Below, piece after piece: positions 1 through 64,000 of a stretch of DNA of 64,000 nt. The notes below the pieces were generated by a model, which saw only the letters and a list, made by a program, of their open reading frames with translations, made no database searches and was not told the origin of the DNA. The stretch comes from Candidatus Sumerlaeota bacterium (GTDB lineage: Bacteria > Sumerlaeota > Sumerlaeia > JAFGJS01): assembly GCA_016928995.1 (NCBI GenBank), contig JAFGJS010000125.1, positions 1 through 64,000 of the forward strand, read 5' to 3'. Position numbers and translations under genes: made by a program. The first letter of the stretch is position 1; each line of letters starts with the position of its first letter.

Positions 1-143
1 AAAACGTTAAAAAACTGCGATTCCGGAGGCAAGAAAAACCACCTTAAAAAATCGATTTTTTGTCTAGACAGAGGGGACAAGCTCAGTTCCAGACAATCAC
101 GCAAAAAAAATTATACGAAGTTCTATAGTTACAAAGTTCACAA
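1..143. other. Intergenic sequence at window edge
   Basis: No gene is supported here. The stretch is AT-rich and contains a 10-bp palindrome TGTCTAGACA at 61-70. It precedes the palindromic repeat that abuts the 3' end of the pectate lyase gene. Confidence 0.5.
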
Positions 144-295
144 CTGATGTTGCACAAGGGCAGCTCCTTTGGAGTGCGCAGGCCATGCCTGCGCCTTGAT
201 CCGAGGAATATTGCCTGCAAGCCTTACATCCACTACTTTCCAAAGGCGGCGGCATGGCCGCCGCAGTCCAAAGCCCCAAGGATGCGTAACGTCAG
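144..295 (-). repeat. Dispersed two-hairpin repeat, copy A
   Basis: About 152 bp carrying two strong hairpins, one of the GCGCAGGC/GCCTGCGC type (176-194) and one of the GCGGCGGC-ATG-GCCGCCGC type (246-264). The ends are near-inverted repeats (CTGATGT at 144, ACGTCAG ending at 295). A second, diverged copy in opposite orientation lies at 10156-10299 with the same hairpins, spacing and ends. The element begins directly after the stop codon of the pectate lyase gene, so it probably also forms that gene's transcript end. It resembles a REP/MITE-type element; no transposase is seen. Confidence 0.75.
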
Positions 296-2839
296 TTATT
301 GATAGAAACACCAACTGAATCGGGCGCCGTGGACTGCGGCGGTAGAGATGTCGCTTCGCTCATTCGCGGAATCGAGCGTTTCCAGGTAGATCGCGATGAT
401 CTGATTGAGCGTCAGCGCGTAGTTATAGATGCGCACGTCGTCGATGGAGCCGATCATGACGGCGTCGCCGATATACAGCGGTTCATCCTGGCTGATGCTG
501 CCGGTGCTGTCCGGCATCGTGGCATGCTGGTAGCCATTGGCATAGAGCCGGATTTCGTTCGCGGCCGTGTCGCGCACGCCAACCACATGCACCCAGCCGC
601 CGGTGCAGAAAGCGCTTGAAGCCAGGCTGATTTCCGATTTGGTTACGTTGTCGTCAATGGCAAAGCGGAAATTGTCGTATTCGCTGGTGCATTTACGGTA
701 GAATTCATAGCGCATGCCGCTGCCGGGCGTCGTGATGGTGCCTTTGATCAGGATTTCCTCCTGACCTTCCGCCATGCTGGCAGGTTCCTTCAGCCAGAAG
801 CAGACGGACATATCCGCATCGCCGAAGTCGATGGATGCGCTGCTCGGAACATACACGCCGCCGTCGGTGGCGGATGAATAGGTCAGGGCGCCGTTCAGCA
901 CACCGGCGGACCAGGCGGGCGGCGTCGCATTTTGCAGCGTGCCGTCGTTGCCGTTGCCTGTGGCGTCATGCGCGATGATGCCGCTGCTTTCATCCAGGCG
1001 CCAATGCGCGTTGGGCGCATAGACCTCCGGCAGGGGAGGCGTCGTGGCCGAAGCCGGAGTGGATGCCGAGGTCTCGTTCAGGTTGTATGCGTCCCGGGCT
1101 TTAACGGTATAGGTGTAAGTGCGATCCGGTGATAAATTCGTGTCGGTGTAGGCCGGGCTGGTTTGCCAGCCGGAATCATGTCCGCCGTCGATGGCGGAGA
1201 AATAATATTCCACGCCGTTTCCGCTCGACGCCGTTGTGGCCGTCATGACGATGCTGCGCACTGTTTCCGCGGCCGACTCGGACGCCCAGGTCATGGGATC
1301 CGGCGTGACCGGCGAACTTGCGCCTTCCCCCAGCACCAGGACGCTGACGGATAACGTCGCCTCGCTGCCGTCGTTCACGGTGAAGTCGAAACCGCCGAAG
1401 CCGGAAAAATCAGTCGCCGGGGTGAAGCGCGCGGTGTGTCCGTCCGCCAGCAATGTCACGGCGCCGTTTTCCGCGTTAGACACGGAATATGTCGCTGTGC
1501 CGGCAAAACCGGCGGTGAAGACCTGCAAGTCCACATCGACAGCAGTGTTGACGGTAGTGCTCGCATGCGGCGCGCCCAGCCAGTTGAGGTATTCCTCCAG
1601 GTTGGTGTATCCATCGGCGTCATGATCGCCGTTGTTGCTCGCGGCGCTGGGGCTGATGCCCAGGGCCTGCTCGAAATAATCCGGCATGCCGTCGCCGTCC
1701 GAATCGGCCGGCGTGGATTCGCCGCCCAATGTGCCGAAGCCGCTGTTGCTCAATCCCAGATCGGATTCACGCGCGATGATGCGCCGCGTTTGGTTCTGCA
1801 CGTCGGAGACCAGCAGCGTGTCCACCTCATCGCGATCCCAGGGCGTCGCGCCGCCCAGGGAGAGCAGCAACTTATGCGCCGTGAGCGCATCCTGCGTGTC
1901 CACTGCCGGCGCATCGTAGCGCGTCGCGACTTCCTCGACCGTTCCCGAGATGACGGTGTAGCCCTTGTCGGTTCCGTCCAGCACGCCGTCCGTGTCGAAA
2001 TCAGTCAAGGTCTCGTTCAGCCACATGTGATACGTCGGATCACCGCTCGAATCCGTCTGCGCGCTGGAGAAGCAGTAGGTCTTGCCGCTGACCGCGGAGA
2101 TGAAATAGCACCGGTCCACGTTGGCCCAGTGCGTGCCCGAATCGGCGTCGGCGCAAATAAAGGGAATATCCCAGTCGAAAATGGTGTTGTTCACGTAATC
2201 AAGCAGGCCGTTGCGCGACTTCGGGTTGCGGGTGTGATTATGCGCATACAGGAAGTGATGAAGGGTGACATTCTGGGCGTAAAGCAATCCGCCGCAGGAG
2301 TGATCCTCAAGTCCCCAGGCGTTGAAGGTCCATTGCTCGGTCACGTTCTGCGGGTTGTCCAACGAATTGTTTTCGTCGTAGCTGAACTGGATGCTGCAAT
2401 GGTCGACGATGCAGCCGTTGACGTAGTTGTTCAGGCTCAACGCATCAATTCGGCCCGCCGACTTGCCCGGACGGAAGCGCATGTGGCGGATGATGATGTT
2501 GTCCCCGCCGACGGATGTCTGGTAGCCCTTGACGCCGATGCCGCCAGGCGCCGTTTGTCCGGCGATCGTCATATTCGTTCCGGTGATCCCCAGTTTGCTG
2601 GAGATCGTAATGTAACCCCCGACATCGAAAACGATGGTGACGTTATCCATGTCGCAGGCATAGCGCAGGGAGCCTGCTCCCGAGTCGTTTAGGTTGGTCA
2701 CATGATACACCGAACCGCCGCGTCCGCCGGTGACATTGGCGCCAAAACCTTCAGCGCCAGGAAACGCGATTTGCGCCATAGCGCATGGGGTTAGGGAGAA
2801 TAAGGTCAATAGAACCAGCACATCGATCTTCATTCGCAT
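296..2839 (-). CDS. Secreted pectate-lyase-like protein (PL1 beta-helix) with C-terminal LamG domain
   Basis: An 847-aa exported protein. Residues 1-22 form a signal peptide ending AMA-Q. Residues 23 to about 370 match the secreted parallel beta-helix pectate lyase type: IVDHCS near residue 145 resembles the conserved WIDH region, and RNPKSR near residue 200 matches the RxPxxR active-site motif of family PL1. A calcium-binding-type DSDGDG/DHDADG linker follows (about 378-425), then an Ig/cadherin-like domain, a fibronectin-III-like domain and a LamG/concanavalin-like domain (about 640-840), probably for carbohydrate or surface binding. The start at 2839 is supported by an AGAGG ribosome site. 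It presumably cleaves pectic polymers outside the cell by beta-elimination; substrate is inferred from the fold family. Confidence 0.85.
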   Translation of the reverse strand: MRMKIDVLVLLTLFSLTPCAMAQIAFPGAEGFGANVTGGRGGSVYHVTNLNDSGAGSLRYACDMDNVTIVFDVGGYITISSKLGITGTNMTIAGQTAPGGIGVKGYQTSVGGDNIIIRHMRFRPGKSAGRIDALSLNNYVNGCIVDHCSIQFSYDENNSLDNPQNVTEQWTFNAWGLEDHSCGGLLYAQNVTLHHFLYAHNHTRNPKSRNGLLDYVNNTIFDWDIPFICADADSGTHWANVDRCYFISAVSGKTYCFSSAQTDSSGDPTYHMWLNETLTDFDTDGVLDGTDKGYTVISGTVEEVATRYDAPAVDTQDALTAHKLLLSLGGATPWDRDEVDTLLVSDVQNQTRRIIARESDLGLSNSGFGTLGGESTPADSDGDGMPDYFEQALGISPSAASNNGDHDADGYTNLEEYLNWLGAPHASTTVNTAVDVDLQVFTAGFAGTATYSVSNAENGAVTLLADGHTARFTPATDFSGFGGFDFTVNDGSEATLSVSVLVLGEGASSPVTPDPMTWASESAAETVRSIVMTATTASSGNGVEYYFSAIDGGHDSGWQTSPAYTDTNLSPDRTYTYTVKARDAYNLNETSASTPASATTPPLPEVYAPNAHWRLDESSGIIAHDATGNGNDGTLQNATPPAWSAGVLNGALTYSSATDGGVYVPSSASIDFGDADMSVCFWLKEPASMAEGQEEILIKGTITTPGSGMRYEFYRKCTSEYDNFRFAIDDNVTKSEISLASSAFCTGGWVHVVGVRDTAANEIRLYANGYQHATMPDSTGSISQDEPLYIGDAVMIGSIDDVRIYNYALTLNQIIAIYLETLDSANERSDISTAAVHGARFSWCFYQ

Positions 2840-3065
2840 TTCAAAACCTCTTACAAAAGAATACTTGTTCAGCTAAAGATGAACTTGATTTTACAGCATA
2901 TTTTCAATGCTTACAATGAATAAAACCTCTGATTGAACGGGTCCAATGGATTTAACTGTTGATATTCGGAATTAATTTACGGCTATTTTGCGGACAGTTG
3001 CATAGATCGAGACCAAAGGGATTGATTGAAGGTTTGGCAGAGAAGGTGAATTCTACCGAATGGAT

Positions 3066-5528
3066 TCAGGGACGATAGTTTTCCATGGTCTGGAGCAAGT
3101 CTCTCGCGTCGGCTTCGAAGTTGATAAACTCGTAAACCTTCACCGGATTCCCCATGTGATCCTGCACAATCAAGGTTGGCACACGCACAACTCCCAGCTG
3201 CTTCCAGACGCCTCCGCTCTCAGCGCGCTCCCGGTAAGCGACAAAATTTTTCATGTTGTCGCGGAAGGACTGCGCCTCGAAAGTTTCCGACTCCAACTTT
3301 TGACACGCGGAGACATCATCCAAATAAAAGTACAGGATGCGAGGTTTTTTGAGGTTTTGCGATTGAGTTTTCAATTCATCGTAATTTTCCAGCCACGTGG
3401 ATGCGGCGGCGCTCTGACTTTGAGCCGCGAAGGCCGCGGATTCAGACGGAGCGACGTAGGGATCGAATGCAAATCCGGCGATGCATCCGCCGATGATGGG
3501 AGGCGTTGTGTCGTTATATGTGACATCGACAGTGATCGGCTCCAGGCCTTCGCCAATGTCAAAGACGAAGTAGGTTAATGTGTTGCGCTTTCCGGAGCCC
3601 TGGTTGGCGATGGCGGCGTGGTCGTCTTTGCCTGCCTGCACGGCGACGTTCCAGGTGTTCGGTCCCTCCATGCCGTCGTTCAAGATGACAGTCAGCCGGA
3701 ATGCGTTTTTAAAATCGCGTTGAATCGTAAAGACAGGATGGATGGGATCAATCGTAGAAGAACTTCCATAGTACGCGCCGGCTTTTTGGTAGCGGGTGGA
3801 ATGCACGGGCATTTGCAGCTGTGTTGTCGCGCCGTTGGTTCCGCCGGAACACACTCCGAATTGACTTGTGGAAACGGAGATTTCTCCGATGTAGTACGGC
3901 CTTTTTTTGGCGTTTTGCTCGCTGCCGCGCCAGCCGACGTCGAAGTTTTCCAGGCAGACGTTTTCCGGCGCCATGAATTGCCAGATCAGGTAGCCGTCCG
4001 TGCCGTACTGGCGGTCTTGTTCCAGAGACGCCTTTGTGCGCCAATCGCCGTTGGTCACGACATCCGCTGGGCTTGCCTTCACCTTCCCCTGGCTCGTTGT
4101 GCTGGGAAGGCTGGGCGGCGGCGGCTGAGCAATGCTGGCGGCGCCAGTGATATTTGTGGGACTGACGGACTGACCTGATTGGCTGGGAGTATTTTGCGGA
4201 ACGCTGGGATTCATCAAAGCGAGAATGTCCTGGGCCGATAACGCCGTTTTATAAATCCGGAAGTCGTCAATGCTGCCGTTGAATAATGGGTCGCGCGCCC
4301 ATTGGCTTTTGCCGATGAAATTCTGCATCGGTCTGATGTCGGAGGGATTCAGCGTGATCGCGCCGGTCGCGGAAACGCGGCCATTGAGGTAGATTGTGCC
4401 GATGTCGCCTTGCAGCGTGACGGCGAGATGTATCCATTGACCCGCGGGCATCGGCGGCGCTTTGATGAATTGATTCAGACTTCCTTTACGGAAGCCGAAA
4501 TAAAGGGCGTCGTCGTCGAATTTCGGGCACAGATAGAGATATTCCCAACTGTTTTCACCGTTGCCGAAATCGAAGATGCGCTGTCGCGTCTCGCCGCCGT
4601 TCCAGTAGACCCATACGGCGATGGTCATGTCGTCCATGGAAACCAGATTGTTCATCGACACCAGGAAATCGTCCACGCCGTCCAGTTGAATCGCTCGTCC
4701 GATCCGGCCGGCGGTGTAGACCGGATCGCCGTAGGAGGATAAATTGTGAGAGCCTGTGCTGTCGGCTGTGGAGCCTTCAAAAGGATAGCATGCCGCGAGC
4801 GACGCCGCGCCGCTGCGGCCGGACATCAGGGCGGCGATCTCCGTCGCCGGGAGCGCTTGGTTGAAAAGCTGGAAATCGTCGATCATGCCGTTGAAAAACG
4901 GATCGCGCGACCACTGGCTTTTGCCGATGAAGTTCTGCGCTGGATTGATCAAAGCGGGATTCAGCGTGATCCTGCTGGTCGCGTCGACCCGGCCATTGAC
5001 GTAGATTGTGCCGATGCCGCCTTGAAGCGTGACGGCGAGATGGACCCATTGCCCGGCAGGCAATGGGGATGTTTCGACATACTGGTGCGTGTCTCCTTGG
5101 CGGATGCCAAATAAAAGCGTGTTATTCCTGATGCTCGAGGTCTGAGTGTCGTTATCAATCATCGGCGACAGATAGATGTATTGCAGGCTGCTTTCGCCGT
5201 TGCCAAAATCGAAAATGCGTTGCCGCGCCTCGCCGCCGTTCCACATGACCCATGTCGCGATCGTGATCTCGGGAGAGTTGATGATATTGCTGGGCAACAG
5301 CACATATTTTCCCATGCCATCCAGGAAGATCGCCTGGCCGTTTTTGCCTGGCGTGTAGGCGGGATTGCCGAATGAGATGCCGTTGAAATTGCCGGCGCTG
5401 TCTGACAAATCACCATCGAATCGATAATGCGCCACCGGAGCCGGCCAGCTTTTTGGACAATCGAGATTTGAAAAAATCGCGATAGGAGCAACCATTAGAA
5501 AAGTGTAATACTGAATCCCTTTATGCAT
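3066..5528 (-). CDS. Secreted twin-LamG protein with C-terminal thioredoxin-like domain
   Basis: About 820 aa from the ATG at 5528, preceded by AGGAGAAGG; an in-frame ATG at 5540 and a longer frame to 5657 are less likely. A hydrophobic signal segment is followed by two tandem LamG-type domains (roughly residues 35-225 and 245-440) that closely resemble each other, including a shared FNG.IDDF core. A proline/serine-rich linker and an unrecognised region (about 490-700) follow. The last 110 residues look thioredoxin-like: a LYFYLDD strand, a cis-proline motif RVPTLIV and a final helix. Only one cysteine (SACQKL) lies where the CxxC would be, so redox activity is doubtful. Role unknown; probably extracytoplasmic and glycan-binding. 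Confidence 0.75.
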   Translation of the reverse strand: MHKGIQYYTFLMVAPIAIFSNLDCPKSWPAPVAHYRFDGDLSDSAGNFNGISFGNPAYTPGKNGQAIFLDGMGKYVLLPSNIINSPEITIATWVMWNGGEARQRIFDFGNGESSLQYIYLSPMIDNDTQTSSIRNNTLLFGIRQGDTHQYVETSPLPAGQWVHLAVTLQGGIGTIYVNGRVDATSRITLNPALINPAQNFIGKSQWSRDPFFNGMIDDFQLFNQALPATEIAALMSGRSGAASLAACYPFEGSTADSTGSHNLSSYGDPVYTAGRIGRAIQLDGVDDFLVSMNNLVSMDDMTIAVWVYWNGGETRQRIFDFGNGENSWEYLYLCPKFDDDALYFGFRKGSLNQFIKAPPMPAGQWIHLAVTLQGDIGTIYLNGRVSATGAITLNPSDIRPMQNFIGKSQWARDPLFNGSIDDFRIYKTALSAQDILALMNPSVPQNTPSQSGQSVSPTNITGAASIAQPPPPSLPSTTSQGKVKASPADVVTNGDWRTKASLEQDRQYGTDGYLIWQFMAPENVCLENFDVGWRGSEQNAKKRPYYIGEISVSTSQFGVCSGGTNGATTQLQMPVHSTRYQKAGAYYGSSSTIDPIHPVFTIQRDFKNAFRLTVILNDGMEGPNTWNVAVQAGKDDHAAIANQGSGKRNTLTYFVFDIGEGLEPITVDVTYNDTTPPIIGGCIAGFAFDPYVAPSESAAFAAQSQSAAASTWLENYDELKTQSQNLKKPRILYFYLDDVSACQKLESETFEAQSFRDNMKNFVAYRERAESGGVWKQLGVVRVPTLIVQDHMGNPVKVYEFINFEADARDLLQTMENYRP

Positions 5529-5721
5529 CCTTCTCCTCATTGCTTGACCATCTTGCGGCGCTGATTGTGAAGTTCGTTGTTTGTATCGCGCAAAATGCCC
5601 ATTCTTCTTCTGATATACTATATCGGCAACGAATTTAAGATCCTTAACCGGACGCAAGTCTCAATAATAAGACCGATTGGTGCGTTAATGTGTCAACCAG
5701 AATAACAGTTTTATGGAGGTT

Positions 5722-6756
5722 TTAGCCGGTTTTGTTCGCGAGTTCTTTTTCGTGCTTGCGATAAAGCCAGCGGAATTGGTGGTAACTCAGTTGCAGCAGT
5801 TGAGCGGCCTTTTTCTGATTGAATTGGGTTTGCGTCAATGCGGAACGCAGCAGACCGATCTCGGTCCGGCGTATTGTATCGTGATATGGCGCGATGCCTT
5901 GATCGTCGTTCTCGCGAAGGTTGGGAAGATCTGCTTGCTGTTTGATTGGTATTTCTTTGGATGTCTGTGACGCAAGCGGTGAATACGGCGACTGAAACGG
6001 ATTGAAATCGATGTTTTCGATCACGGGCGCATCCGAACGGTAAACCGCGCGTTCCACGACGTTTTTCAATTCGCGGATGTTGCCCGGCCAGGAATAGTGT
6101 TCGAGCAGATCGATCGCTTGCGGGCTGAATTCCGGCGCCGCTGGCCAGCCGAGCTCATGGGTCATGCGCGCGGCGAAATGGCTGGCGAGGAGCAGGATGT
6201 CCTCGCCGCGCTCCCGCAACGGCGGCAGAAAGATCACCTCGAAGGACAAACGGTCGAGCAGGTCGCGCTTGAAGGCGCCGGCGTCGGCGAGTCCGGCCAG
6301 ATTCTGGTTGGTCGCGCCGACGATGCGAACATCGGCTTGAATCGCCTTGGAACTGCCGACGCGCTCGAAGGCGCCGTATTCCACCACGCGCAGAATTTTT
6401 TCCTGCGTCACGATGGGGATCAGGCCGATTTCATCGAGAAACAAGGTTCCCTCGTCGGCCTGTTCGAAACGGCCGATGCGGCGCCGCGCCGCGCCGGTGA
6501 AGGCGCCGGCTTCATAGCCGAACAGCTCGGATTCGATCAGCGTGCCGGGGAGAGTCGCCGCATTGAGTGGAATCAACGGCGCCTGCCAGCGTCCGGAGAG
6601 ATAATGGATGCGCGCGGCGGCGAGCTCCTTGCCCGTTCCGCGCTCGCCGATGAGCAGCACGGGCCGGTCGATTTTCGCCACGCGGGAGAGTTTTTCCTGG
6701 AATTCAAGGAAAACTTCCGATTGCCCCAATGCCTCGGTATGGGTTGGCAGTGCCAT
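5722..6756 (-). CDS. pspF: Sigma-54-dependent activator of the phage-shock operon (PspF-like)
   Basis: A 344-aa AAA+ enhancer-binding protein without an N-terminal receiver domain, as in PspF. It has Walker A GERGTGKE, the sigma-54-contacting GAFTGA loop, Walker B TLFLDEI, an arginine-finger region and a C-terminal Fis-type helix-turn-helix (FNQKKAAQLLQLSYHQFRWLY). The ATG at 6756 is chosen because the protein then starts immediately before the AAA+ domain and has GGTGA upstream; the longer frame adds AT-rich hydrophobic sequence. It is divergent from pspA with the sigma-54 promoter between them, the usual PspF arrangement. It should remodel sigma-54 RNA polymerase at the psp promoter and be restrained by PspA. 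Confidence 0.9.
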   Translation of the reverse strand: MALPTHTEALGQSEVFLEFQEKLSRVAKIDRPVLLIGERGTGKELAAARIHYLSGRWQAPLIPLNAATLPGTLIESELFGYEAGAFTGAARRRIGRFEQADEGTLFLDEIGLIPIVTQEKILRVVEYGAFERVGSSKAIQADVRIVGATNQNLAGLADAGAFKRDLLDRLSFEVIFLPPLRERGEDILLLASHFAARMTHELGWPAAPEFSPQAIDLLEHYSWPGNIRELKNVVERAVYRSDAPVIENIDFNPFQSPYSPLASQTSKEIPIKQQADLPNLRENDDQGIAPYHDTIRRTEIGLLRSALTQTQFNQKKAAQLLQLSYHQFRWLYRKHEKELANKTG

Positions 6757-6763
6757 TAAATCA

Positions 6764-6775
6764 CCAATATATTGG
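6764..6775. promoter_or_regulatory. Palindrome in the pspF-pspA intergenic region
   Basis: A perfect 12-bp palindrome, CCAATATATTGG, lies 8 bp upstream of the pspF start codon within an AT-rich intergenic region. It could be an autoregulatory or enhancer site for PspF. Function is inference only. Confidence 0.3.
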
Positions 6776-6894
6776 CATAAAACACCAAAATATAATATAT
6801 AGCAGTAAAATATGATATAAAATACCATTATACCGGACAGATGTCAAATGAATAAAATCGCTGATTTTGCTTAGGTTAACGAAATTGCATCGAT

Positions 6895-6910
6895 TGGCAC
6901 AATTCCCGCA
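6895..6910 (+). promoter_or_regulatory. Sigma-54 (-24/-12) promoter of the psp operon
   Basis: TGGCAC, 5 nt, CCGCA. The invariant GG and GC dinucleotides have exactly the spacing of the consensus TGGCAC-N5-TTGCA. It lies 43 bp upstream of the pspA start, beside a divergent PspF-type activator gene, which is the known layout of psp loci. Confidence 0.85.
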
Positions 6911-6952
6911 TAAGAGAACAGCAAACATTAATTCCATTCGGGAGAGAAAATC

Positions 6953-7615
6953 ATGGGTATTTTTAGCCGTTTTCGCGATATTATTCACTCCAACCTGAAC
7001 AGCATGCTGGAGAAGGCGGAAGATCCGGAAAAGCTGATCCGGATGATGATTCAGGAAATGGAGGACACGCTGATCGAAATCAAAGCCAATTGCGCCGGTT
7101 CGATCGCAACCAAAACGAAAATCCGGCGTCAAAAGGAAGAGTGTGAGAAGCGCATCGCGCTGTGGGATGAGCGGGCGCAGCTGGCGGTCGGCAAAGGCCG
7201 CGACGACCTGGCGCGCGAGGCGCTGGCTGAAAAGAAGGGCTTCCGCGAAAAACTCGCGTCGCTGGATCAGGAAGAGATTCAATGCGAGAGCTTGATTCAG
7301 CAATACCAGGATGATATTGTTCAATTGGAAGAGAAGCTGGCCGCCGCGCGCGAAAAGCAGCGCATCCTGCTGGAGCGGCATAAACGCGCTCAGTCGAAGA
7401 TCATGGCGCAAAGCGAAATCCGCCGCATGGACACGACCGACGCGTTCGTCCGCTTCGAGAAGTTCGAGAATCGGATCGAGCGAATGGAGGCCGAGGCAGA
7501 TCTGGTCAACTTCGGGCGCAAACCGAGCCTGGACGACAAGTTCTCGGAGTTGGAAAAAGACGAGGACATCGAACGGGAACTGGACGAGCTGAAAGGCAAA
7601 AAGCAGAAATCCTGA
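6953..7615 (+). CDS. pspA: Phage shock protein A (PspA/IM30 family)
   Basis: A 220-aa, highly charged, almost entirely alpha-helical coiled-coil protein with the diagnostic N-terminus MGIFSRFRDIIHSNLNSMLEKAEDPEKLIRMMIQEME split here as MGIFSRFRDI and EDPEKLIRMM. Family members bind stressed inner membranes, form ESCRT-III-like rings and inhibit PspF. GGGAGAG precedes the ATG. It is the first gene after the sigma-54 promoter and is followed by two pspB-like genes, a small membrane protein and pspC. The length is close to the usual 222 aa. Confidence 0.95.
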   Translation: MGIFSRFRDIIHSNLNSMLEKAEDPEKLIRMMIQEMEDTLIEIKANCAGSIATKTKIRRQKEECEKRIALWDERAQLAVGKGRDDLAREALAEKKGFREKLASLDQEEIQCESLIQQYQDDIVQLEEKLAAAREKQRILLERHKRAQSKIMAQSEIRRMDTTDAFVRFEKFENRIERMEAEADLVNFGRKPSLDDKFSELEKDEDIERELDELKGKKQKS

Positions 7616-7732
7616 CCTGTCCGCGCGACGATAGGATTTCACATGGCTCTGCCGGCAGCATAGACGGCCGGTCTTAATCTCAATATTCGAAGATCAGGTC
7701 ATATTGTTCTCAAGGCATAGAAAGGCATTATC

Positions 7733-7963
7733 ATGATGGATCCTGGTGTTCTGGTGATTTTACTCCTCTTTGGAACTCCGCTGGTGTTGATTGTCGGAGC
7801 GTTCGTGATCATCGGATTGATCATTATGAAAAGCGGCTCCAAGAAAGGCACAGCTTTATCCGCGGACGAGGCGCGCATCATGCAGGAACTGCACCAGGGG
7901 CTTTCCAAACTTGAAAAACGCATCGAGAATCTTGAGACGATTTTCATCGAGCAGAAGCAATAA
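7733..7963 (+). CDS. pspB: PspB-like membrane protein (first copy)
   Basis: A 76-aa protein with one N-terminal membrane helix (about residues 6-31) and a cytoplasmic amphipathic coiled coil containing DEARIMQELHQGLSKLEKRI and then ENLETIF, the typical PspB C-terminal pattern. PspB partners PspC to signal membrane stress by binding PspA. It is separated from pspA by 117 bp and followed 43 bp later by a clear paralogue. The start is the first of two adjacent ATG codons. Confidence 0.8.
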   Translation: MMDPGVLVILLLFGTPLVLIVGAFVIIGLIIMKSGSKKGTALSADEARIMQELHQGLSKLEKRIENLETIFIEQKQ

Positions 7964-8006
7964 CAATTTTGGCATCTGAAATGACAAGGCCCAAAGGAAT
8001 TAGCTA

Positions 8007-8261
8007 ATGCCGTTTTATTATTCAGCATTTTCGATCCCGATCATCGCGATTTGTTTAATCTTCGGCATCCCCATTGTGGCAATCATCTGCGGTTCTTTGG
8101 TGGAAGCGCTCAAGGTCATCAAGGGCGAATCGGGCGGAAAAAACGCCAAGCTATCCGAGGATGAGACGCGTTTGATCCAGGAACTGCATCAGGGCTTGCT
8201 GCGGATGGAAAAGCGCATCGAGGCGCTCGAGACGATTTTGCTCGAAGACAAGCGCAGGTGA
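8007..8261 (+). CDS. PspB-like membrane protein (second copy)
   Basis: An 84-aa paralogue of the preceding gene. It has an N-terminal membrane helix (about 8-34) and the C-terminal coiled coil DETRLIQELHQGLLRMEKRI then EALETILLEDKRR. AAAGGA lies upstream of the ATG. The C-terminal halves of the two proteins are nearly the same while the membrane segments differ, which suggests a duplication with diverged membrane sensing or hetero-oligomer formation. The downstream gene starts 7 bp after its stop. Confidence 0.75.
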   Translation: MPFYYSAFSIPIIAICLIFGIPIVAIICGSLVEALKVIKGESGGKNAKLSEDETRLIQELHQGLLRMEKRIEALETILLEDKRR

Positions 8262-8268
8262 GAGGGTT

Positions 8269-8472
8269 ATGTTAAAATTCATCGGACAAGTGTTGTTGTT
8301 CCCGTTTCAACTGGCGGTGAAAGTTATTGAACTCATCGGCCGGACGGCCGCGGTGATCGTGGGATTGACCGGTTTCGGTCTGGGCGCGCTCAGTTGCCTT
8401 TTTCCGCCGTTTGTCGTGATCGGCGCTCCGGCGATGCTGATTTGCGGCATTATCGTCATCAAAGCATTGTAA
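8269..8472 (+). CDS. Small double-spanning membrane protein of the psp operon
   Basis: A 67-aa protein dominated by hydrophobic segments (about residues 5-40 and 42-66) with a glycine/proline hinge FPPFVVIGAP. GAGAGG precedes the ATG, and the gene starts 7 bp after the second pspB-like stop, so it is certainly part of the psp operon. I do not recognise the family. By position it could correspond to PspD or PspG, but sequence similarity is not evident. Confidence 0.7.
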   Translation: MLKFIGQVLLFPFQLAVKVIELIGRTAAVIVGLTGFGLGALSCLFPPFVVIGAPAMLICGIIVIKAL

Positions 8473-8509
8473 CGATTTTAATCAAATTTGTTGATAAGGA
8501 TTTTCGATC

Positions 8510-8914
8510 ATGTCTCGTCATCATTTAAGGCACAATTGGTATGAACGCCGCAAAAGGAATGGTCTGTATCGTTCGCGCAAGGGAGTGATCTTCGGCGTAT
8601 GCGCTGGGATCGCCAAGCACCTCGATCTTTCGGTTACAGTCGTTCGCCTGATTGTCGTTGGGGCATGCATTCTAACGGGATTCTGGCCGATGATCGTGAT
8701 CTATATCGTCGCCGCGCTGCTCATGAAGCCGGAGCCTGTGCTGCCGTTGTCCAATGATGACGAGCGTGAGTTTTACAACTCCTACACCGCGTCGCATGAG
8801 ATGGCGCTGCATCGGTTGAAGCAAACTTTTGATCGGCTGGACCGTCGTATTCAACGTATGGAAGACATTGTCACCAAGCGTAACTTTAACTGGGATCAAA
8901 AGTTAAACCGCTAA
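8510..8914 (+). CDS. pspC: PspC-domain membrane protein
   Basis: A 134-aa protein with a PspC domain: a basic N-terminus, then GLYRSRKGVIFGVCAGIAKH leading into DLSVTVVRLIVV and a membrane helix (about 45-70). A cytoplasmic coiled-coil tail follows (about 90-125). PspC senses inner-membrane stress together with PspB and relieves PspA inhibition of PspF. AAGGA lies 12 bp before the ATG. It is the last gene of the operon; a GGAGC/GCTCC stem lies just downstream. Confidence 0.88.
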   Translation: MSRHHLRHNWYERRKRNGLYRSRKGVIFGVCAGIAKHLDLSVTVVRLIVVGACILTGFWPMIVIYIVAALLMKPEPVLPLSNDDEREFYNSYTASHEMALHRLKQTFDRLDRRIQRMEDIVTKRNFNWDQKLNR

Positions 8915-8927
8915 CGATTTCCCATTG

Positions 8928-8954
8928 ACGGAGCGCTAAGGATGATGCTCCGCA
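8928..8954 (+). terminator. Possible hairpin after pspC
   Basis: CGGAGC at 8930 pairs with GCTCCG near 8948. No T-run follows, so this is at best a weak or factor-assisted end of the psp transcript. Confidence 0.3.
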
Positions 8955-8990
8955 ATTCCGGCCAATTCCTACCCAATCACTGAACTGAAA

Positions 8991-9635
8991 GTGAGTCTCA
9001 TGATGCGCTTACATCATTTGGCAGTGTTGTTTTTTATGGTGCTGATCGGTTCAAGCGCGACGGTGCACTGTTGGGTTCAATGCTGGAACGGATCCAAAAC
9101 GGGTTGCTGTGTGAACGTGATTCTGCTGGATGAACAGGGCCGGCCGTTGCAAGTCGACATACCGAGAGGAGCGTTCAAGACCGTAGAAGGCCGCGAAGTG
9201 CTCCATCCTTCAAGCTACGCCCTCAAGGCTTCAACGCGCAAGCCTGAATCCACCGTGGCAGATGCGATGCGTTCAGCGACGGCTGTTGAGTTTGGACAGC
9301 AGACGCAGGATTTCGATGTAGAGCCAGACCAGCGTGACCATCAGGCCGAAGGCGGCGTACCATTCCATGTATTTCGGGGCTCCGTGCTGAGCGCCCTGTT
9401 CGATGAGATCGAAGTCGAGCACCAGGTTCAGCGCGGCGATTGTGACGACAAAGAGGCTGAAGCCGATGCCGATCGGACCGCTTTCATGGATGTATGGAAT
9501 GGCCGTGCCGAAAAAGCCCAGCACCAGCGTGGCCAGGTAAATCGCCAGGATCCCGCCTGTGGCGGCGATGACTCCGCGTTTGAAGTTGTCCGTCGCCTTG
9601 ATGAATCCCGTGGCGTATGCTGCCAGCAAGGTTAA
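8991..9635 (+). CDS. Doubtful secreted protein reading into antisense of the next gene
   Basis: The first 94 codons have a convincing hydrophobic signal segment (LHHLAVLFFMVLIGSSATVHC) written here as residues 7-27, then a cysteine-rich piece (CWVQCWNGSKTGCC). After 9272 the frame runs antisense through the Bax-inhibitor-like gene and loses any protein-like character. Either a real short gene has lost its stop codon, or the frame is fortuitous. GTG at 8991 or ATG at 9000 could start it. No family recognised. Confidence 0.3.
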   Translation: MSLMMRLHHLAVLFFMVLIGSSATVHCWVQCWNGSKTGCCVNVILLDEQGRPLQVDIPRGAFKTVEGREVLHPSSYALKASTRKPESTVADAMRSATAVEFGQQTQDFDVEPDQRDHQAEGGVPFHVFRGSVLSALFDEIEVEHQVQRGDCDDKEAEADADRTAFMDVWNGRAEKAQHQRGQVNRQDPACGGDDSAFEVVRRLDESRGVCCQQG

Positions 9636-10013
9636 AAACACGCCGAAAGTCAATCCCACGGCTTGCAACACGATGCCGGGGAACTGCGCTTCCATCAGCG
9701 AGGATATGCCGCCGATGAACAGGCCTTCCAGCGCGGCGTAAAGCGGCGCGGTGAATGGCGAGATGCGCATGCTGAAGCTGGTGATGATCGCCACGACGAA
9801 GCCGCCGAAGGCGCCGGTCAGCAAGAAGGGCATGATCGCTTCAGGATTGCGGCCGGCGTTGATGAATTGATGCCAAACCCACACCGAGACGGCGAAGCAG
9901 ATCAGCAACAGGATGCCGGAGCGATTGACGGTTCCGGCCAATGTCATCCGCCGGCCCGCCGCCTGTGTCTCCGAGAATGTCCGTTCGTTCAACGCTGGAT
10001 TGGATGTTCGCAT
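9273..10013 (-). CDS. Bax inhibitor-1/YccA family membrane protein
   Basis: A 246-aa integral membrane protein with about seven hydrophobic helices. The N-terminus MRTSNPALNERTF and the segments SPFTAPLYAALEGLFIGGIS and AALNLVLDFDLIEQGAQHGA (the latter ahead of PKYMEWYAAFGL) are diagnostic of the bacterial YccA/BI-1 branch. Members act as pH-sensitive calcium leak channels or modulate membrane proteases; the exact role here is unknown. AAGG lies upstream of the ATG. It is divergent from the alpha-2-macroglobulin gene, with a palindromic repeat in the gap. Confidence 0.9.
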   Translation of the reverse strand: MRTSNPALNERTFSETQAAGRRMTLAGTVNRSGILLLICFAVSVWVWHQFINAGRNPEAIMPFLLTGAFGGFVVAIITSFSMRISPFTAPLYAALEGLFIGGISSLMEAQFPGIVLQAVGLTFGVFLTLLAAYATGFIKATDNFKRGVIAATGGILAIYLATLVLGFFGTAIPYIHESGPIGIGFSLFVVTIAALNLVLDFDLIEQGAQHGAPKYMEWYAAFGLMVTLVWLYIEILRLLSKLNSRR

Positions 10014-10155
10014 AATATCGCCTTTTGAATGTTATTTGACTTCCTGACGGAAAAACATAGTTTCTGGATTTTCTCACCGATTGTCAATTCCAAGCAACGC
10101 TTAATCGGGTCGTTGCGGCGTTGATTGGATTGCTGAACATTTTGCGATTGATTGA

Positions 10156-10299
10156 CTGACGTTATGCAGTCTTGACGCCTTGGACTGCGGCGGCTATGCC
10201 GCCGCCTTGAGTTGTGGCGAATGAAAGACGGTCTTGCGCTGATTCAAGGCGCAGGCATGGCCTGCGCAATCCAGGGAAACACTCAAGGTGTGACATCAG
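10156..10299 (+). repeat. Dispersed two-hairpin repeat, copy B
   Basis: About 144 bp starting CTGACGTTA and ending ACATCAG, containing a GCGGCGGC-TATG-CCGCCGCC hairpin and a GCGCAGGC-ATG-GCCTGCGC hairpin. The reverse complement of 144-295 has the same order and the same ends. The central 40 bp differ between copies. It lies between two divergent genes, in the 398-bp gap that otherwise holds no recognisable feature. Confidence 0.75.
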
Positions 10300-10411
10300 T
10301 AATTTATTCCATTGAAGCCGGGGCCTAACTTCGGCTAGCCTGCCACGTAAGACATTCAAGCAGTCATTGCAAACATTCTTCAACATAATCCCGAATCAGG
10401 AGTATGGAGCC

Positions 10412-13400
10412 ATGCGTTCGATGCCTAAACTTCATCGTAATCATCCGCTGGATCGCGGAATCAAGGCCGTTTTGTGCGCGCTGACGGCGATTGGAGCGAT
10501 TGTCTTCCTCATGACGTATCAGCCGTTGCAGGCGCTGGAGGCGCAGCCGATGCGGGAAAAGGCGGAGCAGCTCAACAAGGATGGAAATTACAAAGAGGCT
10601 TATGATCTCTACCGCCAGCTGGCGCTTCAGGCGGATGATGAAGGGCGGCAGATCGCATCGGATCTGACTGTCGCCGTGCAATGTCTCAATAATCTGAATC
10701 AGTTGAACGAGATTGATGGATTGTTGGAGCAGGCGGCGCAGGCGCATGCGGAAAACTGGCTCGGTTTGTTGGCTGTGGCGGAGCAATATCAATCCATCCA
10801 GCACAACGGCTTCATCATCTCGGGCGAATTCGAGCGCGGCTGGCAACGCGGCGGCAATGGCCGCGCGGTGAACAGCATGGAGCGCGACCGGACGTGTGCG
10901 CTGCAATTGATGGTTCAGGCGATGCCGCTGGCTGAGCAAGAAGAGAATGCCGACAACACCGCGAATTTTTACATGGCGTTCGCGCGTCAGATCCTATTTA
11001 TCCGTGACAGCAACGAATCCTGGCGGTTGCAGTATTTGACCAGCCTTGACGAACTTCCGGACTACGACGAGGGGTATTGGTATGGCTATCGCGGTTATGG
11101 CGGTCAGGCCCACGGCGCGCCGGTGGATGCCGATGGCAATCCGATTTACTATTACGTGCCCAAGTCCTGGGAGACCGCGGCCAACGATGGCGAGCGCTGG
11201 CGCTGGTGCTTGACGCAAGCGGCGGAACTGAACAGCTCGATGCAATCCTCGACACAATGGCAGTTTGCCGATTTCCTGCAGAATCAATTCGGCGTGCAGA
11301 CCATGGCGCAATACTCCTGGTTTCGCGGCTGGGGCGCGCCGTCCGGCGATGAGGATGCGGTCGAGCGCGAGGGCGGCATTCTCTCCATGCACACGCTGAA
11401 GGAGAACGAAGCGCTGGCGCGGCTGGCGAATGGCATCAAACGCTGGGAGCTTCCGGATGAGTTCAATTACATTCGCATTTATCAGGAGCTCAATTCGTAC
11501 AACGATTTGGCGAATATTTATCGAAATCGCCGCCAGTATCCTCCGGCTGCGGAGCAATTGCGACTGTGGCTGGCGGACAACAGCAGCGGCAACAAGGAGT
11601 CAATCCAGCAGCAGCTGGATCAAATCGTCAAACCGTGGGGCCAGTTCGAATCTCACGCTAAATCGCCCGCGCGGCGCGGCGCGAAGGTCGGATTGCGCTT
11701 TCGCAACGGCGAAAAAGTTGAATTCACGGCGCACGCCATTGATCTCGATGCGATGCTGGCTGATGTGAAGAAGCATCTGGAATCGAAACCGAATCAACTT
11801 GATTGGCAGCGGTTGAATATCAACCAGATTGCTCACGATATCCTGAGCAATCCTCAACGTGAAAAGTTCATTACGGACAAAGTCACTCAGTGGTCGCTTG
11901 ATTTGCAGCCGTTGCCGGATCATTTCGACCGGCTGATTGAAGTGGCCACGCCGCTACAGAACGCGGGCGCGTACCTGCTCGAAGGCCGGATGGAAGGCGG
12001 CAACACGTTCCATACCGTGATTTGGATCGAGGACACCGCGCTGCTGAAAAAGCGCCTGGAAAACGAGGATTATTACTACGTCTGCGACGCCGTCACGGGC
12101 CAGCCGATTTCTGGAGCGGACGTGGAGGTCATCGCATACTGGCAAGAGCATCTCCGCAACAATCGCTACAGGACGCATTTGATAAACAGCGCGTTGAAGA
12201 CCGACGAAGACGGCCAGGCGTTTGTCACCAAAAACGAAGTTCCGAATCAATATCAATCGTTGATCGTCGCGCGCACGCCGGAAGGGCGACTGGGATTCTA
12301 TGGTTTCACTTATGGCGTGGGCGGCAATTGGTACGATCATGAGTACAACCAGACCAAGACTTTCGTCATCACGGACCGGCCGGTTTATCGGCCGGAGCAT
12401 ACCGTGAAATGGAAAATCTGGGTGCGCAGGGCGCAGTATGATCAGGAGGATAAATCGCAATTCGCCGGTCAAACGTTCAATGTGCAGATTTTCGATCCGC
12501 AGGACACGAAGGTGCTGGATCAGGAATTCACGGCGGATGAGTACGGCGGTTTTGACGGCGAATATGCGCTGCCCAAGGACGCGAAGCTCGGCGTCTATCG
12601 AGTGCAGGTCGCCGGCCAGGGAAGCGGCATATTCCGCGTGGAGGAGTATAAAAAGCCTGAGTTTGAGGTTACCGTTGACGCGCCGGAGAAGCCGGTGATG
12701 CTGGGCGAGGCAGTCGAGGCGAAGATTCAGGCGAAGTATTATTTCGGCGAAATGGTAAAGAACGCCAAGGTGAAATACAAAGTGATGCGCACGAATCATA
12801 ACGCGCGCTGGTATCCCTCGATGTACTGGGATTGGTTCTACGAGCCGGGCTATTGGTGGTTCTGCTACGATTATCCGTGGTATCCCGGCTGGGGCCGCTG
12901 GGGCTGCCTGGCGCCGGTTCCGTGGTGGTATGGCGACCGGAGCACGCCGCCGGAACTCGTGATGGAGGACGAAGTGGAGATCGGCGAGGATGGCGCGGTG
13001 ACGATCAAGATTGACACGCGCATCGCCAAGGAGGTGCATGGCGATCTCGATCATCGCTACGAGATCACGGCGGAAGTGACCGACCAGTCGCGCCGCACGA
13101 TCGTCGGCCGCGGCAGCGTGCTCGTGGCGCGCGAACCGTTCAAGGTGTACGCCTGGGTCGATCGCGGCCATTACGAAGTGGGCGACGATGTGCGGGCGAG
13201 TTTTCGCGCGCAAACTCTCGACAACAAGCCGGTGCAAGGCGAGGGCGAGTTGAGACTCTACAGCATCGCCTATGACAAGGACTATAAGCCGGTGGAGAGC
13301 GAGGTGCAGTCGTGGAGCCTGAACACGGATGCGCAGGGGAGCGCGGAGCAACAGCTCAAGGCTTCGCAAGCCGGGCAATATCGCCTCTCGTACTCCGTGA

Positions 13401-16400
13401 CGGACACCGAAGGCCATACGCAGGAAGGCGGCTATATTTTCATCGTGCGCGGCGAAGGCTTCGACGGCTCGCAGTTCCGCTTCAACGACCTGGAGATCGT
13501 GCCGGACAAGAAGGAATACGCCGACGGCGACACGGCCAGAATGTTGATCAATACGAATCATCCGAACAGCGTGGTGCTGTTTTTCGAGCGGCCGAGTAAC
13601 GGCGTTTATCGCAAGCCGCAGGTGTTGCGCATCGCCGGCAAGAGCGCCGGGCAGACGTTGGAAATCAGCAAGAAAGACATGCCGAACATTTTCGTCGAAG
13701 CGGTCACGATCAGCGACGGGAAGATTCACTCGCAGGCGCGTGAGTTGCATGTGCCGCCGGAAGAGCGCATGCTGAAACTCGCGGTCGAACCGGATAAGGC
13801 GGAATATAAGCCGCGCGAAAAGGCGAAAGTGAAACTCACGCTGACGGACATCGATGGCAAGCCGTTTGTGGGAAGCACGGTCGTCGCGGTGTACGATAAG
13901 GCGCTGGAATACATCAGCGGCGGCAGCAACGTGCCGGAGATCAAGTCGTTCTTCTGGAAATGGCGGCGGAGCCATTCGGTGCGCGAGGAAAGCAACCTGC
14001 TGCTCGGTTTCGGCAACCTGGTTCGTGACTGGAAGGAGCAGATGCAAACGCTTGGCGTGTTTGGCGCGACTTTGCAACCGGGAGACGATTTCGTGCTGAT
14101 GGATCAAGATGGCTACGATAGCGCTTATGCTTACAACGGACGCGGTGATGTTCCTTTGCGCAAACCAATGGGTGTGATGGGTTTAAAACAGCAGCGCGCG
14201 GCCGGAATGTCGGCGCCGATGGTCGCGATGGAAATGAAAGAGGACGCTATGATGGATGTTGGCTTAGATATAGAACATGAGGAAACACCAGCGCCGGGGC
14301 ATGGCGGAGACGCGGACGGCGCCGCGGCAGAGCCGATGGTGCGCAGCAATTTTGCCGATTCCGTTTTCTGGGGCGCGGCGATCACCACCGACGAAGACGG
14401 CACGGCCGAAATCGAATTCGACATGCCGGATAACCTCACTGGCTGGAAAATCAAATCCTGGGCCATGGGTCACGGCACCAAGGTCGGTCAGGCTGAAGCT
14501 GAAGTTGTGACCAAGAAAAATCTAATCCTGCGTCTACAAGCTCCGCGATTCTTCATAGAAAAAGACGAAGTAGTGCTCTCGGCGAATGTGCATAATTATT
14601 TAGACGACTTAAAACATGTAACTGGTGTGATTGAATTGGAAGGTGATTGCCTTGAGTTGGTTGAAGTGCCGCGATTCTCACAACCAGATGGCATTGGGAC
14701 TATGGGTGAGCCTCTGCCTTTATTTCGGATGAATATGAAGCCGGCTGGAAAAAGTCAGCTATCTGACAAAACCCAAGTTGGTATACAAGCACAAGGAGAG
14801 CAGAGGATAGATTGGCGTGTAAAAGTCCTGAAGGAAGGAAACGCCACAATCCGCATGAAGGCGCTGACGGATGAAGAGTCGGATGCGATGGAGATGTCCT
14901 TCCCGGTGTATGTGCACGGTATGGAAAAGCAAGTTCCATATAGCGGCCATATGAAGCCCGACGTCGAGTCGGCGAGCATCACGCTCAATGTGCCGGAGGA
15001 GCGGCGCATCAATGATTCGCAGCTCGAGATTCGCTATTCGCCCACGCTGGCCATGGCCATGGTGGACGCGCTGCCGTATATGGTGAGCTACCCTTATGGC
15101 TGCACGGAGCAAACGCTCAACCGTTTCCTGCCGACGGTGATCACGCAAAAAATCCTGATGGACATGGGGCTCGATCTAGCGGCGATCAAGGAGAAGCGCA
15201 GCAATCTGAACGCGCAGGAGCTTGGCGACGACAAGCAGCGCGCGGAGCAATGGAAAAAGGAAGAGATGCGCTGGAAACGCGACGCCGAGGGCGAGTGGGC
15301 GCCGAATCCGGTGTTCGACGAGGAGGAAGTCAAGGCGATGGTCGCGGCGGGCGTGGAGAAATTGCAGGCCATGCAACTCAGCGACGGCGGCTGGGGCTGG
15401 TTCAGCGGGTATCATGAGCACAGTTATCCACACACCACGGCATACGTCGTGCATGGCTTGCAGCTTGCCTTGCAGAACGACGCGCAGGTTCCGCTTGGCT
15501 CGCTGGGACGCGGCGTCGATTGGCTGCAACGCTATCAGCGCGAGCAGGTGCAGGAATTGAAAAACTGGAATGATGATGAAAAGAAGCGCATCAAGCCGTG
15601 GAAGCGCTACGCCGACGAACTCGACGCCTTTGTCTTCATGGTCCTCACCGATGCAAACGAGAAAAACGATGAGATGCTGGAGTTCCTCTATCGCGACCGC
15701 AACCACCTTGCCGTGTACGCCAAGTCGATGTTCGGCATCGCGCTGCAAAAGCTCGGCGAAACGGAAAAACGCGACATGATCATCCGCAACGTCGAGCAGT
15801 ACCTGGTCACGGATGAGGAAAACCAGACGGCGTATCTCAATCTCGGCAATGAAGGCTACTGGTGGTATTGGTACGGCAGCGAATACGAGGCGCACGCCTA
15901 CTACCTGAAATTGCTCGCGGCGGCGAAGCCCGATTCGGAAGTGGCGCCGTGGCTGGTCAAGTACCTGCTGAACAACCGCAAGCACGCGACGTACTGGAAA
16001 AGCACGCGCGACACTAGCGTCGTGATCGAGGCGTTCGCCGATTACATTCGCGCCACTGGAGAGGATAAGCCGGACATGACGCTGGAGGTGCTTTACGACG
16101 GCAAGAAGATGAAGGAAGTGCGGATCAACGCGGAGAACCTCTTCACCTACGACAACAAATTCGTGCTGACCGGCGACGCCATAGAGACCGGCGAGCATAC
16201 CGTCGAGTTCCGCAAGCAGGGCAGCGGTCCGCTGTACTTCAACGCGTATCTCACGTACTTCAGCCTGGAGGATTTCATCACGAAGGCCGGTCTGGAAATC
16301 AAGGTGGATCGCAAGACGTATAAACTCGTGCCGGAAGACAAACAGATCAAAGTCGCCGGTTCGCACGGGCAGGCGGTCGATCAGAAGGTGGAGAAATTCC

Positions 16401-16768
16401 GCCGCGAGGAGCTCGAAAGCGGCGCCATGCTGAAGAGCGGCGATCTCGTGGAAGTCGAACTCACCATCGAAAGCAAGAACGACTATGAGTACCTCATCTT
16501 CGAGGACATGAAAGCCGCCGGATTCGAAGCGGAGAAGGTGCGCAGCGGCTGGTACTCCGAGGGCGGCATGTCGGCCTACATGGAGTTGCGTGATGAGAAG
16601 GTCGCCTTCTTCACCCGCTGGCTGCCGCGCGGCAAGCACAGCATCAGCTATCGCCTGCGCGCCGAGATCCCGGGCAAGTTCAGCGCCTTGCCCGCCAAAG
16701 GCTACGCCATGTACGCCCCGGAGCTCCGCGCTAATTCGGATGAGATCAAACTCGGCATCGAAGACTGA
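10412..16768 (+). CDS. Alpha-2-macroglobulin family protein with intact thioester site
   Basis: A giant 2118-aa protein. AGGAG sits 9 nt before the ATG at 10412, which is preferred over the in-frame ATG at 10367. An N-terminal hydrophobic anchor (about 15-40) is followed by a helical TPR-like region (to about 440), then macroglobulin domains with the marker TDRPVYRPEHTVKWKIWVR near residue 654. A bait-like acidic/Ala/Pro stretch (about 1290-1320) leads to the FWGAAITTDEDG strand. The thioester motif YGCTEQ has its Cys at about residue 1564 and is followed by an alpha-alpha barrel region. Bacterial members trap attacking proteases in the periplasm; no PBP1C partner gene is adjacent. Residues about 800-842 form an extraordinary Trp/Tyr-rich insert, and codon use changes around 14510-14850. 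Confidence 0.93.
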   Translation: MRSMPKLHRNHPLDRGIKAVLCALTAIGAIVFLMTYQPLQALEAQPMREKAEQLNKDGNYKEAYDLYRQLALQADDEGRQIASDLTVAVQCLNNLNQLNEIDGLLEQAAQAHAENWLGLLAVAEQYQSIQHNGFIISGEFERGWQRGGNGRAVNSMERDRTCALQLMVQAMPLAEQEENADNTANFYMAFARQILFIRDSNESWRLQYLTSLDELPDYDEGYWYGYRGYGGQAHGAPVDADGNPIYYYVPKSWETAANDGERWRWCLTQAAELNSSMQSSTQWQFADFLQNQFGVQTMAQYSWFRGWGAPSGDEDAVEREGGILSMHTLKENEALARLANGIKRWELPDEFNYIRIYQELNSYNDLANIYRNRRQYPPAAEQLRLWLADNSSGNKESIQQQLDQIVKPWGQFESHAKSPARRGAKVGLRFRNGEKVEFTAHAIDLDAMLADVKKHLESKPNQLDWQRLNINQIAHDILSNPQREKFITDKVTQWSLDLQPLPDHFDRLIEVATPLQNAGAYLLEGRMEGGNTFHTVIWIEDTALLKKRLENEDYYYVCDAVTGQPISGADVEVIAYWQEHLRNNRYRTHLINSALKTDEDGQAFVTKNEVPNQYQSLIVARTPEGRLGFYGFTYGVGGNWYDHEYNQTKTFVITDRPVYRPEHTVKWKIWVRRAQYDQEDKSQFAGQTFNVQIFDPQDTKVLDQEFTADEYGGFDGEYALPKDAKLGVYRVQVAGQGSGIFRVEEYKKPEFEVTVDAPEKPVMLGEAVEAKIQAKYYFGEMVKNAKVKYKVMRTNHNARWYPSMYWDWFYEPGYWWFCYDYPWYPGWGRWGCLAPVPWWYGDRSTPPELVMEDEVEIGEDGAVTIKIDTRIAKEVHGDLDHRYEITAEVTDQSRRTIVGRGSVLVAREPFKVYAWVDRGHYEVGDDVRASFRAQTLDNKPVQGEGELRLYSIAYDKDYKPVESEVQSWSLNTDAQGSAEQQLKASQAGQYRLSYSVTDTEGHTQEGGYIFIVRGEGFDGSQFRFNDLEIVPDKKEYADGDTARMLINTNHPNSVVLFFERPSNGVYRKPQVLRIAGKSAGQTLEISKKDMPNIFVEAVTISDGKIHSQARELHVPPEERMLKLAVEPDKAEYKPREKAKVKLTLTDIDGKPFVGSTVVAVYDKALEYISGGSNVPEIKSFFWKWRRSHSVREESNLLLGFGNLVRDWKEQMQTLGVFGATLQPGDDFVLMDQDGYDSAYAYNGRGDVPLRKPMGVMGLKQQRAAGMSAPMVAMEMKEDAMMDVGLDIEHEETPAPGHGGDADGAAAEPMVRSNFADSVFWGAAITTDEDGTAEIEFDMPDNLTGWKIKSWAMGHGTKVGQAEAEVVTKKNLILRLQAPRFFIEKDEVVLSANVHNYLDDLKHVTGVIELEGDCLELVEVPRFSQPDGIGTMGEPLPLFRMNMKPAGKSQLSDKTQVGIQAQGEQRIDWRVKVLKEGNATIRMKALTDEESDAMEMSFPVYVHGMEKQVPYSGHMKPDVESASITLNVPEERRINDSQLEIRYSPTLAMAMVDALPYMVSYPYGCTEQTLNRFLPTVITQKILMDMGLDLAAIKEKRSNLNAQELGDDKQRAEQWKKEEMRWKRDAEGEWAPNPVFDEEEVKAMVAAGVEKLQAMQLSDGGWGWFSGYHEHSYPHTTAYVVHGLQLALQNDAQVPLGSLGRGVDWLQRYQREQVQELKNWNDDEKKRIKPWKRYADELDAFVFMVLTDANEKNDEMLEFLYRDRNHLAVYAKSMFGIALQKLGETEKRDMIIRNVEQYLVTDEENQTAYLNLGNEGYWWYWYGSEYEAHAYYLKLLAAAKPDSEVAPWLVKYLLNNRKHATYWKSTRDTSVVIEAFADYIRATGEDKPDMTLEVLYDGKKMKEVRINAENLFTYDNKFVLTGDAIETGEHTVEFRKQGSGPLYFNAYLTYFSLEDFITKAGLEIKVDRKTYKLVPEDKQIKVAGSHGQAVDQKVEKFRREELESGAMLKSGDLVEVELTIESKNDYEYLIFEDMKAAGFEAEKVRSGWYSEGGMSAYMELRDEKVAFFTRWLPRGKHSISYRLRAEIPGKFSALPAKGYAMYAPELRANSDEIKLGIED

Positions 16769-16882
16769 TCGCCATTAAATCAAAACGGGTTGCGCATAAC
16801 GCAATGCGCAACCCGTCGTCTTTAAAACTGGCCCAATCATCTGGTTCTGGATAAACTCTCCCAAGTATCGCACGAAAAGATA
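16739..16882 (+). repeat. 144-bp duplicated segment, copy 1
   Basis: It contains the last codons of the alpha-2-macroglobulin gene, its terminator, and a relic of the 3' end of the orphan 230-aa gene; the minus strand reads LFVRYLGEFI against LFMRYLGVFI in copy 2. The partner copy lies at 17318-17461. Small indels and substitutions separate the copies, so the event is not recent. Confidence 0.8.
16785..16823 (+). terminator. Rho-independent terminator after alpha-2-macroglobulin
   Basis: Perfect 13-bp arms ACGGGTTGCGCAT and ATGCGCAACCCGT with a 6-nt loop, followed by CGTCTTTAAAA. It could serve both directions in the ancestral convergent arrangement. Confidence 0.7.
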
Positions 16883-16890
16883 GGAACCCA

Positions 16891-17282
16891 ATGAAACTTG
16901 AACATGTCGCTGTGAATGTATCCGATCCCGTCGCCATGGCAAAATGGTACGTGGAAAACCTTGGAATGCAGATCGCATTCGAGTTGGATCAACCGCCGCA
17001 CACGCGTTTTCTCCGCGACAGCAGCGGAAAGATGATGCTGGAGATTTATAACAATCAGCGGACCAGGTTCCCGGCTATGCAACGATGAATCCGCTTTTGC
17101 TGCATTTCGCTTTTGTCTCCGCAAATCCGGCCGCAGACAAGACAAGACTGATCCAGGCCGGCGCAACGCCGGTTTCCGATGAGGTCATGGAAGACGGTTC
17201 GCACATCGTCATGCTCCGCGATCCCTGGGGCCTATGCATCCAATTTTGCAAGCGCGGAAAAAAATTGCTGCTCAATGATTGA
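16891..17282 (+). pseudogene. Frameshifted glyoxalase/bleomycin-resistance (VOC) family gene
   Basis: The first frame gives KLEHVAVNVSDPVAMAKWYV, a typical VOC first beta-alpha-beta unit, and stops at 17088 after RFPAMQR. The continuation lies in another frame (17085-17282): LLLHFAFVSANPAADKTRLI followed by a DPWGLCIQF ending typical of the family. Shifting frame near 17070 restores Y-A-T-M-N-P-L-L-L continuity, so one gene of about 130 codons has been broken by an indel, or there is a sequencing error. The gene lies exactly between the two copies of a 144-bp duplication, which suggests insertion. Metal-binding or enzymatic role cannot be assigned. Confidence 0.75.
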
Positions 17283-17317
17283 ACATTTGCAGCAGTCCAA
17301 TCATGAGATCGGACCGC

Positions 17318-17461
17318 GACGAAATCAAACTCAGCATCGGAGACTGATCTTCTTCAAATCAAAACGGGTTGCGCATGAACACCATGCGCAACCCGCTGTC
17401 TTCAAATTGGCTCAATCATCTGGCCCTAGAATAAACACTCCCAAGTATCGCATGAATAGAT
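17318..17461 (+). repeat. 144-bp duplicated segment, copy 2
   Basis: It starts with a remnant of the alpha-2-macroglobulin tail (DEIKLSIGD then stop, against DEIKLGIED then stop in copy 1), followed by the terminator hairpin and the real 3' end of the orphan gene on the minus strand. The offset from copy 1 is 579 bp. Confidence 0.8.
17365..17395. terminator. Second copy of the hairpin terminator
   Basis: Arms CGGGTTGCGCAT and ATGCGCAACCCG with a 7-nt loop. It now separates the broken VOC gene from the convergent orphan gene. Confidence 0.6.
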
Positions 17462-18104
17462 CGTTGATCTGGCATCCAACTGTCTGGTTTTTTCTCAACA
17501 TCTTCCATCGATCAGCCTCATCAAGTGATGCAAACGCTTCAACCAGAACGGAAGGCAATCCAAGTTCAGAAAGAGCATTTTCGAAGGACTTACCCATCTC
17601 CCTGAAGTTCTCGATGGTAAAGTACCACCGATCGTCGAGGACATACTTGAACTTTAGCATTGCATTAAAGACGATACGAAGCAGCACTGTGAAATATTGT
17701 TCACATGCAGTCACTACATCCACATCAGGTACAAACGTCAGATCGGGGATTGGCATAAAATAGTGCCGAACGATATGCCCTCCCTCTGGGTTTACTGTCA
17801 TGTCACCAGCTCCAACTACTGTGTCTCCGATTTTTGTAGACACATTACGATATTCCACAAAAAAACGAGCAAGTCGATCTTGCTTGAGCATTTCCTGTTG
17901 GATGGCATACCAATCGCCAAATCCAGGAACTTTAGAAATAACAGCCTGCATGGCTAAAGTTACAGTCCGTGCTGAAGAGACAAAAGCATCTGTGTAGCAC
18001 TGTGCCGCAAATATATTTAAATCTAAGCTTCGTAGTTGACACAGGAAAAACTCGGTTTGTTGAACCTTATATTCCACAATCTCTATAGATCTTTGTTTTG
18101 CCAT
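17412..18104 (-). CDS. Orphan hypothetical protein, AT-rich
   Basis: A 230-aa soluble-looking protein (MAKQRSIEIVEYKVQQTEFF at the N-terminus) without signal peptide, membrane helix or motif I recognise. It is mostly alpha-helical by composition, with a central beta-rich part around GDTVVGAGDMTVNPEGG. Its base composition is visibly more AT-rich than the neighbours, suggesting acquisition. Its last codons lie in the duplicated segment, and a degraded second copy of its 3' end survives next to the alpha-2-macroglobulin gene. Function unknown. Confidence 0.65.
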   Translation of the reverse strand: MAKQRSIEIVEYKVQQTEFFLCQLRSLDLNIFAAQCYTDAFVSSARTVTLAMQAVISKVPGFGDWYAIQQEMLKQDRLARFFVEYRNVSTKIGDTVVGAGDMTVNPEGGHIVRHYFMPIPDLTFVPDVDVVTACEQYFTVLLRIVFNAMLKFKYVLDDRWYFTIENFREMGKSFENALSELGLPSVLVEAFASLDEADRWKMLRKNQTVGCQINDLFMRYLGVFILGPDD

Positions 18105-18501
18105 TGGAATCTCTGGGGACTATGGTTTTATGGAGTTTCTATAGATTGCCCTTCGCTGGTCAAGCCTTTATCATGGTTTCATGGATGGACTTATATCTCC
18201 TCTATCGTCCGATTGGATTGGCTTTACAGGAGGGGTTCGTGAGATTTGGGGTGGCGGCGGTTGGAGGCGTTGGGGCCGGTGGCATCGCTAAGAATAGGCG
18301 CGATTATCATTATACGCTAGATATTGTTCCTTTTCCATAGATCCGGTTGATCTTCTTTTTTAAGAACGCGGAATCCTCTCATAATATTGCAGGTGATTTA
18401 ATTTCAATCTTCTGCATATCAATATGTCACATCATTTTGTTATCCAGCATTTCTATAGATGGAAGCGATTCTGTTTTATTCATCACATAATCAACGCCAT
18501 A

Positions 18502-18549
18502 GTCACTACTAGGTCAAAACTATAGATATAGAATTGACCTAGTAGTGAC
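18502..18549. repeat. Perfect 16-bp inverted repeat with 16-nt loop
   Basis: GTCACTACTAGGTCAA at 18502-18517 is exactly complementary to TTGACCTAGTAGTGAC at 18534-18549. The loop contains CTATAGAT, a motif found four times in this intergenic region. It could be an operator, a recombination or attachment site, or the tip of a degraded mobile element. Confidence 0.7.
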
Positions 18550-18810
18550 CACGGATTAAATGCTAATGGAGGCAAGCGGAACTTTGGCAAATAAGTCAGG
18601 ATTTTGACTGGATAATAGCATTTGATGATCGTTAACCACAATCATGTAAACGAAGAATAAGCGCATTTTGCGTGGGCGGATTTCGTGAGTAAGATTCGAG
18701 GATTTTTCGGCGGTTTGGCCTCGATTCGATGGTGATGCAAATCGCTCAAAACACCGAGCTGAATCGCAGCTTCGCGAACTGGCTGATACAATTGAACCAT
18801 TGAATCATGC

Positions 18811-18842
18811 GAGGGAGCCGTGATGTGCGGCTCCCTCCTTTG
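18811..18842 (+). terminator. Hairpin, likely transcription terminator
   Basis: GAGGGAGCCG and CGGCTCCCTC form a perfect 10-bp stem with a 7-nt loop, followed by CTTTGT. No clear gene lies upstream, so it may end a small RNA or be a relic of a lost gene. Confidence 0.5.
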
Positions 18843-19163
18843 TCTATGCGTTCCATTACGTTTTTTGAGTATGACTTGAAATTCTGTTTGCCTTGAGACT
18901 CTGAAACATTTCGATCCGCAAAAACTCCTTTGACAAAATCCTGGTTGATGCCAAATTATAAAGTTAGCGGGGAAAGCTTTATGAGAACATGAATGGGCGC
19001 GTGCGTCCGATCATTTGTTTTGCGATTGGGTGGAAGGGCTATTGTCGATTATGATCGAACAAAGATTTGACGAAAACTCTATAAGAGGGCGTGTTTCTAT
19101 CAAATCCGGCGGGCGCGTTCGTCTTCGCGGCGTCCATAAAAGGGTGGCGGAAAGGGAAGCGCA

Positions 19164-19436
19164 ATGTATTCTCCCACTGAAATGCTGACGCTGGTGATTT
19201 TTTTCGCGGGTTTGCCGTTGTTTTTCTGGATCATTCGGATGTCCAGGATCCCCGGCGGGAATTTACTGCTGGCGGCCTATTTGTTTTTATTTCTTTCCAA
19301 CATTTGCACAGTGGTTGAAGACATTAGCTTCGGTTGGCTGTTTAATTTTTGCGAACATGCGAGCATTGCGTTATTCGCTGCTTTCTTGCTCGCCGCGATT
19401 GTTTGTGTGATAAGAACCGACGAACCCCAGACATAA
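19164..19436 (+). CDS. Small membrane protein paired with the histidine kinase
   Basis: A 90-aa protein with three hydrophobic helices (about residues 5-25, 30-52, 62-85). GGAAAGGGAAG lies upstream of the ATG, and the kinase gene begins 12 bp after its stop, so the two form an operon. Its pattern LSNICTVVED...EHASIALFAAF resembles the kinase's own membrane segment FSNITEHSM...DIVEVVALLLF, suggesting a duplicated sensor-membrane module. No named family recognised. Confidence 0.7.
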   Translation: MYSPTEMLTLVIFFAGLPLFFWIIRMSRIPGGNLLLAAYLFLFLSNICTVVEDISFGWLFNFCEHASIALFAAFLLAAIVCVIRTDEPQT

Positions 19437-19447
19437 GGGAACGGGGC

Positions 19448-21262
19448 ATGGCGTATCCGGGCGTGATATTCAACAGCGTGGCGTTGGCCCTTTTGACCGC
19501 TTCGATTGTCCTCCTGCTTTCGAAACGGGCCAGGCGCGTGTTGAATCCCGGATCGCGGTATGCGTTGATTTGCGCGTGCATGCTCTATGCGTTTGTCAAT
19601 TTTTCAAATATCACCGAGCATAGCATGATCTCGGCGATCTATGATCCAGCGGAGGATATCGTTGAAGTCGTCGCGCTGTTGCTGTTCATGTTTTTCGTTC
19701 ATAGCTGGCATATCGCGCGGACCATCGGCCGAATCCGCGAACGGGAAGCATGGCTGCAAGCGACATTCGCCTCGCTGGGCGACGGCGTCGTGACTTGCGA
19801 TCCCGCCGGGCGCATTCAGCAGATCAACCAGGAAATGGAGCGCCTGATTTGCTTCAAGCAGCCGGAGGTCAAGGACCGGTCCGTTGGCGAAGTATTGAGA
19901 TTCGCCGATCCCAAAACCAAAACGCCGCTGGCCGCGGATCCGTTTGAAGCGGCCATTCATTCCGAGCAGACTGTGAATTTGCCGGAGGAGTCCGTCCTGC
20001 TGCGGCAGGATCAGAACGATATCCTGGTGCATGGATGTATCGCGCCGATCATCGGCGAGGACGGCCATGTCTGGGGCGCCGTGGGGATCATTCGCGATGT
20101 TTCGGAGCAAGTTTCCTTGAAGAATCAACTCGCCCATGCCCATAAGATGGAGGCCATCGGGCAGCTGGCCGGCGGGGTTGCGCATGATTTCAACAACATG
20201 CTGGTCGGGATTATCGGCGCCGCCGATCTTCTTGCTCTGCAATACGCCGGGAAGGAGGACGATGATTTTCAGGAGCTCATCGATATTATCCTGACGGCCG
20301 CGGACCGCGCCTCCTCGCTGACGTCTCAATTGCTTGCCTTCGGCCGCAAGGACGGCATGCTCGCCTCGACGATCGATCTTCATGAAATGATTGATAATAC
20401 GCTGGCCATCGCGGAAAGAACGATCGACAAGCGTGTGCAGATCGGCAAGGTATATGCCGAAGAAGAATTGATCATCACGGGAGACCGGTCGCAGCTGCAG
20501 AACGCCCTTTTGAATTTGCTGCTCAATGCGCGTGACGCGATTCCCGGAGCGGGCAACATCACAGTGTCCACGGGGAAGATCATGCTCGATGAGGAGTGGT
20601 GCGAAGCCTCGGCTTTCGAGCTTCAAGCCGGCGTTTACGCTGCCATCTCCGTGCAGGACACGGGCGCCGGAATGCCGTCCGAGATTCAGAACCGGATCTT
20701 TGAGCCTTTCTTCACCACCAAGCCGATGGGGAAAGGAACCGGGCTTGGACTGGCAGCGGTATACGGCACGGTGAAACATCATCATGGCGCCATCAAGATT
20801 TACACCGAGGAAGGCGTCGGAACTGTTTTCCATCTTTATTTGCCGTTGTCGGAATCCGGCGTGCCGGTTGAGCCGGTTGAGCCGGAGTTGGTCGTTTCAG
20901 GCGGCGGTTGCGTGCTGGTGATCGACGATGAGGAACTCTTGCGCGTGACCGCGGAACTGATGCTTTCGGAATGCGGCTATCAAGTTTTCGTGGCCCCTGG
21001 CGGCGAGGAAGGATTGGCGCTCTACCGGGAGAACATCGATCAGATCGACGCTGTGCTGCTGGATATGATCATGCCCAAGCTGAGCGGCTCCGAGGTGCTG
21101 CAGGAATTGCTGAAGATCAATCCGGATGTGCGCGTGCTGCTCTGCTCCGGATTCATGCGGGAAGCGTCGATTCCCGATGGCGCCGCCGGATACATCCCAA
21201 AGCCGTATCGGCGCAACGAGCTGCTGCGCGCGCTGCATCAAGTCTGCTCCGATGAAGCTTGA
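19448..21262 (+). CDS. Membrane hybrid histidine kinase with PAS and receiver domains
   Basis: A 604-aa protein from the ATG at 19448 (AAGGGAACGGGG upstream; the longer frame runs into the previous gene). Order: N-terminal membrane helices (about 5-25, 35-52, 68-92), PAS domain (about 100-220), HisKA dimerisation domain with H-box VAHDFNN and phospho-His about 246, HATPase domain with N-box NLLLNARDAI, G1 DTGAGMP and G2 GKGTGLGLAAVYG, then a receiver domain with phospho-Asp about 539 in LLDMIMP and the conserved Lys in YIPKPY. No separate response regulator is adjacent; the fused receiver may pass phosphate on or act as a brake. The signal is unknown. Confidence 0.92.
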   Translation: MAYPGVIFNSVALALLTASIVLLLSKRARRVLNPGSRYALICACMLYAFVNFSNITEHSMISAIYDPAEDIVEVVALLLFMFFVHSWHIARTIGRIREREAWLQATFASLGDGVVTCDPAGRIQQINQEMERLICFKQPEVKDRSVGEVLRFADPKTKTPLAADPFEAAIHSEQTVNLPEESVLLRQDQNDILVHGCIAPIIGEDGHVWGAVGIIRDVSEQVSLKNQLAHAHKMEAIGQLAGGVAHDFNNMLVGIIGAADLLALQYAGKEDDDFQELIDIILTAADRASSLTSQLLAFGRKDGMLASTIDLHEMIDNTLAIAERTIDKRVQIGKVYAEEELIITGDRSQLQNALLNLLLNARDAIPGAGNITVSTGKIMLDEEWCEASAFELQAGVYAAISVQDTGAGMPSEIQNRIFEPFFTTKPMGKGTGLGLAAVYGTVKHHHGAIKIYTEEGVGTVFHLYLPLSESGVPVEPVEPELVVSGGGCVLVIDDEELLRVTAELMLSECGYQVFVAPGGEEGLALYRENIDQIDAVLLDMIMPKLSGSEVLQELLKINPDVRVLLCSGFMREASIPDGAAGYIPKPYRRNELLRALHQVCSDEA

Positions 21263-21279
21263 TGTCTGACGTTCCGGCG

Positions 21280-23610
21280 TTAGGATTCAGCCGGAGCGGT
21301 TTCCATTTCGGCGTCCGGCGGTTGAATGGGTTTCAGGCCGAGGGCAGTTTCGACGTTTTCGCCGATTTGCGCAAGAGTTCCTGTCAGGCGTTGGTAAAGC
21401 GCCCAGTAATTATCGAGAAACTGACCTGCGCGATTGATGGCTTCCGCGCCCATGCCGGGTGTGCCGCCGCAGAGATATTGCCCCAGACGGGCGCGAGTGT
21501 TGGAATGCTCGAACGGATAGTCCACGCCTCCCAGGATATTCAGCAGTTGCTCCAGTTTTTTCCGTAAAAGCTCCACGCGGCGGTCCAGGTCAAAGCGCAA
21601 GTCTTCATTGTCCGCATTTGCCTGAAGCTGTCCGATCAGGATCATGATATCATTGTGCTGGCGCTCCAGTTCCCAGACGCCATACAACCGTTGGCCGAGC
21701 TGCGAAAGACAGCGAAAGAGTTTTTCCGCTTCTTCCGGCGCGATCCGGTTTTCTCCCATTTGCTCCGCCACGCGTTTGTTGTACAGCATTTGCAACGCGC
21801 AATACATCCGTTCGCGCGCCATGCTCGTCATGCCGTCCAGCTGATCTCTGATGTTTTTGGTTTCCCGGTCGGCGTCTTCCAATGCGCTCTGGATCCGTTT
21901 CTTGTCGCTTGAAACGAGCTGGAATTCTTGCGGATTGATGCGGAATTTGGCCTTGACCAGCGCCAGCGCCATGCTGGCGTCGCTGGCGCAGCTCGCCTGT
22001 TCCTGCAGCATTTCCAGAAACTTGAGGGCATGAGGCGCGGTGCGCTTGAAATCCTTGCGCGCTGCAATGATTTTTTGACCGGTTTCATTAAAGTTGTCCG
22101 GATGTTCCAGCGCCGGTTGCTTAAAGACCGGCGGATGAAATTTATTGAAGACGTTCTGAAAGAATCGCGACTCCACTTCGCGAGCGCTGCTGATCTCCTG
22201 TCGTCGTTCGGTCAGCTCTTGAGTTGACACAAGGTTGCTGTCGTTGACCCTGAGTTCATGTTCGTGCACGTAATACATCATGGTGACGATGCGCACCAGG
22301 CGATGATAGTTTTCGAATAGGAGCTCGGCTGGGGAATCCAGGTCGAAGATTCCCTCCTGATCCAGACGGTCCGCCATACGGATGCGCGCGCCATCTGACG
22401 GGTGAGTGCTGAAGAAGCCCGTGCGCTGTTGCTGGATGTGTTCGATTAATTTGTGCGCCTGATCTTGTGGGATTTCCTCGACTTTTTGCGCCACAAGCGT
22501 GGGGTATTCGTCGCCCAGCCGGTTCTCGCGATATGCCTCGCGCAGGTCGTTGATCACTCCTCGTTGAGCGAAATAGAGCATGTGCAGCTGGCGGTTCAGT
22601 TCGATAAATGTCTCTGATCCGGCGAAGGCAAAGGCGTAACGGTCCGCGTTGTATTCCATGCGCCGCAGCATGAAACAGGAGATGAAGTGGCCCAGGTGCA
22701 TTAAAACCCACAAAATGCGCCGCACGATCCAGATCATCAATATGGTGAGCCAAAAGATCAGGGCGAGGCGGGCGTCGTTGTCCGTCGCTTCCCGCTTCAG
22801 ATACTCGTCCCACGCGTCGCGTTCGTAAACGACGCGGGCGAACCAGATGTTGATGCTGCGGATGACGTAAGTCAGGCGCATGCCCCAGCCTTGCGAGAAA
22901 TGGCCGAATTCGTGCGCCAGCACTGACGCCAGTTGATTGACCGTGAGTCCGGCGGCTAATGGCAGTCCGATGCGCAGTTTGAGCTTGCGGCGCAGCATGC
23001 TGAAGAATCCTCCGGCGAAGGAGGCCGATGCGTTGATATCGGGATCGACTTCGATGCGCACGGGAACCGGCGCCCGCAGCGCGCGGCAAATCAAGCCGAC
23101 AAAGTAAAACAGGGTTTCCTCTTCTTCCGGATTGAGCGGCACGGAATCGACGATTTTTCCGGGCGATGCGGCGAATGGTTTGATCATGAACATGATCAGC
23201 ACAGCGCCCGCGCCAATCGGCGTCACGTAAAGGATGACCATCAACGCCGTGCCCCGCACTGAGTGGGGAATGGCGCCGATCATTCCAGTGTTATTGACTG
23301 CGTGCAGATACACCAGGTATCCCGCCGCCGCGATGATCGCCAGATACACGGCCAGCAGCAACACCATGGTCGCCGCCGTCATCAGCAGGCCGAGCATGTA
23401 TAAAATCGAAGTTCGCACGCGCGGCGCCTCTCCGGCCAGCGCGGATTCCAGGTCGGCCGGGGTGAGCGTCCGCAGATAATCATCCGCATGACCATTGTAT
23501 TGCTCGAAGGAACCGTCGCTCAGTTCTTCGTCCGTAGGCTGCATTTCCAGAAATTGCGACTCTAATTCGTGAGCCGTTTTAGGATGTGCATCGAGCGGAT
23601 CAAATGGCAT
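21280..23610 (-). CDS. Membrane-bound M48-family zinc metallopeptidase
   Basis: A 776-aa protein from the ATG at 23610; a TTG at 23664 gives a longer and less likely form. Two or three membrane helices lie near residues 70-165, then the peptidase domain with zinc motif HEFGH at about 233-237 inside LASVLAHEFGHFSQGWGM, a further membrane region, and the downstream glutamate segment RRMEYNADRYAFAFAG. The C-terminal 350 residues are a charged helical extension. HtpX/Ste24 relatives degrade misfolded membrane proteins; this protein is much longer, so the substrate is open. It converges with the histidine kinase gene, 17 bp apart. Confidence 0.88.
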   Translation of the reverse strand: MPFDPLDAHPKTAHELESQFLEMQPTDEELSDGSFEQYNGHADDYLRTLTPADLESALAGEAPRVRTSILYMLGLLMTAATMVLLLAVYLAIIAAAGYLVYLHAVNNTGMIGAIPHSVRGTALMVILYVTPIGAGAVLIMFMIKPFAASPGKIVDSVPLNPEEEETLFYFVGLICRALRAPVPVRIEVDPDINASASFAGGFFSMLRRKLKLRIGLPLAAGLTVNQLASVLAHEFGHFSQGWGMRLTYVIRSINIWFARVVYERDAWDEYLKREATDNDARLALIFWLTILMIWIVRRILWVLMHLGHFISCFMLRRMEYNADRYAFAFAGSETFIELNRQLHMLYFAQRGVINDLREAYRENRLGDEYPTLVAQKVEEIPQDQAHKLIEHIQQQRTGFFSTHPSDGARIRMADRLDQEGIFDLDSPAELLFENYHRLVRIVTMMYYVHEHELRVNDSNLVSTQELTERRQEISSAREVESRFFQNVFNKFHPPVFKQPALEHPDNFNETGQKIIAARKDFKRTAPHALKFLEMLQEQASCASDASMALALVKAKFRINPQEFQLVSSDKKRIQSALEDADRETKNIRDQLDGMTSMARERMYCALQMLYNKRVAEQMGENRIAPEEAEKLFRCLSQLGQRLYGVWELERQHNDIMILIGQLQANADNEDLRFDLDRRVELLRKKLEQLLNILGGVDYPFEHSNTRARLGQYLCGGTPGMGAEAINRAGQFLDNYWALYQRLTGTLAQIGENVETALGLKPIQPPDAEMETAPAES

Positions 23611-23813
23611 AATCCGAACCCTCAAACTGGATGGAATGGCGGGACATTGCGCTCGAACGATCAAGCGGCTGGCAGATCATTCACAATCAATAGGCGATTA
23701 TTTTCAAGGTTGACGGCGATGACAAGTCAATTAACAAAAAAATAACGGAATGCGCAGATTTGTTTTCAGCGCGATACTTATGATGGCGGATGCCGCGACA
23801 GTCATCGCTGGCG

Positions 23814-24557
23814 TCAGTGTTCGCGGGCTTCGCCTGTCATCGGCACGAAGCGCACGGGCAGGACGCTCTCCTCGGATGTGCGGATTTCATCCGGCTTTTC
23901 GTCCGGCAGCCGTGTCAGCACACGAAGCTCCTGTTCGACGGAGCCCACGGGGATAATGAGCCGTCCGCCGACCTTGAGCTGCTCCAGCAACGGCTGCGGC
24001 ACATGATCCGGCGCCGCGGTCACGATGATCGCGTCGAAGGGCGCATGCTCCGGCCAGCCTTTGTAGCCGTCGCCGATCTTCACGTGGACATTGTCGTATC
24101 CCATGCGCGCCAGCCGCTCCCGCGCCTCTTCGCCCAGCGGCTCCACGATCTCGATGGTGTACACCTCGGCGCAGAGTTCGGCCAGCACCGCCGCCTGGTA
24201 GCCCGATCCCGTGCCGATTTCCAGCGCCTTGTCTTCCGGCTTCAGTTTCAACTGCTCGGTCATGTAGGCCACGATGTACGGTTGCGAGATCGTCTGGCCT
24301 TCGCCGATGGGCAGCGGATGGTCGTCATAGGCTTCGTCGCGATATTTCTCCGGCACGAATTGATGCCGTTCCACCTTGCGCATGACTTCCAGCACGCGGG
24401 CGTCTTTCACGCCGCGCCGCACAATCTGCTGTTTCACCATGTCCTGCCGTGGTTCCACAAATCCCGCCTCGTCCGGTTGCGAATCGTCATCGCATGCGGC
24501 GATCAAGGCCAATCCCGCCAGGATGATCGCCAGTGTGATCCCAAGTTTGCCCCGCAT
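23814..24557 (-). CDS. pcm: Protein-L-isoaspartate O-methyltransferase with lipoprotein signal
   Basis: A 247-aa protein. The ATG at 24557 follows a strong AGGAGG. The N-terminus MRGKLGITLAIILAGLALIA then AC is a lipoprotein signal with lipobox LIAAC. The rest is a complete PCMT: RGVKDARVLEVMRKVERHQF, EAYDDHPLPIGEGQTISQPY, SAM-binding loop ALEIGTGSGYQAAVLAEL and the C-terminal GGRLIIPVG. The enzyme repairs isoaspartyl damage using SAM. Export of a SAM-dependent enzyme is odd, because SAM is cytosolic. The gene follows the PfkB-type kinase on the same strand, 56 bp downstream of its stop. Confidence 0.9.
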   Translation of the reverse strand: MRGKLGITLAIILAGLALIAACDDDSQPDEAGFVEPRQDMVKQQIVRRGVKDARVLEVMRKVERHQFVPEKYRDEAYDDHPLPIGEGQTISQPYIVAYMTEQLKLKPEDKALEIGTGSGYQAAVLAELCAEVYTIEIVEPLGEEARERLARMGYDNVHVKIGDGYKGWPEHAPFDAIIVTAAPDHVPQPLLEQLKVGGRLIIPVGSVEQELRVLTRLPDEKPDEIRTSEESVLPVRFVPMTGEAREH

Positions 24558-24612
24558 CTCACGGCCCTCCTTTGATTTCGAGATTCGGGAAAACTTCAAT
24601 GCGCCAACATTA

Positions 24613-25602
24613 TTATGGAATGCCATCGCCGACGCAATCCCGATCTTGCGCCGGCCAGTCAAATTGCGTGTCGTATTCCGCCAGCAGATTCCAGCATTCC
24701 GTGAAATCCGGAATGCCATCCTGTCCGCCGGGCAACCGGCATTTCAGCGCCGCCGCGGCCGCCGCGAAACGGGCGCAGCGTCGCGCATTCCAACCGCGTA
24801 GCGCGCCGGCAGCGAAAGCGCCGTGAAACACGTCTCCGCAGCCGGTGGTGTCGGCCACGTGCATCGCCGGCAGCGCCGCGCCGTGAAAGGCGCCTTGGGC
24901 GTCGCGGCCCCAGTATCCCTCGCAGCCGCGCGTGACAATGACGCAGCGTTGATTGCATTCAAACAGTTGGTCCACTGCGTCAGTGATTTCAGCGTCCGGC
25001 AGCATGCGTTGGACGAACGACGCGCCGCAGATCAGGTAGTCCGCGCGCTCGATCACCGCGCCGATCTGCTCATGGCGGTTTTCCGCATCGGCGATCAGCA
25101 GGGGCGGATCCTTCATTTCTGTGACAAGCTCCGCCACGGCCTCGGCAGCCTGCGCCTCGTGCGTGTCCACGATGACGGCGCACGTTTGCTGGAGCCATTC
25201 CCTGCGCATTTCATCGCGCCGGATGAAGGTCTCCGGCTCCTGATGCCAATACAGCGTGCGCTCGCCCGAGTGCTGATCCACCATGCCGATCGAGGTTAAT
25301 CCCGTGCAGCCCGGCACGCGCGTCACCCGGTCGGTGTTGATGTTTTCGCGCTGCATGCGCTGCAGCAGCAAGTCGCCTTCCGCGCCGTCGCCCAGTTTGC
25401 CAGCGAAACCGGCCCGGAGTCCCAGTCGCGCCGCGGCGACAGCCGCCGTCAGACAGTTTCCTCCCGCATGGATCGAGAAACTGCCCAACGGGCCTTTGGC
25501 GCCGGGCGCCAGCCATTGCTTCACGCCCGCCAGCAGATCCAGCGCTGCCGTGCCCACGCAGAGCACGTCCAATGGCCGGTCTGGATTTGGATTTTGTCCC
25601 AT
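24613..25602 (-). CDS. PfkB/ribokinase family sugar kinase
   Basis: A 329-aa kinase. The N-terminal PfkB signature region is GGNCLTAAVAAARLGLRAGF, and the C-terminal signature is DTTGCGDVFHGAFAAGALRG with the catalytic Asp in GCGD. AGGGAG lies just before the ATG. It phosphorylates a sugar or nucleoside at a hydroxymethyl group; the substrate cannot be told from sequence. It is probably co-transcribed with the isoaspartyl methyltransferase gene downstream and is divergent from a secreted-protein gene. Confidence 0.9.
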   Translation of the reverse strand: MGQNPNPDRPLDVLCVGTAALDLLAGVKQWLAPGAKGPLGSFSIHAGGNCLTAAVAAARLGLRAGFAGKLGDGAEGDLLLQRMQRENINTDRVTRVPGCTGLTSIGMVDQHSGERTLYWHQEPETFIRRDEMRREWLQQTCAVIVDTHEAQAAEAVAELVTEMKDPPLLIADAENRHEQIGAVIERADYLICGASFVQRMLPDAEITDAVDQLFECNQRCVIVTRGCEGYWGRDAQGAFHGAALPAMHVADTTGCGDVFHGAFAAGALRGWNARRCARFAAAAAALKCRLPGGQDGIPDFTECWNLLAEYDTQFDWPAQDRDCVGDGIP

Positions 25603-25841
25603 TGCTCCCTCAATTGTAGTTAATGCGCCGTTTCATGGCGTTGCTTTTCTTACGCTTCTGCTTGAATCCGCCGCCCCGCCGGAGTTAAATGCATCCGTCT
25701 GTCTCAGGCGGCGCGCAAACTGTCGAGTTCTGCTTGAAGCTGAATGGCTCGATCGCCCGGCTCAAGACCGGATTAATCCATCACTACTCTTGCGCGCCGC
25801 ACAGGTCAACGCCAAATCCGAGATTAAGGAACACCGGAATA

Positions 25842-27062
25842 ATGATGATGAAATCATGCTGCTTACGCCTCGCCATGACGGCGGCGTTGATGCTGATCGC
25901 AGGCTGGAATCCGACGGCGCAGGAGGCGGAGAGCGCCGATAACGCCGCAGCCGGGCGCGATATTCCGCTTTACGTGCTCGACGAGCGGGGAACGGAACTT
26001 TCCGGGTATCGCGTGATCGTGTATGATTCCAAAGGCGAAACCGTCCATTCCGAGTGGCTCACCTCGGATGATGAGCGCAAGCGGCTCTCCATTCCAGCCG
26101 AGGCTCTGACAGAAGGCGCGCGTGTCGTTGTGGACAAGCATCGCTACGCCGCGGAGTGGCTGAGCGGCGATCTGTCAAAAAAGGATACATTGCGTGTGAT
26201 CCTGCGGCCGGAGGGCAAGCTCAAGGGCAGTCTGTTCGACGCCGAAGGCAAGCCCGCGGCTGATCGTTACGTCTCGGCTTATGAGATCGACGCGGCGGAC
26301 AAGACATCCGTGGCCCTGACTGATGAGAACGGGGGATTCGTCATCGGTTCGCTGGCCAAGGGGGCCTACCGGCTGGAGATCCGCTTCGATGAAGAGGCTG
26401 TGCTGCTTGAGAATCCCGAACGGACGGTGAACGTCGATTACGGCCAGACCGTGGGTCCGGTGGAATTGCATATCGCCAAGGGCTATCCGGTCAGCGGCTC
26501 CGTGATCGACCTTGAAACCGGCCAGCCCGTGCGCGCCACGGTCTGGGTTTCGAACCAGCCTGGAATAAGCAAGACGCCGGCTGATGCTGAGGGGCGGTAC
26601 GTGATTTCGAATCTGCCGGCGGGATGGCATATGTTGCAATGCGGCGCCGAGGACGAAAATTACATCTCGGCTCCGTTGGATCAATCCGCTCCGCTCGGGT
26701 CACCGGGCGTTTTGCAGGTGCTGGTGCGCGATGCGCCGCTGGAGGCGATGGATTTTCGTTTGCAGCGCGGCTGCGCATTGGAATGCCGTCTGCTGAACGC
26801 GGAAGGCGCCGCGTTGACGGAGCGCAAGGTCTATCTGAACAGCGAAAATCCGCAAATTTCCCGCCTTGTGCGCCAAAGAGAGACCGTGACCAGTGACGAT
26901 GGCAAATTTCAGTTCAAGGGATTGCCCGAAAATGACGATTATTATTTTGTGATCCAACAAAACGGCGACGACTCGACGACCCAGCCCTTGCAGTTCACCA
27001 CCGCGCGATTTTCCCTTTCCCGCGAGGAGTCTCCGAAGGAGTTCACGATTCACTTAAAGTAA
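25842..27062 (+). CDS. Secreted protein with carboxypeptidase-regulatory-like domains
   Basis: A 406-aa protein starting at the ATG at 25842 (AAGGA upstream) in a run of three ATG codons. Signal peptide: hydrophobic LAMTAALMLIAGW ending near TAQ. The mature part contains about three prealbumin-like beta-sandwich repeats of the CarboxypepD_reg type, seen as G.L.D.EGKP...V.A....T.ENGGF.I.SL..G.Y.L patterns. Such domains are structural or adhesive. No enzymatic domain is visible. Confidence 0.8.
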   Translation: MMMKSCCLRLAMTAALMLIAGWNPTAQEAESADNAAAGRDIPLYVLDERGTELSGYRVIVYDSKGETVHSEWLTSDDERKRLSIPAEALTEGARVVVDKHRYAAEWLSGDLSKKDTLRVILRPEGKLKGSLFDAEGKPAADRYVSAYEIDAADKTSVALTDENGGFVIGSLAKGAYRLEIRFDEEAVLLENPERTVNVDYGQTVGPVELHIAKGYPVSGSVIDLETGQPVRATVWVSNQPGISKTPADAEGRYVISNLPAGWHMLQCGAEDENYISAPLDQSAPLGSPGVLQVLVRDAPLEAMDFRLQRGCALECRLLNAEGAALTERKVYLNSENPQISRLVRQRETVTSDDGKFQFKGLPENDDYYFVIQQNGDDSTTQPLQFTTARFSLSREESPKEFTIHLK

Positions 27063-27202
27063 GCGTGAAGCGTGTTGCGCATAATCCTGAAATGAAAAGC
27101 AAAGTTGGATCGCGGCCTTCCGCGGCATGACGTCTGCGCCGCTGAAGAGCTGATGTTTTGTGTGGGGCGGGCGCGTGTTTTGCATGGTTAGGCGTGGGGA
27201 AG

Positions 27203-28606
27203 ATGAAGCAGTTGGTGTGTAGCATCGTGGCAGCTGGTTTGGTTGTATTGGTCCCTGATTGGTCCTTTGCTCAATCCGAGAGAAATCCAGCCATTAGCGC
27301 CTATGCGGGATCGTCCGCGGTCTCCGAGCAGCCGTTCAAGACGCGGATGCTGCCGATCATGGAAGGCTGGGCGCGCAATTCCGTCAATGGCGTGATCTTC
27401 CGCAAGAATTCCATCGTCACATATCGCGACACGCAGTACGTGGCTTTCTATGACGCCCAGGGCCGCGTCGTGCTGGCCAAACGAACGCTTGGCGCCGTCG
27501 ATTGGGAAATCCGCGTCACGCAATACGCCTGGGAGATTCGCACGACGGAATACACCGGCAACACGAAAGACGCGCATAACACGATCTGCATCATGGCCGA
27601 TGGTGAAGGCTATCTGCATATGGCCTGGGATCAGCATAATAATTCGCTGCATTACTGCCGCAGCGTGTCGCCGGGATCGCTGGAACTGACCAACAAGCTC
27701 TCCATGACGGGCCGGAAAGAAGATAAAGTGACCTATCCCGAGTTCTACCGGCTGCTGAACGGCGATCTCCTGTTTTTCTATCGCGACGGCAGCTCCGGCA
27801 ACGGCAACCTGATGATCAACTACTACGACACCGCAAGGAAAAACTGGATGCAGCTGCATGACGGTCTGATCAGCGGCGAAGGGCGCAGGAACGCATACTG
27901 GCAGACGGCCATCGACACGAACGGCCTGATTCATCTTTCCTGGGTCTGGCGTGAAACCAGCGATGTCGCCACGAATCACGACATCTGTTACGCGCGGTCC
28001 ACGGACGGCGGAATCACCTGGGAGCAGTCCACCGGCGAACGGTATTTCCTTCCCATCACCGCGGGAACCGCCGAGTACGCTTGCCGGATCCCGACGAATA
28101 GCGAGCTGATCAACCAGACTTCGATGTGCGCCGACACGGAAGGCCGGCCGTATATCGCGACGTACTGGCGGCCGCAAGACACCAGGGTTCCGCAGTATTT
28201 CCTCGTTTACCATGACGGCCGGGATTGGAGAAGCTCGCAGGTTTCCCAGCGCTATACGCCGTTCACGCTGAAGGGCGCGGGGAGCAAGCGTATTCCGATT
28301 TCGCGGCCGCAGATCGTGGCCAAGACCATCGGCGATACGCAAAAGGCTTATATGATTTTTCGCGACATTGAACGCGGCAATCGTGTGTCGGTGGCGATCT
28401 GCGACGACCTGAGCGGCAAGCAATGGCTCTTCGCGGATTTGACCACGGAATCCGTCGGACTATGGGAGCCGAGCTACGACACCGAGTTATGGAATCTGAC
28501 CAAGGATCTGCACATCTTCGTGCAGAACGTGGGCCAGGGCGACGGCGAGACGCTTGAGAACGTCGCGCCGCAAATGGTCAACATCCTGGAGTGGCGCCCG
28601 GAGTAA
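27203..28606 (+). CDS. Secreted BNR-repeat protein (BNR_4-like, possible polysaccharide lyase or hydrolase)
   Basis: A 467-aa protein with signal peptide MKQLVCSIVAAGLVVLVPDW then SFAQ; GGGGA precedes the ATG at 27203. It is a beta-propeller type with several Asp-box-like motifs such as STDGGITWEQ, YDTARKNWMQ and YHDGRDWRSS. The pattern HNTICIMADGEGYLHMAWDQ with HNNSLHY fits the BNR_4 family, which overlaps ulvan/uronic-acid lyases (PL24 type). It is followed by a convergent rhamnogalacturonan-acetylesterase-like gene, so an acidic, rhamnose-containing polysaccharide is a reasonable guess. Confidence 0.8.
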   Translation: MKQLVCSIVAAGLVVLVPDWSFAQSERNPAISAYAGSSAVSEQPFKTRMLPIMEGWARNSVNGVIFRKNSIVTYRDTQYVAFYDAQGRVVLAKRTLGAVDWEIRVTQYAWEIRTTEYTGNTKDAHNTICIMADGEGYLHMAWDQHNNSLHYCRSVSPGSLELTNKLSMTGRKEDKVTYPEFYRLLNGDLLFFYRDGSSGNGNLMINYYDTARKNWMQLHDGLISGEGRRNAYWQTAIDTNGLIHLSWVWRETSDVATNHDICYARSTDGGITWEQSTGERYFLPITAGTAEYACRIPTNSELINQTSMCADTEGRPYIATYWRPQDTRVPQYFLVYHDGRDWRSSQVSQRYTPFTLKGAGSKRIPISRPQIVAKTIGDTQKAYMIFRDIERGNRVSVAICDDLSGKQWLFADLTTESVGLWEPSYDTELWNLTKDLHIFVQNVGQGDGETLENVAPQMVNILEWRPE

Positions 28607-28639
28607 GGTCAGCGCATTTGTAAATGGATCGATATGGTT

Positions 28640-29341
28640 TTATTCAGGCGTCTCGCTCTCACTCCATGCGGGGACATCTGGAACGACGGCCTTGAGTTCT
28701 TTCAGGATCAGCATCGCGATGGCGCCGGCGCCTTGCGGGCTGAAATGAGTCGTGTCCTTTTCGTTATAATTATACGCCGCGCTCGCCTCCGGACCGATTT
28801 CATTATGATGCGCAACGCTGACGGCATAGAGATCGATGAAAGGAACCTGTTCTTCGGCGGCCACTTCCTGCGCCGCTTTTGCGTAGAAGGTCAGATTGGC
28901 TTTCAAACCTTCCTCCCTGGGCTTGATCTTGCCGTTTTCGTCGAAGTTGCGGCGCGTCACGGAACTGAGAATGATCGCCTGCGCCCCGGCCTGCTTGACT
29001 CGATCCACATACGATTTGAGTTTGGCCTTGTACTCTTCGGTGTCATATTTTTTCTGGTCGTTGTGGCCGAATTGAATCAGCACATAGTCGGGCTTGAGTT
29101 CCAGCAGCTCGTCCAGCTTGCCGGAAAGCGATTCCAGCGTCGCGCCGTTCTTGGCGTAGTTCAGCACCTGCGCCTTATCGCCGATTCGCGTCGCAAACGC
29201 AGGCCCCCATCCATATCGGGTAGCCACGGTCGAATCGCCGATCAATCCAATCGTCACTGTCGTCGCCTGGGCTTCAAAAGAATTCACGATCATCACTCCC
29301 GCCAATAGTAAAATAACTCTGAGCAATGTATCGCTGAACAT
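28640..29341 (-). CDS. Rhamnogalacturonan acetylesterase-like SGNH hydrolase (CE12 type)
   Basis: A 233-aa secreted esterase with signal peptide ending near EAQA. Block I GDSTVATRYGWG (Ser37), block III FGHNDQKKY and the C-terminal D-x-x-H motif DTTHFSPQGA form the SGNH catalytic set. The GDST variant and the spacing are typical of rhamnogalacturonan acetylesterase. It should remove acetyl groups from pectin side regions and so help lyases such as the one at 296-2839. It converges with the BNR-protein gene. Confidence 0.87.
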   Translation of the reverse strand: MFSDTLLRVILLLAGVMIVNSFEAQATTVTIGLIGDSTVATRYGWGPAFATRIGDKAQVLNYAKNGATLESLSGKLDELLELKPDYVLIQFGHNDQKKYDTEEYKAKLKSYVDRVKQAGAQAIILSSVTRRNFDENGKIKPREEGLKANLTFYAKAAQEVAAEEQVPFIDLYAVSVAHHNEIGPEASAAYNYNEKDTTHFSPQGAGAIAMLILKELKAVVPDVPAWSESETPE

Positions 29342-29426
29342 AAGAGGCTCCTTGGCTCTGCCGTTGTTTTGGATTCAACGCTTATGCGAAATGCTTTTCC
29401 TTTATTAAACGAATCTGATAATTCGA

Positions 29427-32400
29427 TTAACAGTATCTTTCAGGCAAAGCTTTGACGATGCGGACGGTCTCCAGGCTGACGCGGACGACCTGGCCGATCA
29501 GGCGGACGATGTATTGCGGATCGTCCGCGCGGTTGGGATCGGAGACGATGCCGGTGCGCTTGTCGGTTTTGACCTGATACTGATCGATGACCCACTCCAG
29601 CGCGCTGCGGTTGCCCAGGCGGTACTCGAAGGTTTCGGGCGGGATGCCGCCGAGGGTCAGCGTGTCGTTCACCTTCAGCGCGGATTTGTCCTTCGACAGC
29701 CGCAGCTTCTCCACACGATACGACAGCGGCTTGCCCGGCGTTTCGTTCCATTGCAGTTCGTACGGCTTCAGGCTTTCATAGTTCAGGTGCAGTTCGGCCA
29801 GTTCGCGCCCCGCTTGGGAGAACGCCTGGAAATTCGGCGCGAACGGAATGCGCGGCAGTTCCCGCTTCAGGCAATCCGCGAACCGCTCGAGATACCCCGG
29901 ATGATGCAGCACGCCATAAACGTAATAGAAGATGTCCCACTTTTCGATCTTCCTGCCTTGCTTGCCATAATGCTCGCGAAACTGTTCCAGCGCCCAATCT
30001 GTAATATTCTCCCGACGGTTCGAGCCGTCTTCATCATAACTATAAAATGGAAAACATTTGCCAGGGCGACCACCCACAGCTTCATTTGGTGTGCACGCTG
30101 AAATCAAATGGGAGAATGCCATTTGCGAATGGTTTGTGGTGTGTATGATTAAATTTGAATCTTCTTTTGTAGATATTGGATAGATATGTAAAAGAGAATA
30201 TATTTCTTCATTAAAAATCCTATCGAAGAATAGGTGTCTTTTCGTAAAAGGGCGATAAAGCGAAAAACGAATCTTATTTGGAGAGAACTCAGCATAATGC
30301 CCTCGTTGAAGGTCTAATTTAAGATCACGACTCCAAGAAATATTTTCATATTTTACAAAATTATCGACACCAATCCTGTCTTGCTCAGATTGAGGAGTCC
30401 TTTTCCAACGATCAACTTCTGAGTTATAATCTTCAATGAACTGATGGACGCGCTTTTCCAATTTCTTTTTAGCAAAGTCATATACTATCACATCGCGGTT
30501 GGTCTTCACGCCACCGGAGAATACTTTGAAGATCGTTTCGACATCCTCACGTTTGTCGGCTTTGGTTTCTTTCGATCCGATGGATATGAATTTCCGAAAA
30601 ACTTCCTGATCTTCAGGTATAAGCCAGGTATGCTCATTATCAGGATGAAGTTTTTGCCAATCGATTTTATTAATGCTTCCATGCTCTATAAGGTAGTTTT
30701 CTTTTTCTTCCGCTCGCCAATAATCTTCAACTGAATGAAATGAAAGTTGCTTATCATTTGTCATTCGCTTGCGAATCAGTACGCTGATACCTACACCACA
30801 TCGAATCATATCATGAAATATATTTCCGCCTTCTCTTCGTCTGCGTTCTCCTGATGTTCTGGCATTGCCTTTGAAATCGAAATGATAAATTGAATCGAAG
30901 TCTTTTAGAAGGTGTTTGCGAAAACCATCGAAAGCAACTCCATTCAAGAAGCCATTATTCGAAACAAAGCAGACAATGCCGTCGCGACTTTCAAGGCGAT
31001 CCGTGGCCCAGCGAAAGAATTTCACATAGGCGTCGCTGAGGGCGTTCTTGTTTGTTGCCTTTGAGTCGTGGGCGTAGGTGTCTTTGATGCGCTTTTCGAC
31101 GGCGGGGTATTTGCGGTTCTTGTTGTTGTCGTTTTCATTGAGTTGGCCGACGTTGTAAGGCGGATTGCCGAGGATGACGGTGATCGGGGCGGCGGTCTGG
31201 CGTTCGACGCGCTCGGTGTTCCTTTCGCTGAAGGCCAGCAGATCACGTTCTTTCTCAGCCAGCGAGAGTGTGTCTACGAAGCAGAGACCTTCGAACGGCT
31301 CATAGCGTCCGGCGAGTTCGTAGTAGGCGTGCTCGATGTTCAGCGCGGCGATGTAATATGGCATCAGCATGACTTCGTTGGCGAAAAGGCGCTGGCGATA
31401 GAATTCCTCGAGTTTGCGTTTGGGCGCGCGGCGCAGCAGGTTGACCACGAAACTGCCGGTGCCGGTGCAGGGATCGAGCACGGTGACGTCCGGATCGCCG
31501 AGGGATTTGCCGAATTCGCTCTTCAACACCTCCTCCACCGAGGCGCACATGAAATCGACGATGGGCTGCGGGGTGTAGACGATGCCGTGGGTGTCGGCGG
31601 TCTTCACGCAATAGCCCTGGAAGAAGCGCTCGTACACGGTGTTGAGGAAATGCTGCTTGTCGCTGAAGTGCGTCAGCGTGCGCGCGGCGGATTCGATGGC
31701 CAGATAGAAGCGGTCGAGCGAGGCGAGGTATTCCTTGCGGTTGAAACTCTGGCTGACCAGCGCGTCGATGACTTTCTCCACTTCGGCGGCGATGACGTTG
31801 CGGCGGGTGAAGTCGGCGTTGTCGAAGATCGTGCGGATCAGGCGCTCGGTGAGGAGATGCTGCACGAGCATTTCGTCCACGGCTTCGCGCGCGAGGTTCG
31901 GGTTGAGCGACTCGCGGCAGAGGGCGAAGAATTCCTTGAAGGATTGCTGGAAGCGGCGGTTGCTCTGGTGCGCCTCTTCGATTTTGTCCACGAGTCCGCG
32001 CGCGAGTTCGGGCACACGCTCCTTGAAGGATTCCACGGCCTGCTCGAACTCATGAATATCCGGCTCGACGTGGGCGTAAAAGCGCTGGAGCAGATCGGCG
32101 AGTTGCTGTTTATCGGTGAGATCGGCGCGCAACATTTCGCGTCCGTCCTGATAGAGCAGGGCATCACGGGAATTCTCAAAGATAGTGTTGGTCAGCGGAT
32201 AGCCGCGCTCGGTCTTGGCTGCTGCGGCGGCGGCAAGATCGTCATCGGGATCCTTTGCCTCCCAGTAACCGCGCGGCAGGCTGTTGGCGTCGCGCAACGT
32301 GCCGTCCGGGCGGATGGAGCGTCCTTCGGCGGAATGGGCGCTGAGTTCGGGGATCAAGACCCATTTATGCGTCCTGGCCGTTGTGGTCAGCAAATCCTGA

Positions 32401-32519
32401 AACGCGGAACGCAACGCGCCTTCGTGTTTGACTCCTTCTTTCTCATAACGGCGCAATGTGGCGTAGTAATCGCGGATGGCTTTGGGGCTGATTGATGCGC
32501 TGGAGCGTTGAGCAGTCAT
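29427..32519 (-). CDS. Single-chain type IIG-like restriction-modification enzyme
   Basis: A 1030-aa protein; the ATG at 32519 is preferred to a TTG 6 bp upstream. The N-terminal nuclease-like domain has RPDG (D72) and GYWEAKD (E87, K89), a PD-(D/E)xK pattern. A helical connector follows, then an N6-adenine methyltransferase: motif X GIVYTPQPIVDFM, motif I DPCTGTG (349-355) and motif IV NPPY (452-455). The C-terminus should hold target recognition. No helicase motifs are present, so it is not a full type ISP or type I enzyme. The DNA for residues about 520-840 (30000-30960) is much more AT-rich than both flanks. It stands alone without separate specificity or methylase genes. Confidence 0.85.
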   Translation of the reverse strand: MTAQRSSASISPKAIRDYYATLRRYEKEGVKHEGALRSAFQDLLTTTARTHKWVLIPELSAHSAEGRSIRPDGTLRDANSLPRGYWEAKDPDDDLAAAAAAKTERGYPLTNTIFENSRDALLYQDGREMLRADLTDKQQLADLLQRFYAHVEPDIHEFEQAVESFKERVPELARGLVDKIEEAHQSNRRFQQSFKEFFALCRESLNPNLAREAVDEMLVQHLLTERLIRTIFDNADFTRRNVIAAEVEKVIDALVSQSFNRKEYLASLDRFYLAIESAARTLTHFSDKQHFLNTVYERFFQGYCVKTADTHGIVYTPQPIVDFMCASVEEVLKSEFGKSLGDPDVTVLDPCTGTGSFVVNLLRRAPKRKLEEFYRQRLFANEVMLMPYYIAALNIEHAYYELAGRYEPFEGLCFVDTLSLAEKERDLLAFSERNTERVERQTAAPITVILGNPPYNVGQLNENDNNKNRKYPAVEKRIKDTYAHDSKATNKNALSDAYVKFFRWATDRLESRDGIVCFVSNNGFLNGVAFDGFRKHLLKDFDSIYHFDFKGNARTSGERRRREGGNIFHDMIRCGVGISVLIRKRMTNDKQLSFHSVEDYWRAEEKENYLIEHGSINKIDWQKLHPDNEHTWLIPEDQEVFRKFISIGSKETKADKREDVETIFKVFSGGVKTNRDVIVYDFAKKKLEKRVHQFIEDYNSEVDRWKRTPQSEQDRIGVDNFVKYENISWSRDLKLDLQRGHYAEFSPNKIRFSLYRPFTKRHLFFDRIFNEEIYSLLHIYPISTKEDSNLIIHTTNHSQMAFSHLISACTPNEAVGGRPGKCFPFYSYDEDGSNRRENITDWALEQFREHYGKQGRKIEKWDIFYYVYGVLHHPGYLERFADCLKRELPRIPFAPNFQAFSQAGRELAELHLNYESLKPYELQWNETPGKPLSYRVEKLRLSKDKSALKVNDTLTLGGIPPETFEYRLGNRSALEWVIDQYQVKTDKRTGIVSDPNRADDPQYIVRLIGQVVRVSLETVRIVKALPERYC

Positions 32520-32708
32520 GAGCAATGAGACCTTGTTCGCATTTTCTGTTCGTTTCTGGGATGACTAAGCGCTAGATAGATTATGAGAATCGTGTTTGTT
32601 CGTGCAAGTGAAAGGTTTCAACTGCTTCGAAGTTCTTTTAACTTTCTTCGAGGTTTTGATCAGGTCTTTGTGCTTGCGTGGGGCGGGGAGGTTTGGAAGA
32701 GTTCGGGC

Positions 32709-33827
32709 ATGGATGAGCGGGATTCACAGTCTGGTTTGCGCACACTTCACATCGACACGGGATTGGAGTGGCGCGGGGGGCAGAATCAGTCCTGGCAATT
32801 GTGCCTGGGATTGCTGGCGCGTGGTCATGAGGTGTTGGCGCTGGCGCAGCCGGGATCGCCTTGGGCGGAGCGGTTGCGGGAGGCGGGCGTAGAGGTGCGG
32901 GAGATTCGCATGCGCGGCGAGTTCGATCCGATCGCCGTGCGCGGCATCCGGCGCGCGATCCGGGAATTCAAGCCGCACTTGATTCATACGCACACGGCGC
33001 ATGCGCATGGGCTGGCCGTGTGGGCCGCTGGACGGCGCCCGGACATTCCGGTGGTCGTGTCGCGGCGGGTGGATTTCGCCATCGGCGGCAACTGGCTCTC
33101 GCGGCGCAAGTACGGCCATCCGGTGTGCCGCTATCTGGCGATCAGCAACGGCGTGCGCGACGTGCTGATCGACGGCGGGATTCCGGCGGAGCGCATCCGC
33201 ATCGCGCCGTCGGGCGTCGATCCGATGCGATTCGAGGGCGCGCATGACCGGGCGAAGGCGCGCGGCGAGTTGGGGCTGGATGACGGCGCGTTCGCAATCC
33301 TGAACGTCGCGGCGCTGACGGATCACAAAGATCAAACCACGCTGATCCGCGCCGCGCAAGGAGTCGTCCGTCAGGCGGAAAACGCGACGGTGTTGATCGC
33401 CGGCGAGGGTGAATTGCAGCCGGAGTTGGAACGGCTGATCGCGGAACTGGGGCTGGCCGGCAAGGTGCGCTTGCTGGGTCATCGCGCGGATGTGCCGGAG
33501 TTGCTGGCCGCGAGCGATCTGTTTGTCATGTCGAGCAAGCTCGAGGGGCTGTGCACCTCGATCATTGATGCGATGTTGATGCGCGCGCCTGTCGTGGCCT
33601 GCGCGGCTGGCGGCATTCCCGACCTTGTCATTCACGAGCAGACCGGCTTGCTCGCGCCGCCGCAGGAGCCGCAGGCTCTGACCGAGGCGATCTTGCGGTT
33701 GCATGGTGACGCGGCGTTGCGCGAGCGTCTGGCCGAAGCCGCCCACAAGCATGCCATGCAGCATTTCACCTGCGACAGCATGGTCGAAGCCACGCTGCGC
33801 GCTTACCGTGAATTTTTGGAATCCTAG
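32709..33827 (+). CDS. GT4-family glycosyltransferase
   Basis: A 372-aa protein from the ATG at 32709 (GAAGAG upstream); a frame open to 32583 adds unrelated sequence. It shows N-terminal LHIDTGLEWRGGQNQSWQL, the acceptor-domain HTHTAHAHGLA, and the C-terminal donor domain with APSGVDPMRF, LGHRADVPELLAASDLFVMS and the E-x7-E region SSKLEGLCTSIIDAMLMRAP. It is a GT-B fold enzyme transferring a sugar from a nucleotide donor, probably for cell-surface glycans; the specificity is unknown. It is divergent from the restriction-modification gene. Confidence 0.9.
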   Translation: MDERDSQSGLRTLHIDTGLEWRGGQNQSWQLCLGLLARGHEVLALAQPGSPWAERLREAGVEVREIRMRGEFDPIAVRGIRRAIREFKPHLIHTHTAHAHGLAVWAAGRRPDIPVVVSRRVDFAIGGNWLSRRKYGHPVCRYLAISNGVRDVLIDGGIPAERIRIAPSGVDPMRFEGAHDRAKARGELGLDDGAFAILNVAALTDHKDQTTLIRAAQGVVRQAENATVLIAGEGELQPELERLIAELGLAGKVRLLGHRADVPELLAASDLFVMSSKLEGLCTSIIDAMLMRAPVVACAAGGIPDLVIHEQTGLLAPPQEPQALTEAILRLHGDAALRERLAEAAHKHAMQHFTCDSMVEATLRAYREFLES

Positions 33828-33854
33828 GCCGATTCGAACTTTCCTTTCCCCATT

Positions 33855-33888
33855 TAACAATTCGCAATTCGCAATTCACAATTCACAA
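33855..33888. repeat. Short tandem CAATTC-type repeats
   Basis: CAATTCG and CAATTCA units recur four times in a row just downstream of the glycosyltransferase gene. It is probably a low-complexity or dispersed-repeat remnant. Confidence 0.5.
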
Positions 33889-33939
33889 AGCGCAATAGCC
33901 AATTGCCGACTGTACACGGTCAGGGAAAGAGAACTTCTT

Positions 33940-34063
33940 AAGAGCGTGTGTGAAAAATGTGGCACGGGCGTCTCGCCCGTGATTGGCCGAAGAAACGAAT
34001 TCCTATAAAATACATGGGCAAGATGCCCATGCCACGCTCCAAGTCCTTTTTAAATGCGCTCTG
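33940..34063. repeat. Two-hairpin palindromic element C
   Basis: An outer GTGGCA/TGCCAC inverted repeat (33959 and 34030) encloses the hairpins CACGGGCG-TCT-CGCCCGTG and CATGGGCA-AGA-TGCCCATG. AGAGCG at 33941 pairs with CGCTCT near 34057. The architecture is the same as copies A and B of the other two-hairpin repeat, but the sequence is different. It occupies most of the 33828-34249 gap. Confidence 0.65.
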
Positions 34064-34249
34064 AGAGATATTTCACCATCAAGGCGCAATGCTGGCAATA
34101 GCGCTTGACAGGCGGAATGGGAAAATAATTAATTAGCGCGACTGTGCGAAATTCCGGCGGCAAAACAGCCGTCCATACATCGAGCGGCGTAAGCCGCGGC
34201 CACGCCTGACGCGATGCGTCCACACCAAATAACCGGAGAGATGGATTCG

Positions 34250-35791
34250 ATGGAACGACAGCAGTGGAAAAGCAATCTGGGATTCCTTGCCGCGGCCGTG
34301 GGCAGCGCCGTTGGACTGGGAAACATCTGGCGTTTCAGCTACGTCTGCTATGAAAACGGCGGAGGCGCATTTCTCATCCCGTATTTCATCGCTCTATTCA
34401 CGGCGGGCATTCCGCTGATGATCCTGGAATTCGGGCTGGGGCATCGCAAACAGGGCTCCGCGCCCAAGTCGCTGCATCTCGTGGCGCCGCACTGGGAATG
34501 GCTCGGATGGTATTCCGTGCTGTTCGTGATGTTCGGCATCATGCTTTATTACAGCGTGGTGATCTCCTGGTGTGTGAACTATTTGGGCTTCTCCTTCACG
34601 TTGGACTGGGGCGAGGAGACGGGCAAGTTTTTCGGCGTGAACTTTCTGAATGCCATCACTCCGGGCAAGGACGGGCATGGCGCGTTGAATTTAGGCTCGA
34701 TCCGCTGGAATGTGCTGGGGACGGCCGTCTTCGTTTGGGCGTTGTTCTGGCTGATCTGTTTCCGCGAGATCAACAAGGGCATCGAACTGGTCTGCAAGGC
34801 TTTCATCCCGGTGCTGCTGCTGCTGATCGTCATTCTGGTCGTCTGGTCGTCGCAACTGGACGGCGCCTGGGAAGGAATCAAGGCGTACCTGACTCCGGAT
34901 TTCAAGCGGTTGTTCGGCCGCGGCGCCAGTAAAATCTGGCTCGCCGCCTATGGGCAGATTTTCTTCAGCCTATCCCTCGGTTTCGGGATCATGATCGCCT
35001 ACGCCAGTTACCTTGACCGCCAGGCCAACATCGCCAAACTGGCGTTGATCACCGCGTGCAGCAATAGTTTTGTCGAAGTTTTCGCCGGTTTTGCCGTATT
35101 CAGCACGCTCGGTTTCATGGCGGCGCAAAAAGGCGTGCCGGTTTCCGAAGTCGCCGTGGGCGGCGGAGGGCTTGCGTTCATTGTATATCCTGCGGCGATC
35201 AATCAGTTGCCCTTTGGCAATATCGCCTTTGGCGTCATTTTTTTCCTTGCGTTGGTTATCGCAGGCATCTCGTCCGCCATTTCGATCATTGAAGCGTTTA
35301 CCTGCGCGCTGGAGGACAAGTTCGGCTGGAAACGGATCAACATCGTCACCGTGGCCTGTGCGATTGGTTTCCTGGGCAGCATGCTTTATTGCACTCAAGC
35401 TGGACCGAACATACTGGACATCACGGATCAATTTCTTAACACTTATGGCTTGGTCGTCGTTGGATTGATGGAGTGTGTGATTCTAAGCTACTTTTACAAG
35501 ATGCTGCATCTGCGTGAACATGTCGATCGACTATCTAAACGGCGTTGGTCTTTCCTTTGGGCCAATTCCGTCAAATTTTTCGTGCCGCTTATCTTGATCT
35601 ATATGCTAACGCAAAATTTGATTGATGAAATCACACCGCCCTTTTTTGGCGGATATCCGGGAGCTTCCATTCTCGTTTTCGGCGTGGCTTTTGTCGTCGT
35701 TGCATTGATCGGCGGAATTGTCTTCTCGCTCATCCCCTGGCGCCGGCCATGCGTCATGCCGGAGTATGAATATGAAAAGGAATTGGAATAA
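34250..35791 (+). CDS. Sodium-dependent neurotransmitter:sodium symporter (NSS/SNF) family transporter
   Basis: A 513-aa membrane protein with about 12 hydrophobic helices. The NSS signature LGFLAAAVGSAVGLGNIWRF lies in helix 1, followed by SYVCYENGGGAFLIPYFIAL. The start at 34250 has GGAG 11 nt upstream; an ATG at 34241 is also possible. Members import amino acids or related small molecules with sodium; the substrate is not predictable here. A very strong bidirectional terminator follows. Confidence 0.92.
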   Translation: MERQQWKSNLGFLAAAVGSAVGLGNIWRFSYVCYENGGGAFLIPYFIALFTAGIPLMILEFGLGHRKQGSAPKSLHLVAPHWEWLGWYSVLFVMFGIMLYYSVVISWCVNYLGFSFTLDWGEETGKFFGVNFLNAITPGKDGHGALNLGSIRWNVLGTAVFVWALFWLICFREINKGIELVCKAFIPVLLLLIVILVVWSSQLDGAWEGIKAYLTPDFKRLFGRGASKIWLAAYGQIFFSLSLGFGIMIAYASYLDRQANIAKLALITACSNSFVEVFAGFAVFSTLGFMAAQKGVPVSEVAVGGGGLAFIVYPAAINQLPFGNIAFGVIFFLALVIAGISSAISIIEAFTCALEDKFGWKRINIVTVACAIGFLGSMLYCTQAGPNILDITDQFLNTYGLVVVGLMECVILSYFYKMLHLREHVDRLSKRRWSFLWANSVKFFVPLILIYMLTQNLIDEITPPFFGGYPGASILVFGVAFVVVALIGGIVFSLIPWRRPCVMPEYEYEKELE

Positions 35792-35820
35792 CGGCGCGCC
35801 CATTCTAATTAGAAAAGCAT

Positions 35821-35857
35821 AAGAGAAACGCCCGGCTTCTCGCCGGGCGTTTCTCTT
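35821..35857. terminator. Bidirectional terminator between convergent genes
   Basis: A perfect 16-bp stem: AAGAGAAACGCCCGGC, loop TTCTC, GCCGGGCGTTTCTCTT. It has T-rich tails on both strands, serving the transporter gene and the convergent membrane-protein operon. Confidence 0.9.
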
Positions 35858-35887
35858 ATAGCCCTCTATATTGCGCTGATAGCCGAA

Positions 35888-36295
35888 TTACATCAGCAGT
35901 TTACCGGCGAGATAGATCAAGCCGGGCGAGACGGCGAGGAGGAGCATGCCCAGGCAACCCCCTTTTTTGCCTTTGGCGCCGCCGGCCTTGCCCTCCGGCG
36001 CCCATTGATGGGACATGCTCCACTTCGGGCGATTGTCCATGTAGGCTTTGGCCAGCGTCGTGACGGACTGCTTGGAAAGGTACGTGTCGCCGCAAACCAG
36101 CACGAGGCGGGTGGCCGGATCTTGCATGCGCAGCTTCAAACCTTGGGCTTCGATGCCGATTTCCAGCCAGTCGTCCTCGGCGCGATCCAAACGGATCATT
36201 GAAGGCTGATTGGGATTGAATGCGTCGATCAGGGCGGCCACTTGTTCCGGATCGGGAGCAGCCTGTGTCGTGCCGTCAGGGAGCGTGAGTTGCAT
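35888..36295 (-). CDS. Hypothetical protein with C-terminal membrane helix
   Basis: 135 aa. The N-terminal soluble part (MQLTLPDGTTQAAPDPEQVA, then RAEDDWLEIGIEAQGLKLRM) has an alpha/beta pattern that vaguely recalls Imm1-like immunity proteins. A Gly/Lys linker (KAGGAKGKKGG) leads to one membrane helix at the extreme C-terminus, a tail-anchor arrangement. It is the last gene of a three-gene operon, 14 bp after the preceding stop. Function unknown. Confidence 0.65.
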   Translation of the reverse strand: MQLTLPDGTTQAAPDPEQVAALIDAFNPNQPSMIRLDRAEDDWLEIGIEAQGLKLRMQDPATRLVLVCGDTYLSKQSVTTLAKAYMDNRPKWSMSHQWAPEGKAGGAKGKKGGCLGMLLLAVSPGLIYLAGKLLM

Positions 36296-36309
36296 CGGGC
36301 GCCTCCTCT

Positions 36310-36888
36310 TTATTTGGTGTTGATGTAGATGTTGTCGTTGACGATGACATATTCCTGATTGGGTTTGAGCGGCGGGAAACTGAAGCCGGTCTTGCGAAGA
36401 TTCTCAATGGTGACCGGCTGATCGGGATGGCTCAGTTTCCACATCTGCAGATTTGTGTTTAAGGTTTGGGTGTTGACCGATGTGCTCAGGCGGCGGGCAC
36501 GGCCGATGTTGCCGAGCATGCCGGGTTCCGGTCCGGGCGCCGGAGCGCCGCCAGCGGTGGTTTGCATGCTTTGCACGGCTTGCAGCGGATTGGCCGGCTG
36601 TTGTTCCTGAGCCTCCGCCTGTTGCTTTTGCCGTTCGGCTTCCTCCTTGGCGCGTTTTTCCGCGATGGCTTGCTGCACATTTTGATCGGTGAAGCCCAGG
36701 TTTTGCTGATTCATTTCATCCAGCGAGTCAAGTTCCCGATCGATGGCGTTCGTCGTGGGCGTAGGGCCTCCGAGCCAGTTTCCCCCGTTAAACATCATGA
36801 TCGTAAGGACTAAGATGATCAGCACGACGATCATCACGCCAATCATGCCCCAGCCGCGCTGTGAGTTATGATTTGTTTTTAAGTTCAT
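36310..36888 (-). CDS. Membrane-anchored hypothetical protein with Gln-rich stalk
   Basis: 192 aa from the ATG at 36888. The N-terminus is basic (QRGW), then one strong membrane helix (GMIGVMIVVLIILVLTIMMF), a charged/Gln-rich stretch (AEKRAKEEAERQKQQAEAQE) likely to be a coiled stalk, a Pro/Ala linker and a small C-terminal domain ending NQEYVIVNDNIYINTK. The helix could be pilin-like, but no prepilin peptidase site is obvious. Its N-terminus resembles that of the upstream gene product (RGWALIVILLAV). Function unknown. Confidence 0.65.
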   Translation of the reverse strand: MNLKTNHNSQRGWGMIGVMIVVLIILVLTIMMFNGGNWLGGPTPTTNAIDRELDSLDEMNQQNLGFTDQNVQQAIAEKRAKEEAERQKQQAEAQEQQPANPLQAVQSMQTTAGGAPAPGPEPGMLGNIGRARRLSTSVNTQTLNTNLQMWKLSHPDQPVTIENLRKTGFSFPPLKPNQEYVIVNDNIYINTK

Positions 36889-36998
36889 GATTCGGCCTGC
36901 TTTCATATCGATTGATGGAATAGCGCACGAGCTTTAGAACACAGATCCACGATTTTGTTGACGGATATTTTCAGAAAAAAGCCTTGGTCCGTAAAGAC

Positions 36999-37259
36999 CT
37001 AATCGCGGGCGTAGCCATCGTCGTCATCGTCGGATTCATTGTATTCGCCGCTGCCGCCGCGAGTGTCGCGCAGATCCTGTGTCTGCTCCATCGTGGTCAA
37101 GCGGCCTTCCAGCGATATTTTCGAAGGCTGGTCGCTGTCGTCCGTCAATCTTCCGCCGAATTGGATGAAGTAAATCGTCAGTCCGATGGCGACAGCCAGG
37201 AGGATCACGATGAGCGCCCATCCACGGCTGGAGCGTGTTTTTGCGGAGCGTGTCAACAT
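36999..37259 (-). CDS. Small membrane-anchored acidic protein
   Basis: 86 aa with basic N-terminus (MLTRSAKTRSSRGW), one membrane helix (ALIVILLAVAIGLTIYFI) and a hydrophilic tail ending in an aspartate run (ESDDDDDGYARD). It is the first gene of the three-gene operon and shares the RGW-plus-helix start with the next gene. It could be a membrane assembly or secretion-associated factor; nothing decisive is visible. Confidence 0.55.
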   Translation of the reverse strand: MLTRSAKTRSSRGWALIVILLAVAIGLTIYFIQFGGRLTDDSDQPSKISLEGRLTTMEQTQDLRDTRGGSGEYNESDDDDDGYARD

Positions 37260-37512
37260 GGCTAAATACCTCCATTGAGATATTTTTTATAAGCATGGCG
37301 CAAATCCGCAGGAATTTCAACGGATTTTTGAGATTTTACGAGTGCGAGGCCGATCATCATTGTTTATTCAGTTGAAAATATAGGCGCGAAGCATTAAGCC
37401 ATACATCAAGGCATACATATCATCGAAATTGGCGGACGGCGCAACGGCATTGAGTCCGCATGATGACGTTTGGAATTCAAACAGCGATTTAACGATTGAA
37501 GGAGACGCGCTC

Positions 37513-37857
37513 ATGGCAGAGACGATTTTCACCAAGATCATGGCCGGGGAGATTCCTGCGGAGATCGTGTATCAGGACGAGCACGTAGCTGCGTTCCGTG
37601 ATATTAATCCGAAAGCCCCGCACCATTTGCTGGTCGTGCCGCGCAAGGTGATTCCGACGCTGAACGACGTGACGGCGGAAAATTCGGGCAGCGTGGCGAA
37701 GATTTTCGAGGCCTTGCCGAAGATCGCGGAGCAGCTCGGCTTCAAAGAATCCGGTTATCGCGCGGTGTTCAACTGCGGTCCGGATGCGCATCAGGAGGTG
37801 ATGCACATTCATCTGCATGTGCTGGGCGGACGCGATATGACCTGGCCGCCAGGATGA
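37513..37857 (+). CDS. HIT-family (HINT-like) nucleotide-binding hydrolase
   Basis: 114 aa from the ATG at 37513, with GGAG 8 nt upstream. The full HINT pattern is present: TIFTKIMAGEIPAEIVYQDE, FRDINPKAPHHLLVVPRK and the histidine triad HIHLHVLGG (His98, 100, 102). Such proteins hydrolyse adenosine phosphoramidates. Length is typical. Confidence 0.93.
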   Translation: MAETIFTKIMAGEIPAEIVYQDEHVAAFRDINPKAPHHLLVVPRKVIPTLNDVTAENSGSVAKIFEALPKIAEQLGFKESGYRAVFNCGPDAHQEVMHIHLHVLGGRDMTWPPG

Positions 37858-37871
37858 TTTTTATAACAGCA

Positions 37872-37971
37872 TTTTTTTCGCACAGAGCCACAGAGCGCAC
37901 GAAGCCAGTGATTTATTGACACACCATATCAAGTTATCCTCTGTGTTCTCAGTGCCTCTGTGCGAAAAAAA
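37872..37971. repeat. Inverted repeat around CACAGAG motifs
   Basis: TTTTTTTCGCACAGAG (37872-37887) is perfectly complementary to CTCTGTGCGAAAAAAA (37956-37971). Between them are further CACAGAG and CTCTGTG copies. It acts as a plausible terminator for the HIT gene and looks like another dispersed palindromic element type. It ends 12 bp before the next start codon, so it could also affect translation of the peptidase gene. Confidence 0.7.
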
Positions 37972-37983
37972 TAAAAGAGGTAA

Positions 37984-39249
37984 ATGAACTTGGACTCAGA
38001 ATTTGAAAAACATACGCTCAGCAACGGCGTGCGGGTGTTGATGGACCGGATGGATCATGTGCGGTCGGTAGCGATGGGATTCTTCCTCGAGGCGGGCAGC
38101 CGCGATGAGTCATCACCGGAAAATGGCCTGGCGCATGTGATCGAGCACATGCTGTTCAAGGGCACGGAACGGCGGGATGCGTTGCGCATCGCCACGGAGT
38201 CCAATACGCTTGGCGGGCACTTCAATGCCTTTACGACGCAGGATACGGTCTGCCTGCATGCGCGCGTGGTGGATGAGAAGCTGGACGCGGCGCTGGATTT
38301 GCTGGCCGATCTGCTGGGGCATTCGCGGCATGCGCCGGAAGAACTGGAGCGCGAACGGAACGTGATTCTGGAAGAGATCTACATGTACCAGGACACGCCG
38401 GATGAGCAGGTCGTGGACAATTTCACCGAGGCGCTCTGGCAGGCGAGTTCGCTGGGGCGGCCGATCCTGGGAACGCCGGAGACCGTGTCAGCATTCACAC
38501 GCGAGCACATCCTGGATTTCACCGGACGGCATTTCGCGGGCGACCGGCTGGTTGTGGCGCTGGCGGGAAACTTTGATCCGCAACACGCTTTGGCGGAAGT
38601 GGAGCGGCAGTTGGCCGGATTTCAGCCCAAGGGAGCGCAACGGACCATTGAGCGGCCTGCGCCGGTATTCAGCCATGTTTTCGACGAACGCGACCTGGAG
38701 CAGGAGCATATCTGCATCGGCTGCGAATCGATTACGCGCGCCTCGGAGGATCGCTTCGCCTATAGCATCATGAATTGGATTCTGGGGGGCGGGATGAACT
38801 CGCGCATTTTCCAGGAGGTGCGCGAGAAACGCGGACTGGCGTATTCCATCGGGTCGTTTTTCCGGCCGTATGTGGATACGGGCTATTTTGCGATCAGCGG
38901 CGGCACCCGGCCGGAAAACGCGGAGGAAGTGATGGAAATTGTGCTGCGCGAGACGCGCAAGATCTACAATGAGGCGGTGGACGCGGAGGAACTGGAAAGC
39001 GCGCGCGAGGCGCTCAAGGGCGGCGTGCTGATGGGGCTGGAATCGACCAATTGGCGCATGCATCGTCTGGCGGATATGGAACTGACTTTCGGGCGTTACA
39101 TCGAGGTGGATGAAGTGATCCGGCGGCTCGATGCGGTGACGGTCAAAGACGTGCAGGACGTGGCGGAGCGCTACCTCAAAGGCTCCCCGGTCGGCATGGC
39201 GGTGATTGGTCCGAAGGCTTTGCCGCAATCGGATGAGCTGAAGTTTTAA
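37984..39249 (+). CDS. M16-family zinc peptidase
   Basis: 421 aa with AGAGGT before the ATG. It has the inverted zinc motif HVIEH (residues 51-55) inside GLAHVIEHMLFKGTERR and the downstream glutamate in ERERNVILEEI. The C-terminal half contains the family's R/Y substrate-binding pair region EVREKRGLAYSIGSFF. It corresponds to the single-chain processing-peptidase-like (PqqL/YmxG) subgroup found beside housekeeping genes. No signal peptide, so probably cytoplasmic. Confidence 0.92.
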   Translation: MNLDSEFEKHTLSNGVRVLMDRMDHVRSVAMGFFLEAGSRDESSPENGLAHVIEHMLFKGTERRDALRIATESNTLGGHFNAFTTQDTVCLHARVVDEKLDAALDLLADLLGHSRHAPEELERERNVILEEIYMYQDTPDEQVVDNFTEALWQASSLGRPILGTPETVSAFTREHILDFTGRHFAGDRLVVALAGNFDPQHALAEVERQLAGFQPKGAQRTIERPAPVFSHVFDERDLEQEHICIGCESITRASEDRFAYSIMNWILGGGMNSRIFQEVREKRGLAYSIGSFFRPYVDTGYFAISGGTRPENAEEVMEIVLRETRKIYNEAVDAEELESAREALKGGVLMGLESTNWRMHRLADMELTFGRYIEVDEVIRRLDAVTVKDVQDVAERYLKGSPVGMAVIGPKALPQSDELKF

Positions 39250-39267
39250 TGTAGAATTCTACTGGTC

Positions 39268-40086
39268 TTATGACTGACATTTTGCGCAGAAAAAGGTGCT
39301 GCGCTGCTGCTGCACGATGCGCTGGATCGGGGCGCGGCACTTTTTACATGGCTGGCCATGGCGCTTGTACACGAGCAGGAGATTTTGATAAGAGCCGGTC
39401 ATCTGATGGGCGGCCTGGAAGTCGCTGACCGTCGTGCCGCAGTGCTTGATCGCCAGGCGCAACGTCTTCACCGTGGCGTTGTGCAGCCGGGCGATTTCCT
39501 TTTGATTTAATGAACCGGCAATGCGCCGAGGATGAATGCCGGCGGTGAAGAGAATCTCCGAGGCGTAGATATTGCCCAGGCCGGTGATTTTGTCCTGCCG
39601 CAAAAGCCAGGGTTTGATTTCCCCCTTTGCATTTTGCAGTAATTCCTCTAACCGCTTCACGGTGAATGATCGAGCCAGCGGCTCGTCACCGGGCGGCGCC
39701 ATTTCGCTTTCCGTACGGCAGAGTTTCAGTGTGCCGAAACGGCGCGGATCGATAAAGCCGATGAAGCCGTGGTCGAGCAGGATGCGCAGACGCATGTGCT
39801 TGCCGTCATTCGGCGGCTCTTGCCCCGGCTCGAAGCAGATCATCCTCCCAGTCATGCGCAGATGCACAGCGAGCCAGAGCGGATCGCCGCCGCGTGGATC
39901 GTCGAGCCGGATCGAGAGTTGCTTGCCGACGCGCCGGATGCGTCCGATCACACGCCCTTTGATCCGGTTGGTATGATTAGTAAAACGCAGCAGGGGATCG
40001 AGATCCTTGACGGCGCGGATCGTTTGTCCTTCCGTAAGCGGGGCGAGTTGCCGCGCCACGGTTTCCACTTCGGGCAATTCAGGCAT
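39268..40086 (-). CDS. mutM: Formamidopyrimidine-DNA glycosylase
   Basis: 272 aa, starting MPELPEVETVARQL with catalytic Pro2 and Glu3. It contains an H2TH domain (GLGNIYASEILFTAGIHP) and a C-terminal zinc finger with CKKC and CAKC. It removes oxidised purines such as 8-oxoG and nicks the strand. Length and motifs are complete. It is convergent with the M16 peptidase gene. Confidence 0.96.
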   Translation of the reverse strand: MPELPEVETVARQLAPLTEGQTIRAVKDLDPLLRFTNHTNRIKGRVIGRIRRVGKQLSIRLDDPRGGDPLWLAVHLRMTGRMICFEPGQEPPNDGKHMRLRILLDHGFIGFIDPRRFGTLKLCRTESEMAPPGDEPLARSFTVKRLEELLQNAKGEIKPWLLRQDKITGLGNIYASEILFTAGIHPRRIAGSLNQKEIARLHNATVKTLRLAIKHCGTTVSDFQAAHQMTGSYQNLLLVYKRHGQPCKKCRAPIQRIVQQQRSTFFCAKCQS

Positions 40087-40547
40087 GGATGCTCTTTCTG
40101 CGTCAAATCGAGTTGCACTGGCGGCCGCCTGGATGAAAACCGGTTGAATTTTGCCTTTGAGACGGCCTCATGAGCGGTATTCGCTGTTCATTTCTGCGTG
40201 AAATCGCCGCCGTTCGATGCAAACGGCCTTTTTTATCTTGATTTCGCTAGGTTTGAAAGTCATATTTTGCTAAGCAGAACATATCTGCGGCGAATTTGAT
40301 TTTCAAGCGGCGATTGACGCACGACGAAATCTGCCAGTGGTTTAGCATACTCCAGCCGGCCGTGCCGGAGCGGATCTGCCATCGCTGGTGAATAATGCTT
40401 GATTAGCCGTAAAGCGGACTGATAGAACCAGTGCTTTGCAGGCATTAGAAAAAGCCTGGATTTTCCAGCGAGGAATTATTGCGCTGATAATGGGGGCGGT
40501 TGCATTGATTGAGCGCCCTGTGAACGGCGACCCCGGATATAACGTCA
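40087..40547. other. Intergenic region between mutM and the chaperone operon
   Basis: 461 bp that must hold the divergent promoters of mutM and of the J-like/grpE/dnaK operon. I saw no CIRCE-type inverted repeat and no convincing gene. Confidence 0.4.
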
Positions 40548-41840
40548 ATGGCAATGCGTGAGAAAAGTGCATATTCGATCCTTAATCTGCGGAAAGACGC
40601 AGACGACCAGGAGATCAAAAAGGCTTACGTCGAGCTTGTAAAAAAGTATAATCCGGAAGAGCACACTGACCGTTTTGTGCTGATTAAAAACGCCTATGAC
40701 CGGTTGCGCGATCCGAATAAGCGGGCGGCGGAGGACTGCTTCACCTTCAATTATGTCAAATTACAGTTCAGCTTCGCTCAGGATGAACGGACTCGGACAT
40801 CGGAGTTGGAGTTGAATAACCAGCTCAAGGGCGCGCGCATCCAACTCAAGGAACAGCCGCACAATCTGGACCTTGCCACTCAAGCCTGCCGGCTTTACAT
40901 GGCCCACAGCTGGTTGAATCTGAAGCAACGTAAGTACCGCGAAGCGATCCAGGACTGGAACAATGTGCTGGAACTGGACTCCACCCACCGCCGGGCGAAA
41001 AACAACCTTAATTACACATATATCTATCTGGGATATTATTACGCGGAGCATGATCTTTATGAGGAGGCGATTTCCTGCTGGGAGAGCGCGCTGAAGATCA
41101 ATCCGGACAATATGCCCGTGCTGCACAACATCGCGCTGGCGTCGGAGTATTCCAACGATCTGGACCGCGCCCGGCGATATTGGACCGAGACGCTGAAGCG
41201 CTGGGAGAAAATGCTCCGGGAGAATCCGGAGAACGAATACATCAAGAATTGCATCATCGAGGTGCGCAAGCGGCACGGCGACAAGGCGATGGAGTCAAAA
41301 TCGCTCGGCGGCGGCGCCCAGGCGATTGATGAATACAAGGAAGTGTTGAAGATCGCGCCCAATGACGACCGCGCCCGGAGGCAGATCGCTCTGGCGCACA
41401 TTGAGGCCAAGGAATTCGAGCAGGCGATCGAATCGTTGATCGAAGTCATAAAGAAGAATCCGCGGGACATCGAGATGCTGAATCTTCTCGGGCATGCGTA
41501 CCTGAACTGCGGATCGGTGAACGAGGCGTTCAACATTTGGCGCCGCAGCCTGAAGCTCGATCCGAAAAACGAAGGCACGCGGGAGTATATGGTGAAGGCG
41601 CATCTGAGCATCGGGCGCCGCTTCCGCGAAACAGGCCAGTTCACCCAGGCGCTGGTGCATTTCAAGCAGCTGGAGCGGCTGGCGCCGGGCAATGAGGAGG
41701 CGCATATCGAGTTGGGCATGACGTATCTGCAAAAGGGCGACAAGCGCTCGGCGCAGGCTCAATACGCGCATGTGCTGAAGCTCAATCCCAGCAACAAGTT
41801 CGCAATTAGGGCGATGTCGGAATTGCGATTGCGGGGATAG
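40548..41840 (+). CDS. J-like domain protein with TPR repeats, HPD replaced by NPE
   Basis: 430 aa. Residues 1-65 follow the J-domain pattern (AYSILNLRKDADDQEIKKAY, helix III FVLIKNAYDRLRDPNKRA), but the invariant HPD is NPE (35-37). Residues from about 100 form a series of TPR units (A..Y..LG......A...W...L...P). It starts an operon with grpE and dnaK genes, so a co-chaperone or client-adaptor role is likely. Without HPD, classical stimulation of Hsp70 ATPase is not expected. A second ATG at 40554 is possible. Confidence 0.85.
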   Translation: MAMREKSAYSILNLRKDADDQEIKKAYVELVKKYNPEEHTDRFVLIKNAYDRLRDPNKRAAEDCFTFNYVKLQFSFAQDERTRTSELELNNQLKGARIQLKEQPHNLDLATQACRLYMAHSWLNLKQRKYREAIQDWNNVLELDSTHRRAKNNLNYTYIYLGYYYAEHDLYEEAISCWESALKINPDNMPVLHNIALASEYSNDLDRARRYWTETLKRWEKMLRENPENEYIKNCIIEVRKRHGDKAMESKSLGGGAQAIDEYKEVLKIAPNDDRARRQIALAHIEAKEFEQAIESLIEVIKKNPRDIEMLNLLGHAYLNCGSVNEAFNIWRRSLKLDPKNEGTREYMVKAHLSIGRRFRETGQFTQALVHFKQLERLAPGNEEAHIELGMTYLQKGDKRSAQAQYAHVLKLNPSNKFAIRAMSELRLRG

Positions 41841-41864
41841 CGGCCGGGAAAGACGGTGGGACGG

Positions 41865-42461
41865 ATGCTGTTAAAATCTCCCAAAGCCCTGTCGTTCAGG
41901 GAGACGATGAAGTTTGGGGATTTCGTAATTGACGAAAAGCCCGTGGCGGTGTATCGCCGTGAAGAACCTCAACAACCGGCGATTCGTCTGCATACCGCGG
42001 ATGGGGAAAAAAAGCCGTTGACCGCGGAGGATTTTCTCTCGCTCATCGGCCGGCTGCTGGTGGAGCACGAATCGCTGATCGAGATGAATCTGGAACTGGA
42101 GCGGCGGCCGACAGGAAATGAAATTGAAGGTTTAGCAAAAAAGTTTTTGACAGTATTTGACAGTTTTGAGCGGATTCTCTTTCTGGGAAGGGAATTTCCT
42201 CAGGAAAATGAGGTGATTGTCAACTGGCTGAAAAGCTTTGAATCGCTGTATTACCGGATACGCTCGCTTTTCGAACATTACGGCCTGGTGGAAATCAAGG
42301 CCATTGGCAAGACGGTAGACCTTGATTTTCATGAAGTCGTCGAACTTCGCCCCAGCCCGGATTATCCCGATAATACAGTGCTTGCTGAACGGCAAAAGGG
42401 ATATATTTTTCAAGGCAAAATCTTGCGTGTGGCCCAAGTGGTCGTCGCGCAAAACTCATAA
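41865..42461 (+). CDS. grpE: Divergent GrpE-type nucleotide exchange factor
   Basis: About 198 aa from the ATG at 41865; GTG at 41856 and ATG at 41907 (AGGGAG close upstream) are alternatives. The central helical part (LAKKFLTVFDSFERILFLGR) corresponds to the GrpE dimer helices. The C-terminal beta domain has DLDFHEVVE and the ending GYIFQGKILRVAQVVVAQNS, matching GrpE's G-Y...G.vLRpA.V.V. It should release ADP from the DnaK encoded 26 bp downstream. The N-terminus is unlike standard GrpE. Confidence 0.85.
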   Translation: MLLKSPKALSFRETMKFGDFVIDEKPVAVYRREEPQQPAIRLHTADGEKKPLTAEDFLSLIGRLLVEHESLIEMNLELERRPTGNEIEGLAKKFLTVFDSFERILFLGREFPQENEVIVNWLKSFESLYYRIRSLFEHYGLVEIKAIGKTVDLDFHEVVELRPSPDYPDNTVLAERQKGYIFQGKILRVAQVVVAQNS

Positions 42462-42487
42462 ATTTTGGAACAAGCGATGGAGCAACC

Positions 42488-44245
42488 ATGAAGCGAATTC
42501 TTGGAATCGACCTCGGAACAACAACTTCGGCCGTCTCCGTAATGGACAAAAACGGCCCCTTTATCGTGCCGAATGCCACGGGAGAACGGGTCACTCCTTC
42601 CGTGGTTGGTTTCAGCAAGTCCGGCGATATTCTGGTGGGGAAGAAAGCCAAACGCGGCGCCGTGATGAACACGGGCCGCACGATCTTTTCGATCAAACGG
42701 CATATGGGAACCAACCACCGGGTGAACATCGACAGCAAGGAATACACCCCCCAGGAAATTTCCGCGATCATTCTGCAGAAGCTCAAGCAGGACGCGGAGG
42801 ATTACTTCGGCGAGGCGATTGATCAGGCCGTTGTCACGGTGCCGGCTTATTTCACCGACGCCCAGCGCCAGGCGACCAAGGACGCCGGCGAGATCGCGGG
42901 TTTCAAGGTCCGGCGCATCATCGACGAGCCCACCGCCGCCGCGCTGGCTTACGGCTTGGATAAGGAAGAAGACCAGACGCTGCTGGTGTACGACTTCGGC
43001 GGCGGCACGTTCGACGTTTCAATCATCGAAGTCGTCTCCGGCGTGTTCCAGGTGCTGGCGATCCAGGGCAACACGCGACTGGGCGGCGATGACATCGACC
43101 GGCGGATCGTGGATTTTCTGGTGGAGGATTTCCACAAACAATACGGCGTGAACCTGACGGAAGACCCGATCGCGATGCAGCGTTTAAAGGAAGCCGCCGA
43201 GGAGAGCAAAATCGAGCTTTCGGAACTGAAAGAAAGCCATATTATCATCGAAGCGGTGCATATGCAGGAGAAGGGCCCGTTGACGCTGGATATCGTGTTG
43301 ACGCGCCAGAAATTTGAATCGCTGATCGCCGATCTGGTGGAAGCGACGGTGGAGCCGATGCAGAAAGCCCTGCGCGACGCCGGCCTCAGTTTCACGCAAA
43401 TTGACAAGGTTCTACTTGTCGGCGGCACCACACGCTGCCCGCTAGTGCAGAAAAAAGTGCGCGAAATCACCGGCAAGAATCCCGCGCGCGACATCAGCCC
43501 GGAAGAAGTTGTGGCGATGGGCGCCGCGGTGCAGACCCTCGTGCTTTCGCCGATCGAAGGCGAGATCGAAGAGACGCTCGCCGCGCGCTACGGCAAGGAA
43601 AAACCGGTGATCATCCACATGACGCCCTTCTCGCTCGGCGTGGGGCTGGAAAACGACCAGATGGGCGTGATCATCGAGCGCAACTCGACCTACCCGACGG
43701 AAGCTAAGGATATCTTCACTACTACGCGCGATTTCCAGGAGGCGATCTCCTTCCCGATTTACGAAGGCGAGGAGAGCGTGGCTTCGGAGAACACCTTCCT
43801 CGATCTGTTGCGGATCGACGGCGTGGCGCCGGCGCCGCGCGGCGTGCCCCGAATCGAGGTGACATTCCGCTTGACGCCGGACCGCATTCTGGAGGCGCGC
43901 GCCGAGGATCTGGCCACGGGCGCGGAGAAGACCATCACCATCGAAGCGACTGACAACCGTCTGGACGAAGGCGATAAGCAGCGCATGATCGCCGAGGCCA
44001 AGATGCGCGTGACGCGCATGCTGCGCGATCGCATTCAGCAGTCGCGCAACGAGGAAGCCGAGATGCTGATCGAGCGCGCCCAGCAGGTGGCGGAGCAGTA
44101 CGCCAGCGATCCGCGGGCAAAGCGGATCAACGATATGGTGGACGAGCTGACGAACAGCCTGGCTTCGGGCGACGAGGATGCGCTGGAGCGGACTATCGAG
44201 AACCTGAACGTTTTAATCACGGAGATCGAAACCAGCGGCAACTGA
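42488..44245 (+). CDS. dnaK: Hsp70 chaperone, DnaK-like and short
   Basis: 585 aa, about 50 shorter than typical DnaK, with a reduced C-terminal lid and no acidic tail. ATPase motifs are intact: [40 protein letters not shown] and [14 protein letters not shown]. The substrate domain is present with the usual interdomain linker replaced by [17 protein letters not shown] precedes the ATG. With the J-like TPR protein and GrpE it forms a complete but non-standard chaperone set, probably a paralogue of the main DnaK system. Confidence 0.93.
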
Positions 44246-44279
44246 CGGCTGGATTTCGGCTCCCGACGAAGCACCCGCC

Positions 44280-44316
44280 CGGCGGCGCGAGAGGATCGCG
44301 CCGCCGTGGTTTTTTT
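44280..44316 (+). terminator. Rho-independent terminator after dnaK
   Basis: CGGCGGCGCGA, loop GAGGA, TCGCGCCGCCG, then TGGTTTTTTT. It separates the chaperone operon from leuC. Confidence 0.9.
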
Positions 44317-44401
44317 CATGGCGGCATGGTGAAATTGTTTGCCAGTGCATTTTCAGGACAGTAACATTTCTGACTTACAGTTCGTTGCGAGAGGAACTCT
44401 C

Positions 44402-45817
44402 ATGGGCAAAAATCTATATCAAAAAGTGTTTGAACGGCACACCGTGCGGCAGCTGCCATCCGGTCAGTATCAGCTCCTGATGGGCTTGCAGATGATTCAC
44501 GAAGTCACGTCTCCGCAGGCTTTCTCGATGCTCGATGAACGCGGCTGGCCGGTGAAGTATCCGCATCGCAATTTCGCCACGGTGGACCATATCATCCCCA
44601 CGCACGATCAGAGCCGTCCGCTGGCCGATCCGCTGGCCGAGGAGATGTTGCAGCACATCGAGCGCAACACGGCGAAGCATAACATCGCGTTTTTCGACAC
44701 GAAAACCGGCGGGCAGGGCGTCGTGCATATCGTGGGACCGGAGCAGGGTTTGACGCAGCCGGGCATGACGATCTGCTGCGGCGACAGCCATACCGCGACG
44801 CATGGCGCGTTCGGCGCGCTGGCTTTCGGCATCGGCACCTCGCAGGTGCGCGATGTGCTGGCCACGCAAACCCTTTCGATGGGCAAACTCAAGGTGCGCC
44901 GCGTCGAAATCAACGGCAAACTGGGTTCCGGCGTGTCCGCCAAGGACGTGACGCTGTACATCATCCAGCAGCTGGGCGTGAAGGGCGGCGTGGGCTATGC
45001 CTATGAATACGCGGGCGAGGTTTTCGATCATTTCAGCATGGAAGAGCGCATGACCGTGTGCAACATGGCCATCGAAGGCGGCGCGCGCTGCGGTTATTGC
45101 AATCCCGATCAAACGACCTACGGCTACCTGAAGGGCCGGAAATACGCTCCCTCTGGCGAGGCGTGGGATCGCGCCGTGGAGTACTGGGAGTCGATGAAGA
45201 GCGATCCGGACGCGGAGTATGACGACATCGTGAAGTTTGACGCCGCGGACATCGAACCCATCGTCACCTGGGGCATCACGCCTGGCCAGTCCATCGGCGT
45301 GACGGGCGTCGTGCCCGCCGCGGATGAGTTTCCCGAGGATGAGCGGCCGCTGATTGAAGAGGCGTATCAATATATGGGCTTCGAGGCGGGACAGCCCGTG
45401 CGGGGGACGAAGATCGACGTGGCGTTCATTGGCTCATGCACCAACGGCCGGCTTTCGGATTTCGAGGAAGTCGTTAATCTGTTACAAGAATGCGGAGGCA
45501 GGGTTGCGCCGCACGTGAATGCGATGGTTGTGCCCGGCTCGCAGCCGATCTATGAGGAAATGAAACGGCGCGGGTGGGATCGGATCATCACCAACGCCGG
45601 TTTCGAGTTCCGCGAGGCCGGATGTTCGATGTGTTTGGCGATGAACCCGGACAAGCTGAAGGGCCGCGAGATCTGCGCCAGCAGCAGCAATCGCAACTTC
45701 AAAGGCCGTCAGGGCAGCCCCACGGGCCGCACGCTGCTGATGAGTCCGGCGATGGTCGCCGCCGCGGCGCTGGCCGGCGAAGTGGTGGATGTGCGCGAAT
45801 TAAATCAAGCACGATAA
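44402..45817 (+). CDS. leuC: 3-isopropylmalate dehydratase large subunit
   Basis: 471 aa from the ATG at 44402 (GAGAGG upstream). It has the aconitase-family [4Fe-4S] ligands C346 in IGSCTNGR and C408/C411 in CSMCLAMN, plus [20 protein letters not shown]. It isomerises 2- and 3-isopropylmalate in leucine synthesis together with LeuD. LeuD is encoded 2.3 kb downstream instead of adjacent, because two unrelated genes lie between them. Confidence 0.95.
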
Positions 45818-45845
45818 TTTATAAAGTTCATCTCGCTGATCGAAT

Positions 45846-47057
45846 ATGAAAAACGAAGCGCAATATTGGGAAGACTGCTTGACTGATGTGGAAAATCACT
45901 CTGTTGAGCGGAAGGAATCTCCCGCCGATAAAAACGAACTTCGGAGGCAGATTTGCGCTTTTGCCAATGATTTGCCGGATTGCCGTCAACCTGGGATTTT
46001 AATCATTGGGGCTACCGATAAAGGCGAATATGCAGGGCTAGAAATTACCGATCAATTGCTCACCAGCCTGAGCGAAATGCGATCAGATGGTAAAATCCTG
46101 CCTTTTCCAATGCTTCGAGTGGAAAAGAAAACGATTTTATCACATGACTATGCCATCATTTCCGTCGAGCCATCGAACTCCCCGCCAGTGAGAATGGATG
46201 GGCGCGTATGGGTGCGTGTTGGACCAACGCTTCGTCAAGCCACGAGAGAAGAGGAAATCCGGCTGGCGGAAAAACGGAGATACAAGGATTTATCCTTCGA
46301 TCTGACGCCGGTGGAGTCCGCCAGCATAGAGGATTTTGACAAAACTCTCTTTGCGGATGTTTATCTCCGCCATGCTGTCGCGCCTGAGGTGCTGGAGGAA
46401 AATGAGAGAACCTTTGAGCAACAACTATCCTCGCTAAGGATGATTCGATCGGCTGCCGATCCATTGCCGACGGTCACGGGCATTCTCACTATCGGCGCGG
46501 ATCCGCTGCAATACTTGCCGGGGGCTTATGTTCAGTTTTTGCGCATTCAGGGAGTTGAAGCAACTGATCCAATTAAGGATCGCAAGGAAATATCCGGACC
46601 TTTGATCCAAGTGCTAAGAATGCTGGATGAGTTGATCAACGTGAATGTGGAAATTCGCACTGAGATTGCTCGATCCAATCTTGAAATACAGACTCCCGAC
46701 TACCCCATCGCAGCGATACAACAGGTCATCAGGAACGCAATCTTGCATCGTAACTATGACAGCACAAATGCTCCGGTGCGTATGTATTGGTACCAAGACC
46801 GTATTGAGATTATCAGCCCTGGCGGAGCCTATGGTCAGGTCAATGACAGAAATTTTGGCCAACCAGGCGTGACGGATTATCGCAATCCGACATTGGCGGA
46901 AGTCATGCGCAACCTTGGCTATGTCCAAAAGTTCGGCATGGGAATTCCCATCGCAAAAAAAGAGATGGCGCAGAACGGCAATCCAGAATTAGAATTTAAT
47001 TTCCAATCGGGAATTATAACAGCTATATTAAGGCGAAGACCGGAGCACACACCATGA
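45846..47057 (+). CDS. AlbA_2 (Schlafen-type) / RecG-like ATP-binding protein
   Basis: 403 aa. N-terminal AlbA_2 domain (about 18-140): VERKESPADKNELRRQICAF, ANDLPDCRQPGILIIGATDKG and the RVGPTLRQATREEEIRLAEK end. A helical middle is followed by a GHKL-like ATP-binding domain typical of these proteins: AAIQQVIRNAILHRNYD, DRIEIISPGGAYG and KFGMGIPIAKKEM. Such proteins are putative nucleic-acid-binding regulators, and several are linked to defence. It starts 28 bp after leuC, overlaps the ParA-like gene by 4 bp, and is AT-richer than leuC/leuD, so acquired by transfer. Confidence 0.87.
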   Translation: MKNEAQYWEDCLTDVENHSVERKESPADKNELRRQICAFANDLPDCRQPGILIIGATDKGEYAGLEITDQLLTSLSEMRSDGKILPFPMLRVEKKTILSHDYAIISVEPSNSPPVRMDGRVWVRVGPTLRQATREEEIRLAEKRRYKDLSFDLTPVESASIEDFDKTLFADVYLRHAVAPEVLEENERTFEQQLSSLRMIRSAADPLPTVTGILTIGADPLQYLPGAYVQFLRIQGVEATDPIKDRKEISGPLIQVLRMLDELINVNVEIRTEIARSNLEIQTPDYPIAAIQQVIRNAILHRNYDSTNAPVRMYWYQDRIEIISPGGAYGQVNDRNFGQPGVTDYRNPTLAEVMRNLGYVQKFGMGIPIAKKEMAQNGNPELEFNFQSGIITAILRRRPEHTP

Positions 47058-48097
47058 GCGCTGTTCCGATCCTGGCGTTTTTCAACAATAAAGGCGGCGT
47101 GGGCAAGACGTCGCTCGTTTACCATATTGCCCATATGTGCGCCATATTAGACATTCGTGTTCTGGCTGCGGATTTAGACCCGCAGTCGAATTTGACATCC
47201 GCGTTTCTGCCAGATGAGGAATTGGAAGATTTATGGAATGAGAAAACGGACTATACAACTCTGTATAAATGCGTCCACCCCTTGATTAAGGGAACTGGCG
47301 ATGTCGACACTCCAGCGCCGTATCACATCGACGACAATATTTTCCTGCTGCCAGGGGATTTGCAGCTTTCTGGTTTTGAAGATCAATTATCTGAATCCTG
47401 GCCCAAATGCAATGATGGTGATGAGCGGGCATTCCGGGTGACATCGGCATTTTGGCGCTTGTTGCAACAATCTGCCAGCGACAATAATGTTCAATTGATT
47501 CTAATGGATCTTGGGCCGAATCTTGGCGCATTGAATCGCGTCGCTCTCATCTCGGCAGATTATGTCGTTATGCCGCTAGCGCCCGATCTTTTTTCGTTGC
47601 AAGGTTTGAAAAATCTCGGACCAACGTTAAAACGATGGAACACTCAATGGAAAGAGCGCAGCCCTAGGGCTGATGATATGGATTTCGAGGTTCCTTTGGG
47701 AGACATCTCGCCTTTGGGATATGTGATTATGCAGCACAGCGAACGGTTAAAACGCCCAACCAAAGCATATGCCCAATGGGCGGAGCAAGTTCCTGCATTG
47801 TATCGTGAGTATGTATTGCAGCAAGCGCATGTCCAAGATGATCTTTCGCCAAGTGCGGATGAATATTGTTTGTCTTTCATTAAACATTTCCGCACACTGA
47901 TGCCGCTGGCGCAAGAAGCGAGAAAACCTATTTTTTTATTGAAAGCGGCAGATGGCGTTCTCGGAGGGCACAATAAATACGTGCAAGCTGCGTACGATTT
48001 ATTCAAGAGTTTCACGGAGAAACTCTTGAGAGTTATTGGTCTACAGCCTTCAGAAATGATACAGCAAAGTTTATTCAGCGAAGGAAAAGGAAAATGA
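47054..48097 (+). CDS. ParA-like P-loop ATPase
   Basis: 347 aa. It has a deviant Walker A NNKGGVGKTSLVYHIAHM, ADLDPQSNLTSAFLP, and Walker B-like LILMDLGPNLGALNRVALIS, all typical of the ParA/MinD superfamily. Its start (ATGA) overlaps the stop of the AlbA_2 gene and its stop overlaps the leuD start by 4 bp, so translation of all three is coupled. The long C-terminal part (about 190-347) is unlike standard partition ParA, no parB or parS is adjacent, and a chromosomal partition role is unlikely. AT-rich like its partner. Confidence 0.88.
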   Translation: MSAVPILAFFNNKGGVGKTSLVYHIAHMCAILDIRVLAADLDPQSNLTSAFLPDEELEDLWNEKTDYTTLYKCVHPLIKGTGDVDTPAPYHIDDNIFLLPGDLQLSGFEDQLSESWPKCNDGDERAFRVTSAFWRLLQQSASDNNVQLILMDLGPNLGALNRVALISADYVVMPLAPDLFSLQGLKNLGPTLKRWNTQWKERSPRADDMDFEVPLGDISPLGYVIMQHSERLKRPTKAYAQWAEQVPALYREYVLQQAHVQDDLSPSADEYCLSFIKHFRTLMPLAQEARKPIFLLKAADGVLGGHNKYVQAAYDLFKSFTEKLLRVIGLQPSEMIQQSLFSEGKGK

Positions 48098-48711
48098 ATG
48101 AGACAATGAAGCGAGTGAAAATCAGCGGCCGCGCGGTGAGCGTGCGGGGCAACGATATCGACACGGACCGCATCATTCCGGCGCGTTACCTGCGTTGCGT
48201 GACCTTCGAGGGGCTGGGCGATCACGCCTTCGAGGACGACCGCAAGCAACTGGCGCTGCAGGGCAAGACGCACCCGCTGGACAATCCGCATTTCGCCAGC
48301 GCGACGGTGCTGTTTGGGAATAAGAACTTCGGCTGCGGCTCATCGCGGGAGCACGCGCCTCAGGCGATCATGCGCTGGGGCGACGGGATCCAGGCGATTG
48401 TGGGCGAGTCGTTCGCGGAGATTTTCTTCGGCAATTGCATCGCGCTGGGGATTCCCTGCCTGACCGTGTCCGCGGTGGACATCGCGCAGCTGATGGCGCA
48501 AAACGAGGCGGATCCGAAGACGGAATTCACTGTGGATCTGGAGGCGATGGAAGTGCGCTGGGACGGCGGCTGCGTCAAGGCGCAACTGGCCGATGGACCG
48601 CGCAGCCAGTTCCTCGAAGGTAAGTGGGACACCACGGCCGAGCTGATGGAAGATCCCGGCGCCATCGCCGCCACTGCGGCGAACCTGCCGTACTTCAACC
48701 ACTGGAAATAA
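48094..48711 (+). CDS. leuD: 3-isopropylmalate dehydratase small subunit
   Basis: 205 aa. It has DIDTDRIIPARYLRCVTFEG, the conserved NFGCGSSREHAPQAI and ESFAEIFFGNCIALGIPCL, complete for LeuD. It forms the swivelling domain of the LeuCD enzyme. Its ATG overlaps the ParA-like stop by 4 bp; an in-frame ATG at 48106 may be the ancestral start. The gene has returned to the GC-rich composition of leuC. Confidence 0.95.
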   Translation: MNETMKRVKISGRAVSVRGNDIDTDRIIPARYLRCVTFEGLGDHAFEDDRKQLALQGKTHPLDNPHFASATVLFGNKNFGCGSSREHAPQAIMRWGDGIQAIVGESFAEIFFGNCIALGIPCLTVSAVDIAQLMAQNEADPKTEFTVDLEAMEVRWDGGCVKAQLADGPRSQFLEGKWDTTAELMEDPGAIAATAANLPYFNHWK

Positions 48712-48753
48712 GCGCGGCCCAAAGGCTGTGCTGGTGTGACATTTTATCAAGGG

Positions 48754-48790
48754 GGATGAGGCGAGAGCGCTTCATCCTCTTTTCTTTTTA
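48754..48790 (+). terminator. Terminator after leuD
   Basis: GGATGAGGCG, loop AGAG, CGCTTCATCC (one G-U pair), then TCTTTTCTTTTT. It ends the leuC-cassette-leuD transcript. Confidence 0.8.
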
Positions 48791-48934
48791 TCACTCATGC
48801 TCATGCTCATGCTCTTGCTCTTTAAGGAATTATAACATGCTGTTTTTCGAGCAAGAGCATGAGCAAGAGCAAAAGCAAGAAAACTCGGACTGTGGCATTG
48901 GACGAATACAATTTCACTCATCGTGATGAGAAAA
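48781..48934. mobile_element. Hexanucleotide-hairpin MITE-like element, copy 1
   Basis: Tandem GCTCAT/GCTCTT units (about 48797-48820) face complementary GAGCAA/GAGCAT units (about 48850-48880) across a short spacer containing CTGTTTTTCGAGC. The outer part ends with ACAATTTCACTCATCGTGATGAGAA. A related element at 55197-55374 shares the repeat units, the CTGTTTTT spacer and this outer sequence. No coding capacity. The rest of the gap to 49249 shows nothing recognisable. Confidence 0.6.
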
Positions 48935-49249
48935 CCGGACTAAGGATTTCCGCTCCTTTCATCGATTCGATCAATCGTGAAGCATTGTTGAATATAGACT
49001 TGAGCATTAAAATGGTTGCTGGACCAGCCATGAAAATAAACAAGGCTGGAATAAATTGACTTGTCGGATGCGCGGGAATTTGACGGATCCGAATCTCCGG
49101 CCGGCGCTACAGCGGCTGCGGAGAAATCGTGCTTGACCATTCGAGGGATTTCACTTTAACATCATCGGTCTTTTAAACAGCATTGATACATTCCTGTTGC
49201 TGCGTTTTGCGCTCGCAGAAGTTTAAGCTCATACATGGAGGCCGCGAAA

Positions 49250-52200
49250 GTGACTGGTCGTACGATATTCAAGGTGTGGATGGTGGCGCTTTGCCTGAGT
49301 CTTTGTGGCGGAGCATGGTGTTTCCCCGGGGATCTGAATGAAAACGGCTATGCGGATGAGGAGGATGTCATCCAAGTGCGGAATCATGTTCTCGGCGGTG
49401 AAATGTTGAGCGATTTGGATCAATTGCTCGCCGACACTAACGGGGATGGGGCGATTGATATCGCGGATCTGGTGAAAATTTTGGAATCGGTCCCGATTCC
49501 GGGTCTGATCGGCCTGATCAAAACGGGGCAGGCGATTTCTTACGCGACTTTCGATGACGGGTATTACGCGGATACGGTGGGTCTGCCGCGCAGTTACGTG
49601 AATAACGGCGACGGCACAGTGACTGACGCCTCCACGGGATTAATGTGGATCCAGGATCCCGCTTCAATCGGCCTGACTGGACCGTATACTTTTGATGATG
49701 CGCTGGCTGCGGCAGATGCATTGGATTACGCAGGATTTGATGACTGGCGCCTGCCAACGGTCGGAGAACTTTTAACGCTGGTAGATTCAGGGAGACAATA
49801 TCCAAACCCGACGATCGACACTGATTTTTTTGTGGTGGCGGCGCCCAGCGGCAACCAGAATACAAGATATTATTGGACCTTAACTGTAGTGGATGATCCA
49901 GGTGCAGCGACAGCAGTTGGCTGGGGAGTCGACTTCACAGGGGGCACTGCGGGGATTCTATCTCAAACAGGTACGACAGTATATTACAACATTCGGCCGG
50001 TAAGATCGGGATCTTCCGCGAATAATCAACGTCTTCCTTATCCTGTCTTTCGTCCCCATTTTGAATTAGTGGAGGATGGAACGATGGTGCATGATACTAC
50101 GACGGACCTGGTCTGGCTGCGCGATCCGTTGGTTGTGGATGATTCAATCCTGGTTGACGCTCCCGCAACGAGTCCTAAATCACGCGCACTCATCGAGCAA
50201 TTCAACTGGGCGGACGCGATTTCGGCCTGTGAGAATTATGAATTTCGCGGTTATACTAATTGGCGTATGCCGAATCGCAACGAGTTGCAGAGCATCGTGA
50301 AGTATAACAGTTTGAATCCCGTGATCGACACTGATTTTTTCAATATCGGCGCCGGCACTGTCTTTTGGACGTCCACTTCGAATGCGAACAATAATCTTCT
50401 CGCCTGGGTGTTATCGTTTTATCACGGCACGATCTATACTACGGGCAAGGCGAACGTGCTGCGCGTGCGGCCGGTGCGCAGCCGGACTTCCGTGCTGGTC
50501 GTTGATCCTGAAGCGCTGGATTTCGGCACTCTCCTCGATGAACTGACGCTGCAAATCAGCAACGGGGGCGACGATGCCTTGGCCTGGACGCTGTCCGAGG
50601 AGCCGATCGTGGATTGGCTCACGGCCTCGTCGGCCCAGGGCGACACCGCCGCCACGGGAACCTTTTACGGCACGGAAGATGAGACGGTGACTGTCACGGT
50701 ATCCCGCGCCAATCTTGCTGAGGACACTTATTACACGTCGCTGCATCTGACGAGCACGGACGGCGCCGATCTTTACGTTCCCGTGACGATGATTTATGAA
50801 ATACCGGATCCGGTTTTGCATGTCGAGCCATCCTCGCTCGATTTCGGCACGACGGAGACCTATCTGACTCTCGACATCACGAATCTCAGCTCGCCGACGC
50901 TCTACTGGACGGCGTATGACCCGAATGTGTCGTGGATGTATATGAGCGACAGCCAGGGAGAGGCGCCGGACAAGCAAACCAAGACGGCGCCCAGAATGGA
51001 CGTTTCCGGCGTTGAAGACGGGATTGTCTATCTGGATGTGTACCGCGGCGGCTTGACCAGCGGCACATATACCGCTACGATTATCGTGGACGCCGGCGAA
51101 TACGGCTATGAGGAGATACCCGTGCTGATGGAAGCGGACGGCGCACAGATCGTGCTGGAGCCGAGGTCGCTCGATTTCGGCACGACGGGGACGGACATGT
51201 GGTTCTATTTGACCAATCCGGGCAATGATCCGTTGCAATGGACGCTGACGGAAAACATCGACTGGGCTTCGGTCACCGATTATCAAGGCGCCCCGATGAC
51301 TGGCGGCACGTTGAATCCGGGGTATAGCGAATGGTTCTATGCGCATGTCGACCGGGTGGAATTGCCCAACGCCATTTACTCGGATTTCCTCGTGTTCGAC
51401 GGCGGTCCGGCGGGTGTCGTGAACATGCCGATTCAGATGCAAGTCGGCAATCCGCTGCTTGATGTGACGCCGACCACCTTCACGATGGGCGACACCGCCA
51501 CGACGTTCCCAGTCGATATTTCAAATCTGGGTATACTGGATATGAACTGGACGCTCACCCAGAATCCGCAAGGGCCTTCCTTCAATATTACTTCGCTGGG
51601 GGGCAATGGCGAAACGGCTTATGGGGCCAATCCGATCACCGGCGTGAATGACGACACGGTGGTCGTTGAGATCGAGCGCGTTGATCTGGATAACGCCGTG
51701 TATTATGGCTACTTTACGATCGACGCTGGATCGGCGGGAGATGTGACCGTCGAGTTCTCCTTCATCGTCAACGAGCCGGTTCTATACGTCGATCCGCCGA
51801 TCATTAATTTTGGCGAGACGACCACCAATTACGGAGTCGCCGTAAACAACCTCGGCGGCAAAGTGATGCCTTTCACCGTGATTGAGTCTCCCGTCGAAGA
51901 CTGGTTCGATGTCAGCGGACCCGGCGGATCGACCAGCGCCATGGGATCATATTCCGAGGCGGACGCCACGACATTGACCGTCACCGTGGACCGGTCAGCC
52001 CTGACGACCAACGGCGTATACAGCGGGTACTTCGACATCGACGCGGGCGATGCGGGTTTCGAGACGGTCTTTATTGAAATGACCGTGATGCCAATCCTCG
52101 ATGTCAGTTCGAAGACGCTCAATTTCGGCGACAGCATCTCCACTTTGTCCTTCACCGTGAGCAACGCCGGCTACGGCACGATGAATTTCATCATCGATGA

Positions 52201-55102
52201 GTTCCCCCAGGAGCCTTGGGTCAAGGCTGTGACGGTGGATCAAGCCACGCACTATGACGACAGCACTTCCCCCACGGCTTATGAACGCAAGCCTGCCATC
52301 GACACGGACGGCAACGGCGTCTTTGTTGCCGTCTGGCAAGCGGAAAATGAGCTCGGGACGGTTGGAAATATTCTGCTTTCGCGCTCGGAAGACTACGGCC
52401 AGACCTGGAGCGAGCCAATCGTCATCAGCCAGAACGGCTCGGGCGATGTGGAGGATTTTCACGCGGACATCTCGTGCAGCTCCTTGGGAGAGTGGATTGT
52501 CGTATGGGAATCGCGGGAAGACATCCTGGGCGCCGGTTCTGACTCGGATATTTTCTGCGCTTCTTCTTTTGACGATGGCATGACCTGGACCGCGCCGTCG
52601 CTGGTGAATAACGATGGCACGACGGACATGGATAACGACACCTTGCCGCGAGTGGCAGTCTGGGTTGAAGGGACGGCGTATTGCGTCTGGCAGACCGACG
52701 GCGATCCCGATGACAATGGTCCGGATTTGGACATCATGATGGCCCGGACAGATACATTGGGCGCGAGTTTCGATGATCCGGCGCTCATCACGCCCAACAG
52801 TTTTGGCGTCGCGGACGACCGGAATCCAGACATTGAATATGACGAGAACGGCACGTGCATCGTCGTTTATGAGACGAACGAGAATTTCGGCATGATGGCG
52901 GGCACGGATTTCGACATCGCCTATTATTATACGAATGATTGGGGCACGAATTGGATCGGCCCCAGCATCCTCAATCCCGACGCGATGGGCGATGCTTACG
53001 ATTGCACACAGCCCCGCGTCGCGACGGAACGGACAGGCGGTTGGATGGTCGTTTGGACTTCCACCGGCGCGGAGTTAGCCTTTGGCCCCGATTTGGATAT
53101 CTTTTCGGTCTACTCGTATACGAATGGAACGATGTGGAGCGGCATGTATCCGGTGAATGTGGATGCCGCCTACGACGCCGAAGATGATTACGATCCCTAC
53201 ATCGCCTTCAACGACGTTGAGTTTATGGCTTCCTGGACGGCGAGAAAGTATGACATGCAGCATAATATTTTCGTCGCGACTCCTTATTTGCTTAATATGC
53301 CCTCGCCGGAGCAGCCGGAAAAAGGCGATGTTCAGCCAGCCCCTAATATGTTCTTCGGCTGGAATGACATGTACTGCATCAGCACGGATATCTTCGAGAC
53401 AAATCTCAACCATGAAAGTTCGCAAATTGCTGGATACTTCGGCGAAAGCTCTAATTGGATTGGAGTCTGGGCGGCTGACGACAACGGCGGCGAATCCGAC
53501 ATCCATTACAATACGTTGTCAGATTTCCAGGTCGCCTGGGATTCGCCGCATCAACTGGGCGTCAAGCATGAGCAGATCTACGGACTGCAGAGCGCGGATG
53601 TCACTGTGTCCGTCGACCGGCGTCTGCTGCCGGCCGGATCGTATTTCATGACGATTCCAGTCATCGAAACAGAATTCTCTCAGTCGGAGAACATTAACGT
53701 CTTGGTGGATGTCCTGAATCCCACGATCAGCGTCATGCCGGGCATGCTGGATTTCGGCACGGTCATGCCGGCCATGCCGCTGACGATCAACGTCAGTCCG
53801 GGCTGCGACGCGCATTGGTCCGCCAGCGTCAACTCCGACGATCCCTGGATTTCGCTGGAGTCCGCGTATGGCTATGCCTACGAATATTACAGCATCGCTT
53901 CCGTCAACGCGCAGCAGCTGAACGTCATTGTGAACCGCAGCATGATCACGGAAAACACAACAGTGAATACCACGGTCACGATCTATTCCAACGATACAAG
54001 CCAGACTCTCGAGGTTCCGGTGCAAGTCACGATTGAGCCTGAATTGGGCGTATCCCCGCCCGCGATCGATTTAGGCCCGACGAGTTTGTATATGACGCTG
54101 GAAATCTTCCCGGCAAACGGCGGAGTGCTGGATTGGGCGACGACCACGACCGCCAATGACCAGTATCTCAGCATCGACACGCCATGCGGCAGCGGGACGC
54201 CGGCTTGTTCCGGCTCCACGTCGGGAGTCGTCGCGATTGAGATGATGGCTTTCCGCGATCCGATGCCGATGGGCATTTACGATACGACGTATGAAGTCTC
54301 CCAGACCAACGGCGCTCAATCGAATATCAGCGTGCCGGTTCGCATCGCCAAGGCTCCCGTGTTGGATGTCTTCACCGATGCCGGCAATCAGACCGTGCAT
54401 ATCGCGTCCGATGAATCCCTGGGGGCGTTGGAGGCGCTGAACGTGGGGACATGGGGCACAACGATCAGTTGGACGTTTCAAGAGCAAACCCCGCAAGATT
54501 TCTGGTACGCTTATATTGACGGCCAGGGCGGAATGGATCTTGGTCCGATGATCAGCGGACTGGGAGAGGCGATGATCGACATTCAGATCGACCGGCTTGC
54601 CATGCAGGCGGCGACATCAGACACGCTCGTGGTGACGACCGGCGTGCTGACGATCATGAATTACTTCGGCTACGGTCCGCAACAGATGTTCATCCGCATT
54701 GAAATCGAGAATCCTCCGGTGTTGTCTTACTACAACGCGGATATCTTCTACAACGACGTGTTGTACGTCGATGAACTGGATTTCTTATACTACATGGACA
54801 GCATCACAACCCGCACACTGCAACTCTACAACTCGGGCGGCGGCGATTTGATCAATTACTCCATCACTCGTCTTTCGGGCGCCGAATGGCTGCGCGCAGA
54901 GAATGAGAGCGAATCCTTCGGGCCGGAAGATACGGAAGTATTCACGATCAATGGTTTGACGCCATCCAACGTGGATATTGGCGTTCCGGACAACTGGCAA
55001 GCTTTGGGCGGATGCTCGAATAACACTTATCTTGAAATCAGGAATGAAGATTCGGGTGAATCGCAATTTATCTATATCAACGTCGATGTTTGCGGTCCCT
55101 GA
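49250..55102 (+). CDS. Giant secreted protein with dockerin-like, DUF1566, BACON-like and sialidase-like regions
   Basis: 1950 aa. The GTG at 49250 lies 8 nt after GGAGG and is preferred to the in-frame ATG at 49235, which overlaps that site. A signal peptide (MVALCLSLCGGAWC region) is followed by a dockerin-type repeat (DLNENGYADEEDVIQV and DTNGDGAIDIADLVKI), two DUF1566/Lcl lectin-like domains (about 80-260 and 265-420; DDWRLPTVGELLTLVD and NWRMPNRNELQSIV), then about nine BACON/choice-of-anchor Ig-like repeats starting L.V.P..LDFG. A BNR/sialidase-like insert (about 1010-1430; SRSEDYGQTWSEP, SSFDDGMTWTAP) interrupts the repeats. Probably a surface or cellulosome-like adhesive protein. Confidence 0.88.
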   Translation: MTGRTIFKVWMVALCLSLCGGAWCFPGDLNENGYADEEDVIQVRNHVLGGEMLSDLDQLLADTNGDGAIDIADLVKILESVPIPGLIGLIKTGQAISYATFDDGYYADTVGLPRSYVNNGDGTVTDASTGLMWIQDPASIGLTGPYTFDDALAAADALDYAGFDDWRLPTVGELLTLVDSGRQYPNPTIDTDFFVVAAPSGNQNTRYYWTLTVVDDPGAATAVGWGVDFTGGTAGILSQTGTTVYYNIRPVRSGSSANNQRLPYPVFRPHFELVEDGTMVHDTTTDLVWLRDPLVVDDSILVDAPATSPKSRALIEQFNWADAISACENYEFRGYTNWRMPNRNELQSIVKYNSLNPVIDTDFFNIGAGTVFWTSTSNANNNLLAWVLSFYHGTIYTTGKANVLRVRPVRSRTSVLVVDPEALDFGTLLDELTLQISNGGDDALAWTLSEEPIVDWLTASSAQGDTAATGTFYGTEDETVTVTVSRANLAEDTYYTSLHLTSTDGADLYVPVTMIYEIPDPVLHVEPSSLDFGTTETYLTLDITNLSSPTLYWTAYDPNVSWMYMSDSQGEAPDKQTKTAPRMDVSGVEDGIVYLDVYRGGLTSGTYTATIIVDAGEYGYEEIPVLMEADGAQIVLEPRSLDFGTTGTDMWFYLTNPGNDPLQWTLTENIDWASVTDYQGAPMTGGTLNPGYSEWFYAHVDRVELPNAIYSDFLVFDGGPAGVVNMPIQMQVGNPLLDVTPTTFTMGDTATTFPVDISNLGILDMNWTLTQNPQGPSFNITSLGGNGETAYGANPITGVNDDTVVVEIERVDLDNAVYYGYFTIDAGSAGDVTVEFSFIVNEPVLYVDPPIINFGETTTNYGVAVNNLGGKVMPFTVIESPVEDWFDVSGPGGSTSAMGSYSEADATTLTVTVDRSALTTNGVYSGYFDIDAGDAGFETVFIEMTVMPILDVSSKTLNFGDSISTLSFTVSNAGYGTMNFIIDEFPQEPWVKAVTVDQATHYDDSTSPTAYERKPAIDTDGNGVFVAVWQAENELGTVGNILLSRSEDYGQTWSEPIVISQNGSGDVEDFHADISCSSLGEWIVVWESREDILGAGSDSDIFCASSFDDGMTWTAPSLVNNDGTTDMDNDTLPRVAVWVEGTAYCVWQTDGDPDDNGPDLDIMMARTDTLGASFDDPALITPNSFGVADDRNPDIEYDENGTCIVVYETNENFGMMAGTDFDIAYYYTNDWGTNWIGPSILNPDAMGDAYDCTQPRVATERTGGWMVVWTSTGAELAFGPDLDIFSVYSYTNGTMWSGMYPVNVDAAYDAEDDYDPYIAFNDVEFMASWTARKYDMQHNIFVATPYLLNMPSPEQPEKGDVQPAPNMFFGWNDMYCISTDIFETNLNHESSQIAGYFGESSNWIGVWAADDNGGESDIHYNTLSDFQVAWDSPHQLGVKHEQIYGLQSADVTVSVDRRLLPAGSYFMTIPVIETEFSQSENINVLVDVLNPTISVMPGMLDFGTVMPAMPLTINVSPGCDAHWSASVNSDDPWISLESAYGYAYEYYSIASVNAQQLNVIVNRSMITENTTVNTTVTIYSNDTSQTLEVPVQVTIEPELGVSPPAIDLGPTSLYMTLEIFPANGGVLDWATTTTANDQYLSIDTPCGSGTPACSGSTSGVVAIEMMAFRDPMPMGIYDTTYEVSQTNGAQSNISVPVRIAKAPVLDVFTDAGNQTVHIASDESLGALEALNVGTWGTTISWTFQEQTPQDFWYAYIDGQGGMDLGPMISGLGEAMIDIQIDRLAMQAATSDTLVVTTGVLTIMNYFGYGPQQMFIRIEIENPPVLSYYNADIFYNDVLYVDELDFLYYMDSITTRTLQLYNSGGGDLINYSITRLSGAEWLRAENESESFGPEDTEVFTINGLTPSNVDIGVPDNWQALGGCSNNTYLEIRNEDSGESQFIYINVDVCGP

Positions 55103-55128
55103 TCCGCAAGCATCGCCTTCAACTGAAA

Positions 55129-55167
55129 ACGGGAGCGCCAGGAATTACCGGCGCTCCCGTTTTTTTG
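55129..55167 (+). terminator. Rho-independent terminator after the giant secreted protein gene
   Basis: ACGGGAGCGCC and GGCGCTCCCGT form a perfect 11-bp stem with a 10-nt loop, followed by eight T residues. Confidence 0.92.
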
Positions 55168-55196
55168 TTAGTCAGGATCGAGTTCCCAGTCTGTAT

Positions 55197-55374
55197 TTCT
55201 CACCACTCAGCATATTTTTGGCAGTGAATAATTGCTTCACTTGCTCGTGCTTTTGCTCTTCATGCCCAACCATACACTGTTTTTGAGCGAGAGCAAAAGC
55301 AAGAGCAAGAGCAAGAGCAAGAATATTTGGTCTCGAGCACGAGACAATTACCATCTTATTCATCGTGGTGAGAA
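55197..55374. mobile_element. Hexanucleotide-hairpin MITE-like element, copy 2
   Basis: 178 bp bounded by perfect 10-bp terminal inverted repeats TTCTCACCAC and GTGGTGAGAA. Inside are TTGCTC-type units facing GAGCAA/GAGCAAAA units. It shares the core and the right flank (ACAATT...TTCATCGTGGTGAGAA) with copy 1. It overlaps the last codons of the GT4 gene on the minus strand and supplies its stop codon (SHHDE then TAA). Confidence 0.65.
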
Positions 55375-56546
55375 GGTCGGGTCAGAACCTCTTCATAGAT
55401 CTGCATCATCTGCTCCACGTGCGTCTGGATGCTGAAGCGGCGGCGGCAATCATCGGCGGCGGCGCGTCCGAGGCTTCGACGCAAAGCTTCATCGTTATGC
55501 AGCCGGGCTATGGCCTGCGCCAATTCTCCGGTGTCGTCGCAGGGAACAAGCAGACCGGTGCGCTGATCGTCGATCACTTCGGGAATGCCGCCCGTGCGCG
55601 CGCCGATGGAGGGCTTCTCAAAGGCGGCGGCTTCGACGATGACGCGGCCGAAGCCTTCCTCATTGGAAATCAGCAGATTGACATCGATGGCGGCAAAAAC
55701 GTCCCGGATTTTTTCGCGGAACGGAATGAAGTGGATTCGATTCGAGGCTGGGGAGCGCTGAGCCGCGTCGCGGACTTCCTGATGATAGCCGGCTTCGGAC
55801 GGCGTCGCGTCGCCCACGATGCAGAGATGCAGCCGCGGGCGCCCGTCGCTGACGCGATTGAAAGCCTCAATGGCGGCATGCTGCTGTTTGCGTTGGCTGA
55901 TCAATCCGATCTGGCCGAACAGAATCGCGTCCTCGGAAATTCCAGTTTCCCGCCGGAAGGCTGTTCCATCCGCATCTTGCATGAACGCCTCGAAGTCCAG
56001 CCCGTTATGCACGACGCGAATCCGGTCCTGGATTTGCGGAAAAGCGGAGAAATCATGCGCCACGGCGTTCGAGACGACGATGACACGATCCGCTTCGGTC
56101 AGGCGGTAGGTTTGAATCTGCCGTTCCGTGATGCTCAGCCGCACATGCACGAGCGTCGGGACGCCGGTTTTGCGCGCGATGGCCGCGGCATAAGGGTGGC
56201 TGTGAAACTCATTCGAATGGATCAACCGGGGTTGGATACGCTCCATGACGCGGCGCAATCGCCAAAGATGCCACGGCCGCAGCAGCATGTTTTTCCCTTT
56301 ACGCCAGGGGGGGAGCGGTGAGATTTCCACCGCCACCTGCGCCGCTCGCAGGCGTTGTTCCAGGCCGCCGGGCCAGGGGCAGATCACGTGCGGGATGAAG
56401 CGTTCGCGGTCCAGACCAACGGCGAGCTGCAGGAGCGATTGCCGGGCGCCCAGCATGCGCACGCTTGGCGTGAGGATGGCGATTGGATTGGGATTTAAGG
56501 GATGATGCTGATCTGAAGAGGAATATTCTGGCACGAATCGATCCAA
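55356..56546 (-). CDS. GT4-family glycosyltransferase (second)
   Basis: 396 aa. No ATG lies before the conserved N-terminus IAILTPSVRMLGARQSLLQL, so a TTG at 56546 or a GTG at 56534 must start it. Domains: GT-B N-terminal part with LIHSNEFHSHPYAAAIARKT, donor-binding part with HNGLDFEAF, IHFIPFREKIRDVFAAIDVN and the E-x7-E motif EEGFGRVIVEAAAF. It has the same fold as the enzyme at 32709-33827 but is not a close copy. The C-terminal end lies in a MITE-like element, so the original terminus may have been replaced. Confidence 0.87.
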   Translation of the reverse strand: MDRFVPEYSSSDQHHPLNPNPIAILTPSVRMLGARQSLLQLAVGLDRERFIPHVICPWPGGLEQRLRAAQVAVEISPLPPWRKGKNMLLRPWHLWRLRRVMERIQPRLIHSNEFHSHPYAAAIARKTGVPTLVHVRLSITERQIQTYRLTEADRVIVVSNAVAHDFSAFPQIQDRIRVVHNGLDFEAFMQDADGTAFRRETGISEDAILFGQIGLISQRKQQHAAIEAFNRVSDGRPRLHLCIVGDATPSEAGYHQEVRDAAQRSPASNRIHFIPFREKIRDVFAAIDVNLLISNEEGFGRVIVEAAAFEKPSIGARTGGIPEVIDDQRTGLLVPCDDTGELAQAIARLHNDEALRRSLGRAAADDCRRRFSIQTHVEQMMQIYEEVLTRPSHHDE

Positions 56547-56669
56547 AAACAGTAAAAAATGTCATTTCGGAATATACAATATATGGCACTTAGTCCGTTA
56601 AATTTCGAATTCCAGGCACAATATATAGCTACGGGTTGTTTTTTTGGGTAGAATACCCCCAAAAAACGA

Positions 56670-56698
56670 TTGACCTGGATCGGAAAAACCCGGAAAAT
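56670..56698 (+). promoter_or_regulatory. Possible promoter of the mraZ operon
   Basis: TTGACC at 56670-56675 and GAAAAT at 56693-56698 with 17-bp spacing resemble a sigma-70 promoter with a weak -10. The -10 lies inside the MraZ-box-like repeats, as expected for autoregulation. Confidence 0.4.
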
Positions 56699-56730
56699 CC
56701 CGGAACTATTTGGAATAAACTGGGATGAAC
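56681..56730 (+). promoter_or_regulatory. MraZ-box-like operator: five direct repeats with 10-bp period
   Basis: CGGAA, CGGAA, CGGAA, TGGAA and TGGGA start at 56681, 56691, 56701, 56711 and 56721, each followed by 5 variable bases. MraZ is known to bind direct TGGGN repeats spaced every 10 bp upstream of its own gene. These repeats end 52 bp before the mraZ start. Confidence 0.75.
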
Positions 56731-56782
56731 GGCCCCCATTAGCCTATAACAACGGAAATTTTGAAAGACGGTACGGACAATC

Positions 56783-57199
56783 ATGCCTTTTACAAAATTT
56801 CATAGTGTGACCATTGACGGCGGCCGTTTCAAACTTCCTAAGCCGATATTGGAAGTATACAAAGAGAGCTTCGGCGATCAAGGAAATATTTGGCAGATCT
56901 GCAAAGGCAAGGGTTCCGCGATAGCGATTGTGCCGCCCTCGGAGTTCGACGGAGTCGTGGAGCGCATGGTGAAGCAGCGGCCGGAAAAGGAAAACGCGAT
57001 TCGCCGGGCGATTCTTTATTCCAACACGCAGACGGAAATGGACGGCGTCGGCCGTATGAAGATCAGCCAGCCTTTGCTCGAGATCGCCGCGATCAGCAAG
57101 GAAGCGATGCTGGTCGGGTTGGATAATTACCTCGAATTGATGTCGTTCGAAAACTGGAAGAAGTACCTGACGAAGTCGATCGAGGAAGACGAAGATTGA
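56783..57199 (+). CDS. mraZ: Transcriptional regulator MraZ
   Basis: 138 aa in the AbrB-like swapped-hairpin family. It carries two SpoVT/AbrB-like units: FHSVTIDGGRFKLPKPILEV and DGVGRMKISQPLLEIAAISK followed by EAMLVGLDNYLELMSFENWKKY. It represses or tunes the division cluster that begins with its own gene. It sits directly ahead of rsmH, as in most bacteria, and downstream of MraZ-box-like repeats. Confidence 0.9.
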   Translation: MPFTKFHSVTIDGGRFKLPKPILEVYKESFGDQGNIWQICKGKGSAIAIVPPSEFDGVVERMVKQRPEKENAIRRAILYSNTQTEMDGVGRMKISQPLLEIAAISKEAMLVGLDNYLELMSFENWKKYLTKSIEEDED

Positions 57200-57281
57200 A
57201 CGGCGCGATCCGGTTAATGCGGATCGAGGCTCTTTGAAAGCTCAAGCGGCCAGGCGCAGGCCGCGCCAGGAAGGAAGAGAG

Positions 57282-58232
57282 TTGGAATCGCGGCCGCATA
57301 TTCCCGTGATGCCGGAGGAAGTTGTCGCGGCGCTCTCGCCGCGCCCCGGCGGCGTTTACGTGGACGCCACGGCGGGTTTGCTGGGCCACACGCGGCTGCT
57401 GCTGGCGGCGGCGGAGGATTGCCGGGTGATTGCGATTGAGCGCGATCCGCGCGTGCTGGCCGAGGCGCAAAGGTTTTTGCAGGACGACGCGGCGCTGGCG
57501 GCCCGGATCGAACTGATCCAGGGCTCATACGCCGAACTCGAAATGATTTTGGATCGAGCGGGCGTCGAACGGATTGACGGCGTCATTTTTGATTTAGGAG
57601 CGAACAGCCTCCAGTTTGATCGAGGCGAATATGGATTTTCGTTTCAGCAGGACGGACCGCTGTCGATGCTTTTCGATCCGCAAAGCGGCGAAACATCGGC
57701 GGAGGAGTTCGTGAATCGAGCGGATGAAAGGACGTTGGCTGATGTCATATATCGTTACGGTGAAGAGCGCGCATCCCGAAAAGTTGCGCGAGCTATCGTC
57801 GAAGCAAGACGCCGACGACCTCTGCGCACGACTTTTGATCTGGCGCAAGTGGTGCGCTCAGTTGTTCGAAAGTCCCAGCGAGACCGGCAGGATGAGTGCG
57901 TGCGAACATTCCAGGCCTTGCGAATCTATTGCAACCGGGAGTTCGAGCATCTGAAGCAAGGCCTGCCGGCGGCGATCAACCGGCTGGCGGCAGGCGGAAC
58001 GGCGGCGACGCTCTCGTTCCATTCGGGCGAGGACCGGATTTGCAAGCAGATCATGCGCCAGGCGGCGGGAAAGTTGACCGAGATTCATGAGGCGCCGGTT
58101 CCGGAGGTGGAGTTCAAGGGCGAGTTTGAACTGGTTTGGAAAAAACCGCAACTGCCCACTCCGGCGGAGATGAGTCTGAATCCGCGCAGCCGCAGCGCAA
58201 AATTACGAGCGATTCGCCGGGTGAGCGGATAG
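57282..58232 (+). CDS. rsmH: 16S rRNA (cytosine-1402-N4)-methyltransferase RsmH
   Basis: About 316 aa from the TTG at 57282, which follows AGGAAGGA; a TTG at 57234 is the alternative, and no ATG precedes HIPVMPEEVV. Motifs: SAM loop YVDATAGLLGHTRLLL (the usual DGTLGGGGH is changed), DGVIFDLGANSLQFDRGEYG, RTFQALRIYCNRE, SFHSGEDRI (usually SFHSLEDR) and the end SLNPRSRSAKLRAIRR. Methylates C1402 in the decoding centre. The motif I and HSLEDR changes are unusual but the whole length is kept. Confidence 0.9.
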   Translation: MESRPHIPVMPEEVVAALSPRPGGVYVDATAGLLGHTRLLLAAAEDCRVIAIERDPRVLAEAQRFLQDDAALAARIELIQGSYAELEMILDRAGVERIDGVIFDLGANSLQFDRGEYGFSFQQDGPLSMLFDPQSGETSAEEFVNRADERTLADVIYRYGEERASRKVARAIVEARRRRPLRTTFDLAQVVRSVVRKSQRDRQDECVRTFQALRIYCNREFEHLKQGLPAAINRLAAGGTAATLSFHSGEDRICKQIMRQAAGKLTEIHEAPVPEVEFKGEFELVWKKPQLPTPAEMSLNPRSRSAKLRAIRRVSG

Positions 58233-58322
58233 ACAAAATGCAGGCGGCGGAGAAACAAAGACAAGCAGAGCGAGTCTAAGACGATAGACAGCAGGAACAG
58301 CGGCAAAGGAGCCGCAAGAGCC

Positions 58323-58775
58323 ATGATCGGCCGATACATACAGAGATTGTTCAAGTACAAGAAGGGCGGCGTGAGCTATCGCACGATGGCTCGTGCGCTG
58401 ATCATGATCACCATGTGCACGGCGCTGGCGTATGGCCGCGTGTGGCTGTTGTTCGACATGAAGGACAAACGGATCACGGCGGCGCAGCTGCAGGAGTTGT
58501 CTTTGAAGCATGAGCAGACGAAGCAGCTGTTGGCTAACGAGCTGCGGGAATTGCAGCGCGGCGACCGGTTGCTGGCCGTTGCGCGCGACGAGCTGAAGAT
58601 GGTTTCGCCGGCTCCGACGGAAATCGCCAAGTTGATCGTATCGAAGGAAATGCAAGCGAAGTATGACCTGGCGTCTACGCGCCAGGTTGATGCAGCAGGC
58701 GGCAAAGCTGATCCAGAGCGGGGGGGCCTAAGCGTGCTTGTGGCGGCTCTGACTTCTCTGGACGCCAGACGTTAA
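58323..58775 (+). CDS. ftsL: FtsL-like division protein
   Basis: 150 aa: a short basic cytoplasmic N-terminus, one membrane helix (MARALIMITMCTALAYGRVW) and a periplasmic leucine-zipper-like coiled coil (LQELSLKHEQTKQLLANELR). This topology and its position between rsmH and ftsI identify it as FtsL by synteny; sequence conservation of FtsL is always low. It should link FtsI/FtsW to the divisome with FtsB. Confidence 0.7.
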   Translation: MIGRYIQRLFKYKKGGVSYRTMARALIMITMCTALAYGRVWLLFDMKDKRITAAQLQELSLKHEQTKQLLANELRELQRGDRLLAVARDELKMVSPAPTEIAKLIVSKEMQAKYDLASTRQVDAAGGKADPERGGLSVLVAALTSLDARR

Positions 58776-59513
58776 GAAATTAAGCGCGAGCGGTCTGGCA
58801 AAACAATGCGGCTGCGCCGGGAAGCCGGTTTTCGAATCGGTCCGCGCTCATTAGGATGATTGTACGGTCTCTGGAATGAGAGCGAAAATCGCAGGCGGAA
58901 ATGGGGCCGACCCCCTCGCGGGATATGCGACAGGACTCCCGCATCGGCCCCTTTCCGGGTCTCTGGAAAATCTTAATTTCGCCATGGCTTTCAGGCAAGC
59001 GGAAAAACATGGCGAGGCGAAAAGAAAGGAGGACGCAGCACCTTCATGACATTTTGTGGCTGGGCCGGCCGCTGCTGGAACATGATTCAGCGCACGTACC
59101 TGCACTTTCGAATGATCGCGCTGTGATCTCGCAGATTTTCTTGCTCTTTGCGGCGATCCTGATGAGGATCGCCGCTCGCTCCCGCGCCTGTGATCGTTAC
59201 CGTTCCTGTTCCCGCTGCGCTCTTGATGAAGCTGCCAATCCCGCTCGTAGGGGTTAATAGAGAACCCCAAGATTCATGTTGAAGCACCGACGGCCTCAGG
59301 CGCTGGAGGATCCAAACTTGATTCCGCATCGAGGCGTGCCCCCTCATTCCTCGAAGCAGCGAGTCCGGCTCAGCCCATAAAAAATTGTATTTTAGATTTG
59401 TGAATTTAGATTTTTGATTATTTGTCGGCGGCTTATTCAAAAATCGAAAATCTAAATTCTAAAATTGAGCGTATATTTCGCGCAGGCGAATCTTCCTTCA
59501 AGAAGCCAGCCTC
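58776..59513. other. 738-bp gap inside the division cluster
   Basis: No convincing gene. It holds a strong composite hairpin (58903-58951), a perfect 10-bp hairpin GCGGCGATCC/GGATCGCCGC (59150-59175), a small GGGGTT/AACCCC hairpin near 59248-59266 and an AT-rich inverted repeat (59383-59465). Such a gap between ftsL and ftsI is unusual, as the two genes are normally nearly contiguous. Confidence 0.5.
58903..58951. ncRNA. Structured hairpin, possible RNA element
   Basis: GGGGCCGA (58903) pairs with TCGGCCCC (58944); inside, GCGGGA pairs with TCCCGC. This gives a two-tier stem of about 49 nt between ftsL-like and ftsI genes. Function unknown; it could be a cis-acting RNA element or a dispersed repeat. 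Confidence 0.35.
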
Positions 59514-61529
59514 ATGTTTCACAAATTCTACCGTGGCCGGATCATTCTAGCGTTATTTCTGTTTTGGGCTGCGACAATCGGCATTGTCGTGCGGCTGGCA
59601 TTCCTGCAATTCGTCAACCATGCTTATTGGCAGGAACTGGCCAACGAACAGCAACAGAGCACCGTGACCGTAAAGCCGCATCGCGGGCATATCTACAGCC
59701 GCAACCACGTGGCGCTGGCGTCCAGCCAGCAGATGAACAGCCTTTACGCTACGACGGCGGTGATCCCGGAATCCTTGCATTACGATCTCGCCGAGGAACT
59801 GGGCAAAATTCTCGACATGAAACGCGGGGAGATTCACAAGGTTCTGAAGCGCAAAGGCTACCCGCCCATCGCGCGCAAGATCACGCTGGAACAAACCGAG
59901 CGTATCAAGGCGCTGAGCAGCAAATTCGAAATGCATGAGCAGGCGTTGTATTTTCAGAAGGAATCCAAACGGATCTATCCCTTCGGAGAGCTTTGTTCGC
60001 ATATCCTGGGTTTCACGGAGTTCGATGATCTGGGCGACAATATCGGCGTGGCCGGCATTGAGCTGAAGTACAACGAGCAGATCAAGGGCGAGCTGAAAAG
60101 CGGACGCACTCGCCGGATTCTTGGCGCGGGGAACATGGATGCGTTGACGGAGCAGCTGGTCCAATCGGCCTATGGCGACGATGTGACGCTGACGATCGAC
60201 GAAAGCATCCAGGACGTGGCGGAGAAGGCGTTGCGGAATCAGGTGAATCAGTGCAAGGCGGCGGCTGGCTGCCTGATCGTGATGCATGCGTCGAGCGGCG
60301 AGATTCTGGCGATGGCCAACGTGCCGGCGTTCGACTTGAACGAGCGCGGCGATTCTCAGGCGTTTCAACGGCGGAATCGTTGCCTCACGGACGTGATCGA
60401 GCCGGGATCGGTGATGAAAACATTCGCCGCAGCCGCGTTGTTGAATGAGGGTCTGGCGGAGCCGGAGACGATGGTGGATTGCGGCAATGGCCGCCCGTTA
60501 TATATTGGCAAGCGCGCGATTCGCGACGCGCCAGGACACCGTCTGGATCGGGCGATGTATCAGGAAGCGTTCCAGTTTTCGAGCAATGTCGGGTGCGGCA
60601 GGATGGCCCTCGATTTTCTGGATTCGCCGACGTTGCGCGAGTACATTCAGAAGTTCGGATTCGGCCGGAAGACGGGCGTGGAACTGCCGGGAGAAGTGGC
60701 GGGCAATGTGCCTTCGGGCAACTGGACACCGTCCACGCGCGTCTCGGTGGGCATGGGGTATGAGGTGTCCGCCACGGCGATGCAGCTGACGTCGGCCCTG
60801 GCCTGCGTGGCGAACGGCGGCGTGCTGATGCAGCCGTACATCGTCAAGGAAATCAGAAAACCCAGCGGGGAGCTGGTCGAAGAAACCAGGCCGAAACCGG
60901 TCGACCGGGTGATCAGCACGCTGGCGTCGAAGAAACTGCTGAAGATGATGGAGGCCGTGGTGGATGAAGGCACGGCGACCAAGGCGCAGATCGACGGGTA
61001 TCGCATCGCAGGCAAGACGGGAACGGCGCAGAAGCTCAATCCTGAAACCGGCGTATACGAGAACCGTTATGTCGCTTCTTTTGGTGGGATCGTGCCGGCG
61101 GATAATCCACAGCTGGTGATCTATTGCTGTATCGATGATCCGCAGGGCTTGAAATATGGCGGCGACGTCGCCGCGCCGGTGTTCCGGATTGTCGCGATGC
61201 ATGCGTTGAAGGTATTGAGCATCGAACCATCGGAATATCACTTGGATCCGGAATTGATTATTGATGAGCAGGCGCGGCAATTGCGCATGACCCAGGCGGC
61301 GGACTCCGTGCAACAGGATGCAAGCAACCGGGAACGTCAGCGCGAGGCGACGCTGGCGGCGGGCCGGATGCCTGATTTGCGCGGATTGACCATGCGCGAG
61401 GTCGCCGTGCAACTGGCGAAGAGCGGCGCGCGTGTGAAATTCACTGGAACGGGTTTGGCGCATAAACAATCGCCTGCGGCGGATGAGCCTTTGCGCCGCA
61501 GCCAGCTTTGCGAAGTCAGTTTTGAGTGA
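59514..61529 (+). CDS. ftsI: Division-specific transpeptidase FtsI (class B penicillin-binding protein) with PASTA domain
   Basis: 671 aa. N-terminal membrane helix (about 9-30), a pedestal domain beginning KPHRGHIYSRNHVALA, then the transpeptidase domain with S299VMK302 in IEPGSVMKTFAAAAL, S356SN358 and K501TG in AGKTGTAQ. A C-terminal PASTA domain (about 618-671; MPDLRGLTMREVAVQLAKSG) is typical of Gram-positive and several candidate-phylum PBPs. It cross-links septal peptidoglycan and works with FtsL and FtsW. Preserved catalytic motifs show that this organism makes peptidoglycan. Confidence 0.94.
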   Translation: MFHKFYRGRIILALFLFWAATIGIVVRLAFLQFVNHAYWQELANEQQQSTVTVKPHRGHIYSRNHVALASSQQMNSLYATTAVIPESLHYDLAEELGKILDMKRGEIHKVLKRKGYPPIARKITLEQTERIKALSSKFEMHEQALYFQKESKRIYPFGELCSHILGFTEFDDLGDNIGVAGIELKYNEQIKGELKSGRTRRILGAGNMDALTEQLVQSAYGDDVTLTIDESIQDVAEKALRNQVNQCKAAAGCLIVMHASSGEILAMANVPAFDLNERGDSQAFQRRNRCLTDVIEPGSVMKTFAAAALLNEGLAEPETMVDCGNGRPLYIGKRAIRDAPGHRLDRAMYQEAFQFSSNVGCGRMALDFLDSPTLREYIQKFGFGRKTGVELPGEVAGNVPSGNWTPSTRVSVGMGYEVSATAMQLTSALACVANGGVLMQPYIVKEIRKPSGELVEETRPKPVDRVISTLASKKLLKMMEAVVDEGTATKAQIDGYRIAGKTGTAQKLNPETGVYENRYVASFGGIVPADNPQLVIYCCIDDPQGLKYGGDVAAPVFRIVAMHALKVLSIEPSEYHLDPELIIDEQARQLRMTQAADSVQQDASNRERQREATLAAGRMPDLRGLTMREVAVQLAKSGARVKFTGTGLAHKQSPAADEPLRRSQLCEVSFE

Positions 61530-61573
61530 ATGCTTTGCCTTTGGCGGCAGGGTGGAGCCTGCCGCCTCCACCC

Positions 61574-62113
61574 TCAGATTCTCTCCTGCCCGATGAAGGA
61601 ACGCAGACTGCGCAGGGCTTCCGCGAAGAGGTCTTTATCGGCGCCGCGGAACATGCCGAACTTTTGCATCACGCCGTAGATTTCCGCACCGGTGGGCTTG
61701 AAGACAATCCAAAAGTCGTCATCGCTGATCAGGGTATGAAGTCCTTCCGGCAATTCTTTATCTTCCAGGATGGACTTGCGGAGTTTATCAGGATTCTTGA
61801 TGCGCGCGTATTGCGGTACGTCGCTCTTCAATTGGTAGCGCTCGTTGTCAAGGGACGCTGTTTCATCGACATCAAGAAGATGCCGGTATTGATCCGGCAG
61901 CTTGGCGCGGGCCCAGTGCAAAACGGATTCACGTTCAGCCATGTTGCAATCTTCCGCAATGCGCATCCAGAGGGCTAGTGATGGACGGACGTAGTCATTC
62001 TCAAATTTGAAGATTGCAGGTCCGGAGACATCGTACTTTGCTCCGAACTGGTCTTGAGTCAAATTGAGATTTTTTCTTAGGTTGTGGATGATCTGACCCA
62101 GAGTTTTCGACAT
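61574..62113 (-). CDS. XRE-type HTH regulator
   Basis: 179 aa from the ATG at 62113. The N-terminal helix-turn-helix is MSKTLGQIIHNLRKNLNLTQ, then DQFGAKYDVSGPAIFKFEND. The rest (LHWARAKLPDQYRHLLDVDE and a C-terminal domain ISDDDFWIVFKPTGAEIYGV) is a sensing or oligomerisation part I do not recognise. It is convergent with ftsI. Its target is unknown; no adjacent toxin gene is seen. Confidence 0.8.
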   Translation of the reverse strand: MSKTLGQIIHNLRKNLNLTQDQFGAKYDVSGPAIFKFENDYVRPSLALWMRIAEDCNMAERESVLHWARAKLPDQYRHLLDVDETASLDNERYQLKSDVPQYARIKNPDKLRKSILEDKELPEGLHTLISDDDFWIVFKPTGAEIYGVMQKFGMFRGADKDLFAEALRSLRSFIGQERI

Positions 62114-62506
62114 AGGAATCGCTCTCTCTGAAAGTAATAAAAATCCAAAAACCGTCTCCTGATGCTTATACAACGGTGTCGCTGGATTCAATAGATATAA
62201 GTCTGCTAGAAAAAGACTTAGCATTTCAAGTGTAAAATCAAAAAAAAGCAGTCCAGTAAATGGTATAATAACAGAATAATTATTTACTCTTATGGTTGTC
62301 GATGGATATTATATTGGAATTGTTTGAATTAGTTGGCTTTGATTGGTTGAATGAGGAGTGAACGCTCACAATGTATTGAATCGAGTACGGTTTTGTGATT
62401 TTTTGGATAAAAAAAAGGGTTTTTGTATCAACAATGCATATTCTGAGATTCTGGAGGGTTGCAAAAATGCGCCTGAATAAAGCGTCTTTTCTTGCTATTT
62501 CAACTG
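62114..62506. other. AT-rich gap upstream of the XRE regulator
   Basis: 393 bp, distinctly AT-rich, without a gene or clear palindrome. It must hold the promoter of the regulator gene and the 3' end of the GTPase transcript. Confidence 0.4.
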
Positions 62507-63898
62507 TTATTCCAGTTCGGTGATTGTATTTTGCAGGTCAATCGCCATTTTTTCAATGTACGGGAACTGTCCGGAAACAAGATGTGCTTTTTGAAGTTGG
62601 TTGATCTGGGTTTGAATTTTCTGGCGAACAGGGCGCGGCCAATGACGTACGATGCCGTCGCTGGAAGATGCGGCGAGATTGAGCATGTCGCGGCAGGCAT
62701 GGGCGCGATTGCGCAAAGCGTTCAAATGCAGCAAGGCGCGATCGAGCGCGATCCAGGGGAATTGCTGATTCTTAACGGGGCCGGCTTTCAGTTGTCCGCC
62801 GCCTAAAGAGATGCCGGCGATCTTCGTATGGGCCAGCGCGTCCGCGGTGAGCCAGGCCGAAACGCCGCCGATCGCTCCGCCGACCAGCGCGCCGGTCATG
62901 AAGGTCGCTCCGCTGAGCGCCGCGTCAATGCCGCCGCCGATCAGGCCGCCGCTGATCATCCCGGAAACCGCCAACTGGTTGCGGCTGAGTCCGAGTCGCA
63001 GCCAGGTTGATTCGGCGAATAGATCCTCGTCAAGCAGCGCGAGGTTTTCCTCCTGCCGTTCGATGCGGCGATGTTGATAGATGTCTTCAATTTCATCGCG
63101 GCAGCGCCGTTCACGCAGGCGCAACTGCTCCAGAAAGCGCTTTTCCAAATTCTCGCGCTGACTTTCCGTCGGATCGCCTGCGGCGCGCTCGACGAGGGTG
63201 AGGCTGAGCATGTCGGCAAGCATAGCGGCGATGGCGCGGCAGCTCTCGCGCAAACGCCGTTCGCGCTCACGATTCAATGCGGCGATGGCTTCGTCCAGTT
63301 CGGCGCTCATGTCTTCGCGCAGTTCGCGGAAGGCGCGCAGCAGTTTCAGGCGCTCCTCAAAGCCTGCCTGCTTGGCGTTGAATTCGCGCACGATGCTGAA
63401 GTATTGATCGAGCGCGGCGCGCCAGGATTCGCTATGATCCGCTTCGCTGATGCGGTTGATTAGCGCCATGCGCGGCTGGCCGGTCCAGGCCAGGATCTCC
63501 ATCTCCGTTTCGTACTCCGGGCTGTAAGGCCGGGAGCCGTCCACAACATAGAGGATGCCCGCGCCGTCCACGATAGGGCGGAGTAACTTGCACTCCTCGG
63601 GAAAGCGGCCCGTCGCGGCGTGCTCCTCCAGGAAACGGCGCACCGCCGCAGGACGACCCGCTGCGCCGCTTTCGTGCTCGCGCAGCCAGGCCAGCGCATG
63701 ACGGGCCTGTTCGAAACCGGGCGTGTCGATCAGCGTGAAGAGCGTCCGTCCGTCGATGCGCAAGGGAAACTCGCGGCATTCGATGGTCGTGCCGGCTTCG
63801 CGGGCGATGGCCACCGAGTCGTCTTCGGCTAGCGTGGAGACGATGCTGGATTTGCCCTTGTTCACATGGCCCACGACAGCGAAGAGGAAACGGCTCAT
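62507..63898 (-). CDS. DUF3482-type GTPase with membrane-insertion segment
   Basis: 463 aa from the ATG at 63898 (GGAGGAGC upstream). Era/EngA-like G domain: G1 GHVNKGKSS, G3 DTPGFEQARHALAWL and an NRISEAD segment in place of the usual NKxD. A long helical region follows, then a glycine-rich hydrophobic patch (SGMISGGLIGGGIDAALSGA and TGALVGGAIGGVSAWL) able to dip into membrane, and a helical tail. The pattern matches GTPase/DUF3482 proteins, usually encoded after a DUF2868 gene. The ATG overlaps the stop of the upstream gene, so the two are coupled. Role unknown. Confidence 0.85.
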   Translation of the reverse strand: MSRFLFAVVGHVNKGKSSIVSTLAEDDSVAIAREAGTTIECREFPLRIDGRTLFTLIDTPGFEQARHALAWLREHESGAAGRPAAVRRFLEEHAATGRFPEECKLLRPIVDGAGILYVVDGSRPYSPEYETEMEILAWTGQPRMALINRISEADHSESWRAALDQYFSIVREFNAKQAGFEERLKLLRAFRELREDMSAELDEAIAALNRERERRLRESCRAIAAMLADMLSLTLVERAAGDPTESQRENLEKRFLEQLRLRERRCRDEIEDIYQHRRIERQEENLALLDEDLFAESTWLRLGLSRNQLAVSGMISGGLIGGGIDAALSGATFMTGALVGGAIGGVSAWLTADALAHTKIAGISLGGGQLKAGPVKNQQFPWIALDRALLHLNALRNRAHACRDMLNLAASSSDGIVRHWPRPVRQKIQTQINQLQKAHLVSGQFPYIEKMAIDLQNTITELE

Positions 63899-64000
63899 GA
63901 CGCTCCTCCATTCTCGACGCGTTCGCAACGCAGCCACGGATCGCCGGTTTCCAGCGCGTGCGTTTCCCAGTCGCTGAATTCAGCGTCGCCGGGCGGAATG
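63895..64000 (-). CDS. 3' end of the gene coupled to the DUF3482 GTPase (partial)
   Basis: An open frame enters from beyond the window and ends IPPGDAEFSDWETHALETGD then PWLRCERVENGGAS and TGA at 63895, overlapping the GTPase ATG as ATGA. Known neighbours of DUF3482 GTPases are DUF2868 membrane proteins, which is the likely identity. Only 34 codons are visible, so this is inference from context. Confidence 0.55.
   Translation of the reverse strand, partial: IPPGDAEFSDWETHALETGDPWLRCERVENGGAS

Follow-up and report, generated by a model that had tools for sequence, protein, structure and literature searches.

Which two genes separate leuC from leuD in the 64-kb stretch of DNA analyzed here (the window), and what are they doing inside a leucine operon? 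The two leu genes encode the large and the small subunit of 3-isopropylmalate dehydratase, and the order at the locus is leuC, gene A, gene B and leuD, all on the + strand (Table 1). The original prediction had placed a pair of AT-rich genes at this position in the direction of leuC and leuD, and the coordinates and strands agree with it to the base. Its description of the products, a Schlafen-type AlbA_2 protein with an ATP-binding domain followed by a ParA-like ATPase, is borne out by Pfam, and both of the 4-bp overlaps it proposed, between genes A and B and between gene B and leuD, can be read in the sequence as ATGA.

Table 1. Features of the leuC-leuD locus (positions in the window).
Feature	Position	Strand	Evidence
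leuC (3-isopropylmalate dehydratase large subunit)	44339..45817	+	Pfam Aconitase 1.3e-163
gene A, 403 aa	45846..47057	+	Pfam SLFN_AlbA_2 3.6e-14, HATPase_c_4 8.7e-17
E16-x4-E21 codons in gene A	45891..45908	+	alignment; D58 codon at 46017-46019
ATGA overlap, gene A stop / gene B start	47054..47057	+	sequence
gene B, 347 aa, ParA-like ATPase	47054..48097	+	Pfam AAA_31 4.3e-26
ATGA overlap, gene B stop / leuD start	48094..48097	+	sequence
leuD (3-isopropylmalate dehydratase small subunit), intact	48094..48711	+	Pfam Aconitase_C 4.4e-14

Gene A starts 28 bp behind the stop codon of leuC, the last codons of which are unlike those of uninterrupted relatives (compared with G004). The leuC gene shares 73-77% identity with most close relatives, and leuD shares 58-72% with its counterparts in the closest ones. 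When the ORFs within the window are compared, the pair is the compositional outlier and its composition is foreign: the GC content of genes A and B is 0.48 and 0.46, and their GC3 values of 0.50 and 0.47 are the lowest among the long ORFs of the window, the others ranging from 0.55 to 0.79 with leuC at 0.76. The pair had also been predicted to lack a promoter of its own, in line with which no sigma-70-like match is found on the + strand between leuC and gene A; the sole + strand match lies near position 47000, inside gene A, and is at chance level. We rejected a plasmid or prophage remnant as the origin of the locus, as neither an integrase nor ParB nor flanking repeats marking an insertion were found at the junctions. 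About 13 kb upstream of the pair, the window encodes a type IIG restriction enzyme-methyltransferase of 1032 amino acids (29427-32525 on the - strand; PADLOC E-value 4e-232).

We mapped both leu genes in 39 genomes of the class. They are direct neighbours, about 30 to 100 bp apart, in G004, G019, G031, G034, G038, G013, G028 and G033. Elsewhere the gap is filled by a 303-aa ORF, presumably a DHH-type phosphoesterase (G021, L094), by a 605-aa ORF encoding a probable membrane protein (G024, L095), or by a GxxExxY-type PD-(D/E)XK protein (PF13366, PDDEXK_3; G029, L096 and G002, L097). The genes for the latter (L096:2517-3049 and L097:1333-1878) are bordered by inverted CGCAGAG-type repeats, as in a small mobile element. 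In G037, an AAA_15/AAA_21 ATPase gene follows leuC at a contig end and a DUF3226 gene precedes leuD at a contig start (L102/L103). PADLOC assigns both genes to a candidate defence pair, PDC-M38A and PDC-M38B, which probably occupies the leuC-leuD junction of this genome, a placement that is only probable because the arrangement spans a contig break. At this junction, the AlbA_2-ParA pair was found in no other genome examined in the class. The junction is loose across the whole class, so that an interruption as such is less remarkable than it seemed. At the same time, a junction that is uninterrupted or differently filled in relatives, together with the non-uniform composition, rules out an ordinary extension of the leu operon and speaks for a cassette, as had been proposed.

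The two genes form a unit far beyond this locus. Relatives of gene A occur in 4 of the 39 genomes of the class and in 11 of 386 genomes drawn broadly (E-value 1e-45 or better), as well as in 16 of 291 genomes (1e-50) of a phylum that we take, from the neighbouring genes, to be cyanobacteria-like. Gene B was found directly after gene A in 26 loci, 24 of which display the exact 4-bp ATGA overlap; the two exceptions have a 6-bp gap and a 29-bp overlap, respectively. The same order in all these loci and the same overlap in nearly all of them argue that the pairing is not due to chance. The trees of both proteins are broadly congruent (Mantel r 0.83). Copies from the window's own class, four in number, are not grouped in a single clade, a pattern consistent with repeated transfer. 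The pair is a real, patchy and mobile unit.

Some copies deviate from this pattern. Gene A of G077 is broken off by the contig end and has no gene B, gene B of an Acidobacteria contig (L032) has decayed, and in G548 (L131:7308-8916) gene A is reduced to about 210 amino acids with AlbA_2 only, lacking the GHKL domain, while gene B still overlaps it. What looked like a 650-bp insertion at residue 97 of gene A in G337 is merely a stretch of N in the record. Viral contigs scanned with the single protein yielded no relative of gene A; alignment scans yielded pairs in two contigs (L138/L146 and L145). Flanking direct repeats were searched at all pair loci and found only in G122, so that there is no general insertion signature. 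There, two direct copies of the 5' part of a flanking gene, 347 bp long and 90% identical, bracket the pair (L113:5250-5596 and 9770-10116); the longer copy of this gene gives a methylase-like PADLOC match (mad2, 2e-18).

Gene A combines an AlbA_2 domain (PF04326, residues 16-132), scoring above the Pfam cut-off, with a GHKL-like HATPase_c_4 domain (residues 309-392). The latter ends 11 residues before the C-terminus, no further Pfam domain is present and no C-terminal wHTH was found. E16 and E21 are invariant wherever aligned. Of the 25 sequences that have a residue at position 58, 23 have D and two have N, and the box residues N297, H301 and D318 are conserved in the alignment. Based on motif and spacing, and not on an explicit superposition of side chains, E16/E21/D58 correspond to E205/E210/D248 of SLFN13, mutation of which reduces or abolishes cleavage; Schlafen domains cleave tRNA (PMC5862951). 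The AlphaFold model of gene A (pLDDT 83) matches DIP2311 (3lmm, Z 21.6) and the AlbA_2 domain 2kyy (Z 10.3) best, and its C-terminal half resembles histidine-kinase-type ATP domains. Residues 7-118 align with SLFN13-N (Z 8.6, rmsd 2.9 over 104 residues), SLFN5 (Z 8.6) and SLFN11 (Z 8.5), moderate matches that are confined to this single domain. Gene A probably encodes a Schlafen-type endoribonuclease, with putative RNase activity and target. It shares the E/E/D triad and the fold with the SLFN13-type enzymes, whereas it has one AlbA_2 copy and a GHKL-like domain instead of their pseudo-dimeric core (PMC5862951).

Gene B has a deviant Walker A motif (KGGVGKT), and K13, G17, K18, T19, D40 and D152 are invariant in 20 aligned proteins. 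Its C-terminal region, comprising about residues 197-347, is specific to the family. The structure model (pLDDT 89) matches DIP2308 (3pg5) best, followed by Soj and ParA, and 3pg5 is also the nearest solved structure in the profile comparison (1.4e-46). Proteins of the ParA type form dimers with ATP and bind DNA without regard to sequence, and ATPases of this kind are known as movers of plasmids, chromosomes and cell machinery. The KGGVGKT motif, D40, D152 and the overall fold (Soj, ParA and McdA via Foldseek) are shared with the ParA/Soj/MinD partition ATPases. Gene B differs from these in its extended C-terminal region and in its phylogenetic position: beyond the Walker domain it matches only a limited set of ParA proteins, which in a tree of 66 proteins branch separately from the canonical ParA/Soj proteins (support 0.87-0.95). 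When the C-terminal region of the AlbA_2-coupled ParA clade is turned into an HMM, this recognizes SIR2-coupled and stand-alone ParA proteins clearly and RelA/SpoT- and HEPN-coupled ones weakly; 16 canonical ParA controls gave no significant match. No parB accompanies gene B in the window, where its neighbours are gene A and leuD, and reading of the other AlbA_2-ParA loci, supplemented by partial family searches, revealed no ParB-like neighbour. Instead of a ParA-like ATPase lacking parB, as in the earlier description, gene B is better called a member of a separate ParA clade that has a C-terminal region of its own and usually toxin-type partners.

Besides AlbA_2 proteins, three other types of partner occur in this ParA clade, and most of the pairs are tightly coupled. 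A SIR2_2 partner is confirmed by Pfam in Burkholderia stagnalis and Photobacterium and a SIR2 partner is annotated in Salmonella, Spirosoma and Vibrio ponticus; the Neorhizobium partner, read from sequence, is presumably SIR2 as well. Such ParA-SIR2 cassettes are found on plasmids of six genera (L132, L134, L135, L034, L036, L039) with unrelated flanks, and all six are AT-rich relative to their own flanks. Pfam further identifies a HEPN_RiboL-PSP partner in Burkholderia glumae and a RelA_SpoT partner in prophage contigs and in G010. ParA genes of the clade accompany RelA/SpoT-domain genes in L147-L155 (IMG/VR), G010 (L047) and G482 (L197), the partner in G482 being one that we take to be RelA/SpoT from its sequence. 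The AlbA_2 partner precedes ParA, whereas the SIR2, HEPN and RelA/SpoT partners follow it. Stand-alone members of the clade are present in phage Pf1 and in P22-like phages. An independent query, the SIR2-coupled ParA of Salmonella, gave 13 matches in the 386 genomes, ten of them coupled to AlbA_2, two to RelA/SpoT (G010, G482) and one alone (G086); 12 of the 13 thus adjoin an effector-type gene. The ParA-RelA/SpoT pair comes after a third gene, about 195 codons long, in both G010 and G482, and in G482 the pair is followed by a gene that we read as hsdM-like. In L147 and L154, the ParA-RelA/SpoT genes lie between what we take to be P2-like gpA and gpQ genes. The gpA-gpQ interval is an anti-phage hotspot (PMC9122126).

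The neighbourhoods of the AlbA_2-ParA pair are equally varied. In L145, the pair is embedded in a BREX operon in the order pglX (E-value 0), gene A, gene B, pglZ (1.9e-281) and brxL (4.5e-295), with gene B overlapping pglZ by ATGA. In L115, it lies within a DISARM operon between drmD (E-value 0) and drmMI (2.5e-284). The copy in L119 precedes an HmaC/DUF499 gene (2.4e-135), and that in L129 comes after a PemK/MazF-type gene and before HEC-01A, a type IIG enzyme and ThsB. A look for defence neighbours, as had been suggested, places several copies within defence operons or islands. About 550 bp downstream of the pair in L118 there is an orphan methyltransferase gene. Housekeeping genes are the neighbours elsewhere: the pair lies 58 bp behind argG in G006, and in G005 it is set between a GH106 gene and selA-selD, overlapping its neighbour on either side by 4 bp. 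By our reading of the sequence, it follows hemH in G456 and leuB in G548, and six cyanobacterial copies sit directly behind a presumably uvrA-like gene. Neighbours are unrelated from locus to locus, and most of the 27 loci, that of the window included, are outside obvious defence islands. The proposal of a cassette is supported, but the pair is not peculiar to leuCD and is found in many other places.

We propose, at a probability of roughly 0.6, that the pair is a horizontally moving toxin or defence module in which a Schlafen-type endoribonuclease is combined with a ParA-type regulator or sensor. Judging from the families involved, gene B would bind ATP, dimerise and coat DNA without sequence specificity. 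Infection, either by the arrival of new DNA or by a phage protein touching the ATPase, could change the state of gene B, upon which gene A would be freed or switched on to cleave tRNA or another RNA. Translation would then stop and the phage could not finish its cycle, i.e., abortive infection. The RNase activity, its target, the trigger, the direction of control and the phage protection itself are our inferences. Translational coupling via the first ATGA may keep the two proteins in ratio, and the module, having no clear promoter, may use the transcription of the leu operon. The second ATGA overlap would pass translation on to leuD, so that the insertion leaves leuD intact. We see even odds for a broader proposal, that an entire class of toxin or defence modules relies on a partition-type ParA ATPase with its own C-terminal region to sense for, or control, exchangeable effectors (Schlafen RNase, SIR2, HEPN, RelA/SpoT-domain enzyme) and spreads by settling in defence (BREX, DISARM) and housekeeping (leuCD, selAD) operons.

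The conserved gene order, the patchy spread, the BREX and DISARM neighbours, the E/E/D triad and the swapping of effectors all speak for a toxin or defence module. Against it stand the many loci outside obvious defence islands, the differing order of partners, with AlbA_2 before and other effectors after ParA, and the G548 pair without a GHKL domain. Of the other readings, recruitment of the pair to regulate leuCD as a part of leucine metabolism in this lineage is close to refuted. The tight overlap with leuD would suit such an accessory role, as would the G548 pair behind the gene read as leuB, but relatives lack the pair at leuCD, its composition is foreign, and other copies follow argG, hemH-like or uvrA-like genes or precede selA. 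An addiction cassette without a role in defence, in which gene A is the toxin, gene B the neutraliser and loss is costly, is clearly more plausible than that, though still unlikely; persistence would be helped by residence in an operon that cannot be cut cleanly. The coupling of the two genes, the toxin-type effector domains within the same ParA clade, the patchy spread and the AT-richness of all six SIR2 cassettes fit addiction. However, placement in BREX and DISARM operons and in a prophage defence spot exceeds what addiction needs, the gene order varies from subclade to subclade, and the pair lacks a small labile antitoxin.

Somewhat less probable than addiction is a regulator of transcription or DNA repair, i.e., an AlbA_2-GHKL protein that binds DNA and, with ParA, controls neighbouring genes or aids the nucleoid or repair. 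The six copies immediately behind the uvrA-like gene, possibly a sign of a role in DNA repair, count for such a regulator and against a defence module, and so does the frequent annotation of AlbA_2-GHKL proteins as transcriptional regulators, or as RecG-like helicases, on plasmids and phages. AlbA_2 is moreover termed a DNA-binding domain in pAgo surveys (PMC6299218). A regulator is nevertheless hard to reconcile with neighbours that differ from locus to locus, with a conserved nuclease triad, and with related ParA proteins that take SIR2, HEPN or RelA/SpoT partners instead.

If one ParA clade does control four unrelated toxin-type effectors, this would be a new use of the fold and a simple, testable way of sensing, by means of an ATP-dependent switch bound to DNA. 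Further effector pairs can be sought with the clade's C-terminal region. The presence of the cassette in BREX, DISARM and leuCD operons shows that such modules move into operons already at work and draw on their expression; gene-neighbourhood searches centred on defence islands will therefore miss copies such as that of the window.

Among the closest known systems are the Schlafen-kinase RNases that PMC12839542 reports to serve BREX and BREX-related systems as backup effectors. In these, as in gene A, a Schlafen/AlbA_2 domain is followed by a minimal histidine-kinase-type ATP domain, and our pair too is found in a BREX operon (L145) and beside a DUF499 gene (L119). Gene A differs in having no room for a C-terminal wHTH and in being tied nearly always to a ParA, a term with no whole-word hit in the main text of that paper; the pair is also found far from any BREX system, as in the window. 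PDC-M38, HEC-01, PARIS and others likewise consist of an ATPase and an effector in a compact operon, but their ATPases are of the ABC/OLD type (AAA_15/AAA_21), whereas gene B is of the ParA type. PADLOC-DB 2.0.0 contains no specific model matching both genes: gene A matches only parts of pAgo-type models, and gene B gives a 50-residue match to PDC-M28B (4.6e-4). No description of the AlbA_2-ParA pair or of a ParA-effector family was found in the literature searched, which covered few subscription journals and excluded bioRxiv. The compact module of an ATPase and an effector is known as a kind; a ParA-type ATPase with several effectors is new relative to that literature. The nearest solved relatives of gene B (over its full length) and gene A are DIP2308 and DIP2311 of Corynebacterium diphtheriae, the latter being longer than gene A (583 amino acids). 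Both structures were solved without an assigned function; that their locus tags differ by three within a single genome hints at a related locus in C. diphtheriae.
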